Below are positions 1 to 40,549 of a stretch of DNA of 40,549 nucleotides, one piece after another; positions within the stretch are counted from its first letter, which is position 1; each line of letters begins with the position of its first letter. The notes under the pieces were generated by a model. That model was not told the origin of the DNA. It worked only from the letters and a program-made list of their open reading frames with translations, and made no database searches. Where the stretch lies: NCBI RefSeq assembly GCF_007858435.1, contig NZ_VIGW01000019.1:1-40549 (forward strand). Direction: 5' to 3'. The position numbers were made by a program, and so were the translations under genes. The stretch comes from Tsukamurella asaccharolytica. GTDB taxonomy: Bacteria; Actinomycetota; Actinomycetes; Mycobacteriales; Mycobacteriaceae.

Positions 1-654
1 CACGCGCCGCAGGTCCGCGAGCGCGGCCTGCGCGTCGTCCTCGATGCCGGGCTGCTCCGCCGCGCGGGCCGCCAGCACGATCCTGGTGAGCCGTGCCGTC
101 GCGAGGTCGTGCAGCTGCGCGGCGAGCGCCAGCCGCTCGTCCGCCCGGGCCTGCCGGGCCGCGAGTGCGCGCCGTTCGCGCTGGGCATCGCGCAGACGCA
201 GCCCCAGGCCGAAGGTCGTGCCGCCGAGCACCGGCGCGAGCGAGCCGAGCGCGCCCCACACCGAATGGGAGGACGCCGCGACCGCCGCCGCGAAGACCAC
301 GAACGGGGCGAAGGCGATCACGGCCTCGCGCCGGTCCCGCACCGCTTGGGCCGCCGCCGAGGAGACGAGGGAGGCCGCGACGGCGACCCAGAAGGCCGCG
401 CCGGAGCCGGTGGCCTCCGCCCACGGGCCGAGCACGAGGTAGCAGGCCGCGGCCGCGACCACCGGCGCCGCGGAGACGGGCCGCAGGAACCCGACCGCGG
501 CGGAGGCGGCGAGCATCGCCGCCACGCCCAGCCAGAGGTCCGCGCCGCGCAGTCCGGGGAACAGCGCCATCACCAGCGCGACGGTGCCGGCCGCCGACAC
601 CGCGAGCAGCGCCGCGTGGGCGGCGCGGGTGCGGGGGCCGGGTTCGAGGGACAT
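1..654 (-). CDS. Sensor histidine kinase, partial (C-terminus beyond window)
   Basis: An open frame runs leftwards from ATG at 654-652 off the window edge, giving 218 residues. The N-terminal ~130 residues are several hydrophobic segments. A charged helix rich in Arg (RLRDAQRERRALAARQ) follows, and then ERLALAAQLHDLATARLT, which resembles the H-box of HisKA_3 (NarL/DegS-type) kinases with His in LHD. The ATPase domain would lie outside the window. It is probably an autophosphorylating membrane sensor whose partner regulator should lie further left. It is divergent from the gene at 763, with ~110 bases between. The family call is fairly safe; the signal sensed is unknown. Confidence 0.75.
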   Translation of the reverse strand, partial: MSLEPGPRTRAAHAALLAVSAAGTVALVMALFPGLRGADLWLGVAAMLAASAAVGFLRPVSAAPVVAAAACYLVLGPWAEATGSGAAFWVAVAASLVSSAAAQAVRDRREAVIAFAPFVVFAAAVAASSHSVWGALGSLAPVLGGTTFGLGLRLRDAQRERRALAARQARADERLALAAQLHDLATARLTRIVLAARAAEQPGIEDDAQAALADLRRV

Positions 655-762
655 GTCGTCATCGTAGGGAGTCGCCCGACGGGGCCGGTACCTACTCTCG
701 TCGGTCGACGGACCTCCGAACGGCGCTACCGGCGCCGCGCCCGGTCCGGCACCGTCGAGGCC

Positions 763-2286
763 ATGACATCGCAGGTCAACGCCATCGACACCGCTCCCAG
801 CGCAGGCCCCGGCGCCGCGCCGCCGCCCGTCGCGCGCCTGCCCCTCGCCGGCGTCGGCGCCGTGGTTCTCGCCGTGATGCTCATCGGCAGCCGCAACTAC
901 GGCTACTTCTTCGACGAGGCCTACTTCGTCGTCGCCGGGCGGGACCACCCCGCGGCCGGCTACTTCGACCAGCCGCCGCTCGTGCCGCTGCTCGCTGCGG
1001 GGATCGATCACCTCGCGCACGGGAACCTCGTCGCGCTCCGCCTCCCCGCCACGCTCGCCGTCGTCGCGATCACCGTGCTCGCGGGACTCCTCGCCCGCGA
1101 GCTGGGCGGGCGCGCGGGGGCGCAGGTCTTCGCCGCGGCGGCGGCCGCGATGTCGCTCGTGAGCTCCGTCGGGCACTGGCTCGCGACCTATTCGCTCGAC
1201 CCGCTGTGGTGGACGATCATCCTGTACCTGCTGGTCCGGTGGGTGCGCGCCCGTGACGACCGCCTGCTGCTCCTCGCGGGCGCCGTCACGGCACTGTCGC
1301 TGCTCACCAAGTTCCTCGTGCCCGCGCTGTGGATCGCGGTCGCCCTCGGCGCCCTTGCCTGCGGACCACGGCGGCTGCTCACCCGCCCCGCCCTCTGGGC
1401 CGGCGGCGCGCTCGCCGTCGCCGCGATCGTCCCGACCCTCGTCTGGCAGGCGGGCCACGACTGGGCGTACACGCGGATGGGGGCCGTCGTGCAAGCGGAG
1501 TGGCCCGGCGGCGCGGGGTTCGCGCTGGTCGGGCTGTTCGGCGCGGGCCTGCTGATCGGGCTGCCGCTGCTGCTCGCCGGGATCGTCGCGTTGCTGCGCT
1601 CGCGCGAGCTGCGCCCGTACCGGTTCCTCGGTGTCGCGCTGGTGCTGGTCGTGGTGGCGATCGTGCTCACCCACGGCCGGGCCTACTATCTGGCCGCGGT
1701 GTACGCGCTGCCGATGGCGGCGGGCGCCGTCGTCGCGGAACGCTGGCTCGCGCGGCGCGGGCGCCGGGCCCGCGGCGCGCTCCGGGCGATCGCGGTGCTC
1801 GCCCTCCTCGGCTCCACGGCGAGCTGGATCGCCGCCTCGCCCGTATGGTCGCCCGCGATGGCCGAACGGATCGGTACGCCCCCGCTGCGTGCGCCCGCCA
1901 CCATGCTCGTCGACGGGGACACGATGCTGCGAAACCTGTCGGACACCGTCGCCGCCGCGTACCGGACCCTCTCGCCCGCGGAGCGCGACGGGGCCGTCAT
2001 CGTCGCCGAGAGCTACCCCTTCGCCGCCGCAGTCGACTTCTTCGGCCGCGATGAGGGCCTGCCCCGCGCATACAGCGGGCACCGCGCGTACTACTACTTC
2101 GGCAGCCCGCCCGCCGACGCCCGGACGGTGCTCTGGATCGGCGACCCGACGCCCGTGCTCGACGAGGCCTTCGTGCACCGCCGGGCCGTTCCGGCGCCGG
2201 GGGACACGGGCGATCCAGTGGTGCAGCTGTACACCGGCCGCACCGTCGCCTGGCCCGAACTGTGGGAGCGGCTGCGCTCGCAGTGA
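763..2286 (+). CDS. GT39/ArnT-like membrane glycosyltransferase
   Basis: 507 residues from ATG at 763. After a short Ala/Pro-rich N-terminus comes a first membrane segment and then the loop YFFDEAYFVVAGRDHPAAGY-FDQPPLVPLLA. An acidic pair in this first extracytoplasmic loop is typical of PMT/ArnT-type (GT-C fold) transferases that use polyprenyl-phosphate sugars. About ten further hydrophobic segments follow, then a soluble C-terminal part (roughly residues 370-507). The frame stays open much further upstream, but that part overlaps the divergent kinase and has the arginine-rich composition of a shadow, so I chose 763. The acceptor (cell-wall glycan or protein) cannot be told. It is followed by lgt after 24 bases. 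Confidence 0.8.
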   Translation: MTSQVNAIDTAPSAGPGAAPPPVARLPLAGVGAVVLAVMLIGSRNYGYFFDEAYFVVAGRDHPAAGYFDQPPLVPLLAAGIDHLAHGNLVALRLPATLAVVAITVLAGLLARELGGRAGAQVFAAAAAAMSLVSSVGHWLATYSLDPLWWTIILYLLVRWVRARDDRLLLLAGAVTALSLLTKFLVPALWIAVALGALACGPRRLLTRPALWAGGALAVAAIVPTLVWQAGHDWAYTRMGAVVQAEWPGGAGFALVGLFGAGLLIGLPLLLAGIVALLRSRELRPYRFLGVALVLVVVAIVLTHGRAYYLAAVYALPMAAGAVVAERWLARRGRRARGALRAIAVLALLGSTASWIAASPVWSPAMAERIGTPPLRAPATMLVDGDTMLRNLSDTVAAAYRTLSPAERDGAVIVAESYPFAAAVDFFGRDEGLPRAYSGHRAYYYFGSPPADARTVLWIGDPTPVLDEAFVHRRAVPAPGDTGDPVVQLYTGRTVAWPELWERLRSQ

Positions 2287-2310
2287 CGACCCGGGGGCGA
2301 GGTCAGTAGG

Positions 2311-3345
2311 GTGACGGGCGTGATCCTCGCCAGCATTCCGAGTCCCGCCCAGGGCGTATGGCACCTCGGGCCCGTCCCCATCCGCGCCTACGCGCTGTGC
2401 ATCATCGTCGGCATCGTCGTCGCCTGCTGGTGGGGCGACCGCCGCTGGGTGGCCCGCGGCGGTAAGCCCGGCCAGGTTCTGGACGTCGCGGTCTGGGCGG
2501 TTCCGTTCGGCCTCATCGGCGGCCGGCTCTACCACGTGATGACCGATTTCAGCACCTACTTCGGGCCGAACGGCCGCGGCCTCGGCGCCGTCTTCCGCAT
2601 CTGGGACGGCGGCCTCGGCATCTGGGGCGCCGTCGCCCTCGGCGGCGTCGGCGCCGCCATCGGCTGCCGGCAGATGGGCATCAAGCTCGGGCCGTTCGCC
2701 GACGCCGTCGCGCCCGCGATCGTCGTGGCGCAGGCCATCGGCCGCCTCGGCAACTGGTTCAACCAGGAGCTCTACGGAGGCGCCACGAGCCTGCCCTGGG
2801 GTCTCGAGATCTACGAGCGCGCCAACGACGTCGGCCAGCGCGGTCCCGACGTGCTCGACGGCCACAGCACCGGCGTCGTCCTCGCGGTCGTGCACCCGAC
2901 GTTCCTGTACGAGCTGATCTGGAACCTGCTGGTCGCGGCCTTCCTGGTGATCGTCGATCGGCGCTTCCGCATCGGCCACGGCCGCCTCTTCGCGCTGTAC
3001 GTCGCGGGCTACTGCCTGGGCCGCTTCTTCATCGAGATCATGCGTGACGACCACGCGACACTGATCTTCGGCGTCCGGATCAACGTCTTCACCGCGGCGC
3101 TCGTCTTCGCGGGTGCCGTCGCCTACTTCGTGCTCGCCCCGAAGGGGCGCGAGCACTCGGTGTTCCTCGACGAGCAGTCGACGGCACCGTCGGAAACCGT
3201 CCCCGAGCAGGACGGACCGACAGCCGCCGCGGCGCCGGCGACGCTCGAGAAGGCGAGCGACGGGGCCGCTGCGGAGCCTGATGTTCGCCGGATGGATACC
3301 GACGGGTTAGCGAGAGACTCCACAGAGCGGAATAAAGGGGACTAA
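2311..3345 (+). CDS. lgt: Prolipoprotein diacylglyceryl transferase
   Basis: 344 residues from GTG at 2311 (another GTG lies at 2320). It transfers diacylglycerol from phosphatidylglycerol to the lipobox cysteine of prelipoproteins in the membrane. Family marks seen are the early segment PIRAYALCIIVG, LIGGRLYHVMTD, WDGGLGIWG, the signature GRLGNWFNQELYG, and HGRLFALYVAGYCLGRFFIE near the end. The ~75-residue tail (after APKGRE) is hydrophilic and Ala/Glu-rich, the cytoplasmic extension common in mycobacterial relatives. It is tightly joined to pyk, whose start lies one base after this stop. Codons end mostly in C, unlike the following gene. Confidence 0.95.
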   Translation: MTGVILASIPSPAQGVWHLGPVPIRAYALCIIVGIVVACWWGDRRWVARGGKPGQVLDVAVWAVPFGLIGGRLYHVMTDFSTYFGPNGRGLGAVFRIWDGGLGIWGAVALGGVGAAIGCRQMGIKLGPFADAVAPAIVVAQAIGRLGNWFNQELYGGATSLPWGLEIYERANDVGQRGPDVLDGHSTGVVLAVVHPTFLYELIWNLLVAAFLVIVDRRFRIGHGRLFALYVAGYCLGRFFIEIMRDDHATLIFGVRINVFTAALVFAGAVAYFVLAPKGREHSVFLDEQSTAPSETVPEQDGPTAAAAPATLEKASDGAAAEPDVRRMDTDGLARDSTERNKGD

Positions 3346-3346
3346 C

Positions 3347-4777
3347 GTGGGAGCCGTGACTCGTCGAACCAAGATCGTCTGCACCCTGGGCCCTGCTGTC
3401 GGAACTGATGAGAAGGTCCTGGCCCTCGTAGAGGAGGGAATGGACGTTGCGCGCCTGAACTTCAGTCATGGCGAACATGCTGATCACGGGGTGAATTACG
3501 CGCGGGTGCGTGCCGCCTCGGACCGGACCGGCCGGGCCGTCGGCATCCTCGCCGACCTGCAGGGCCCGAAGATCCGCCTTGGCCGCTTCGCCGGCGATGG
3601 CCGCACCGTGTGGGAGACGGGGGAGACGGTGCGGATCACCGTCGAGGACGTGGTCGGCACGCACGATCGGGTGTCCACGACGTACAAGGAGTTGGCCCAG
3701 GATGCGCGCCCGGGGGACCGGCTGCTGGTCGATGACGGCAAGGTCGGCCTGCGGGTCGTCTCGGTCGACGGCAACGATGTGGTGTGTGAGGTCACCGAGG
3801 GTGGCCCGGTGTCGAACAACAAGGGTGTCTCGCTGCCGGGGATGAACGTGTCGGTTCCGGCCTTGTCTGAGAAGGACATCGAGGATCTGGTGTTCGCGTT
3901 GGAGTTGGGTGTGGACTTCATCGCCCTCTCCTTCGTCCGCTCCCCGGCGGATATCGAGCGGGTGCATGCGGTGATGGATCGCGTGGGTCGCCGGGTTCCC
4001 GTGGTGGCGAAGCTGGAGAAGCCGGAGGCGATCGAGAATCTCGAGGCCGTGATTCTGGCGTTCGATGCGGTGATGGTGGCGCGCGGTGACCTAGGGGTGG
4101 AGTTGCCGCTGGAGGAAGTGCCCCTGGTGCAGAAGCGGGCGATCCAGATCGCGCGGGAGAATGCGAAGCCGGTGATCGTGGCGACGCAGATGTTGGAGTC
4201 AATGATCGAGAACAGTCGTCCGACGCGGGCGGAGGCTTCGGATGTCGCGAACGCGGTGCTCGACGGCGCCGACGCGGTGATGCTGTCGGGTGAGGTTTCG
4301 GTGGGCAAGTATCCGATCGAGACGGTGCGGACGATGGCGAAGATCGTGTGCGCGGTGGAGGACGGTGGACCGTCGGTGCCGCCGCTCAATCATGTTCCTC
4401 GGACGAAGCGGGGGATCATCTCCTATGCCGCGCGCGATATCGGGGAGCGGCTCAACGCGAAGGCCTTGGTGGCGTTCACCCAGTCCGGGGACACGGTGCG
4501 GCGGTTGGCGCGGTTGCACACCCGGTTGCCGTTGTTGGCGTTCACGCCGCTGCCGGAGGTGCGGAGCCAGCTCGCCTTGTCGTGGGGTACGGAGACCTTC
4601 CTCGTCGACGGCGCGGACAGCACCGATGCGATGATCAAGCAGGTCGATCACTCGCTGGAGGGTATCGGCCGCTATTCCAAGGGTGATCAGGTCGTGATCG
4701 TGGCCGGCGCGCCGCCCGGAACGATCGGCTCGACCAACTTGATCCAGGTCCACCGGATCGGCGAAGACGACCACTGA
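3347..4777 (+). CDS. pyk: Pyruvate kinase
   Basis: 476 residues from GTG at 3347, with AAAGGGG six bases upstream; a second GTG at 3356 would give the common MTRRTKIVCTLGP start. It makes pyruvate and ATP from phosphoenolpyruvate and ADP. Seen are TKIVCTLGP, ARLNFSHGEHADH, LADLQGPKIRLG, the barrel strand VAKLEKPEAIENL, MVARGDLGVELPLEEVP, KPVIVATQMLESMI and PTRAEASDVANAVLDGADAVMLSGE. All the Mg/K and substrate loops are present. Full length for the family. From about 3740 onward synonymous codons shift to G-ending (GTG, TTG, GCG) while lgt and tesB favour C-ending codons, which gives the gene a visibly different texture. Confidence 0.97.
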   Translation: MGAVTRRTKIVCTLGPAVGTDEKVLALVEEGMDVARLNFSHGEHADHGVNYARVRAASDRTGRAVGILADLQGPKIRLGRFAGDGRTVWETGETVRITVEDVVGTHDRVSTTYKELAQDARPGDRLLVDDGKVGLRVVSVDGNDVVCEVTEGGPVSNNKGVSLPGMNVSVPALSEKDIEDLVFALELGVDFIALSFVRSPADIERVHAVMDRVGRRVPVVAKLEKPEAIENLEAVILAFDAVMVARGDLGVELPLEEVPLVQKRAIQIARENAKPVIVATQMLESMIENSRPTRAEASDVANAVLDGADAVMLSGEVSVGKYPIETVRTMAKIVCAVEDGGPSVPPLNHVPRTKRGIISYAARDIGERLNAKALVAFTQSGDTVRRLARLHTRLPLLAFTPLPEVRSQLALSWGTETFLVDGADSTDAMIKQVDHSLEGIGRYSKGDQVVIVAGAPPGTIGSTNLIQVHRIGEDDH

Positions 4778-4816
4778 CGGCGAGCAGTCAATCCAGCTGC
4801 TGACATACTCGTCGCC

Positions 4817-5707
4817 ATGACGGAGACACTCACCGATTTCGACGAGTTCCTCGGCACGCTCGACCTCGCGGAGGCGGGGGAGGACCGATTCCTCGGTCGT
4901 CACCCCGCCAAGGTCGCGGCCCGCACCTTCGGGGGCCAGATCCTCTCGCAGGCGATCGTCGCCTCGGGGAACACCGTTCCGGGAGCTCGGGATTCGCTGT
5001 TCCTGCACGCCGCACACACGCACTTCATCAACGGCGGCGAAGTGACCGCCGACCTGGAGTTCGTGGTGCGACGCCTCCGGGACACCCGCAACGTCGCGAA
5101 CCGGCTCGTCTCGGTCGAACAGGGCGGCACCGTCGTCGCGCTGATGCAGCTCGCGTACCAGACCGACGGTCGGAACGCGCTCGTGCACGGCGATCCCGCG
5201 CCGCGCGTCCCGGGGCCCGACGGCCTGCCGGACATCCAGGAGACCCTGAAGGGCTACGAGGACGTGGTCACGATGTTCGTCGACGCGCCGCAGCCGATGG
5301 ACATGCGCTTCACCAACGACCCGGCGTGGATCGCCAAGGGCAAGGGGCTGATCCAGGAGGACAACAACGTGTGGATCCGAACCGCGGGCACCCTTCCCGA
5401 CGACCAGGTCATCCACGACGCCGCGCTGGCGTACGCCTCGGACACGACGATCCTCGACTCGATCATCACCCGGCACGGCCTGTCGTGGGGATTCGACCGG
5501 ATCATGGCGGTCACGCTCAATCAGTCCCTGTGGTTCCACCGCCGCGTCCGGTTCGATCGGTTCAACCTGTACTCCTCGCATTCGACGGTGGCCGACGGCG
5601 GTCGCGGAATGTCGAACGGGCAATTCTTCGACTCGGAAGGCATTCTGGTAGCTAGCACCACCCAGGAGGGTGTGCTCAAGTACTTCCCGTCGAAGGGGGC
5701 GAAGTGA
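4817..5707 (+). CDS. tesB: Acyl-CoA thioesterase II (double hot-dog)
   Basis: 296 residues from ATG at 4817. It hydrolyses acyl-CoA to free fatty acid and CoA. Two hot-dog halves can be traced. The first has ARTFGGQILSQAIVAS and the thioester-binding region with HTHFINGGEV. The second has NQSLWFHRRVRFDRFNLYSSHS, GRGMSNGQFFDSEGILVAS and TTQEGVLKY, the usual C-terminal TesB pattern. It lies 39 bases after pyk, as the tesB1 homologue does in mycobacteria. Its last bases overlap the GTG of the next gene by four, suggesting translational coupling. Confidence 0.93.
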   Translation: MTETLTDFDEFLGTLDLAEAGEDRFLGRHPAKVAARTFGGQILSQAIVASGNTVPGARDSLFLHAAHTHFINGGEVTADLEFVVRRLRDTRNVANRLVSVEQGGTVVALMQLAYQTDGRNALVHGDPAPRVPGPDGLPDIQETLKGYEDVVTMFVDAPQPMDMRFTNDPAWIAKGKGLIQEDNNVWIRTAGTLPDDQVIHDAALAYASDTTILDSIITRHGLSWGFDRIMAVTLNQSLWFHRRVRFDRFNLYSSHSTVADGGRGMSNGQFFDSEGILVASTTQEGVLKYFPSKGAK

Positions 5708-6264
5708 CGACGAGCCAGGACACGCAGCAGCGTCCGATCCCGAACGTGCCGGAGGGCACGCCCGGCCGCGATTGGCGCGCGGAGCTGCCCGCGGCGCAGC
5801 CGTCGGGGCCGCAGCAGCCGTGGCGCCGGCACGGCCCCGGTTCCCGCGCCTGGGTCGCCGTCCTCACCGCGGTCGTGCTGGTGATCATGGCGGTGGTGGG
5901 CGTCTTCGTCGTCGCCTTCGGCTTCGCCAATACGGCCTTCGACCGGCAGGGCGCGGTCGTGCTCGTCGGTTCCGAGTTCCGCCCGTCGCAGACGTCGTGC
6001 TCGGGCGTGGGTGAGGCGGCAGGCGTCAGGGAGGGTGCCCGCGTGGTCTTCCGCAGCGCCGGAGGCGGCGACAGCCTCTCTGCCGACCTCGGTGAGGGCG
6101 TCCTCCGGTCGGGCAGGTGCGTCTTCCCGTTCGACTACTCCGCCGGCGGTGTGGACCCGGATGTGAACTACGCAGTCACGGTCGCGGGCCTCCCCGCGTC
6201 CCCGGTCGCGGGCGCGGAGCTGGCCTCGACGTCGAACGCCGTCCTCGTCTCCCTCGCGGGCTGA
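5704..6264 (+). CDS. Unknown single-pass membrane protein
   Basis: 186 residues from GTG at 5704, overlapping the tesB stop. A Pro/Gln-rich cytoplasmic N-terminus (~45 residues) is followed by one strong membrane helix (AWVAVLTAVVLVIMAVVGVFVVAFGFANTAF, residues ~48-78). A ~105-residue extracytoplasmic part with two cysteines (QTSCSG, GRCVFPF) follows, which could form a disulphide. I do not recognise the family. It sits between tesB and a rhomboid protease, with the rhomboid start six bases after its stop, so it may be co-expressed with the protease. No catalytic motif is seen. Confidence 0.75.
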   Translation: MTTSQDTQQRPIPNVPEGTPGRDWRAELPAAQPSGPQQPWRRHGPGSRAWVAVLTAVVLVIMAVVGVFVVAFGFANTAFDRQGAVVLVGSEFRPSQTSCSGVGEAAGVREGARVVFRSAGGGDSLSADLGEGVLRSGRCVFPFDYSAGGVDPDVNYAVTVAGLPASPVAGAELASTSNAVLVSLAG

Positions 6265-6270
6265 CCGGCG

Positions 6271-7002
6271 GTGACCGCACTCGGCACGACGGTCCGCCGC
6301 GACTGGCAGCCCGTCCTCACCTACTCGCTGATCGCGGTCAACGTGATCGCCTTCGCGTTCAGCGCGAAGCAGTCGGGCAGTATCGACCAGAACATGGCCT
6401 CGTACGAGGTCGCGCGGTTCGCCCTCTCCGAGCCCGCCACCGCGAACGGCTGGTGGTGGACCGCGGTGACCTCGGGGTTCCTGCACTTCGGGCCGATCCA
6501 CCTGCTCGTGAACATGTTCACGCTGTACGTCTTCGGGCGCAACGTCGAGCAGGCACTGGGTCGGGCGCGGTTCGCCGCGATCTACGCGGTGTCGCTCCTC
6601 GGCGGCAGCGCCGCCGTGCTCTGGTTCGGGCTGGAGAACACCATCACCGTGGGCGCCTCCGGCGCGATCTTCGGTCTCATCGGGGCGGAGCTGGTGCTCT
6701 TCCTCAAGCTGAAGCTGAACCCGACGTCACTGCTGCTGATCATCGGCGTCAACGTCGTCGCGTCGTTCACGCTGTCCGGCATCTCCTGGCTGGGTCATCT
6801 CGGCGGCTTCGTCTTCGGCGCCCTGGTGACCGCGGGCTTCGTCTACGCCCCCGAACTGCTCGCCAGGGACCGTCGGACGCGCCAGCAGGTCGAGGCGCTC
6901 GGCTGGGCCTGCGCGGGCGTGCTCGCGGCCGTGGTGGTCGCCGCGATCGCGGTCCGGTTCAGCACGTTCCCCGGCGCGCAGGTGTACACGGTGCGCTACT
7001 AG
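6271..7002 (+). CDS. Rhomboid-family intramembrane serine protease
   Basis: 243 residues from GTG at 6271. Six or seven membrane segments carry the rhomboid signature: FLHFGPIHLLVNMFTLYVFGRNVE in the early loop/helix (Asn81), the nucleophile in TVGASGAIFGLIG (Ser130) and the catalytic His in SWLGHLGGFVFG (His176). It cleaves transmembrane substrates within the membrane; the substrate is unknown. The single-pass protein just upstream is a possible partner, by position only. It meets the ctaG-like gene tail-to-tail with a 4-base overlap. Confidence 0.9.
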   Translation: MTALGTTVRRDWQPVLTYSLIAVNVIAFAFSAKQSGSIDQNMASYEVARFALSEPATANGWWWTAVTSGFLHFGPIHLLVNMFTLYVFGRNVEQALGRARFAAIYAVSLLGGSAAVLWFGLENTITVGASGAIFGLIGAELVLFLKLKLNPTSLLLIIGVNVVASFTLSGISWLGHLGGFVFGALVTAGFVYAPELLARDRRTRQQVEALGWACAGVLAAVVVAAIAVRFSTFPGAQVYTVRY

Positions 7003-7970
7003 CGGCCGCGGTTCATCTCCCGCAGGCGCGCGTTGTAGGCGGCCAGTGCGGCCTCGTCGTCGTCCACGTCGACGTCGACGTCACTCTCGCCCATGAGCTG
7101 GCCGCGGCGAGCGGAGTCGAGCCAGGAGCCCATCCCGCCGCCCCGCTTGCCGGTGGCCTCCGCGGTGATCCACTGGAAGGCCACCACGAGCAGCAGGATC
7201 ATCATGAGGCCGTCGCCGCCGAACCACATGATGGCGCCGGCCGCCGACTGGTCCTCGAGCCCCGTGGGGCCCCACCCCAGGCGCGACGCGGCGTAGCCGG
7301 GGGCCAGCTCTGTGGTGGTCATCATGAGCGTCACGCCGACGAGGGTGTCCGGCCCCATCGCCAGCAGGAACGAGGCGAAGCGCAGCGGGTGCGAGAGCTT
7401 GGTGGGGCCGCACAGCTCGTTGCCGATGAGCGGCAGCATGAAGATCCAGCCGACCACGAAGTAGCCGGCGTACTCGAGCTGCTTGAGCCACGGATTGTCC
7501 AGGGCGAGGTCCTGGAAGCCCGTGAGGTGCGTGCCGATCAGGGCGAACGCGTACAGCGGCAGGCCGACGATCGGACTCATGACGAGGCGGACGACCCGAT
7601 TGCCCAGGAACGCGCGCACGCGGCGATCGCCGGTCTCGCCCGTCGCCGTGGCGAGCAGCCGGATCGGCTCGGCGAGCACGAGGAACATCGGCACCACCGT
7701 GATGAGCACGAGGTGCACCACCATGTGCGCCCAGAACAGGTGCGTCGCGAGCTCGGCCATCACACTGTTGACCGAGAAGACCAGCAGCGCCATGGCGACG
7801 AACCACGACAGAACGCGGACCATCGGCCATGCGACTCCGGCGCGCCGGGCACGGACGGTGCCGTACACGTACAGAATGGACGCGACGATCATGAGGCTCG
7901 TCACCACGGGGGTGAACACCCATGTCTGGAGTATTTCCGGCGACTCGGGCGCCACTGCTGAGGGATGCAT
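6999..7970 (-). CDS. Cytochrome c oxidase assembly protein, CtaG/Caa3 type
   Basis: 323 residues from ATG at 7970 (MHPSAVAPESPEIL); an in-frame ATG at 8033 would add 21 unconvincing residues. About seven membrane helices are seen. Conserved elements of the caa3_CtaG family include THLFWAHMVVHLVLITVVPMFLV (His-rich helix), AEPIRLL, WIFMLPLIGNELCG and LGPTGLEDQSAAGAIMWFGGDGLMM-type residues in the late helices. The tail is acidic, with a run of alternating Asp-Val (DVDVDVDDDE). The family is linked to copper delivery to oxidase. The exact role here is inferred from family only. Confidence 0.85.
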   Translation of the reverse strand: MHPSAVAPESPEILQTWVFTPVVTSLMIVASILYVYGTVRARRAGVAWPMVRVLSWFVAMALLVFSVNSVMAELATHLFWAHMVVHLVLITVVPMFLVLAEPIRLLATATGETGDRRVRAFLGNRVVRLVMSPIVGLPLYAFALIGTHLTGFQDLALDNPWLKQLEYAGYFVVGWIFMLPLIGNELCGPTKLSHPLRFASFLLAMGPDTLVGVTLMMTTTELAPGYAASRLGWGPTGLEDQSAAGAIMWFGGDGLMMILLLVVAFQWITAEATGKRGGGMGSWLDSARRGQLMGESDVDVDVDDDEAALAAYNARLREMNRGR

Positions 7971-8107
7971 CGCTGCCCGTTGTACCACCCCGGGCAAACT
8001 AATCCAACCGACGTGTAACAAAGCGCGGCGCATGATCGATCAAGGGGCGAACGTCCCTGTCAGAACGCCTGGGTACCCCGCCCCGGGCTCGAACGCACGG
8101 AGTAAAG

Positions 8108-8416
8108 ATGCCGAAGGTCCCCGAGCCCACTCCTCAAGAGGTCCGCGACTTCCTCAGCCCGATCTCGCACTGGTCGCACCTCAAGGCCAATGCGGAGGAG
8201 CAGTACCGCAAGACGATCCTCGCCGCCTACGCCGCGCGGATCCCGATCGTGCACATCGCCCGTTACACGGGCACGTCGCCGCAGGCCGTGAAGAAGGTCA
8301 TCGACCGCCAGAACGACAAGGCCGCGGGTGACGCTCCCGCGTTCCAGAACCTGCCGCGCACCGGGTACTACCGGGGCCAGCAGCTGCCGCCGTCGCGGTC
8401 GGTGCGCGCGGTCTGA
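8108..8416 (+). CDS. Small conserved-looking protein, HTH-like
   Basis: 102 residues from ATG at 8108, with GGAG five bases ahead of the start codon. The middle (AAYAARIPIVHIARYTGTSPQAVKKVIDRQ, residues ~41-70) reads like a helix-turn-helix in which the second helix starts at SPQAVKKVI, as in small sigma-70-region-4-like or homeodomain-like folds. The C-terminus is basic and Pro-rich. I cannot name the family. It is divergent from the CtaG-like gene and converges on pdtaR eight bases away. Confidence 0.7.
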   Translation: MPKVPEPTPQEVRDFLSPISHWSHLKANAEEQYRKTILAAYAARIPIVHIARYTGTSPQAVKKVIDRQNDKAAGDAPAFQNLPRTGYYRGQQLPPSRSVRAV

Positions 8417-8423
8417 CCGACCG

Positions 8424-9038
8424 TCAGGGCGCTTGCGTCGCGTCGTTGGGAGTGCCCAGCGTGTCGATCACGAGGTGCGCGACGGTGCGCATGTCGGTGC
8501 GGCGGTCCATCGCGGTGCGCTGGATCCATCGGAACGCCTCCGGTTCCGAGACGCCGTGCGCCTGCATGAGGACACCCTTCGCCTGGTCCACCAGCTTGCG
8601 GGTCTCGAGCTGGCTGGAGAGCGTCGTCACCTCCTTCTCAAGTGCCTTGAGCTCAGCGAACCGGCTGATGGCGATCTCGATCGCCGGCACCAGGTCGGCC
8701 TTCGTGAACGGTTTGACCAGGTAGGCCATCGCGCCCGCCTCGCGGGCCTTTTCCACGAATTCCCGCTGCCCGAAGGCGGTCAGCATCACGACGGGGGCGA
8801 TCCGTTCGCGGGCGATGTCCTGGGCGGCCTCCAGGCCGTTGAGGACCGGCATCTTGACGTCCATGATCACCAGGTCGGGCTGGAGTTCGCGGGCCTGCTC
8901 CAGGGCGACCTGGCCGTTTTCGGCCTCGCCGACCACGTCGTAGCCCTCCTCCCGGAGCATCTCGGTGAGATCCATGCGGATGATCGCCTCGTCCTCGGCG
9001 ACGAGCACGCGGTGCGGGGTGGGCGCGGTGTCCTTCAT
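8424..9038 (-). CDS. pdtaR: ANTAR-domain two-component response regulator
   Basis: 204 residues. Receiver domain (1-125): acidic pocket AEDE at 14-17, phospho-acceptor Asp60 in VIMDVKMP, T/S in VVMLTAF and Lys in YLVKPF. A coiled linker follows and then a C-terminal ANTAR RNA-binding domain (VDQAKGVLMQAHGVSEPEAFRWIQRTAMDRRTDMRTVA). Such regulators bind tandem hairpins in mRNA leaders and cause antitermination. The same order lgt-pyk-tesB-pdtaR is found in mycobacteria (Rv1614-Rv1626), so I use that symbol. Its cognate PdtaS-like kinase is not in the window. Confidence 0.93.
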   Translation of the reverse strand: MKDTAPTPHRVLVAEDEAIIRMDLTEMLREEGYDVVGEAENGQVALEQARELQPDLVIMDVKMPVLNGLEAAQDIARERIAPVVMLTAFGQREFVEKAREAGAMAYLVKPFTKADLVPAIEIAISRFAELKALEKEVTTLSSQLETRKLVDQAKGVLMQAHGVSEPEAFRWIQRTAMDRRTDMRTVAHLVIDTLGTPNDATQAP

Positions 9039-9097
9039 CAGGGGGTACGTTACCGGGCGCCGCGACTCGGACCCGCGGCGCGCGGTACCGTAGCGCC

Positions 9098-10213
9098 ATG
9101 AACGTATTGAGCCTGACTCAATTGCGCGAGCGCGCCGGCAACCTCTGGGCGCTGACTCTGGGGGAGGGCATCCGCCCCGTCGAGCGCACTCCGCACGTCG
9201 TCGTCGCCGACGGCGATCACCGCACCCTCCGCCGGTTCGCCTCGGATTCCGACCTCGAAGCGGCCGCGGCCGCCGGTGCCGCTCCGGTGTCGCTGGTGCC
9301 GCCGATCGCCGCGCCCGCCACCTGCTACGACCTCTCGCCCGAGACGTCCGTCGTCGCGCACCTCGCGGCGACGGGGCGCGTTCCCTACGTGATCGACTTC
9401 GGCGAGATGGGCTACCGCGACCGTGGCCTCGGCTTCGAGGACTTCGCCCTCGACATCATCCCGCAGGCCATCGCCCGGACCTTGCACGACTTCTGGGGTG
9501 GGGAGGTTCCCGACGGTGCCGGCGTCGACCTGTACGGCTGGAGCCTGGGCGGCACGCTGTCCTTCCTCACCGCGGGCGCGTCGACGGACTCCATCCGCTC
9601 GATCGTCTCCATCGCCACGCCGCTGAAGTACGCCGCGCAGCCGCCGTACCCGCTCGTCACCTCGCTGATGAAGCCGGTGAACGGCTTCGGCCCCGGCGCG
9701 CTGATCGCACTCATGGGCGGTATTCCCGCGCCGATCGTGCAGGTGGCTTACCGCGCCACGTCGTGGGACCGCGAGCTCAAGAAGCCCAAATTCGTGTTGG
9801 AGAACCTCGGCGAGCCCGAGAAGCTGGCGCGCATGGAGGTCATCGACCGGTTCCAGCGCACCTTCCCCGGCTACCCCGGCAAGCTCGCGACGCAACTGTG
9901 GGAGCGGCTGATCTTCCGCGGTGAGCTGGCCGCCGGGCTGGTGCAGTTGGGGGATCGGACGATCGATCTGCGCGCCATCGACGTGCCCGTCCAGCTCTTC
10001 GGCTCGCACCGGGACGCGCTGTGCGCGTGGGAGTCCGCGCGTCACGGCGTGGAGCTGTTCACCGGCTCCCCGCGGGTCGAGTTCGCGACCGTCGAGTCCA
10101 GCCACCTCGGCCTCGTCGCCGGCCCCGACGCCGTCCGCGAGACCTGGCCCGTGATCGACGCCTTCCTCGCCTCCGTGGACGCCGAGTCCGAGGCCGCCGA
10201 CCCCGCCCGGTAA
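9098..10213 (+). CDS. Alpha/beta-hydrolase, PhaC-like
   Basis: 371 residues from ATG at 9098. It has an alpha/beta-hydrolase core with VDLYGWSLGGTLSFL (nucleophile Ser149 in G-W-S-L-G) and late acid/His elements around VPVQLFGSHRD and ESSHLGLVAGPD. The overall pattern (YVIDFGEMGYRDRGLGFEDFALDIIPQAI, then the elbow) resembles polyhydroxyalkanoate synthase/depolymerase-type hydrolases, but the nucleophile is Ser rather than the Cys of true PHA synthases, so I call it a hydrolase only. It is the last chromosomal gene before tRNA-Leu and the element. Confidence 0.85.
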   Translation: MNVLSLTQLRERAGNLWALTLGEGIRPVERTPHVVVADGDHRTLRRFASDSDLEAAAAAGAAPVSLVPPIAAPATCYDLSPETSVVAHLAATGRVPYVIDFGEMGYRDRGLGFEDFALDIIPQAIARTLHDFWGGEVPDGAGVDLYGWSLGGTLSFLTAGASTDSIRSIVSIATPLKYAAQPPYPLVTSLMKPVNGFGPGALIALMGGIPAPIVQVAYRATSWDRELKKPKFVLENLGEPEKLARMEVIDRFQRTFPGYPGKLATQLWERLIFRGELAAGLVQLGDRTIDLRAIDVPVQLFGSHRDALCAWESARHGVELFTGSPRVEFATVESSHLGLVAGPDAVRETWPVIDAFLASVDAESEAADPAR

Positions 10214-10250
10214 GCTTGCTCGGCTGACTGTTTCCGACGGTCCGCCGGAC

Positions 10251-10327
10251 GCCCCCGTAGCCCAATTGGCAGAGGCAACGGATTCAAAACCCGTCCAGTG
10301 TGAGTTCGAGTCTCACCGGGGGCACCA
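10251..10327 (+). tRNA. tRNA-Leu(CAA), integration target of the element
   Basis: The cloverleaf can be drawn by hand: acceptor GCCCCCG/CGGGGGC, D-arm GCC/GGC, anticodon stem ACGGA/CCCGT (four pairs plus an A-C), loop TTCAAAA with anticodon CAA, T-arm GTGAG/CTCAC with TTCGAGT, discriminator A and encoded CCA. The variable loop is only five bases (CCAGT), not the long arm usual for leucine tRNAs. The last 44 bases also encode, on the other strand, the end of the serine recombinase, marking this gene as the attachment site. A terminator follows. Confidence 0.93.
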
Positions 10328-11960
10328 GAACGGTCTTATTCAAACTTTCACCGCAAGGTGGAAGTTTTTCGTTGTCCGACCTTAGTAAATCGTCGACGGT
10401 CACAAGCGGCTGACCTGGCTCTTGGCGTTCCACCTCCACAGTGCTCACGATGTCCGAGAAGCCTCCGAACGGCTCGCGGAGCGTTGGTTCTGCTCGGTCC
10501 TCGTGGACCTCGATTCGGGTGAAGAAGGCCTGGTTGTACAGGCGGCGGTGCTGATCCGTTGCGGCGAGGTAGCCGGCGTGGCAGTTGCTCGCGTATCGAA
10601 GGGCGACTTCCAGGTTGGCTTCGACGGTGCTGATCTCAGTGTCCGTGGCGGCGAGCCTGGTATCGATCTCGGCCAGCTGGCGCGCGATGCGATCCTGCTC
10701 GCTCTTGAGGAGGTCGAGGGGCACGGCATCGGCGTAATGCGCACGGAGGAGCTGCGTGCGTTCGGTGAGCAGACGATCGCGCTGGATGGTCAGGTCGCGG
10801 CGCTCCACATCGGCAGCGAACCGGGTGCTGCTCAGCTCCGTGGTCAGCAACTCACGAATGGAAGCTTGCTGCGCGGTGGTGAGTTGCAATCCGCGGTACG
10901 CATCCTCGACCAGCTCCTCAACCGTGGCGACATGGAGCGCCTTCTGTTGGCAGGCTGTCCGCTTCTGCTGACGCCCTATGCAGATGTAATACGGATAGAT
11001 GCGTCCTTGGCCGTTCTTGGCCATGGTCACGATGAGGCGGGAGCCGCACGTGCCGCAGAAGACGGTGGACTTCAGGTAGTGGGGGTGCTCACGGCTCCGT
11101 TCGCCGACCTTGTGGCTCTCGAGGACTTCCTGGACACGTTGCCAGGTGTCGGCGTCGATGAGCGGCACGTGTCGGCCAGGGTGCGCTGCTCCGCGGTAGG
11201 TGACGGTGCCCTTGTAGTACGGCGTCTTGAGGATCTTGGCCAGCGAGTTCGCCCGGATCGGGGCGCCGGGGCGCTTCCGGGTACCCCGTGACGTCAGGCC
11301 GCGTGCCTCCAGCGCGTCGGTGAGCTGACGAATCGTCCACTCGCCGGTCGCGTACTGCTGGAACGCCCACGTGATGAGAGGGGCGCGGTCGGGATCGAGT
11401 TCGACGGTGCGAACTTCGCGACCTTCGCTGTTGATCGTGCCGACGTTGCGGTAGCCCAGCGGAGCCAGTCCAGGGGTACCGCCCGTCTTGGCCTTCTGCT
11501 CCATCCCCTTGATGACTTCGGTCGCGAGGTTGCGCGAGTAGAACTCCGCGATCGAGCTCATGATGCCGTGCAGCAGCATGCCCGAGGCAGTCTCGTCGAT
11601 GTTCTCTGTAGCTGACACGAGCTGCGCGCCAGCATTCTGGATCGCCAGGTTGATCGCCACGTCGTCGGCGCGGTTGCGAGCGAGGCGATCTACCTTGTGC
11701 ACGATGACGTAGTCGACCGGGTGCGCAGCGATGTATCGCAGCATCTCTTGGAGCTTCGGACGGTCGGCCGACTTCGCTGACTCGCCACGCTCCGGGAACT
11801 CGGCGACGATCTGCGCGCCGATCATGGCGGCCTTGCGTTCGTTGGCAGCGCGCTGCGCGGGGAGCGAGTAGCCCTCTGGGTCACCGTCACGCTCGGCCTG
11901 TTCCTTGGTGGATACACGAATGTACGAGACGGCGAGCGCCGATTCGCGGGTGGTTGTCAT
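10284..11960 (-). CDS. Large serine recombinase (site-specific integrase)
   Basis: 558 residues from ATG at 11960, with GGAGG six bases ahead; an in-frame ATG at 11972 overlaps that Shine-Dalgarno and is not used. The catalytic domain has YIRVSTKEQ (nucleophile Ser17), VHKVDRLARNRADD and the helix ending NLATEVIKGMEQKAKTGG. The recombinase domain is around 165-270. A zinc ribbon CGTCG...YPYYICIGRQQKRTAC and a long coiled coil (RDLTIQRDRLL...ISTVEANLEVALRY) follow. The last ~14 residues (PPVRLELTLDGF region) and the stop are read from the antisense of tRNA-Leu, so the gene's 3' end was formed by integration. It presumably integrates and excises the element with a directionality factor. Confidence 0.93.
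   Translation of the reverse strand: MTTTRESALAVSYIRVSTKEQAERDGDPEGYSLPAQRAANERKAAMIGAQIVAEFPERGESAKSADRPKLQEMLRYIAAHPVDYVIVHKVDRLARNRADDVAINLAIQNAGAQLVSATENIDETASGMLLHGIMSSIAEFYSRNLATEVIKGMEQKAKTGGTPGLAPLGYRNVGTINSEGREVRTVELDPDRAPLITWAFQQYATGEWTIRQLTDALEARGLTSRGTRKRPGAPIRANSLAKILKTPYYKGTVTYRGAAHPGRHVPLIDADTWQRVQEVLESHKVGERSREHPHYLKSTVFCGTCGSRLIVTMAKNGQGRIYPYYICIGRQQKRTACQQKALHVATVEELVEDAYRGLQLTTAQQASIRELLTTELSSTRFAADVERRDLTIQRDRLLTERTQLLRAHYADAVPLDLLKSEQDRIARQLAEIDTRLAATDTEISTVEANLEVALRYASNCHAGYLAATDQHRRLYNQAFFTRIEVHEDRAEPTLREPFGGFSDIVSTVEVERQEPGQPLVTVDDLLRSDNEKLPPCGESLNKTVLVPPVRLELTLDGF
10343..10369 (+). terminator. Rho-independent terminator after tRNA-Leu
   Basis: AACTTTCACC-GCAA-GGTGGAAGTT forms a 10-pair stem with one T-G wobble and a GCAA tetraloop, followed by TTT. 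It lies 15 bases after the tRNA and inside the antisense 3' part of the serine recombinase gene. Confidence 0.8.
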
Positions 11961-11998
11961 GTTGACCTCCAAATCGTAGGGACGGATGGATCAGGGGA

Positions 11999-13480
11999 TC
12001 AAAGCCACGGGCGCGAGCGGGGCGTCAGCACTCGCCGGAGGCTGTGCCATTCGCCGAGAGATGCTTCGTACGTCGTGAACGAGAATTGTTGACAGCAATC
12101 TTTGACAGCAACAGAGCCGACTATGTGCATGGTTGTCCGTGCGCGTAGTTGGTTGATAGCAGAGGTGAGCGCGGGGTCGAAGGTGAGCTGAGTCGAGCTC
12201 TTAAGCAGGGTGTCCCGGGTTCGATCCCCGGATGGCCCTCCAAGATGATTCCACCCCTGTTGGGTGGCTTTTTCTTGCCCCAGTATTGTTGTGAAAGATA
12301 CGTCAGATTCTGCGGTTGACAGCAGTTTTTGACAGCTACGTGTGCTGTCAAACTCACGCGTCAGCAGTCGTTTGCCGACGTTGCTGAGGGCGCGGCGCTG
12401 GATTTCGCTGTCGCCGTGCTGGTAGATCTGCTGGGTCGTCGAGATGTGGGCGTGCCCCAAGATCAGCTGGATGTCGCGATCCGGTACGCCGAGGTTCTTG
12501 AGCAGCGTGGCGGTCGAGTGCCGTAGGTCGTGTAGGCGAATCCGACGCAGCCCGGCTCCGCTCGCGATCTTATGGAACATCCGCGCGAAGTTGCGCGGCC
12601 AGAGGGGCATATCGTTGTCGCTCAGGAAGACGAGGTCGCGCATGTCGGCAGGAGCATCGTCAGCGGCCGGCTGCTTGCGTGCCTCGTGAGCGTTGAGCGC
12701 AGCGCGCACGGCAGGAATGAGCGGAAGGCTCCTCCTTCCGGCACGCGTCTTGACGGGGCCAACGTGGAGCTGGCCTCGTACCTGCTGGAGTTGCTGCCGT
12801 ATGTGCAGCTGACTCTTGTCCCAGTCGATGTCCTGCCACCGGAGGCCGAGTGCCTCACCGCGACGCATGCCGTACACCGCGAGCAGCAGAAACGTGGGGT
12901 ACTGCCGGTGCTGCGCGGCCGCGTTGAGGAAGCGATTGACCTCTTCGATCGACCACGGGGTGATTTCCTTGCGCTCGTCGGTCGCGAGTTCGACGATCCG
13001 GGCGACGTTGCGGGTCAGGACTTCTTCCCGCACAGCGCGGGTCAATGCGGCGCTCAGTACGGTGCGTGCCACGCCGACGACGCGGAGAGACTTTCCCTCC
13101 TCCAGTTGCTGGTTCAAGGAGCGCTGCAACATGCTGACGGTCAGTCGCTTGAGCGGCACATTCCCGATGTATGGCTTGAGGTGCAGTCGAATCGACGACT
13201 CGTAGAGCTCCATCGTGCGGGGTCGATGGTCACGAGGAGCCACGTCCGTCATCCAGTAGTCGAGGTAGTCACCAACCGTCCAGGGGCGGTCCGCAACAGG
13301 TATGAAGTTGGCTGCCTGCGCGAGCAATTCGAGCAGCTTGTCGTGCGCCTCCTTCCTGCTCTTGCCGTACACATGGATGCGCTTGCGGTTACCGCTGGCG
13401 GTGAGCATGTAGGCAGCACCGACGAACCGGCCATCCTGCCGCTGGTAGATCGACCCCTCGTTGAGGTGACGGCGGCTCAT
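11999..13480 (-). CDS. Tyrosine recombinase (second integrase)
   Basis: 493 residues. An arm-binding N-terminal domain (MSRRHLNEGSIYQRQDGRF...) and a SAM-like core-binding domain (WTVGDYLDYWMTDV) precede the catalytic domain: Arg206 (YGMRRGEALGLRW), Lys244 (GPVKTRAGRR), His317-x-x-Arg320 (LHDLRHS), His343 (LGHAHIS) and Tyr353 (QQIYQH). All catalytic residues are intact. The enzyme proper ends near residue 375. The remaining ~118 residues are a read-through of the attachment region, including the antisense of a tRNA 3' half (GGPSGDRTRDTLLKSS). It overlaps the xis stop by four bases. Confidence 0.93.
   Translation of the reverse strand: MSRRHLNEGSIYQRQDGRFVGAAYMLTASGNRKRIHVYGKSRKEAHDKLLELLAQAANFIPVADRPWTVGDYLDYWMTDVAPRDHRPRTMELYESSIRLHLKPYIGNVPLKRLTVSMLQRSLNQQLEEGKSLRVVGVARTVLSAALTRAVREEVLTRNVARIVELATDERKEITPWSIEEVNRFLNAAAQHRQYPTFLLLAVYGMRRGEALGLRWQDIDWDKSQLHIRQQLQQVRGQLHVGPVKTRAGRRSLPLIPAVRAALNAHEARKQPAADDAPADMRDLVFLSDNDMPLWPRNFARMFHKIASGAGLRRIRLHDLRHSTATLLKNLGVPDRDIQLILGHAHISTTQQIYQHGDSEIQRRALSNVGKRLLTREFDSTRSCQKLLSTAESDVSFTTILGQEKATQQGWNHLGGPSGDRTRDTLLKSSTQLTFDPALTSAINQLRARTTMHIVGSVAVKDCCQQFSFTTYEASLGEWHSLRRVLTPRSRPWL
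12198..12242 (+). pseudogene. tRNA 3' half (att core), Lys(CTT) or Thr type
   Basis: The stretch begins at a loop CTCTTAA and holds the 3' anticodon strand GCAGG, variable GTGTC, T-arm CCGGG-TTCGATC-CCCGG, acceptor strand ATGGCCC, then T and CCA. The 5' half is absent: the bases left of the loop do not pair with GCAGG. The loop would read CTT (Lys), but T before CCA is more usual for tRNA-Thr, so the parent tRNA is uncertain. It would restore a host tRNA gene cut at the anticodon loop when the tyrosine integrase acts. Confidence 0.8.
12251..12276 (+). terminator. Terminator carried behind the tRNA 3' half
   Basis: CCACCC-CTGTT-GGGTGG followed by CTTTTTCTT, nine bases after the tRNA CCA. It would terminate a restored tRNA transcript after integration. 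It lies antisense to the tyrosine integrase tail. Confidence 0.8.
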
Positions 13481-13803
13481 TGCACGCCTCCGGTCGTTGC
13501 GAGTGACCCGACAAATCGCTCAATCTCGGTGGCCGGTACGAGGCGACGGCGTCCGATCGTGATGGTGGCGATCTGCTGACGGTTGATGAGCTGGTACAGG
13601 CTCCATCGGCTGATACGAAGATGCTCGCTCGCCTCTGTCATGGTCAGGAGAGGTCCGTTCGCTGGAACCTCCGGCGTGCCTGGCGCCCTGCTACTCAGCC
13701 GCTGATCCAACCACTCGCGATCGAGAAGCTGGCCGTCCGCGAGACGGATGGCCGCGTCGCCCAAAGCTCGCAACTGCTGCTGGGTGTCGCTGAGCGTGAC
13801 CAT
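13477..13803 (-). CDS. Excisionase-type helix-turn-helix protein
   Basis: 108 residues from ATG at 13803, with AAGGAGG six bases ahead; longer in-frame starts upstream would overlap the ImmA gene needlessly. The C-terminal half (LLTMTEASEHLRISRWSLYQLINRQQIATITIGRRRLVPATEIERFV) is a MerR/Xis-like winged helix (HTH_17 type). This is the usual recombination directionality factor placed just upstream of a tyrosine integrase. Its stop overlaps the int start. The N-terminal ~55 residues are helical and unassigned. Confidence 0.85.
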   Translation of the reverse strand: MVTLSDTQQQLRALGDAAIRLADGQLLDREWLDQRLSSRAPGTPEVPANGPLLTMTEASEHLRISRWSLYQLINRQQIATITIGRRRLVPATEIERFVGSLATTGGVQ

Positions 13804-14450
13804 CAGAATCCTCCTTGTAGTGCGGGTGTTCGCGCGTAGTCGAAGCGGCTGCGCGCTGTTGGACGGCAACTGCGGGCTACTTGGGTGTCGGTCGGCATGA
13901 CCAGCCCGGTCTGTCGCAGTCGTACCCGAATCGCCTGCTCGCTGACGTTAAAGGCGCGCGCCAGGTCGTCCTGGCGCTGGATGCCGTTGCCCCAGGCGCG
14001 TTTCAGAAGGCGTCGGGGTACGAGGAGGCAGCCAGCGAAGTAGTCGCCTGCTTGTTCGGCGTGGCGGTCGGCCAGGGTGCCATGGTAGAGCCGCTCGCGG
14101 TTCGGGTGGTCGATGATGTGCTTGTACTCGTGGGCGAGCGTGAAGCGTTGGCGGCGCCAGGAGTCGGCGCGGTTGAGTAGGATGATCCACTGCTTCGATC
14201 GCCAGTCCCAGAAGTTGGCGCCGTCGGCGGCATTGCTGCTGGGCAGGATGCGGATCTTCGGCAGTTCCGAGATGATCTCCCGGGGCACCGGCCAGGTGGT
14301 GATGCCGTGCAGGCGCAGCAGCGTGTTGGCCTGGAGTTCGGCGACACGGAGGGCGTCGCTGAAGGAAATGTCGTCGCGAGTCGGGCTGAGCGAGCGAAGG
14401 GTGGCCAGGACGCTCTTCTCGATGGTGCTTGTGTTCGTGGTGTCGTTCAT
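13803..14450 (-). CDS. ImmA/IrrE-family metallo-endopeptidase
   Basis: 215 residues from ATG at 14450. Zinc motif HEYKH at 107-111 (TLAHEYKHIIDH) and a downstream Glu in RHAEQAGDYFAGCLLVPRRLL match the ImmA family. A short helix-turn-helix-like part (DDLARAFNVSEQAIRVRLRQTG) follows. In ICEBs1-like elements ImmA cleaves an XRE repressor after DNA damage or cell signals and so releases excision and transfer genes. Here the XRE gene lies just upstream on the same strand. Its stop overlaps the xis start, suggesting one transcript for repressor control and excision. Confidence 0.9.
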   Translation of the reverse strand: MNDTTNTSTIEKSVLATLRSLSPTRDDISFSDALRVAELQANTLLRLHGITTWPVPREIISELPKIRILPSSNAADGANFWDWRSKQWIILLNRADSWRRQRFTLAHEYKHIIDHPNRERLYHGTLADRHAEQAGDYFAGCLLVPRRLLKRAWGNGIQRQDDLARAFNVSEQAIRVRLRQTGLVMPTDTQVARSCRPTARSRFDYARTPALQGGF

Positions 14451-14515
14451 GGCGGTGGGCTCCTCTCTGCTCAGTCCGATATGGCTGGCGGTTATGTGCT
14501 GTGGTTACTTGGGTG

Positions 14516-14908
14516 CTATTCGTCTTCTCCCGTGCGTGGTCCGTCGGTGTCGCGGTTGAACTGGATGCCGTACTTGCGCCCGATTTCGTTGAATTCGGCG
14601 TCGATGGCGGCGGCGGCTTCGGCGGTCAGGTTGTACTTGGTGCGCATGTACGGGCGCAGGGTGGGCATGTCCCTCGGCGACAGCCAGCCAGCGGCGACGA
14701 ACAGGTCGCTGGCGGGCATGTCGAGCGCCCCGGCGATGGCGGTCAGACGCTCCGGACTCGGGGCGGTGACCTCGCCCGATTCGATCCGGCGGTAGCTGCT
14801 GTGAGCCATGCCGGTCAGGGATGCCAACCGGGGGATGGACATGCCGATCTGCTTTCGGCGGGTGCGTAAGGTGGTAGGTAAATCGTCGTTGATCGCCATG
14901 GTCGGCAT
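14516..14908 (-). CDS. XRE-family repressor
   Basis: 130 residues from ATG at 14908; ATG at 14899 is an alternative, since AAAAGGAG ends only two bases before 14908 but eleven before 14899. The HTH_3 domain is TLRTRRKQIGMSIPRLASLTGMAHSSYRRIESGEVTAPSPERLTAIAGALDMPASDLF. The C-terminal ~50 residues may be the region recognised by the ImmA peptidase encoded next. It is likely the element's maintenance repressor. The AT-rich upstream DNA (14915-15000) would hold its promoter, and palindromic sites lie at 15045-15058 and 15087-15098. Confidence 0.88.
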   Translation of the reverse strand: MPTMAINDDLPTTLRTRRKQIGMSIPRLASLTGMAHSSYRRIESGEVTAPSPERLTAIAGALDMPASDLFVAAGWLSPRDMPTLRPYMRTKYNLTAEAAAAIDAEFNEIGRKYGIQFNRDTDGPRTGEDE

Positions 14909-15044
14909 TTCTCCTTTTCTATTTCTATTTTAGCTCGACTATTCGCGCCAATGCAATTATTTCGTACGTTTCTACAACGTTATTCTGTTGCTCTTTTCAC
15001 CTCGAGTGGACGCATCTCCTCTGGCGTTCGACGTAGCTATTTCC

Positions 15045-15098
15045 GAGCGTTGCCGCTCGCCCTTGTGGCGGCCTGGGAGTGAGCCGGAGCGGACGCTC
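15045..15098. promoter_or_regulatory. Palindromic operator-like sites upstream of the XRE gene
   Basis: GAGCG-TTGC-CGCTC at 15045-15058 and GAGCG-GA-CGCTC at 15087-15098. The same GAGCG-N4-CGCTC form returns upstream of the transfer operon (19754-19767, 19890-19903). The AT-rich stretch 14915-15000 between here and the XRE start is the probable promoter. Which protein binds is not shown by the sequence. Confidence 0.5.
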
Positions 15099-15161
15099 AC
15101 CGCGCACGAATCCTTGCGGAATTCAGCGGGGTGAGCATCCGGCTCCGGTGCCGGGTGGTGC

Positions 15162-15488
15162 CTACCCGGTGGAATCGTCTGCCTTGGAGGCAGCGGCTCC
15201 ACGGCGGGGACGGGACTTGCTGACGGGCGGTTCGGTGCCGAACATCTGCGAGATGGCTTCCCGCTTGAGTGCGGCTTCCCGTTCGACTTCCTGGCGAGCA
15301 GCTTCGGCTCGTTCCAGGAGGTCGGGATCGGTGCGTGCCTCCTCGATGTGCGCGACGATGGCGTGGATGCCTTCGTCGTTGATCGTGTGCTCACGCAGCT
15401 GGGCGATGAACGCCAACTGTGCGTGCACGTCGGGCGCGAGCCGGATGGCCAGCGTCTTGAGTCCCGTCTCAGGGGTGGGTGTGGACAT
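15162..15488 (-). CDS. Ribbon-helix-helix-like small regulator
   Basis: 108 residues from ATG at 15488, with GAGGAGG ahead. KTLAIRLAPDVHAQLAFIAQLREHTINDEGIHAIVAHIEEA (residues ~11-51) fits an RHH fold: a short beta strand with alternating residues, then two helices, as in Arc/MetJ/ParG-like proteins. The basic tail SKSRPRRGAAASK could contact DNA. In conjugative elements such proteins often act at oriT or as autoregulators. An inverted repeat CTGACAC-N5-GTGTCAG at 15519-15537, just before its start, may be its site or a terminator for the gene upstream. Confidence 0.75.
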   Translation of the reverse strand: MSTPTPETGLKTLAIRLAPDVHAQLAFIAQLREHTINDEGIHAIVAHIEEARTDPDLLERAEAARQEVEREAALKREAISQMFGTEPPVSKSRPRRGAAASKADDSTG

Positions 15489-15577
15489 GGTGCCCTCCTC
15501 GGCGTGGTGCGACTTCGGCTGACACGGGATGTGTCAGGGAACCGGAGCCGCAGGCTGCCGACGAGGTGCTGCCTGCC

Positions 15578-16189
15578 CTATGCGGCGACACGGTGCTGCT
15601 CGTCCTGGTGAGTCGTGCGGGGTGGCGACGGTGGATCACTCGGCACGGGGTAGCCCGGAATGACCACCTGCGCCTCTACCTCATTCCCCCAGCGGTGCCA
15701 GCCTGGTTGCGGCCGGCGGGCGAACAGCTCCAAGTACGGGCCCGGGCTGATCCGCTCGATGATCGCGTACTGCTCCTCCGGTTTGTGGCTGTGCGCCTGG
15801 AGCGGTGCGAACATCCAGGTCGGTTGTGCTTTGAAGCGAACCGGAGCATGCCCGCGGGTACCCAGCAGCATGTGCTCGGTGGCGTTGCGCAGGTAGTTGC
15901 CCAGGCCGAGCCGTGGTTTCACCCAGGTCATGGTGGAGCGCGGCGTGAATCCCCAGGCGTCGAGGACGTCGTAGCCGTCGCGTAAGGACGCGTTCGTCAC
16001 CCACAGCCAGCAGTGCGCGTCGTCGGCGGCGAGGTCGGCGACCGGCATGGCCTTGATGCGGTCCAAGGTCATGAGCGAGTAGTGGTTGCTGGCACCGTGG
16101 CCGCCGACTTGGTGGTGCAGCCAGGGCGGGTCCGCCAGGATGGTGCCGAACCGCGTCGGCACGGTGCTCGTGGTGGTGCTCATGGTCAT
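15578..16189 (-). CDS. MT-A70-family adenine methyltransferase
   Basis: 203 residues from ATG at 16189 (MTMSTTTS; a second ATG two codons on). The catalytic motif DPPW is at 20-23 (FGTILADPPWLHHQ), with ASNHYSLMTLDRIKAMPV, a second half HCWLWVTNASLRDGYDVLDAWGF and a late NATEHMLLGTRG. These are hallmarks of the MT-A70/Ime4/ParB-associated N6-adenine methyltransferases found in phages and integrative elements. It could protect element DNA from restriction, or act in its replication control. It overlaps the replication-relaxation stop by four bases. Confidence 0.9.
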   Translation of the reverse strand: MTMSTTTSTVPTRFGTILADPPWLHHQVGGHGASNHYSLMTLDRIKAMPVADLAADDAHCWLWVTNASLRDGYDVLDAWGFTPRSTMTWVKPRLGLGNYLRNATEHMLLGTRGHAPVRFKAQPTWMFAPLQAHSHKPEEQYAIIERISPGPYLELFARRPQPGWHRWGNEVEAQVVIPGYPVPSDPPSPPRTTHQDEQHRVAA

Positions 16190-17238
16190 AGGGCGTCTCC
16201 TTCCTGCCCTGCTTCTGCGCAGAGCGTTGTGGTGAGTGATTCAGGGGTCGTGATGCGGAACATGCGGGCGTCGAGGCGGGGATCCTTGGCGATGCCGTCG
16301 GCCAGCTGCTGGCGCCTGCGTTGGGCGATTTCCGGGGTGCGGGCGCTCATCTGCCAGATGACCAGCGGCATGCCGCCATCGCGTTCGGCGTGGCCGCTGC
16401 GGGCGTAGTCGGCGTAGGTGCGGCACTTGCGCAGCAGCGTGGGGAGGTGTTCGCTGCCGAGATCGACCTCGATGAAGACGCTCAACAGATCGTCGCCCCC
16501 GGGCGGGATGGCCAGCTCGGCGTAGAGGTCCGGTTTGAGCGGCTGGACGACGCCGGCCGGGGTCAGGAAACGGCGCCAGGCATGCGGTTCGGTCACCAGC
16601 GTCACCAGGTCGAGCTGCCCTGCCCGGGCGGCGTCGACCACGCGGACGTGGACGTCCCCGATCGCCAGGGTGTGCGTGAGGAAGCTGGTGCTCGGTCCGT
16701 GTGACCGGTACCGGCGGCGGGTATCCGGATGCAGCAGTCGGTGGCCGCGGTCGGTCAGGAACCACACCATGCCGCTGCTGCCTGCCCGCATGCCGCCGAT
16801 GCGACGCTCCAGCCGATCGATCAGCCGGTGCCGCTTGAGCCAACGGGTGACGCGACCGGCCGCCACGGGAGCGGAATCGGGTGTGTGCCGTTCAGCGAAG
16901 TACAGCCGCGTCAGTTGCGGCGTGCTCAGGAAACGGTGCTGCTCGATGAGCTCCAGCGTGTTCCAGCCGGGTGCGCCGAGTTCGCCGCGTAGTGCCTCGA
17001 GGTCGAGTCGACGCCGTGTCTGGCGGGCGGGTGTGCTGCGCGGCTGCGCAGCATCAGTCCCCTCCAGAGGTGGAACGGATGTGGCGTTGAGCTGGCCGGA
17101 TGGGCTGGGATGAGGTGCTGCGATCGGAACAGCGATCGGAACAGGTGAATCTGCTGGTTCGACGTCGTTCGTCAGTCGTCTGCCACTCGTCAATGCCTCG
17201 ATTCGGCCGCTGGTGATGAGGTGGATCGGGCCGCTCAT
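16186..17238 (-). CDS. Replication-relaxation family protein
   Basis: 350 residues from ATG at 17238. The N-terminal ~85 residues are Pro/Ala-rich and variable. Then comes a winged-helix-like part (WNTLELIEQHRFLSTPQLTRLYFAERH...GRVTRWLKRHRLIDRLERRIGGMRAGSSGMVWFLTDRGHRLL), then a nuclease-like segment LKPDLYAELAI...LLSVFIEVDLGSEHLPTLLRKCRTYADY. The spacing of D, E-x-D and K resembles a PD-(D/E)xK-type core. This pairing is typical of the Replic_Relax family in actinobacterial plasmids and ICEs, proposed to act in plasmid replication or DNA processing. It overlaps neighbours on both sides by four bases. Confidence 0.85.
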   Translation of the reverse strand: MSGPIHLITSGRIEALTSGRRLTNDVEPADSPVPIAVPIAAPHPSPSGQLNATSVPPLEGTDAAQPRSTPARQTRRRLDLEALRGELGAPGWNTLELIEQHRFLSTPQLTRLYFAERHTPDSAPVAAGRVTRWLKRHRLIDRLERRIGGMRAGSSGMVWFLTDRGHRLLHPDTRRRYRSHGPSTSFLTHTLAIGDVHVRVVDAARAGQLDLVTLVTEPHAWRRFLTPAGVVQPLKPDLYAELAIPPGGDDLLSVFIEVDLGSEHLPTLLRKCRTYADYARSGHAERDGGMPLVIWQMSARTPEIAQRRRQQLADGIAKDPRLDARMFRITTPESLTTTLCAEAGQEGDAL

Positions 17239-19439
17239 TGCCGCCTCGCCTTCCGTCCGTAGCTGACGGGCTGGTCGGTGTCAGCGGCGGGAGGATCGAC
17301 CAGTGCCATGAAGGCGGCTTCGACGGTGTCGAGGGGGTGGCCGTAGCGTTCCCGGGACGATCGACGAACGGCGTCGGGATCGCTCGTTTTAGCGGGCGGC
17401 GGCGCGGTGGATGCTGACACCCACGGTTGCGCGGTGTTGTCCCGAACCAGCTGGGCGTAGACGGCATAGGCCGGCAGGCTCATGAAATCTTCGGGCGCGA
17501 GGGTGGATTGCCCAGCGGTCATCAGGCGGGCATCGGGTGCCGACAGCTGGAAGCAGATCCGGCTGCGGGCGTTGGCCGCCACGGCGTCGTGCATCGGTTT
17601 GGGGAGCTGGGCCCCGTATTGGTGCGCCAGGGTGAAGCCCGCACGCAGGGATCGGGCGGTGGCGAGCGCGTCGGCCAGGTTGGTCGGCAGGCGCAGGAAG
17701 TCCTGCACCTCGTCGATGTACACCTGCACCGGCGTGCGGCTGTCCTCAGGGATGGCCACGCGTTCGCGGATGGCCTGCCAGAGTTCGGCCAGCACCGCAG
17801 CGGCGAGCAGCTGCGCAGCGGAGTGCCCGAGGACGCCGACTTGGAGCGGCACCAGCAGGATCTTGTTCTCGGTCAGCACTTGGCGGACGTTGAAGCGCGG
17901 TGCGGTTTGGCCGAGGACAGCCCGCAGCGTCGGGGTGAGCAAGGGCCGCAGCTTGTTGCTCAGCGGCGCCGTCACGGTGCTGGCGGCTTCCGGCGACAAG
18001 GCGTCGAACCAGGCCCAGAAACTGCCCGCACCGATGGGATCGCGCTTGACGGCTACCTGCGTAATCGAGCGTCGGAAGCCGGGATTGCTCAGCAGCAGCG
18101 GCAGCATCACCAAGGAGGCGTCGTCGCGGAGGGCCAGGGCACCGAGGCAGTAGCGCAGGATATCGCTGGAGCGTGGTCCCAGGCTGTCGCCGTACAGCGC
18201 CTCGAACAATCCGAAGGTGGTGTCAGCGACAAGGTCGGGGGAGCGGCGATCACCCAGTGTGCGTGCCAGCGGGTTGATCCCTACTGGTGCCTCGTCGAGC
18301 GGGTCCAGCAGTACGACGTCGTCGATGCGGCTGTTCGGAATACGGGCGAGAACGTCGCGCACCAGATCCTTGGGTTCGATGACGACGACCGGCCGGCCAG
18401 CGGCGATGTCCTGCACGATGAGGTTGAGCAGCAGGGTGCTCTTGCCGGTGCCATTCGGGCCCAGCGCCCAGGTGTGGCGCATGCTGTCGATGACGCTGTA
18501 GCCGACCGGGGTTCCGGTGCCCGGCGCTGAGGCCATGCCGATGATCCGCTCGCCCGTCGCGTACGCCGCGCTCGGGCGCAGCGGCTTGGGGTGCTTCGGC
18601 GGTTGGCCGGGCAGCGGGTCGTCGCGCTCGGTGATTGGCCAGGCACTCAGGTAGCTGACTTCGGCCACGTTGAGCAGCTGGCTGGCCGTGAACAGTGACC
18701 AGTTGGCGCGCGGCGCATTCACCCGATGAGGCTGCTCCGAAGCGAGCCGGAGGCTGCTGCTGGCGGCTTCGACGGTGCTGACCGCCGACGCCAATCCCAG
18801 CAGCAGGCTTTTGCGGCGTTCCTCGGTGGGAGCGTCCACCGCCAGCCGGACGACGGCGCGGAACCCGTGCTCGCCGAGCTTGCGAATGAGCGCCTGACGA
18901 GCGTCGGGTCGTTCCGATTCCACACCGCGGAGCAGCCGTCCGGCGACAGACTGACCACTGCGGGCCGGACGAACCGGCGGCAGCGTCGGGCGACGGCGCG
19001 GACCAAGCACCAGTTGCACGGTCAGGGATTCACTGGGGCGGAGGCCGGTCATGGCCGAAAGCACCGACCGCACCGACTGCTCGCGGTCAACCGGCGCCAA
19101 GGGGCGGGTACGGCTGGTGAGCACCAGGCGGCGCGCCACCCGAGCCGGTTGCCGATCCTCGGGAGTGAAGGGGACCACCAGCGCGCCGGGGATCAGGGAT
19201 TCGATCTGGCGCTTGAGCTGCCCGGCATGCCGGAGCTGGCTGCCCACCAAGTACTCCACCCCGCTGCGGTCAGCACGGGCTTCGAGCAGGATTTGCGGCG
19301 CATGGCGCTGCGCTGCCCAGTGGCGCACCAGCCCGAGGGCGGCCGTCTCACCGAGGGGCTGCGGGAAAAACAGCAGCTGCCACACCAGCGATCCCGGACG
19401 CAGCGACGGTGATGCCGGGGGAGCGGTGTTATTAGTCAT
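17235..19439 (-). CDS. Conjugative coupling ATPase (VirD4/TraG-like)
   Basis: 734 residues from ATG at 19439, with GGAGG ahead; the frame is open further up, but that part belongs to the small gene upstream. The N-terminal ~290 residues are a membrane-proximal or accessory domain (LVWQLLFFPQPLGETAALGLVRHW) without long membrane helices. The ATPase domain has Walker A GPNGTGKST at 327-335, VVVIEPKDLV, Walker B VQVYIDEVQDFL at 571-582 and a following sensor-like motif LAHQYGAQLP. It would feed DNA into the transfer channel. It stands without recognisable VirB4/VirB6 partners in this window. Confidence 0.9.
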   Translation of the reverse strand: MTNNTAPPASPSLRPGSLVWQLLFFPQPLGETAALGLVRHWAAQRHAPQILLEARADRSGVEYLVGSQLRHAGQLKRQIESLIPGALVVPFTPEDRQPARVARRLVLTSRTRPLAPVDREQSVRSVLSAMTGLRPSESLTVQLVLGPRRRPTLPPVRPARSGQSVAGRLLRGVESERPDARQALIRKLGEHGFRAVVRLAVDAPTEERRKSLLLGLASAVSTVEAASSSLRLASEQPHRVNAPRANWSLFTASQLLNVAEVSYLSAWPITERDDPLPGQPPKHPKPLRPSAAYATGERIIGMASAPGTGTPVGYSVIDSMRHTWALGPNGTGKSTLLLNLIVQDIAAGRPVVVIEPKDLVRDVLARIPNSRIDDVVLLDPLDEAPVGINPLARTLGDRRSPDLVADTTFGLFEALYGDSLGPRSSDILRYCLGALALRDDASLVMLPLLLSNPGFRRSITQVAVKRDPIGAGSFWAWFDALSPEAASTVTAPLSNKLRPLLTPTLRAVLGQTAPRFNVRQVLTENKILLVPLQVGVLGHSAAQLLAAAVLAELWQAIRERVAIPEDSRTPVQVYIDEVQDFLRLPTNLADALATARSLRAGFTLAHQYGAQLPKPMHDAVAANARSRICFQLSAPDARLMTAGQSTLAPEDFMSLPAYAVYAQLVRDNTAQPWVSASTAPPPAKTSDPDAVRRSSRERYGHPLDTVEAAFMALVDPPAADTDQPVSYGRKARRQ

Positions 19440-19668
19440 GACGCACCTCCTCCCTGCCCTCGTGGACAGCGGCTGGCGGTACGCGATCGCTGGCTGCGTC
19501 AGCGTCGGCGTTGGCTTCGGCCAGCGCCTGCGCGATGATCGCCCGGGCCAGCTTGCGCAGATCCGGCGGTTCGCGCCGGACACTGCGGACCGTGATGTGG
19601 CGCGGCTGCCGGGTTTTCGGAATACCCCGTTCTCCCCGCCGCTGATTGATTCTTCCTGTCTTTGACAT
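19432..19668 (-). CDS. Small basic protein upstream of coupling ATPase
   Basis: 78 residues from ATG at 19668, with GGAGG eight bases ahead. It is strongly basic at the N-terminus (RINQRRGERGIPKTRQPRHITVRSVRREPP), followed by an amphipathic helix (DLRKLARAIIAQALAEANADADA). Its stop overlaps the start of the ATPase gene, so the two are translationally coupled. The family is not recognised. By size and charge it could be a DNA-binding accessory of transfer, which is inference. Confidence 0.7.
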   Translation of the reverse strand: MSKTGRINQRRGERGIPKTRQPRHITVRSVRREPPDLRKLARAIIAQALAEANADADAASDRVPPAAVHEGREEVRHD

Positions 19669-19753
19669 AGCTCCGCCCTCCTTGAAATTGGTTTGGTTTG
19701 TGTGATGCCGCCGATCGGGCGAATGGATCCGATGCTGCGGCAGGTGACCTTTC

Positions 19754-19903
19754 GAGCGTTTGCGCTCGTTGTCCTGCCCCTACTATGCGGCTACGTGCTC
19801 CATTTTGAAAGAGCGTTTGCGCAAACTACAACACCGATTGAAACGATCCGACCAGAGGTGAATTGGAGATGAAATGAGCGCCATTCTGTGAGCGCCAACG
19901 CTC
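19754..19903. promoter_or_regulatory. Operator/promoter region of the transfer operon
   Basis: The 259-base gap between the small gene (19668) and 19928 holds GAGCG-TTTG-CGCTC (19754-19767), a direct partial copy GAGCGTTTGCGC (19811-19822) and GAGCG-CCAA-CGCTC (19890-19903), all in a locally AT-richer stretch. The same palindrome is found upstream of the XRE gene. They are likely binding sites of an element regulator; an origin of transfer in the same gap is also possible. No gene is seen here. Confidence 0.55.
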
Positions 19904-19927
19904 GATGTGCGCCCGCTCACCCGGGTC

Positions 19928-20131
19928 CTACCAGCGATCCCGCCACCAGCGCACGGCCAGGATGACGACGGCGACCACGCCGACGATGCCGAGGACGACC
20001 ACCAGCGTCGGCAGTACCTGCTGGATGAGCGCCACCGCGCAGTTGATCGCCACCGCGGCCAGTAGCAGGCCGAAACACCATCCGACCAGTCGATCCACCC
20101 ACGAACCGGGGTCGTTTCCCCCGCTGTTCAT
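19928..20131 (-). CDS. Small membrane protein
   Basis: 67 residues from ATG at 20131, which overlaps the stop of the upstream gene. It has two predicted membrane helices (LVGWCFGLLLAAVAINCAVALIQ and TLVVVLGIVGVVAVVILAV) and ends with a basic RWWRDRW. It belongs to the minus-strand run of small genes behind the transfer genes. No function is recognised. Confidence 0.75.
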   Translation of the reverse strand: MNSGGNDPGSWVDRLVGWCFGLLLAAVAINCAVALIQQVLPTLVVVLGIVGVVAVVILAVRWWRDRW

Positions 20132-20736
20132 GGCCGCCGCCTGACTTCGGCGAGGATGCCGGCGTCCATGCCGACGTCGAGGCTATGCAGCGAGAACAGC
20201 CGCTGGTCGTACGGGAACCGCTGAATGAGTGCCTGCACGATGACCTGTCCCAGGACGTCGATGCGGAACAGCTCGTACTCCAACGTGCCCGGTCCGAGCC
20301 CGGCCAGTCGGAGCTGCTCCAGGTGCCAGAGCGCAAGTTCCCATTCGTCCTCGAGACGGAAGCTCAATCCCCGGGCGATATGGCTGGTGTCGTGCCAGAA
20401 GCGGAACTTGATGTTCTCCTCGGGCGTCAGGTAGATGGTGCCGTCGCAGTACTCATCCGAGATGGGCAGCGGTTCGCCGGTTGATGCCGACCGGTCGTAC
20501 GCTGCACGGAGCTGCTGGTAGGTGCTCGGTGCATCCGGCGTCCCGATGTAGCCGAAGCCGAGTTCGGTGGCCGCGGCCTGCACCGTCGCCGTCATGAACT
20601 CGCCCAGCGTCTTGCGGGCACGTAGGAGCTGTTCCGGATCCGGACGGCGAACGACCGGACTGGCGATGGCGTCGACGCAGGTCAAGTACTTCGCGAACTG
20701 GGGTGAGCGGGAGGTGGTGCGGGCGTGTTTGGGCAT
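20128..20736 (-). CDS. Unknown protein of the element core
   Basis: 202 residues from ATG at 20736, with GGAGG eight bases ahead. It is mostly helical. A central segment has several conserved-looking polar residues (KFRFWHDTSHIARGLSFRLEDEWELALWHLEQL), where HD-x-x-H and a later ExE/His spacing could bind a metal. The C-terminus has LFRIDVLGQVIVQALIQRFPYDQRLFSLHSL. I have no family name. It is co-transcribed with the small membrane gene (overlapping stop/start) and lies in the same direction as the transfer genes. Confidence 0.75.
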   Translation of the reverse strand: MPKHARTTSRSPQFAKYLTCVDAIASPVVRRPDPEQLLRARKTLGEFMTATVQAAATELGFGYIGTPDAPSTYQQLRAAYDRSASTGEPLPISDEYCDGTIYLTPEENIKFRFWHDTSHIARGLSFRLEDEWELALWHLEQLRLAGLGPGTLEYELFRIDVLGQVIVQALIQRFPYDQRLFSLHSLDVGMDAGILAEVRRRP

Positions 20737-20808
20737 GGCGGTGCCCTCCTTTCTGCAGGGGCTGGTGGATGAAGCGGATGGAAACGGGCGACGTGCAGGA
20801 GCTGCGGA

Positions 20809-21105
20809 TCACTCGTCCCACGGCTCGTCGTCAGGATCGACGTGGTCAGTCGGCCAGTTGGACAGCCAGGACATGGTGTACAGAGCCAGCTCGCACCGGA
20901 GCTTGTGCACGTGCTCCGTGCTCACCGGGGCGGTGGCTGCGGCTCGGTCGGTCACGCGGTGCAGGGCGTGTTCGAGGTTGACGACGGCGCGCAGGGCATC
21001 GTAGACGAGTTGCTCGACGGCGGCGGGATCGTCGCCCGCGGGTGGGGTCGGCTGCTTGTCGGGGGCGAAGCCGAGCTTGGTCATGATGATTCGGTAGGGG
21101 CGCAT
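20809..21105 (-). CDS. Small acidic helical protein
   Basis: 98 residues from ATG at 21105, with AGGAG ahead (GGAGCTCCTC). There is a short basic start, then a helical body (AAVEQLVYDALRAVVNLEHALHRVTDRA...KLRCELALYTMSWLSNW) and a very acidic tail (DHVDPDDEPWDE). No family is recognised. It lies in the small-gene operon of the element. Confidence 0.65.
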   Translation of the reverse strand: MRPYRIIMTKLGFAPDKQPTPPAGDDPAAVEQLVYDALRAVVNLEHALHRVTDRAAATAPVSTEHVHKLRCELALYTMSWLSNWPTDHVDPDDEPWDE

Positions 21106-21135
21106 GAGGAGCTCCTGTGGTGTCGAGGGGATGGT

Positions 21136-21405
21136 TCAGTGGCGAGCGATGCACCGGTTGCACAGGCACGCTGCTGAGTGGGGCGACCTGACTGCGGCAC
21201 GGGTCATCTGCTGCAGGGCATCGGTGACGACGTCGTTGATGTGGGCTTCCGCTTGCCGCTGAAGCTGGCGGGTACGGAGGACTTCGGCGTGGCGGCGGCT
21301 GGCGATGCGGTCGAGCTCTCGCTGGCGGGCACCTTGGGCGGCGAACCACCACAGGATGACCACCAGCGTCCCGATCGCCAAAACGGCGATGAACGGGAGG
21401 ATCAC
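21136..21405 (-). CDS. Small membrane protein with C-terminal Cys/His tail
   Basis: 89 residues from ATG at 21405, overlapping the stop of the upstream gene by four bases. One N-terminal membrane helix (MILPFIAVLAIGTLVVILWWFA) is followed by a basic coiled-coil-like helix (RQRELDRIASRRHAEVLRTRQLQRQAEAHI). The tail ends CLCNRCIARH, where three cysteines and a histidine could bind a metal. Function unknown. Confidence 0.7.
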   Translation of the reverse strand: MILPFIAVLAIGTLVVILWWFAAQGARQRELDRIASRRHAEVLRTRQLQRQAEAHINDVVTDALQQMTRAAVRSPHSAACLCNRCIARH

Positions 21406-21755
21406 GAGCGATTCACCTGACGCCCGCAGTCGGTGACCACCTGGCCGAGCTGCATGACGGTCAGTGTCTTGAGGTAGTCCAGGTCGCCGGATGCTGTCGG
21501 AGCGGCCATCGCCAGCTGGGTGGCCATCTGGCTCACCAACGCCGCCTGCTGCATGGCGTAGGCGCCCGTCCTCGCTACGCAGTCAGCTTTGGCTTGCTGG
21601 ACTTCCGCGGCGGCCTGCACGGCGGCGATGCGGAGATCCGTGGTGCGCTCGATACGTGCCAGCTGCGCCGAATGTGCACGTGCTTCCTGGCGGGCCTGAC
21701 GGCCGGTGCTGAGGACCGAGGGGACGGCGGGGGTGTAGGGCTGGATTTCGGGCAT
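21402..21755 (-). CDS. Small Ala/Gln-rich helical protein
   Basis: 117 residues from ATG at 21755. After a Pro-rich start it is almost entirely helical (RQARQEARAHSAQLARIERTTDLRIAAVQAAAEVQQAKADCVA) and then MATQLAMAAPTASGDLDYLKTLTVMQLGQVVTD. It is the first gene of the minus-strand run 21755-19928 and is coupled to the membrane gene after it. No family recognised. Its start faces the plus-strand gene at 21942, so a divergent promoter is likely within 21756-21941. Confidence 0.65.
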   Translation of the reverse strand: MPEIQPYTPAVPSVLSTGRQARQEARAHSAQLARIERTTDLRIAAVQAAAEVQQAKADCVARTGAYAMQQAALVSQMATQLAMAAPTASGDLDYLKTLTVMQLGQVVTDCGRQVNRS

Positions 21756-21941
21756 GACGAATCACCTTTCGGCAGACGATTAGGGGTGCTCGACGCCGAT
21801 GTTCATGTGCGCCGAGGGCGATCGTGGGATGATCATTTGTGCTGGTCATCCGGTACTTCCTGATCGCTGGTAGCGACGCTAGAGAGGCTCTTTCAGGCTG
21901 ACCAGAGGGGCCACCGGAGTGGGACTGAACCGGAGGGAAAG

Positions 21942-22973
21942 TTGGAGTCGAATCGGACACGAGCAGGTGGCCAAACACCACTTCAGCCGACGGAGAACGG
22001 TGGCGCAGGGCGTAACCGGTTCGCCGACACCGTGCTCGACCAGTTGCTCTACCTCCGCAAGGGGGCCGGCGTCACGCCGAAGCGGGTCGGCGGGCTCGAC
22101 GAACTGGTGGGGTTGCTTCGTAGTCCCGACGAACGAGGACGGCCCGTCGATGAATGGTTCCCCGTACTGGTCGATCGCTTGACTTCAGCGATCGAGTCGC
22201 TGAGCCTGCTCGACGGCCAACCGTCCGGAGATGCGCAGCTGCTGCTCGATGTATTCGGCCTGAGCCCGGAGGGAGGGGCGGAAACAGCACTTGGCCCCCG
22301 CCGGGATGTGGCGGGGGCCAAGCTGGGGATACGACGTGACGCTGTGGCCGATCGAGAGGCGAAGGCACTACTGCGCCTGCGTTCGCAACTCCTGACCGGG
22401 TGGTACCCCCTGTCACCAGTGCCGCTGCCAACGGCCGTGTCGCACGGCGGAGCCGTTCTGATCGCGGTCAAGAACCGGGTGGTACTCCAGGATGGGCACT
22501 TGGTGGAGAACGTCCACGAGCTCCAGCTACTGACCACGTACCACCAAGCCGAGTACTTCGCGATCACCAGCACCGCCACCGAGCAGGTTTCGGTCCTCGG
22601 CGGTGGCTGGCGGCTCGACGAGCAGGCGGTCGCTCGTGGCCGGCGCCTGCGGTTCTACGCCCCCTCCCCGATGGAGCGAGGGCAGGTGTACACCCTGGCC
22701 TACCGCGTCGCTCCGACCACGTCGGCCGATGATCCCGAGCCGCTGGTCGGCAACTGGCAGGCGTTCCACGAACCCACCCGCGTGGCAATCTTCGAGGCGG
22801 AGTTCCGTGGTGTACGGCCGAAGTGGGTGTGGTGGTTCTCAGGGCTGTCGCACTTGGAGGTGCCGGGAGAGCCGTACCGGCAGACGTTGCTGACTCCAGA
22901 CGAGCACGGGCGCGTGGGGGTGCGGTTCACGGATTTGGGCGGCGGGCTGTACGCGGGGTTGGCGTGGGAGTAG
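21942..22973 (+). CDS. Unknown cargo protein: helical N-domain plus beta-rich C-domain
   Basis: 343 residues from TTG at 21942, with a strong GGAGGG five bases ahead. The N-terminal ~105 residues look like a folded helical domain (NRFADTVLDQLLYLRKGAGVTPKRVGGLDELVGLL...LLLDVFGLSP). A linker then carries a perfect DNA inverted repeat (22290-22322). The C-terminal ~200 residues are beta-rich (VLQDGHLVENVHELQLLTTYHQAEYFAITST, then RGQVYTLAYRVAPTT, VRPKWVWWFSGLSHLEVPG and GLYAGLAWE). There is no membrane helix or catalytic motif. The C-domain pattern recalls the gene at 27441. It is the first cargo gene, transcribed against the element core. Confidence 0.8.
   Translation: MESNRTRAGGQTPLQPTENGGAGRNRFADTVLDQLLYLRKGAGVTPKRVGGLDELVGLLRSPDERGRPVDEWFPVLVDRLTSAIESLSLLDGQPSGDAQLLLDVFGLSPEGGAETALGPRRDVAGAKLGIRRDAVADREAKALLRLRSQLLTGWYPLSPVPLPTAVSHGGAVLIAVKNRVVLQDGHLVENVHELQLLTTYHQAEYFAITSTATEQVSVLGGGWRLDEQAVARGRRLRFYAPSPMERGQVYTLAYRVAPTTSADDPEPLVGNWQAFHEPTRVAIFEAEFRGVRPKWVWWFSGLSHLEVPGEPYRQTLLTPDEHGRVGVRFTDLGGGLYAGLAWE
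22290..22322. repeat. Perfect 13-bp inverted repeat inside the gene at 21942
   Basis: CTTGGCCCCCGCC at 22290-22302 and GGCGGGGGCCAAG at 22310-22322, with a seven-base loop. It resembles a tRNA-type or bidirectional terminator stem without a T-run, and lies at the linker between the two protein domains. Confidence 0.85.
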
Positions 22974-22997
22974 ATCTACTTGCCCTGCTCCGGACTT

Positions 22998-23243
22998 CTA
23001 GGTAATGAGGACGGTGTCGCTCTCTTCGTCGTATTGGACAATTCCGTACCGGCCGAGCGCTGCGACCGCAGCGTATGCCATCTGGTATTTCGACACTCCG
23101 CGTACCTCTAGAGCGACATTCGCCAGTTCCGACACAGTCTTCGCTGTCCCTGGTGAAATTAGAAGTTCTTCAATTATTGCGTCGCTGGTGGCCATGTGGG
23201 CATTTCTTCCAGGCCTCCTCGGGCGTCCGTCAAACTCATCCAT
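22998..23243 (-). CDS. Small winged-helix-like partner of the HD gene
   Basis: 81 residues from ATG at 23243, with a near-ideal AGGGAGGTGAT directly ahead; longer in-frame starts lack this. The N-terminus is basic (DEFDGRPRRPGRNAHM). The body SDAIIEELLISPGTAKTVSELANVALEVRGVSKYQMAYAAVAALGRYGIVQYDEESDTVLI looks like a winged helix with a beta-hairpin wing. It lies 78 bases after the stop of the HD-domain gene on the same strand and shares its low GC. It may regulate or assist it, by position only. Confidence 0.7.
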   Translation of the reverse strand: MDEFDGRPRRPGRNAHMATSDAIIEELLISPGTAKTVSELANVALEVRGVSKYQMAYAAVAALGRYGIVQYDEESDTVLIT

Positions 23244-23320
23244 ATCACCTCCCTTCATTTCGCTGGAGTCGTTAGCATTCTCTGTGTTCCATTGTATCAT
23301 TACCTGTCCTAACCTAGAAA

Positions 23321-25288
23321 TTACGGGACCAGTAAGTGAAGTAGTGAGTCGTAGACGTACCTTGGAAAGTGGCGAGTAAACCAAGTCTGAACTCGCTCCG
23401 ATTCCACTAGATCCAGTGCACGGTCGAGATTCGGGTGAACGAAGTAGCAATTGAAATGGGCGCGCTCGGCCTCTCGTTCTTCGAGCCGGATGAGCGAAGA
23501 GTCACCGATGTCTGCAACCGCCCTGCGCTCGTTGTTTGCAAAAACAGAGGTCGTCCAGCGGTCAAATCCGTCAGATTTGAGGGGTTCGAAATCATCGTAG
23601 GTGAAGACCCAGAATCCATACTCCATGCCCTCGCGATCGTTCATGAACGAACCGAAGAATCCAGCCTCTTCGATCTCTCGAGTTAGTACAGCGTTGGGAG
23701 TCTCCGCCCCCTCGCGAAGTAGAATCCGGGTGACAGTGTTCATGAAGTTGACAGCTTCCTTCGCCTTCGGAGGTCCGTCGCCGGAGTCATGTGCTGGCAT
23801 GGCGGATTCCAGTTTTCGGACGAGCGAGCGACGGAAACGCACCGATTCGGTGTCGATTCCGTTTCGCTGCTCCTGTACGTCAGCCCAGTGCTCATATTCT
23901 TCGATTGCACGCCGCACACCAGTCAATAGTCGCGGTAGCAAGCTTTGGCAATGTTGCCGATATGCCCACTGAGTACGCCACAGGGGCATCCAGTTCTCAC
24001 CTTGAAAGAGAACGATGTCAGCCAATGCTAAGAATCGAACCCTTATGATCTCGTACTCGGCGATTTCATCTGCGTCACCGAGAGGGACACTCGCAACAGC
24101 AATTCGCTCATGCGAGTAGCGGCGCCTGCCGGATCTAATCCACTCGACTATAGTGCTGTCCGAGACGGTGGCCATCTCCCGGGAGACGTCCCTCGTACTT
24201 CTGCTCGCTGATGCGAAATAGTTCAATTTTGGGACATGGGCCATTGAGCTCGGGCCGCGGGAATCGAGTCGCAGTAAGTAGTCTGCGCATATACCGAGAT
24301 ACTTATTCATGGCGACAACGCGACTGTTAAACACCACCCACCGGTAGTACTGAAATCTAGCGACTAGCATCGCCTCGACTGCAGATATTGCGCGTAAACC
24401 AAAACCGATTGCCCAGTGTGCCTGTGACTCATCTGAGTTGCCGTAGGGATCGACCCTTCCTCGCAATAGGTGTAGCTCGAGGGAATGAACCAAGCGACTA
24501 AGGTCATAAAGCCCAAACTCGGTACCTGAATAGTGAGCATCCCGCAGCAGGTAGTCCATTCGATCGACGTCGATGTCTCCTGATATTAGGTCGTGGAGGC
24601 TATGCGACCATGATCCGAGGCCGTCAGCAGGGCTGAGGATCGTATGTACCAATTCCCATTTGATCTGCTCGTGCGAGCGTAGGTCCTCACGTATCCGCTC
24701 CGAGATGAGGATGCCTGCTGTTTCGTGTGGCGGAGACTTCCTTGACATACGATCTATAACCTCGTCGCGATACGGTCTCGGGAGATCGGCGAGAATCGTA
24801 TCTAAATGACTCGCATAGAACCCTTCAAGTGCATGCGAGAAGGGCGGATGGCCGATGTCGTGAATTAGTGCGGCGACAGCGATGGAGTTCTCGACAAGTT
24901 CGAAAAACTCTTGCTGGGTATCTGCGGTGTCCAGGTGAATTCCTAATATCTTGACCCCGTTGGAATCAAACGTCGAAAGAACATCCTGCTGGAACATCCG
25001 GCGCACTAGAGGGGTGGTGTTTTTCCAGGCGTATCGCCACCCGAGTGCGGCGATATGAGCTGCACCAATTGAATGCCCAAATCGATGACCGGTCATGGAG
25101 GGGAATGACGCGAGCGACATAGACGTTTGCGAGACGGACTTTAATCGCTGCATGAAAGGATGGCTAATCACAGGCGCAACGGCGTACGGGAGCTCGACGT
25201 AGTCGTGAACTGGATCTCGAATTGTCACGACCCGCTGGATCGAAGAGTCCCACAGTTCATCATCTCCGATATCGGTGAGATCGACCAC
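23321..25288 (-). CDS. HD-domain dNTP triphosphohydrolase-like protein (COG1078/SAMHD1-like)
   Basis: 655 residues from GTG at 25288. The N-terminal pattern VVTIRDPVHDYVELPYAVAPVISHPFMQRLKSVSQT...GHRFGHSIGAAHIAA (His72) is typical of COG1078. The HD pair His143-Asp144 is in ALIHDIGHPPFSHALEGFY and the last metal ligand Asp242 in DVDRMDYLLRDAHYSGTEFGLYDL. The metal site is therefore complete. The C-terminal ~380 residues are long and less recognisable. Such enzymes cleave dNTPs (or related nucleotides), and dNTP depletion is a known antiphage strategy, so defence is plausible. The region is visibly AT-richer than the chromosome, which points to separate acquisition. Confidence 0.85.
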   Translation of the reverse strand: MVDLTDIGDDELWDSSIQRVVTIRDPVHDYVELPYAVAPVISHPFMQRLKSVSQTSMSLASFPSMTGHRFGHSIGAAHIAALGWRYAWKNTTPLVRRMFQQDVLSTFDSNGVKILGIHLDTADTQQEFFELVENSIAVAALIHDIGHPPFSHALEGFYASHLDTILADLPRPYRDEVIDRMSRKSPPHETAGILISERIREDLRSHEQIKWELVHTILSPADGLGSWSHSLHDLISGDIDVDRMDYLLRDAHYSGTEFGLYDLSRLVHSLELHLLRGRVDPYGNSDESQAHWAIGFGLRAISAVEAMLVARFQYYRWVVFNSRVVAMNKYLGICADYLLRLDSRGPSSMAHVPKLNYFASASRSTRDVSREMATVSDSTIVEWIRSGRRRYSHERIAVASVPLGDADEIAEYEIIRVRFLALADIVLFQGENWMPLWRTQWAYRQHCQSLLPRLLTGVRRAIEEYEHWADVQEQRNGIDTESVRFRRSLVRKLESAMPAHDSGDGPPKAKEAVNFMNTVTRILLREGAETPNAVLTREIEEAGFFGSFMNDREGMEYGFWVFTYDDFEPLKSDGFDRWTTSVFANNERRAVADIGDSSLIRLEEREAERAHFNCYFVHPNLDRALDLVESERVQTWFTRHFPRYVYDSLLHLLVP

Positions 25289-25534
25289 TTGTACCCTCTT
25301 CCGGCTCGGCGCGTCGGGTTGCTCCAGTTCACGATTCTGTCATGCGCACACGGCTGTTCTTCAGAGAAGCCGGTCGTGTCGCAGCCAAATCTACGACCAG
25401 CTTGCTGCGCGGGAGCGTACGAGCAGGCAATGCCTGCGACCCAAAGTAGTAAACAGAAGCAAATAAGAGCGGGTGGCTTCACTCGGACGCTGCGTCGTAG
25501 CACCGTCCCAGGGGTAGCGACTGGCGACGAGTGG

Positions 25535-26446
25535 TCAGATCGCTGTCCCCGCGAACCTCAAGCTTGTGGTCGGCGTGTATCGAGTACGCGACCACGTCGA
25601 TGCTTGGTTGCTCTGGCGCAGCGATGAGCTATGCCGCAGTATGTGATCGCCGGCGACGATCACGAGGCTGTCGATGCTGTGGGGCAATTCCAGCTCTCGC
25701 GACGGCGTCGAGTGGATGTCCGGGAAGTCGCGATCGAGTGACTGCCAGATGTCGAGTCCTCGGCCGAGGGTGCCGCATGTAAGTGCCGCTACGCGGTGAA
25801 CACGGGCCTCCCACAGACTCGCGACGACGTTCGTGGCCTGCGGGCTTGCCAGCCAGTCTTGGACGTTGTCGACGATGACGCGGTTCATGTCGCACGGGCG
25901 ACTGTGGCCGATACCCCACCCGAGGAAATAGATCCCCGGCGGTGCTTCGGTGGCCGCAATCGGATCGCACTGCCCACCTCCGAGCATGGTGCGAATCGGA
26001 TACCACAGATGCGGTACCTCGCGGGGATGAGCAACATCGCGTGCTTCGACTTCGAGCAGGTAGGGAGCGAGCCGTTCAGCGAGATGCTTGAGCCGAGGTC
26101 GTCTGAATTGACCGGGAATCTCGGGAGAATCCCCGGCGCTGATCATGACGGTCCATACGGATTTCATTCCGGGGATGACGACGTGTGGCTGCTGTCCGAT
26201 CTCGCGCCGGTATCCATCCTCGAAGGACTTGATCTTTCCGTCGGTGATCTCTTTGATCTCGACAACGTGCCGGCTTGACCAGTAGTCAGGTACTGCGCCG
26301 CTCCTGACCCTTGTACACACACGCTGGAGACCGTCATCGCTCAGCGCCTGCGCAACCCGTGCTACCGCGTGCATCTCCGTGCGTGATGCAGCGCATGCGT
26401 CATGCGTGCACGGCTCTGGTGGCCGAAACGATGACGGCCTGTCCAT
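25535..26446 (-). CDS. Putative PD-(D/E)xK nuclease-like protein
   Basis: 303 residues from ATG at 26446. The segment VRSGAVPDYWSSRHVVEIKEITD has Pro53-Asp54 and Glu63-x-Lys65 in the spacing of a PD-(D/E)xK core, and IKSFEDGYRREIGQQPHVVIPG follows. Later parts (GIYFLGWGIGHSRPCDMNRVIVDNVQDWLASPQATNVVASLWEA) are unassigned. It is eight bases behind the DUF2188 gene on the same strand, so the two are probably one operon. It could be a restriction-like effector. No close family is recognised, and the nuclease call rests on this short motif. Confidence 0.6.
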   Translation of the reverse strand: MDRPSSFRPPEPCTHDACAASRTEMHAVARVAQALSDDGLQRVCTRVRSGAVPDYWSSRHVVEIKEITDGKIKSFEDGYRREIGQQPHVVIPGMKSVWTVMISAGDSPEIPGQFRRPRLKHLAERLAPYLLEVEARDVAHPREVPHLWYPIRTMLGGGQCDPIAATEAPPGIYFLGWGIGHSRPCDMNRVIVDNVQDWLASPQATNVVASLWEARVHRVAALTCGTLGRGLDIWQSLDRDFPDIHSTPSRELELPHSIDSLVIVAGDHILRHSSSLRQSNQASTWSRTRYTPTTSLRFAGTAI

Positions 26447-26454
26447 GGCTGGCG

Positions 26455-26685
26455 CTATCCGCGCGGCGGGTGCTGGTCACGTGACCGCGGGTACGTGTTC
26501 TTCGCGCCGATCGTGCCGTCCATGTTCTTGATGACATGCTCGACGCCACGGTTGATGGCTGCCTCGCGGCCAGCAGCGACCGCCTCCGCCTTCGTGTTGA
26601 ACGTGGCAGAGGCGCGTTGGTTGCCCTCGACCTTGTTCTTCCAGCTGTCACCCTCGTGATACGTATCGATGTCACCCTTGGCCAT
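26455..26685 (-). CDS. DUF2188-like small protein
   Basis: 76 residues from ATG at 26685, with GAAGGAG ahead. The body KGDIDTYHEGDSWKNKVEGNQRASATFNTKAEAVAAGREAAINRGVEHVIKNMDGTIGAKNTY matches the DUF2188 layout: a trimmed beta-hairpin with W-x-N/K, then a helix beginning with T-x-AEAV-x-x-GR, and a final I-x-x-x-DG-I strand. These small proteins of unknown role are common in bacteria. It is the first gene of an apparent two-gene operon with the nuclease-like protein, and divergent from the GNAT gene. Confidence 0.8.
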   Translation of the reverse strand: MAKGDIDTYHEGDSWKNKVEGNQRASATFNTKAEAVAAGREAAINRGVEHVIKNMDGTIGAKNTYPRSRDQHPPRG

Positions 26686-26800
26686 CGTGATCGCTCCTTC
26701 GTTCGCCGGAGTTTCCGACTCGCTCTTCAGGCTACAAGTCAGCGCCGACAGGTTTGAGCTTGGAAATAGTAGGGAGCCAAAGCAATTGCCTCCCGATATA

Positions 26801-26811
26801 GACTATAAGTC
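26801..26811. promoter_or_regulatory. C-box-like operator upstream of the GNAT gene
   Basis: GACT-ATA-AGTC is a perfect symmetric match to the GACT-N3-AGTC C-box bound by restriction-modification controller proteins. It lies 44 bases before the GNAT start, overlaps a -10-like TATAAG, and is in the divergent gap shared with the DUF2188 gene. Confidence 0.55.
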
Positions 26812-26854
26812 CTATCCCGCGCCACGACGCCGTAAGGCCACCCCAGGGGGTCCC

Positions 26855-27385
26855 GTGCCCGTAGTCCTGTCTGCCCTAGCCGACGCCCATGTGCCCGCCG
26901 TGGTGGCCGCCTGCGCCGACTGGCGGGAACTGGCGGCGTTTGGGCCACCGTATTGGCGGCCGCGTAGCGAGGCGGAACTCCGGCGCAAGGTGGCGGCGAC
27001 CGCGGGGCCGGCGCCAGCGACGGAGTACACGTTCGTGCTGGAGGACGACGGGCGGCTCGTGGGGGAGTGCTCGCTTCACGCCATCGACTGGCGAAACCGC
27101 GTGGCGCAGGTCGGGGTATGCGTGTGGGCGCCGGTGGATCGTCGCTCAGGCTTTGGCCGGTACGGCGTCGAGCAGATGGTGGTGTGGGGATTCGGTGAAC
27201 TCGGGCTGCTGCGGCTGGAGGCGTGGATCCTGGCGGGCAACACCGGCTCAGCGGCTCTGTTCAAGCGGCTGGGGTTCGAGCACGAGGGCACGCTCCGGGC
27301 GCGGTACCAGCATGCCGGTACTCGCCGCGACATCGAAGTCTATGCCCTGCTCGCCGATTCAGTTGACGGAACTTCGACTGTGTAG
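26855..27385 (+). CDS. GNAT-family N-acetyltransferase (RimJ/RimL-like)
   Basis: 176 residues from GTG at 26855, with AGGGGG four bases ahead; an open frame continues upstream through the operator but is not protein-like. Seen are the N-terminal strand/helix PVVLSALADAHVPAVVAACADW, the core strands YTFVLEDDGRLVGECSLHAIDWRNRVAQVGVCVWAP, the acetyl-CoA loop region RRSGFGRYGVEQMVVWGF, and the late motif LRLEAWILAGNTGSAALFKRLGFEHEGTLRARYQHAGTRRDIEVYAL typical of Acetyltransf_3. The substrate is unknown (protein N-terminus, small molecule or aminoacyl-tRNA are all possible). It leads a plus-strand block with the 27441 gene and the two XRE genes. Confidence 0.85.
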   Translation: MPVVLSALADAHVPAVVAACADWRELAAFGPPYWRPRSEAELRRKVAATAGPAPATEYTFVLEDDGRLVGECSLHAIDWRNRVAQVGVCVWAPVDRRSGFGRYGVEQMVVWGFGELGLLRLEAWILAGNTGSAALFKRLGFEHEGTLRARYQHAGTRRDIEVYALLADSVDGTSTV

Positions 27386-27440
27386 CAACAGTTTTGCTCT
27401 GGGCAGACGGCCGCCGGTTTGTTATACTTATGCCTAAGTA

Positions 27441-28577
27441 ATGGCACGTCGCACTCACCCATCCGTGAACGCTGAACTCCGCAAGACCAAGGCGGCGCTT
27501 TTGGCCGTCTCGTCGGCATTCGCCGGCGTCCTCCTGATCACCTTCGCGGGATGGTTCGACGGCCTGGAGCTCGGTCCGTGGAACTGGCTGCACGTCATCC
27601 CCTTCGGTGAGTTCGGCGGCATTCTCTTTGGTGCCGGCGTCATCGGGGCGTACTTCGAGTACGGCATGCGCAAGGAGCAAGCCGCCGTGGTCGTTGAGCA
27701 GGTGGACAAGGGGATCGACCGGAGCATCCCGAAGATCCGCGATGCGGTCGTGGAAGCGTTCGCCATCCACCCTGAGGATCTTCGCCGCGTCGCCACGCCG
27801 GAGCTGCTCGATGACCTGGCGGCCAACGCCATGAGCCTGCGTCTCGGCGACGAGCAGTTCGCTCGAGAGATCTACGCCGACATCCGCGACCAGGCGGTCA
27901 AAGCAGCGGAACGCTGGCACGACGTCGAAGTTCGCATCAGGCTCTCTAAGGCCTTAGAGAGGAGTGCCGGAGGCACTCCTCTGTTCGACGTCACCGTGGA
28001 ATGGGAGTACACCACGGTGCCCAGCGGCACAGTGCGCCGGTTCGCCTGCACCTCCGATCGCGCGGAGTACAACGAGCTGCTGCTCGATGTTCCGGCGACG
28101 TCGCCGTGGCTGATGACCAACCGTCCAGGGATGGATGCCTCGAGCAAGGAGAGCTACGAACTCCTCGAGCTGACGGTGGATGGTATCCCGCAGGTGATTC
28201 GACGGACGGTGCGCAAGAACGGACAGACCTACTCGGTGGCGTTGGCCGATACTGCGAGATCCGGCCAACCCGTGCGCATCCGCCAAGTGTTCCGCACGAT
28301 CACGCCGCAGTGGGGGCACCGACTGTTCTTTGAGCTTCCGCAGCCGGGACGGAACATGTCCCTGACGATGGACTACACCGATACCGACATCGTGGATATG
28401 CGCGTCAGCGACACCGTCGGTTCAGCCCGCGCGCCGCAGGTCACTCGTACTCCGCGGGGAGTGGCCGGTAAGACGATCACCGTCGAGTCGCGAGGGTGGC
28501 TCATGCCGCACAGCGGCTTCGCGTTCACGTGGGCGCTGAGAGCAGAACTGCCCCGCGACGATCGCGAGGCAGCCTGA
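27441..28577 (+). CDS. Two-TM membrane protein with beta-rich cytoplasmic domain
   Basis: 378 residues from ATG at 27441. No Shine-Dalgarno is seen. A TATACT hexamer at 27423-27428 would start transcription only a few bases before the ATG, so the message may be nearly leaderless. Two membrane helices (ALLAVSSAFAGVLLITFAGWF and GGILFGAGVIGAYFEYGM) are joined by a short loop. A helical stretch to ~165 follows, then a beta-rich domain (LFDVTVEWEYTTVPSGTVRRFACTS ... HRLFFELPQPGRNMSLTMDYTDTDIVDMRV ... GWLMPHSGFAFTWALRAEL). The layout of two helices plus a ligand-like beta domain recalls membrane effectors of signalling-type defence, but no homologue is recognised. Confidence 0.8.
   Translation: MARRTHPSVNAELRKTKAALLAVSSAFAGVLLITFAGWFDGLELGPWNWLHVIPFGEFGGILFGAGVIGAYFEYGMRKEQAAVVVEQVDKGIDRSIPKIRDAVVEAFAIHPEDLRRVATPELLDDLAANAMSLRLGDEQFAREIYADIRDQAVKAAERWHDVEVRIRLSKALERSAGGTPLFDVTVEWEYTTVPSGTVRRFACTSDRAEYNELLLDVPATSPWLMTNRPGMDASSKESYELLELTVDGIPQVIRRTVRKNGQTYSVALADTARSGQPVRIRQVFRTITPQWGHRLFFELPQPGRNMSLTMDYTDTDIVDMRVSDTVGSARAPQVTRTPRGVAGKTITVESRGWLMPHSGFAFTWALRAELPRDDREAA
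27942..27982. repeat. Two overlapping perfect palindromes inside the 27441 gene
   Basis: CTCTCTAAGG-CCTTAGAGAG (27942-27961, 20 bases, no loop) shares its end with AGAGGAGTGCC-GGA-GGCACTCCTCT (27958-27982). Both are perfect and mutually exclusive as RNA hairpins. They lie at the junction of the helical and beta domains. Confidence 0.9.
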
Positions 28578-28727
28578 TCTGATTCTTCTGTGACGTGGGG
28601 CCTACTCGCCGCCACCCACGAACTCACCGCCTCCGCGCATGTCACCCACCCCCTTTCCCGGTTTCTGCAGGTCAATGGCCGCGCCCGGTGCCCGTGGCAC
28701 CCGGTGCGGTCGCTAGAACAGTACCAG

Positions 28728-28768
28728 GATTCAAAGTCTAGGGATTCATAGTCTCTGGATTCACAGGG
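28728..28768. promoter_or_regulatory. Three tandem C-box-like operators before the first XRE gene
   Basis: GATT-CAA-AGTC (28728-28738), GATT-CAT-AGTC (28743-28753) and GATT-CAC-AGGG (28758-28768) repeat with a 15-base period and four-base spacers. The form matches controller-protein C-boxes (GACT-N3-AGTC) with a T at the third base. The start codon is 22 bases further on. Confidence 0.65.
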
Positions 28769-28790
28769 TTGTGACAGGTGGGGTTAGTGG

Positions 28791-29051
28791 GTGCCCCCGC
28801 CGTCCAAGTCGACCGTTACGCCCGCCACGCGGGAATTCGGGCGACGGGTGGCCGCCAGGCGGACGGAACTGGCGCTCAGCCAGGAGAAGGCAGCCGAACG
28901 GATCGGCGTGCACTGGACGTACTTGGGGCAGGTAGAGCGTGGCAGGCGAAACGTCACGTTACATAACATCCTGAAGATTGCCGAGGGGTTGGAGATCACC
29001 CCGGGGGAGCTGATCGACGGGTTGCCGGCGCCGGTGGTCGAGGGGGAGTAG
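28791..29051 (+). CDS. XRE regulator 1, controller-protein-like
   Basis: 86 residues from GTG at 28791. A single HTH_3 domain: TREFGRRVAARRTELALSQEKAAERIGVHWTYLGQVERGRRNVTLHNILKIAEGLEITPGELI. The pattern SQE-x-x-A...H-x-TYL-x-x-xERG-RN-x-x-L-x-NI is that of the small C proteins which time expression of restriction genes, and C-box-like repeats lie directly upstream, so autoregulation is likely. It is a paralogue of the next gene (about two thirds of aligned residues identical). No restriction gene is adjacent. Confidence 0.85.
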   Translation: MPPPSKSTVTPATREFGRRVAARRTELALSQEKAAERIGVHWTYLGQVERGRRNVTLHNILKIAEGLEITPGELIDGLPAPVVEGE

Positions 29052-29150
29052 CCGGCCAGGCGGACGAGCCGCTGGTTCGCCCTACTGCCTCCCTGTCGTC
29101 CCGGCCGATTCCGCGAACGATGCTGGTGGAGCGATCGCCGAACACTACCC

Positions 29151-29176
29151 GACTCATCGTCTCTGGATTCTTAGTC
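29151..29176. promoter_or_regulatory. Paired C-box-like operators before the second XRE gene
   Basis: GACT-CAT-CGTC (29151-29161) and GATT-CTT-AGTC (29166-29176) with a TCTG spacer, the same 15-base period as at 28728-28768. The shared core GTCTCTGGATTC occurs at both places (28751-28762 and 29159-29170). Confidence 0.65.
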
Positions 29177-29201
29177 TTGCGACCGATGAGCTTGTACGGC
29201 C

Positions 29202-29468
29202 ATGTCAAAGCCATCTCCAGAGCCACTGTCGGACGTCGCCCGAGAGTTCGGGCGACGGGTGCAGCAGCGCCGGAAGGAGCTGGGGTTGACGCAGGAGGTT
29301 GCCGCCGAGCGCATGGGGCTGCACTGGACGTACCTGGGGCAGGTCGAGCGGGGCCGGCGGAATGTGAGCCTGCACAACATTGTGCGGATCGCGGAGGGGT
29401 TGGAGGTGGATGCGGGAGCAATGCTGCGGAATCTAGGCGAATTGGAAGACATCTCTTCGAATAGGTAA
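29202..29468 (+). CDS. XRE regulator 2, controller-protein-like paralogue
   Basis: 88 residues from ATG at 29202. SDVAREFGRRVQQRRKELGLTQEVAAERMGLHWTYLGQVERGRRNVSLHNIVRIAEGLEVDAGAML aligns without gaps to the preceding regulator. Recognition-helix residues (HWTYLGQVERGRRN) are identical, so both probably bind the same boxes. Only the ends differ, with an acidic tail (GELEDISSNR) here. The tandem copies, each with its own operators, suggest duplication. It is followed by a hairpin shared with the convergent small gene. Confidence 0.87.
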   Translation: MSKPSPEPLSDVAREFGRRVQQRRKELGLTQEVAAERMGLHWTYLGQVERGRRNVSLHNIVRIAEGLEVDAGAMLRNLGELEDISSNR

Positions 29469-29493
29469 AATCCCCCGCCCAGCGGACGGGGGA
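29467..29493 (-). terminator. Terminator-like hairpin between convergent genes
   Basis: TCCCCCG...CGGGGGA (29471-29493). On the minus strand it is followed by TTTT, so it best serves the small minus-strand gene; on the plus strand it may also end the XRE transcript. Confidence 0.65.
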
Positions 29494-29501
29494 CCTACGT
29501 G

Positions 29502-29657
29502 TCACAGAATGTGTCGGATGCGATCGATACACGATTCGAACTTCCTGAGATCTTCAGAACTAGGCTCGTCAGATCGCCAATCTTCGGCGATCGTCTCCAA
29601 GAGGCCGACGAGATCCCCTTCGGGGTGGCATTCTGAGTTCTCCAACGAACGAGACAT
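29502..29657 (-). CDS. Small acidic protein
   Basis: 51 residues from ATG at 29657, with GAGGAG ahead; an in-frame ATG at 29702 lacks such a site. The sequence SRSLENSECHPEGDLVGLLETIAEDWRSDEPSSEDLRKFESCIDRIRHIL is acidic and helical. No family is recognised. Size and charge would suit an immunity or antitoxin-like partner, but that is only a guess. It follows the membrane/coiled-coil cassette on the same strand after a ~190-base gap holding hairpins. Confidence 0.55.
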   Translation of the reverse strand: MSRSLENSECHPEGDLVGLLETIAEDWRSDEPSSEDLRKFESCIDRIRHIL

Positions 29658-29703
29658 CGCAGCTTCTCCTCTGCGAAATCCACCGCTCAGATCTTCTGGC
29701 ACG

Positions 29704-29847
29704 TGGCCTGCCGGTTTGCGGCAGGCCAGCGCAATCCGTCAAATCTGGATTGTTTGAGCCCGCCGCAAACTCTCAGTCAAATATAACATACTATGACTAA
29801 TTAGTCAAGCGTATTGCATGCATCTTGCTTTGCGCTTGACATGCAAT
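29704..29847. promoter_or_regulatory. AT-rich regulatory gap with three inverted repeats
   Basis: TGGCCTGCCG-N5-CGGCAGGCCA (29704-29728) is a strong hairpin in the leader of the small minus-strand gene, or the terminator of the cassette before it. TGACTAATTAGTCA (29794-29807) is a perfect palindrome that contains GACT-N4-AGTC, close to the C-box form. ATTGCATG (29813-29820) pairs with CATGCAAT (29840-29847). The stretch is much richer in A/T than its surroundings. Confidence 0.6.
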
Positions 29848-30629
29848 CACCTCTTCTTCTTTCGAGCCTCCAGCCGTTCGTACCAAAGTCGTCCTTCGTG
29901 ACCTCCGCGATCTCGTATTGCGTCGCGCAAAAGCGCTGTTTGTTCGTTGAGTGAGTTACGCGCTGCGGACATTCGATCTCTCTCAGATCTTAGGGAGTCC
30001 CTTGCTGAGCGCATTTTAGTGACGGCCGACTGGAATGCGTCCACCTTACTCTGGGCTACGGCGCGGCTGCTTCCGACCGCATTGTTTCGGACTTCGATCG
30101 ACCTGGTGCGGGCCTCGACAACCTTCTTGATTTGACCGTCAAGCGTACCAATCCTGGTACGCACAGACTCGATCTGAGCATGAGCCGCATCTGCAGCTCT
30201 GAAACTAGCGTAGTGTTGTTGCCGCGCGATTTCAAAGACGATCTTTGTTCGCGAATTCTGAACAAGTGCTTGTGTCTTTGACCGCTCGGTCTCGACCTTC
30301 GAGACCGCGATCCGTAGCGCTCGCGAATCAGCTAGAGCCTCATCGGTGACAGTTTGGGCGTAGAGGGGTGTTACTGCGATATTCGTATTCATCGCGGGAG
30401 CTGACCTGGTCGTGACGCCGTGGCCAACAGTCGTCTTCCGTCGATGCGACGGTGGAAGTCGCTTTGGGGTGGACGATGGTGCCGACATCAAGTAGTGCGC
30501 TAGAAATATGCACAATATTGCGATCAAGACCACCGACTGTACGGTGAGTCCGATTGATAGCAATAACAGCGCTGCCTCTACGCTACCAAGAGCGAAGAGC
30601 GTCCAACTTGTTGCCGATGATCGATTCAT
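29847..30629 (-). CDS. Membrane-anchored coiled-coil protein
   Basis: 260 residues from ATG at 30629, seven bases after the stop of the gene before it. Two membrane helices lie near the N-terminus (WTLFALGSVEAALLLLSIGLTVQ and SVVLIAILCIFLAHYLM). A basic linker (STPKRLPPSHRRK) and a long coiled coil (roughly residues 90-245: ADSRALRIAVSKVETERSKTQ ... FQSAVTKMRSARDSLRSERDRMSAARNSL) follow, and it ends with a basic RKKKR. No catalytic motif is seen. It is the third gene of a low-GC minus-strand cassette; the function is unknown. Confidence 0.7.
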   Translation of the reverse strand: MNRSSATSWTLFALGSVEAALLLLSIGLTVQSVVLIAILCIFLAHYLMSAPSSTPKRLPPSHRRKTTVGHGVTTRSAPAMNTNIAVTPLYAQTVTDEALADSRALRIAVSKVETERSKTQALVQNSRTKIVFEIARQQHYASFRAADAAHAQIESVRTRIGTLDGQIKKVVEARTRSIEVRNNAVGSSRAVAQSKVDAFQSAVTKMRSARDSLRSERDRMSAARNSLNEQTALLRDAIRDRGGHEGRLWYERLEARKKKR

Positions 30630-30636
30630 TCTGTTT

Positions 30637-31131
30637 CTACAGATCCAGCATTCGGATGGCGCGAGCGGTCGATTCGATTGAGATGGCATCACTGAGGTGA
30701 ATGATACGATCATTTGCCAACGCTACGAACTCTAGGCTCCTGCCGAGGAGAAGGTCAAGCATTTCTGTAAGTACTCTTATTTCTTCAACCGACCGACTGG
30801 GATCTATAATTCGCGTACTTAGTCCCGACATTGCGAGATCAATCTGCGAAAGCCGAATCGACTCCTGTGCAGATTGCCTCTCGAGCTCGTCAAAATGGTT
30901 GACCAATTGCTTCGCCCTCTGCACCAGCAATTCGTCGGCCATCTGGTGACGTCGCTCAAGGCGTTCTGCCTGCATTCGAATCGCCTTGATTTCCACCGAG
31001 CATGCAGAAATACGTGTGATTAGCGATCCTGCTGAACGGAGAATTGGGGTAACCGCCTTGGTTGCTTCGAGCACTGGTGTTCCGTAAGAAATGATTCCAT
31101 CATGGAACGATACAAGTTCTTGGGTTGACAT
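30637..31131 (-). CDS. Unknown helical protein of the membrane cassette
   Basis: 164 residues from ATG at 31131 (MSTQELVSFHDGIISYG). It is almost entirely helical with coiled-coil character (EIKAIRMQAERLERRHQMADELLVQRAKQLVNHFDELERQSAQESIRLSQIDLAM). There is no membrane helix and no motif. It stands between two membrane-protein genes on the same strand with short gaps (75 bases before, 7 after), so it is likely a soluble partner of one or both. Low GC like the rest of the cassette. Confidence 0.7.
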   Translation of the reverse strand: MSTQELVSFHDGIISYGTPVLEATKAVTPILRSAGSLITRISACSVEIKAIRMQAERLERRHQMADELLVQRAKQLVNHFDELERQSAQESIRLSQIDLAMSGLSTRIIDPSRSVEEIRVLTEMLDLLLGRSLEFVALANDRIIHLSDAISIESTARAIRMLDL

Positions 31132-31206
31132 CTGGCGGATCCTCGTCTGTCATGAGTTGTTGGGGCGTGAAAGCTGCTTGAGGTCTTCAGCTTGCTGAGT
31201 GATCGA

Positions 31207-31905
31207 CTACCTAGATCTCCAATACTGAACTCCAGGTTCAAGTGATATCGTCACACCATTTTTGCGGATTGCGAGCTGGCTAGACGAAACTTCGTAAACA
31301 TGGTCGCGGTTGCGCGCAGTGAATCCGTAGGCAGTGGACTCTACATTGCGGATCGTGATGCCGGGATCGGATGGCGTATCGCGCGCCCCAGCGTAATATA
31401 GGCTGCCGATGGAGGTGCGGCAGATTGCCACCTTCGATCCGGGGCGTCCCTGTGCCGTGGTTCTCAGTAGGAGGATAACGCTATCCGATGTATTGCATCG
31501 CGCCCGGCTACCGATAAAGCCGAGCCTGTCGGTTCCTGGTATCGATTGATCGTATGTATTTACACTCGCTTTCTCGGTGTTATTCGGGTTGTTGTTCTGT
31601 ATGGCTGACTGGATTCTGCTTGAGAGGTTCTGTACGCCGTTGCTGTGGCTCGCGAGTCCCCAGAAGAATACGACCTGGAATAGAAGAATCGCAGAAATCT
31701 GGACACGGGTGAGGCGCTCGCGCCATTCGGGCGGGGCGGTAAGGATGAACAGTGCAATCAGGATCCACGTGACCGCCGATCCAACTATGAGTGTTGGCGA
31801 TGCGTTAGTGAAGCCAAATAACCATACCTGCCAAGTCGCGGCGGCGAACGTCAGAATGAGGGTGAGAACTCCTCGATGGCTTCTCGCGGCGGTCAAGCGG
31901 TGCAT
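31207..31905 (-). CDS. Three-TM protein with extracytoplasmic domain
   Basis: 232 residues from ATG at 31905; an in-frame TTG at 31959 would add 18 residues, and neither has a clear ribosome site. Three membrane helices (GVLTLILTFAAATWQVWLF, TLIVGSAVTWILIALFILTA and ISAILLFQVVFFWGLAS) are followed by ~135 residues, probably outside, that start with an Asn/Gln-rich linker (QSAIQNNNPNNTEK) and are beta-rich afterwards. Two cysteines (RARCNTSD, VAICRTS) may pair. First gene of the membrane/coiled-coil cassette. Not recognised. Confidence 0.7.
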   Translation of the reverse strand: MHRLTAARSHRGVLTLILTFAAATWQVWLFGFTNASPTLIVGSAVTWILIALFILTAPPEWRERLTRVQISAILLFQVVFFWGLASHSNGVQNLSSRIQSAIQNNNPNNTEKASVNTYDQSIPGTDRLGFIGSRARCNTSDSVILLLRTTAQGRPGSKVAICRTSIGSLYYAGARDTPSDPGITIRNVESTAYGFTARNRDHVYEVSSSQLAIRKNGVTISLEPGVQYWRSR

Positions 31906-32225
31906 CCCTAGCGTCGTCGGGGTTCTGGACAGTCTTGAGCGTTGTGGTTCGATCGGCAAAGAACATTACTTATGAGATCGCAGTGCATATAGTGGCACAG
32001 ACGTTGTGGTAGTGCCGTTGAACGGCGCAACGAAGGTCGCCGGAACGAACTGTCATGAGAAGCGGAACTGATCGGCCTCTGGTGTGATGGCAGGTGTGGA
32101 GACAACGCATGGGCAGAAGGACGTCCCTTATTGATGCAGGTGGCTGAACACCGAGCAGATAGCCGGGGCGAGGGGCTGCTGCCGATCACCCTGTCTTGTC
32201 GGCGCCAGCCGCTAGGCTCGCGAGC

Positions 32226-32780
32226 ATGGCAGCAGACGACGTCTCTGAGTACTCGCGCGAGCTGGTCACCGAGGAGCACCTGCGGCGTCTGGCGGCGATC
32301 GCTCGCGAGGAGCTCGATGGCTTCTTCGACCGCAACCCGCACCTGGCCGACTACCGGGATGCGTACTTGCTGTCGGCCCTCACGCAGGGTGCCGCGCTGC
32401 ACTACGCGTCGGGTGGCAAACATCGGGTGAAGGATCTCGACGTGCACTCGTTCTTCGCCAAGATCGACCCGGGCAGGCATCAGCTGCGACGTGCACGACA
32501 GGTGCGAGACTTCGGGCGGTCTGTGCATGGCGTGCATCCGCTGGACGTGCCGGAGGGGTACCGAGGCCGGCATGTTGACCTCTACGTGCCGTTGGTCAAG
32601 GGCGCGACGGCCGGGGATGACCCGGTGACGGCGGTGCGCGGGTACCTGCGAGGTGCCACGACGACCACCGCGTGGCACCTGAGCCAGAAAGCGGTGGTGG
32701 TGATCGACCCACCCGAGCTGCTGGGTGAGGTGATCTGGCACAACCGGTCGGCAGAGCTGGATCCGGGGTGGGATGAGTGA
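32226..32780 (+). CDS. Nucleotidyltransferase-fold-like protein
   Basis: 184 residues from ATG at 32226. YLLSALTQGAALHYASGGKHRVKDLDVHSFFAK has the order small-G-x-AL ... R-x-K-DLDV that marks the first catalytic strand of AbiEii/MNT-like nucleotidyltransferases (Asp70, Asp72), and GRHVDLYVPLVKG (Asp118) could supply the third acidic residue. The rest is unassigned. It is 51 bases ahead of an Mrr-like gene on the same strand. The fold is inferred from this pattern, not from a known homologue. Confidence 0.65.
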   Translation: MAADDVSEYSRELVTEEHLRRLAAIAREELDGFFDRNPHLADYRDAYLLSALTQGAALHYASGGKHRVKDLDVHSFFAKIDPGRHQLRRARQVRDFGRSVHGVHPLDVPEGYRGRHVDLYVPLVKGATAGDDPVTAVRGYLRGATTTTAWHLSQKAVVVIDPPELLGEVIWHNRSAELDPGWDE

Positions 32781-32831
32781 CGCGAGATGGGGTTCGCCAG
32801 TCCAGAGGTGCCTCTGACCTAAGATTCGGAC

Positions 32832-33893
32832 ATGACCGGATCTACCGAGAAGTTGCCACTGTCACCGATGCTGGTGCAGTACCTCGTGGGACTGTGTGCG
32901 TTGAGGTGGGACGCTGAGGCGGTTGACGTGTCTGTCACTCTGGGCGGGATGGTCCAAGACGTGGCATCAGAGACGACTCGCGACGTGGACGTCACGGTCA
33001 CAGCTTCGGACCCAGATGGCGGTGTCCACGCTTTCAAAGGATACGAAGTCAAGCACTGGAAGAACAAGCTTGATGTTGCCGATGTTGAGGCATTAGTAGC
33101 CAAGTTTAACGATATGCCGTCAGTGACACACCGTGCGATCGTCACCACTTCGGGATACACGGAACCGGCGATCCGGAAGGCCGCACATCACGGGGTTGAT
33201 CTGTATGTGATCGCAGACTGGGTCAAACCGCTGGAGGAGCAGTTCCCTGAGCTGGCTCCGATGGGCGGAAAGCCCGAGGAGGCGATTCGTGGCATGCACT
33301 TCTTTCTGAATTGGAAGGACTGGTCGGTGTGGCTCGGTATGGAGGGGAACGTTCCCAACTTTACGATCGACGCGAACGCGCCCATATTTGACGAGACGGG
33401 GCGGCCGCTTGATTTCGCGCCGACGTACTCGGCGCTGGTTAAGAAGGCGCTGATGCGCTCAGTCGACCTGCTGGTCAACCTGGATCCGATCGTGGCACCA
33501 ATGAATGCCGCGATAGAAACACACTCACCACCGTCAACGATTCCTGACTTGGGAGAGCGGCCACACTCGCACACGTTGGATGCCGGAACCCTGGGAGCGC
33601 ATATCGTCGTGGATGGGAAGCCGTACAAAATCGATACGATCACCCTTTCGGGAAGTCTCGTGTGGGACCGACAGGAGATGAAATACTGTGTCATGGAACG
33701 CGTACCCGACGGCGACGCGTTCGCGGGCGCAGTGATCAGCATTGGGCAGCGCGAGGGGCAGATGACTGCTCTCCTATTTTCTCCGAAGGATCGAAATATC
33801 GAGCATCGTCCCATTCAGCTTCTGCCGGATCAGTTGAATAGCATCCGGAACCTCGAAATTGCTGCGGCCGGCGGCCCGGCTGGTCCAAAGTAA
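32832..33893 (+). CDS. Mrr-like PD-(D/E)xK endonuclease with extra C-terminal domain
   Basis: 353 residues from ATG at 32832. The N-terminal half is a restriction-endonuclease-like core: TTRDVDVTVTASDPDGGVHAFKGYEVKHWKNKLDVADVEAL (Asp51/Asp53, Glu72-x-Lys74). HRAIVTTSGYTEPAIRKAAHHGVDLYVI follows, the usual last strand and helix of Mrr_cat proteins. The C-terminal ~210 residues are a separate beta-rich part (HFFLNWKDWSVWLGMEGNVPNFTI ... LGAHIVVDGKPYKIDTITLSGSLVW) of unknown role, perhaps target sensing. It is probably a modification-dependent or effector nuclease. Preceded by the nucleotidyltransferase-like gene. Confidence 0.75.
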   Translation: MTGSTEKLPLSPMLVQYLVGLCALRWDAEAVDVSVTLGGMVQDVASETTRDVDVTVTASDPDGGVHAFKGYEVKHWKNKLDVADVEALVAKFNDMPSVTHRAIVTTSGYTEPAIRKAAHHGVDLYVIADWVKPLEEQFPELAPMGGKPEEAIRGMHFFLNWKDWSVWLGMEGNVPNFTIDANAPIFDETGRPLDFAPTYSALVKKALMRSVDLLVNLDPIVAPMNAAIETHSPPSTIPDLGERPHSHTLDAGTLGAHIVVDGKPYKIDTITLSGSLVWDRQEMKYCVMERVPDGDAFAGAVISIGQREGQMTALLFSPKDRNIEHRPIQLLPDQLNSIRNLEIAAAGGPAGPK

Positions 33894-33962
33894 GAATAAG
33901 GATTGAGGATTCTCGCGGATTGTCGTATAACTAAAGATAGTGAACAAGCATAAACAATATAG

Positions 33963-35273
33963 ATGGATCCGCGCGACGTAGTCCACGAGATTCGCGAGCG
34001 GGTGACCTCGGGAGTGGAGCGAGCCCGAGAGATTGTTCGGGACGTCGCGGCCACGGTGCGCGAGCGGTTGCCAGGCGCCACCGAGCGTGAAGTTGCGCAG
34101 ACGTCGGGCGACTTCTTCGTTCACGCCACCGAGCATGACGTCGCCGAAGCCGGGGGAGATGCCGCCCTCTCGCCAGCGGTACGTGAGCAGGTCGTCGAGG
34201 CGGATGTACTGCCTGCCGAGCTGGCGGGGCTCGAGGAGCAACGTCTGGGTGTGCCGCTTGAGGACAACGCGATCAGGCAGTTGGAGGCGCGTGGTCACGG
34301 CGAGTTGGTGACCGCCGGTGTGGAAGCGCTGGCGGCGGAAGATCCCGAGGCGGCGGCCGACGTAGCGACGCTGGCGGATGAAGCTGCTGCCCTCACCACC
34401 CTGGACAAGACCGACCGCGAGCATGAGGACGAGACGGCGCCGGGCGAGCTGCTCCGCCGGACGACGGAGTACGAGCGCCAGTTCAGGCACCAACTGGCCG
34501 GCATGTTCGGCGAGCTGCTGGCCGGTGGGTTGACCGATGCCGAGCAGCAGTTCATCGCCAACAACGCCGAGCTGCAGCACATGATCGAAGCAGCACGTGC
34601 GTCGTTCGCCGGCGAGCCAGTAGCCGCGGTGGAGTACGTAGGAAGCCCAGAGGTGATGCGGCAGTGCGCCCTCCTGGTGGAAGCGGCGCACCGGGTGGAC
34701 GGTGAGTACCAAGCTCGGATGGCCGCCGTCGGGGAACGCCTCGGTGTCGCCTACTCGCCAGGAGGGGTCAAGAGCATCGGACGGATGGCCGAGAAGACGG
34801 AGCGCGAGAACGGCGGCGACGTGAGTAGGATCAAGGATGTCGTGCGTGGCCGGCTGATCATCCCGGGTGACCTGCGCGATGATGGCCAATACATCGCAGC
34901 AGTGCGGGACGCGGGATTCAGCATCATGCGTGATCGGACGACCGGCGAGGAGCTGATCAAGCGCAACTACATCGCCGAGAATGGGACTCCGCTTCCGGTC
35001 CGCGGCCAGCCGAAGTATCTGGACACGAAGATCACGATCAAGCTAACCGACAAGGCGTCCGGCAATGAGGTATCAGCCGAGATGGTCATCGCGACACCTG
35101 AGATGGCGGCCGCCACAGTAGCGGAGCATCCACTGTACGAGATTAGGCGATCATTGAACGGAACCAGCGCTGCCGAGATCAGGCTCAAGAAAAAGTTACG
35201 TGCGGTTAGCGCAAACTTCTATCGCTCGGTGTCAGATCGAGTGGCTGAGTCGGTTGAGAAGGGCGGCGTGTAG
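33963..35273 (+). CDS. RelA/SpoT-like nucleotidyltransferase-domain protein
   Basis: 436 residues from ATG at 33963. The N-terminal ~240 residues are helical, acidic and variable. The C-terminal part has the RelA/SpoT order: GGVKSIGRMAEKTERENGGDVSRIKDVVRGRLII (like S-I-x-R-K ... D-x-x-G-R), then IKRNYIAENG, and LDTKITIKLTDKASGNEVSAEMVIATPEMAAATVAEHPLYEIRRS (like E-x-Q-I-x-T ... A-x-H-x-x-Y). It may make alarmone-type nucleotides or modify a target by pyrophosphate transfer, as toxic small alarmone synthetases do. It follows an AT-rich 69-base gap with no ribosome site. Its last 55 bases overlap the opposing gene at 35219. Confidence 0.65.
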   Translation: MDPRDVVHEIRERVTSGVERAREIVRDVAATVRERLPGATEREVAQTSGDFFVHATEHDVAEAGGDAALSPAVREQVVEADVLPAELAGLEEQRLGVPLEDNAIRQLEARGHGELVTAGVEALAAEDPEAAADVATLADEAAALTTLDKTDREHEDETAPGELLRRTTEYERQFRHQLAGMFGELLAGGLTDAEQQFIANNAELQHMIEAARASFAGEPVAAVEYVGSPEVMRQCALLVEAAHRVDGEYQARMAAVGERLGVAYSPGGVKSIGRMAEKTERENGGDVSRIKDVVRGRLIIPGDLRDDGQYIAAVRDAGFSIMRDRTTGEELIKRNYIAENGTPLPVRGQPKYLDTKITIKLTDKASGNEVSAEMVIATPEMAAATVAEHPLYEIRRSLNGTSAAEIRLKKKLRAVSANFYRSVSDRVAESVEKGGV

Positions 35274-35641
35274 TCCATGACGATATGTGCCAGTCGCTCC
35301 GCTTTGGCATGAGAGATGACGTAGCCGTCGAGTCCACTACTCCCGGCAGGAGCATCTTTGCCGTCAAGCATGTTGTAGGTCATCAGATTTCCGTTGCCGG
35401 TGCAGATGATCTTGTATGGCACGTCGAAGTCACTGCCCGCTTCGCTGTACAGCACACCGGGACGCGTCAGGTCATCGCCGAAGAGCTCGAGCGCAACGTC
35501 GACGGCTGCCTTCCCGAAATATTGCTCGGCGTTGCCGTAGTCAATCGGCTGCGGTGTGTCGCCTGCTGATTCTGGGTGCTGTTCGTTCTCTATTGGATGC
35601 GGCGCCATTTCGGTCCTCATAGCTGAATCCTCTGCACTCAT
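35219..35641 (-). CDS. Unknown acidic protein, convergent with the RelA-like gene
   Basis: 140 residues from ATG at 35641. The N-terminal ~35 residues are disordered (Glu/Pro/His). Then follow NAEQYFGKAAVDVALELFGDDLTRPGVLYSEAGSDFDVPYKIICTGNGNLMTYNMLDGKDAPAGSSGLDGYVISHAKAERLAHIVMDY, a compact alpha/beta domain. Its end overlaps the RelA-like gene tail-to-tail by 55 bases. No family is recognised. A promoter-like TATAGT and repeated GTTACTAAA lie directly upstream. Confidence 0.65.
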   Translation of the reverse strand: MSAEDSAMRTEMAPHPIENEQHPESAGDTPQPIDYGNAEQYFGKAAVDVALELFGDDLTRPGVLYSEAGSDFDVPYKIICTGNGNLMTYNMLDGKDAPAGSSGLDGYVISHAKAERLAHIVMDYTPPFSTDSATRSDTER

Positions 35642-35651
35642 CGGTGAGTGC

Positions 35652-35680
35652 GTTACTAAAGTGGGTTACTAAACTATAGT
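35652..35680 (-). promoter_or_regulatory. Promoter with direct repeats for the 35641 gene
   Basis: GTTACTAAA occurs at 35652-35660 and 35665-35673 (13-base period), next to CTATAGTAGC. On the minus strand this reads as a -10-like TATAGT about 35 bases before the ATG at 35641. The repeats would be downstream of the start of transcription, which suits a repressor site. Confidence 0.45.
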
Positions 35681-35797
35681 AGCAAGAATTTGACATTTGC
35701 GTAAGTGGGGCGGATTGGCGAAATGGTGGTGCCCTGATCGCTCTGCCCTATCCGCCCGAGTTGGGAACCGAACGCGGAGCTGGTGCGTCCAATAGGT

Positions 35798-36070
35798 ATG
35801 GGGGACAACAAGCAGGTACGTCAGGAGCACTGGCGCCAGGCGCTCGAGGTGCTGGTGCTGTCGACCGAGGGGGTGCCGACGTTTCGGTGTCTGCGGCAGG
35901 ACCTGGAGCCGCTACCGCTCAACCACCAGGTGATGGAGCTCGTCAAGCTGGTGGAGGCGATGGCCGACCTGGCCACGATCGTGATGATCCGACGGTGGGC
36001 GGAGACGGGACTGCCGATCGGACCGCAGTTGGTGCAGCTTGGCCGCCTGATCCACGGGCACGGACCGTAG
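35798..36070 (+). CDS. Small helical protein
   Basis: 90 residues from ATG at 35798; a GTG at 35783 with GGAG three bases ahead is an alternative start. It is mostly helical: KQVRQEHWRQALEVLVLSTEGVPTFRCLRQDLEPLPLNHQVMELVKLVEAMADLATIVMIRRWAETGLPIGPQLVQLGRLIHGHGP. It resembles small HTH-free regulators only vaguely, and I do not recognise it. Upstream of the secreted protease with 117 bases between. Confidence 0.6.
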   Translation: MGDNKQVRQEHWRQALEVLVLSTEGVPTFRCLRQDLEPLPLNHQVMELVKLVEAMADLATIVMIRRWAETGLPIGPQLVQLGRLIHGHGP

Positions 36071-36187
36071 CAACGAAGACGGCAACGTCGCAGCTCAGGC
36101 GGCGATTTGGTCTAGCCCAAGAAAACTGTCGGTGCCGTGCGCTAGCGTCCTCCGCAAGTTCAGACAGCAGCTTGGGGAGGAACCAGC

Positions 36188-36916
36188 ATGAAGCGACTAT
36201 TTGCAGGGGCGGCAGCGGCGATCGTGGCGGCGACGGGTGTACTGGCGGCGAACGTCGGTACTGCGAACGCGACGTCGGCTGATTGGGCCTGGCCGGGCCA
36301 GAAGTTCGTGGTGGCCATCGGGGGCAACAGCACGAAGTCATGCTCGGTGGGGTACCCGGGCACCGACAACGCCGGCAACCGGTACTTCATCACGGCCGGG
36401 CACTGCTTCCGGACGAGCAGCGGGAGCCACTACGAGCGCCGTGACGGGACGACGCTCGATGTGTACGACCCGGCCAACCCAGGGGTGTCGATCGGGTGGG
36501 AGCGGGTGTACACCATCCCCAGCGGCGGTTACTACGTTGACATCTCAGTGGTGCAGATGCGCTCGGGCAAGAAGCTCACGGGCTACGGCTGGAAGCAGAT
36601 CCCCGCGGTCGCCTCGACGAGCCGGGTCGGCGACACTGCCTGCGCCGTTGGCCAGAACCACGAGCGGTCGACGTGCGGCAAGGTCACCGAAGTGGGCGCA
36701 GAGATTCAGGTGAAGGGCTACGACTGGAAGAAGGTGGTGAACACGGCGACCTACTGCACATACCCTGGTGATTCCGGGGGAGCGGTGTACAACGACTCCG
36801 GAGTGCTCGGGATCGTGTCGTCGGCTCCGACGGACACGTGTCACGACTCCTACGTCCCGATTTCGATCGCGCTGAAGGCCATCCGGAACTCGATCCCTTC
36901 GTTCCGGTTGTACTGA
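36188..36916 (+). CDS. Secreted trypsin-like serine protease (S1, streptogrisin type)
   Basis: 242 residues from ATG at 36188, with GGGAGGAA ahead. Signal peptide: MKRLF, then an Ala-rich hydrophobic core and a likely cleavage near ANA (residues ~26-28). The catalytic triad is His72 (FITAGHCF), Asp118 (YYVDISVV) and Ser196 (YPGDSGGAV). Cysteine pairs around SCSV/GHC, TACAVG/STCG and TYCTY/DTCHD could form the three disulphides of bacterial chymotrypsin-like enzymes. There is no long pro-region, so the natural substrate and activation are unclear. It ends two bases before the EVE-HNH gene, an odd pairing. Confidence 0.92.
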   Translation: MKRLFAGAAAAIVAATGVLAANVGTANATSADWAWPGQKFVVAIGGNSTKSCSVGYPGTDNAGNRYFITAGHCFRTSSGSHYERRDGTTLDVYDPANPGVSIGWERVYTIPSGGYYVDISVVQMRSGKKLTGYGWKQIPAVASTSRVGDTACAVGQNHERSTCGKVTEVGAEIQVKGYDWKKVVNTATYCTYPGDSGGAVYNDSGVLGIVSSAPTDTCHDSYVPISIALKAIRNSIPSFRLY

Positions 36917-36918
36917 TC

Positions 36919-37800
36919 ATGGCGTACTGGTGGGCCAGCCAAGGCAAGAACTACCCAGTGGCGATCGAGCAGGGCACGTTGTGGACGTGCCCGTGGTTCA
37001 CCGGGCGGATTCCGCCTGACCGCAGCGCGATCAAGGAGCTTGAGCGCGGCGACATCGTGTTCCATCACGAGCACAAGATGATTCGTGCGGTCAGCGTGGT
37101 CATTGAGCCGTGGCGCGCTGCTTCTCGCCCCGTCGGCTACCCGACCAAGCGCGACGAGGACCACGACAACGGCTGGTTGGTACGGGTGCAGCCGTTGACG
37201 ACGTCCGTCCAGATTCCGCTCGAGGTGTACCAGCGGATCGTCAGGAACGGTGAGCATGGACCACTGACCGTCAACGGCACGGCGGCGCAGAAGTACCTCT
37301 CGCCGCTGACCGACGACGAAGGCACTGCCCTGCTGGCGCTGGCCGACTTGAGCGACCTGGTGACCGGCGGCGCCGGCGATGCGGCTCGGGCCGGTGGCGG
37401 TGCTACTGACCGGGCATCGGCCGGGAGGGTGCGCGTTGAGCAAGCAGCCCTTCGTGCTCACCTACTGGGTGCCGCCGGTTCGGCTGCCTGCGGGTTGTGC
37501 GGCCGCGTCCTCCCGGCGGAACTGCTCGTCGCCGGGCACATCAAGCCGCGGGCGCTGTGCTCGGAGGAGGAGCGGTGGGATTTCGATGCCGCAGCGATGT
37601 TGTTCTGCCTGTTGGGGTGCGACGTGTTATTCGAGAAGCGGTACGTCACGGTTGACGGAGATGGACAGATCACCGAAGGGCGGCCGACCGGCCATGCGAC
37701 CGTACTCGGCGCGGTCGCGCAGCTGACAGGCCAACCGTGCAGCGGGTTCACCGCGGAACGGGCGCCGGCATTCTCCGCTCACGCGGAGCTGGCAGAGTAG
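36919..37800 (+). CDS. EVE-like/HNH endonuclease (modification-dependent type)
   Basis: 293 residues from ATG at 36919. Residues 1-~100 (AYWWASQGKNYPVAIEQGTLWTCPW...LERGDIVFHHEHKMIRAVSVV) have the W-x-x-x-QG ... GD-x-(I/V)-x-x-(H/Y) layout of EVE/PUA-like domains that read modified bases. Residues ~178-255 are an HNH part: CGLC at 191-194, LLVAGHIKPRALCSEEERWDFDAAAMLFCLLGCDVLFEKRYVTVDGDG, with His207 as general base. Similar proteins are type IV-like restriction enzymes against modified phage DNA. The linker (150-172) is Gly/Ala-rich. It is probably translated together with the protease gene before it. Confidence 0.82.
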   Translation: MAYWWASQGKNYPVAIEQGTLWTCPWFTGRIPPDRSAIKELERGDIVFHHEHKMIRAVSVVIEPWRAASRPVGYPTKRDEDHDNGWLVRVQPLTTSVQIPLEVYQRIVRNGEHGPLTVNGTAAQKYLSPLTDDEGTALLALADLSDLVTGGAGDAARAGGGATDRASAGRVRVEQAALRAHLLGAAGSAACGLCGRVLPAELLVAGHIKPRALCSEEERWDFDAAAMLFCLLGCDVLFEKRYVTVDGDGQITEGRPTGHATVLGAVAQLTGQPCSGFTAERAPAFSAHAELAE

Positions 37801-37851
37801 CCGACGGCGTGGCTACACCGGTGCGTGCACGGTCAGCCGTACGGTCGGGGG

Positions 37852-38001
37852 ATGGATCCCCTGCCCGATTCGCCAGGCGACGAGTACGCCGAGGACCTGC
37901 TTGCTGCAGGTGACGGCGTACGCCTGCCCGACTGGTTCGAGGAGCACATGACGCGTGAGCGCGAGTGGTGGCGGTTGGTGCGAAGGATCGAGGGGGAGTA
38001 G
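37852..38001 (+). CDS. Small acidic protein before the R-M genes
   Basis: 49 residues from ATG at 37852, with a G-rich CGGGGG immediately ahead. The sequence MDPLPDSPGDEYAEDLLAAG-DGVRLPDWFEEHMTREREWW-RLVRRIEGE is acidic in the first half and amphipathic in the second. Codon use matches neighbouring genes, but no homologue is recognised. It lies 51 bases after the EVE-HNH gene and 69 before the methyltransferase. Confidence 0.5.
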   Translation: MDPLPDSPGDEYAEDLLAAGDGVRLPDWFEEHMTREREWWRLVRRIEGE

Positions 38002-38070
38002 TCCGGTATCGTTCGCGCCGGGTACTTGGCAGCTGCGGCATCGTCGACCCGCACAAACTGGAGATGGATA

Positions 38071-39702
38071 GTGACCCCGAACCCTGACACCCCGACACTG
38101 CGGAAGGCGCGAGGGGCCTTCTATACCCCTTCGGGCGTGACGAGGCACCTGGCTGACTGGGCTATTCAGAGTGTCACAGACTCGGTTCTCGAGCCGTCTG
38201 CAGGGGAGGCTGCGTTCCTCGTCGCTGCGGTTGAGCGTCTCCACGCCCTTGGCGCAGCTGAGCCTGTTGTTCATGGGGTCGAGCTTCATCAGGCGTCGGC
38301 TAAGGCAGCGCGCGAGGTCGTGGCTGAGGCTGGTGGCACCGCCAGGATCCGCGTCAGCGACTTCTTCCTGACCCAACCCTCCGGCACGTACGCGGCGGTG
38401 ATCGGCAACCCGCCCTTCATCCGCTATCAAGACTTCGCCGGCGAGGCACGCGATCGCGCACGATTCGCGGCGCAGGCGCAGGGTGTCGCGCTCACAGGGC
38501 TTGCTTCGTCCTGGGCTGCTTTCGTCGTACACGCAGCGGCGCACCTTCGGCCTGGAGGTCGGTTAGGTATGGTGCTCCCGGCCGAGCTCCTCTCCACAAA
38601 CTATGCCGCACCGGTTCGGCAATTCCTCTTGGAGCGCTTTAGCTCGGTCGAACTAGTGACATTCGAGACGCAGATTTTCCCTGATGCTGAGGCCGACACT
38701 GTGCTTGTGAAGGCATCTGGATGGTTGGGTGAACCGGCGGGGGTAGCGACGCTCCGGCAGACCCGTGATGCAACGACTCTCGATTCCCTGCACATGGGAA
38801 CAACCTGGTCAACGACCGATCCGACAGCGCGGTGGAGGCCGCTGCTCGTACAGGATGAGACTGTATCGGCCATCAGCAAGGTCATCCCGACGGGCATTTT
38901 CGCCCCGCTCGAGGACCTTGGCGATACGACGCTTGGTATGGTGACGGGAGCAAACAAGTTCTTCACCCTCTCGCCGGAGCGAGTACGCGAACTCGGCATA
39001 CCGCGGCGTGACCTGCTTCGGGTTTCTCCGCCGGGATCGTCTCACCTTAGAGGTCTCGCCCTTACAGATTCAGCGATGACGCAGCTCGGTAAGGAGGGCA
39101 AGGCGACGTGGCTTCTGTACCCGAGCAGGCGCCCCGCACCTGAGACGCTCGCATACATCGACAGCGGCCACACGACCGGCGTCGATACGGCGTACAAGTG
39201 CAAAGTGCGAGATCCATGGTGGCGAGTGCCAGTGCTCCGTGCTGCGGACCTACTGCTCACGTACATGAACGCGGACGCGCCGCGCCTTGTAACAAACCAG
39301 GCGAACGTCCGGCACCTAAACAGTGTGCATGGCGTACACCTCAAGCCGGCGATCCGTGACCTTGCACGGGATGTGCTCCCGGTCGCCAGCCTCAATTCTC
39401 TGACCCTGCTTAGCGGTGAGCTCGTCGGACGGAGCTACGGCGGGGGTGTCCTGAAGCTCGAACCACGAGAGGCTGATCGGTGGTGGATGCCGAGTGCAGC
39501 AACGATGGTGAGTCATCGTGAATCCCTCATCAAGGTGAAGCCCAGAGTTCGGCGGCTCCTCCGGGCCAAGGATCTGCTGGCTGCCGCAGCTGTGGTCGAC
39601 GAGATTGTGCTGGGTGACCTGAGTGACGCGCAGCTCCGTGCCGTGCGCGAGGATCACGCTGCTTTCCTGCAGCGGCGAGTGACGAGGGGCAAGAGTGGCT
39701 GA
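38071..39702 (+). CDS. N6-adenine DNA methyltransferase of a type II R-M system (M.TaqI-like)
   Basis: 543 residues from GTG at 38071, with GGAGAT ahead (GGAGATGGATAGTG). Motifs run in gamma order: X (RGAFYTPSGVTRHLADWAI), I (VLEPSAGEAAFL, 39-50), an acidic HGVELHQ for the second strand, and IV NPPFIRY at 113-119. A target-recognition half follows (from ~residue 270: GIFAPLEDLGDTTLGMVTGANKFFTLS ... YPSRRPAP ... LKPRVRRLLRAKDLLAAAAVV). It methylates adenine in a specific site to protect DNA from the nuclease encoded next. The nuclease start overlaps its stop by eight bases. Confidence 0.9.
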   Translation: MTPNPDTPTLRKARGAFYTPSGVTRHLADWAIQSVTDSVLEPSAGEAAFLVAAVERLHALGAAEPVVHGVELHQASAKAAREVVAEAGGTARIRVSDFFLTQPSGTYAAVIGNPPFIRYQDFAGEARDRARFAAQAQGVALTGLASSWAAFVVHAAAHLRPGGRLGMVLPAELLSTNYAAPVRQFLLERFSSVELVTFETQIFPDAEADTVLVKASGWLGEPAGVATLRQTRDATTLDSLHMGTTWSTTDPTARWRPLLVQDETVSAISKVIPTGIFAPLEDLGDTTLGMVTGANKFFTLSPERVRELGIPRRDLLRVSPPGSSHLRGLALTDSAMTQLGKEGKATWLLYPSRRPAPETLAYIDSGHTTGVDTAYKCKVRDPWWRVPVLRAADLLLTYMNADAPRLVTNQANVRHLNSVHGVHLKPAIRDLARDVLPVASLNSLTLLSGELVGRSYGGGVLKLEPREADRWWMPSAATMVSHRESLIKVKPRVRRLLRAKDLLAAAAVVDEIVLGDLSDAQLRAVREDHAAFLQRRVTRGKSG

Positions 39703-40462
39703 GCCGAGCATGAAACAGAAGGCATGGCCACTGTTCGATCGCATCGTCGCAGACGCGGCAGCGACTCCACTGTTCACGAATGGGCCTTGGGACGGTGACG
39801 AATACGTTCCAGACATTGAGACGCTTCAGGCGCTGCTTGGTGTCCCGCTGTATCTGAACGCGAATAGCCAGAGCGGTGTGCCCGCACTCGCCCTCGATGT
39901 TTGGGTGGCGTATGAGCTTCGTCGTGCCGGATTTGCTACCGATGCGGTTTGGCCGCGTGCGGAGCACCCGCGGGTCGTGCCGGCTCCGATCGCCAACTTC
40001 CTTGTCGGCGCCACTACTAAGGATCTCCGAACCAAGATCGGGAGCCAATTGGCACGTCAGACGCCACTGCCAGGTGTTGTTGCGACCGACGCGAAAGTGC
40101 TTGGGAGACACTACATCAAGCAAGTTGATGTAGTCATGAGTGCATGGGAGACGGGGCCCGAAATCCTGATCTCCACGAAACGCATGGACTCCTCATTTGG
40201 CAAGAACGCTGCCAATCGAATTGAGGAGGCGTACGGCGACGCGAAGAATCTGCGCTCGCGCCATCCACTCGCGGCACATGGGTTCGTCTACGGGCTACGG
40301 TCCACGATCCTCGACTCAGAGCCGGACAAGGCGCGTTGGCTTATCGACCTTCTCGGAAAGCTTGCGCAAGAAGACGACGCGTATGACGCTGTCTGTCTTC
40401 TGATGCTCGACTATGACGGGGCTGGCTATGACAGCTTGAAGAGGCCCCGGCTCGACGGCTAG
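39695..40462 (+). CDS. Restriction endonuclease partner of the adenine methyltransferase
   Basis: 255 residues from GTG at 39695, overlapping the methyltransferase end. The region HYIKQVDVVMSAWETGPEILISTKRMDSSFGKNAANRIEEAYGDAKNLRSRHPLAAHGFVYGLRS has Asp145 and Ser160-Thr-Lys162, an acidic-x(14)-S-x-K variant of the PD-(D/E)xK core with Ser in place of the usual Glu, followed by an Arg/Glu helix. The N-terminal ~130 residues (PWDGDEYVPDIETLQALLGVPLYLNANS ... LDVWVAYELRRAGF) would serve recognition. The assignment leans on coupling to the methyltransferase as well as on the motif. Confidence 0.75.
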   Translation: MAEPSMKQKAWPLFDRIVADAAATPLFTNGPWDGDEYVPDIETLQALLGVPLYLNANSQSGVPALALDVWVAYELRRAGFATDAVWPRAEHPRVVPAPIANFLVGATTKDLRTKIGSQLARQTPLPGVVATDAKVLGRHYIKQVDVVMSAWETGPEILISTKRMDSSFGKNAANRIEEAYGDAKNLRSRHPLAAHGFVYGLRSTILDSEPDKARWLIDLLGKLAQEDDAYDAVCLLMLDYDGAGYDSLKRPRLDG

Positions 40463-40549
40463 ACCTGGCCCCGTTTGCGACTCGCCGGTGGTGTTGCGAC
40501 GGTTTGATCTGGCCCCACCTGATGGTTGCTCGTGAACATCGTTTCCGAG
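40463..40549. mobile_element. Possible end of an IS21-like insertion sequence
   Basis: CCTGGCCCCGTTTGCGACTC and, 44 bases on, GTTTGATCTGGCCCCACCTG share CTGGCCCC and GTTTG in different order (CTGGCCCC at 40465-40472 and 40509-40516). Multiple terminal repeats of this sort, with such G/C-rich cores, are common at IS21-family ends in actinobacteria. No transposase is inside the window, so this is weak. Confidence 0.35.

Follow-up and report, generated by a model that had tools for sequence, protein, structure and literature searches.

An integrative element that starts at a tRNA-Leu gene of Tsukamurella asaccharolytica carries two integration systems, and it probably moves between its actinobacterial host and a Saccharibacterial epibiont using one integrase for each. 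Saccharibacteria are tiny parasitic epibionts, and most of the hosts known for them are actinobacteria. The window, meaning the whole stretch of DNA analysed here, is one entire contig (C10, 40,549 bases) that may stop short of the element's right end. In the proposed cycle, a large serine recombinase would insert the element at a chromosomal tRNA of the actinobacterium, here tRNA-Leu(CAA), and in Saccharibacteria a tyrosine integrase would join the attP core to the matching tRNA gene, restoring that tRNA, which would be Lys for the window element and Phe or Arg for its relatives. The far end of the Saccharibacterial copy is predicted to hold the serine gene and the left arms, and excision and a cell-to-cell route are presumed steps of the cycle. 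The core would be renewed from the current Saccharibacterial tRNA at each passage, which would account for cores that are identical over 45 nt.

The element starts at a chromosomal tRNA-Leu(CAA) (10251-10327, plus strand; called by ARAGORN). In a search of 15 further genomes of the genus, the chromosomal flank leading up to this gene retains 77-95% identity and the DNA beyond it is highly variable, so that tRNA-Leu(CAA) is an insertion hotspot in the genus. As the first-pass annotation had noted, the gene of a large serine recombinase ends inside this tRNA (562 aa; 11972-10284, minus strand), and its Pfam matches form the domain set of a large serine integrase, namely Resolvase (1.9e-31), Recombinase (4.1e-12) and the zinc ribbon Zn_ribbon_recom (8.5e-11). 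Its position and the recurrence of the arrangement make this recombinase the likely inserter in the actinobacterial host, and insertion by this enzyme leaves the tyrosine attP whole. The earlier proposal that the element entered via the serine recombinase and not via the tyrosine attP agrees with an attP that is whole in the window and with the whole host tRNA (five kinds overall) that adjoins the serine gene in 7 of the 10 related loci having one. The left end of the element lies at tRNA-Leu(CAA), and a right end with the second att site of the serine system was not found. In relatives a 3-oxoacyl-ACP synthase gene adjoins the site and would be expected as the chromosomal right flank; in this genome it lies on another contig (C81:26925-28342). 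13-mers of the tRNA-Leu end or of attP sought in C81:1-28,400 had no counterpart there, and a C10-C81 join is at most conjectural. Nor was a right end found in 80 kb of the related genomes G025 and G294, where tRNA-end repeats of at least 16 nt were absent. Neither a full tRNA partner of the core nor TTGACAGC sites at a far end were seen in a search made without a located right end.

Beside the serine gene lies the second system, and here too the first-pass annotation stands in reporting a complete tyrosine integrase with a tRNA 3' half and repeated arms on both flanks. The integrase ORF (493 aa; 13480-11999, minus strand), assigned by Pfam and by the family tree, encodes a catalytic Phage_integrase domain (1.3e-27) and an N-terminal arm-binding SAM-like domain (Phage_int_SAM_3, 3.8e-10), and its frame continues through attP. 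The attP core is a 45-nt 3' half of tRNA-Lys(CTT) of Saccharibacterial type, running from the anticodon loop to CCA (12198-12242, plus strand). The left (P) arm pair consists of two copies of TTGACAGC (12089-12109, plus strand; at 12089 and 12102), and the right (P') arms (12316-12351) consist of two plus-strand copies (12316 and 12329) and one inverted copy (12344, minus strand). The window holds 6 copies of this motif against 1.11 expected, a count that 0 of 100 shuffles reached, and 5 of the 6 are those flanking the core. Relatives align with the stretch of the integrase ORF past attP. Among the three closest members, the differences at the three codon positions of this tail are 32/25/40, 11/13/16 and 16/15/14, unlike those in the catalytic part (96/62/183 and similar); a coding role for the tail beyond the tRNA half was dropped because its differences spread over the codon positions without constraint.

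The same organization characterizes the integrase family in actinobacteria. At all 17 loci the core consists of a tRNA 3' half with no 5' half attached, and left arms were detected at 16, right arms at 16 and both at 15. A serine recombinase was found in the stretch read at 10 of the 17 loci, within 4 kb at nine and about 28 kb away at the tenth; weak matches near G562 (24.8%) and, as a second case, near G371 (24%) were excluded from this count, and no serine gene was found in the stretches read at the other 7. The tyrosine module had been regarded as a passenger, a reading that gives way because the serine and tyrosine arrangement recurs across several families of the order Mycobacteriales; the tRNA-half core is moreover kept at 17 of 17 loci. 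From a set of 19 loci, L134-L136 were used, L137 served as outgroup only and L138-L152 were left out.

A fundamental question is which tRNA the core matches. The 17 actinobacterial loci are represented by 15 cores, since G028_C3 and G028_C4b have the core of G362, and 12 of the 15 differ at no more than 3 positions from a Saccharibacterial tRNA among those compared. Three of them are identical to tRNA-Lys(CTT) over 45 nt, so that the tRNA 3' half between the arms matches at 45/45 positions for three relatives and at 42/45 for the window; the window core likewise corresponds to Lys and cores of further relatives to Phe or Arg. The remaining three cores (G401, Streptomyces and G028_C4a) fit none of the Saccharibacterial tRNAs compared. 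The Saccharibacterial Lys tRNAs had been selected by the Lys pattern (30 loci from among the matches listed), and the Phe and Arg tRNAs had been chosen without it. With at most 2 mismatches allowed, this Lys pattern is present in 334 of the 392 Saccharibacterial-class genomes, and the reversed control gave 0; it is missing from 58, including G631, the source of locus L136. The genomes of this class have no stated completeness and could have been assembled from metagenomes. Searches with the cores covered the host's order, the Saccharibacterial class, phages and plasmids, and the best explanation of the sequence matches is that the target of the tyrosine core would be a Saccharibacterial tRNA and not a host tRNA.

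Of 17 Saccharibacterial integrase matches, L244, L247, L248 and L249 were omitted from the tree, and the count given here is limited to the 7 that fall in the supported clade. All seven place the integrase at a tRNA, with no left arms and two or more right arms, and a full tRNA was called at five. This one-sided distribution of arms at a tRNA is, as judged from sequence, the integrated state in Saccharibacteria. In genome G894, a GC-rich element sits at tRNA-Lys(CTT) in a contig of GC 0.49, with GC of 0.59-0.69 versus 0.47-0.52 across the tRNA, and it has in common with the window the gene order integrase, excisionase, M78 peptidase, HTH protein, Replic_Relax and TraG. In none of the Saccharibacterial copies was a serine gene found, with about 0.58 Mb of G894 covered, and the contigs examined do not include the far end of the G894 element; a distant serine recombinase (26%) on G894 contig C6 was rejected as that end, as it is located across the tRNA from the element. 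The integrase tree joins actinobacterial G424 with Saccharibacterial G894 (99/98) and G028_C4b with Saccharibacterial G747 (100/98), and requires at least three changes of phylum.

Might these relationships record past transfer only? The family would then be of Saccharibacterial origin with few moves to actinobacteria, and attP would be a relic or serve, for example, multimer resolution. The low-GC Saccharibacterial relatives form a separate supported clade in the tree, the core of G028_C4a appears decayed, and cross-phylum integrases are more than 40% different in the pairs compared; the closest integrases of the two phyla shared 57.6% in the comparison made, so that a very recent transfer is not seen. 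However, relic sites would be expected to decay, yet three cores still equal Saccharibacterial tRNAs over 45 nt, both arm groups persist at 15 of 17 loci, and the tree forces repeated changes of phylum. We therefore consider past transfer alone improbable, and movement between two hosts the better reading.

An alternative hypothesis, close to the earlier suggestion that the module targets another tRNA of such hosts, is that in other actinobacteria it inserts at a second tRNA and broadens the host range inside that phylum. Transfer RNA genes are common targets of tyrosine integrases, two-integrase actinobacterial elements are known (PMC3218068), and the loop CTCTTAA is common to the host tRNA-Lys(CTT) and the core. 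The genomes searched argue against this. A second copy of the Lys half was sought in the host's own genome and none was present, and the closest host tRNA has 10 mismatches to the window core, versus 3 for the closest Saccharibacterial tRNA-Lys(CTT) among the matches listed; no matching attB was thus found in the present host, whose tRNAs differ from the 15 cores at 9 or more positions. On the side of a host target, ARAGORN does recognise a tRNA in a fusion of the host's own 5' half with the core, though one acceptor and two anticodon-stem pairs are lost; the native host tRNA used as control has 7/7 acceptor pairs in the fitting frame. Across 14 element-bearing genomes, a 17-mer allowed at most 2 mismatches gave 10 matches, nine of them attP cores and the tenth elsewhere in G362, and the exact 31-position pattern, sought in 79 further actinobacterial genomes (author-chosen, including 13 known integrase carriers and excluding the window's own), matched 7 times, each time at an attP core. 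All 17 actinobacterial loci are in the attP state and none is tyrosine-integrated. A second actinobacterial site is accordingly very unlikely.

We give hardly more credence than to a long shot to the idea that the integrase targets tRNA genes borne by phages or plasmids. Of the six IMG/VR contigs in which the 17-mer occurs, three do have it within a full tRNA-Lys(CTT) that is part of a tRNA array, but these three phage tRNAs differ from four cores at 6 to 13 of 45 positions. Two cores were compared with 50,697 records of phages and 72,556 of plasmids: the best full-length identity was 80.0% and 84.4% for the window core, and the G294/G424 core reached 81.8% over 98% and 77.8% over 100%. Scanning IMG/VR with the integrase turned up only remote relatives (one at 35%; among the best 80 of 323, the top at 41%), and no phage or plasmid tRNA insertion by this integrase was seen in the searches made. 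Finally, it is scarcely credible that the Saccharibacterial copies are chimeric contigs fused at a common 45-nt tRNA sequence, for although only 5.2 kb (G894) and 2 kb (G631) of the GC-rich part are present before the contig stops, G747 shows the same state 643 kb into its contig, the arms are one-sided in all seven loci with low-GC members included, and chimerism leaves Saccharibacterial tRNA halves in actinobacterial genomes unexplained.

How might a two-host element pass between the partners? Upstream of the integrase, all on the minus strand, lie genes for an excisionase-like HTH protein (13477-13869; HTH_17, TIGR01764 excise 5.1e-07), a relative of which adjoins the integrase in Saccharibacterial G894 and G631; an ImmA/IrrE-type peptidase (M78, Pfam; 13803-14450), with relatives in the same two genomes; a Cro/CI-type repressor-like protein (Pfam; 14516-14908), with a relative in G894; a small conserved family protein (15162-15488) that has counterparts at 6 of the 10 actinobacterial loci compared and no Saccharibacterial match; an MT-A70 methyltransferase (Pfam; 15578-16189), found only in G377 among the 10 loci; a replication-relaxation protein (16186-17238; Replic_Relax 7.7e-39; G894 relative E 7e-39); and a TrwB/TraG-like coupling ATPase (17235-19583; TrwB_AAD_bind 8.5e-05; G894 relative E 1e-48). 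On the plus strand, an Mrr-type nuclease (32832-33893; Mrr_cat 7.9e-06) and an Eco57I-type DNA methyltransferase (38026-39702) are possible cargo. An FtsK/TraB-type translocase and an AICE replication protein were absent from the 20 window ORFs scanned with Pfam, and no mating-pore gene was recognised in the window proteins scanned. Two reports (PMC12102498, PMC12857230) describe a Saccharibacterial type IV secretion system on which growth as an epibiont depends and which in most cases has no relaxase. We speculate, with considerable doubt, that the coupling ATPase and relaxation protein of a two-host element could dock on this system of the epibiont and make it a DNA bridge.

Known systems resemble the element in part. 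Actinobacterial integrative elements (AICEs) with serine recombinases in tRNA-Leu are known, and the likeness lies in a modular integrative element with a serine recombinase at a Mycobacteriales tRNA-Leu (PMC3218068); the window element adds a tyrosine system, an intact attP and what appears to be a core of another phylum's tRNA, with a TrwB/TraG-like ATPase and Replic_Relax as its genes for transfer. The Fcci3390 AICE likewise has two integrases in a single element, but both are tyrosine integrases serving one host (PMC3218068), whereas the window pairs serine and tyrosine enzymes with putative targets in two phyla. Integrative and mobilizable elements (IMEs) also combine an integration module with relaxation and coupling genes, with no mating-pore gene recognised here in the scanned proteins (PMC5704250), and the window element differs in having two apparently host-specific integrases, its mobilization being putative. 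Phages targeted by CRISPR spacers from both Saccharibacteria and Actinobacteria are likewise mobile DNA encountering both partners of the epibiosis (PMC10746230); those are known via spacers, whereas the window holds an integrative element with, on our reading, a separate integration system per partner.

If the two-host model is correct, the tRNA half in attP would be a record of the other host that is readable from the actinobacterial genome alone, and host-epibiont pairs could be proposed from genomes. The element would also provide a natural integrase for which attB sites are widespread in Saccharibacteria, a group with few genetic tools. It would constitute a concrete route of gene flow between Saccharibacteria and their hosts, in which the phylum border is crossed not by one broad integrase but by one integrase per side.

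The left-side chromosomal genes end at tRNA-Leu(CAA) (10251-10327), within which lies the 3' end of the serine recombinase gene (11972-10284, minus strand). Beside that gene is the ORF of the tyrosine integrase (13480-11999, minus strand). The 3' part of this ORF contains all parts of the attP: a left (P side) arm pair at 12089-12109 (TTGACAGC twice), a 45-nt tRNA 3' half at 12198-12242, the core, which extends from the anticodon loop through the CCA, and right (P' side) arms at 12316-12336 (TTGACAGC twice) with one inverted copy at 12344-12351. These coordinates confirm the first-pass annotation, which had described a serine recombinase ending in tRNA-Leu beside a tyrosine integrase with a complete attP. 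Upstream of the tyrosine integrase are, in order, an excisionase-like gene, an ImmA/IrrE-type peptidase, a repressor-like gene, an MT-A70 methylase, a replication-relaxation protein and a TrwB-like coupling ATPase, past which lie ORFs that include restriction-type genes. The window is the entire contig C10 (40,549 bases) of a 4.12 Mb genome in 81 contigs, and searches of its contig C81 and of relatives' flanks located no attR of the serine system. Contig C81 holds the chromosomal right flank and, near its start, SIR2 and HerA genes of the paired anti-phage type (2714-5571, locus L101), which may belong to this element.

In this genus the tRNA-Leu(CAA) gene serves as an integration hotspot (the window and genomes G001, G004, G005 and G013). 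The DNA beyond it varies among species, and 8 to 52 kb downstream of the complete gene there are partial copies of its 3' end, two of them in succession in G005. The tRNA-Leu(CAA) of the window measures 77 nt, as does tRNA-Leu(TAA) of the same genome; the Leu tRNAs TAG, CAG and GAG measure 84 to 87 nt.

The tyrosine attP core does not fit the present host. It is assigned to the tRNA-Lys(CTT) type because its loop reads CTCTTAA, and the nearest tRNA of the host, its own tRNA-Lys(CTT), differs from it at 10 of 45 positions. A second copy of the core was not found in the genome, where the remaining matches are short (E 0.58 or worse). Joined to the host 5' half, the core would lose an acceptor pair (of seven) and two anticodon-stem pairs (of five); joined to either of two Saccharibacterial 5' halves, every pair forms. 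ARAGORN calls a tRNA for all three joins.

Relatives of the integrase were sought in 301 genomes of the family (three with the integrase at E 1e-70), in 397 genomes of the order (13 at E 1e-80) and in one scan of named genomes. The resulting 17 actinobacterial loci in 15 genomes include the window, Nocardia caishijiensis NBRC 108228 and Streptomyces sp. NRRL F-6131; a 35% relative from an uncultured Rubrobacteraceae served only as outgroup. In these loci the tyrosine site stays whole: all 17 have a tRNA half without an adjoining 5' half, the left and the right arms were each detected in 16, and 15 have both. Nine of the 17 (G000, G266, G294, G449, G377, G371, G424, G401 and G025) carry a serine recombinase within 4 kb of the integrase, and a tenth (G537) has one at a distance of about 28 kb; none was counted in the remaining seven, for several of which about 6 to 13 kb was read on that side. 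These recombinases are 32 to 62% identical to that of the window, and in seven of the ten loci a whole tRNA stands at the serine gene (Leu(CAA) and Arg(ACG) twice each, Ala(GGC), Ala(CGC) and Pro(GGG)). Serine recombinase relatives occur in 24 of the 301 family genomes at E 1e-60, and such genes (L104, L105, L106, L107, L108, L109 and others) frequently terminate at or inside tRNA genes of many different types, mostly without a tyrosine integrase of the window's type. In the actinobacterium G028 a full tRNA-Lys(CTT) (L157:1184-1260), 240 bases away from a family integrase, adjoins a decayed core; the element may carry this tRNA.

An integrase relative (42% over 455 aa) was found at L136 of genome G631, on a contig titled Candidatus Saccharibacteria whose GC is 0.67 over the first 2 kb and about 0.48 to 0.52 beyond, the border being a full tRNA-Phe(GAA). 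This finding prompted a test of the Lys pattern of the core across genomes. The exact 31-position pattern matched seven times in 79 actinobacterial genomes, always at known attP cores, and had no match in G631, searched alongside. At an unequal threshold, up to two mismatches instead of exact, it was present in 334 of 392 genomes of G631's class, G631 again lacking it, and the reversed pattern in none. The first 17 bases, with up to two mismatches, gave ten matches in 14 actinobacterial genomes: nine are attP cores, and the tenth lies at another place in G362. When 15 cores, standing for the 17 loci, were compared with 80 distinct Saccharibacterial tRNAs, 12 showed zero to three mismatches to one of them; the window's own tRNAs showed at least nine to each of the 15. 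The cores of G294, G424 and G449 are identical to tRNA-Lys(CTT) (45/45), that of the window has three mismatches to it, those of G562 and G371 (loop CTTTTAA) have one to tRNA-Lys(TTT), and that of G537 has one to tRNA-Arg(TCG). The best fit for G362 (two mismatches) and G025 (three) is tRNA-Phe; the cores of G401, Streptomyces and G028_C4a had no fit among the 80.

The integrase occurs at E 1e-40 in 17 of the 392 genomes of the Saccharibacterial class, which come without quality values, and seven of these integrases share one supported clade (95/83) with the 17 actinobacterial ones. In contrast to the actinobacterial loci, all seven lack left arms and have right arms. A full tRNA is called at five (Lys in G894, Phe in G631 and G747, Arg in G703 and G795). 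At G948 and G705 the tRNA 5' part is visible and the 3' part altered; the scripted 5'-half test returned False for both, since that 5' part served as the anchor. The clearest integrated example is G894, where the 3' half of tRNA-Lys(CTT) matches the G294 and G424 attP cores exactly and is followed by a P' arm, integrase, xis, M78, HTH, Replic_Relax and TraG, the window's order, without relatives of the window's 15162 gene and MT-A70 gene. GC is 0.59-0.69 per kb in this element and 0.47-0.52 in the adjoining DNA. The contig stops 5.2 kb into the element, the other end of which was not found in the 0.58 Mb of G894 read. About 120 bases upstream of the complete tRNA-Lys, a further 5' fragment of a tRNA-Lys (L234:1351-1375) is perhaps a trace of another event. 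The G747 insertion lies at 643 kb within its contig. In the tree, G747 groups with an actinobacterial integrase (100/98) and G894 with G424 (99/98); the supported branches require three or more changes of phylum, with 14 of 28 inner branches unresolved.

Mycobacterial elements whose serine recombinase sits in tRNA-Leu were already known, as was an element carrying two integrases (both PMC3218068). Also known were phages that are targets of Saccharibacteria as well as of Actinobacteria (PMC10746230). An integrative element with one integrase per partner was found in no report of the open-access literature searched, including passages of PMC10462680, PMC12455944 and PMC12424758; other literature may hold one. 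The parts are individually of a known kind, and the novelty is their combination.

What is seen in the sequence are two recombinases, an intact attP in actinobacteria, a Saccharibacterial tRNA as its match and the integrated state in Saccharibacteria. Actinomycetota are the preferred hosts of Ca. Saccharimonadia, one member of which lives on Gordonia amarae (PMC13293708). The Saccharibacterial type IV secretion system is kin to conjugation systems, with the relaxase missing in most clusters (PMC12102498), and is essential in Southlakia epibionticum (PMC12857230). Natural competence, also known (PMC12857230), is a possible alternative way in for the element. In the mechanism that we propose, the serine recombinase would have made the insertion at tRNA-Leu, the core would be renewed through tyrosine integration and excision, and transfer would take place between partners in contact.
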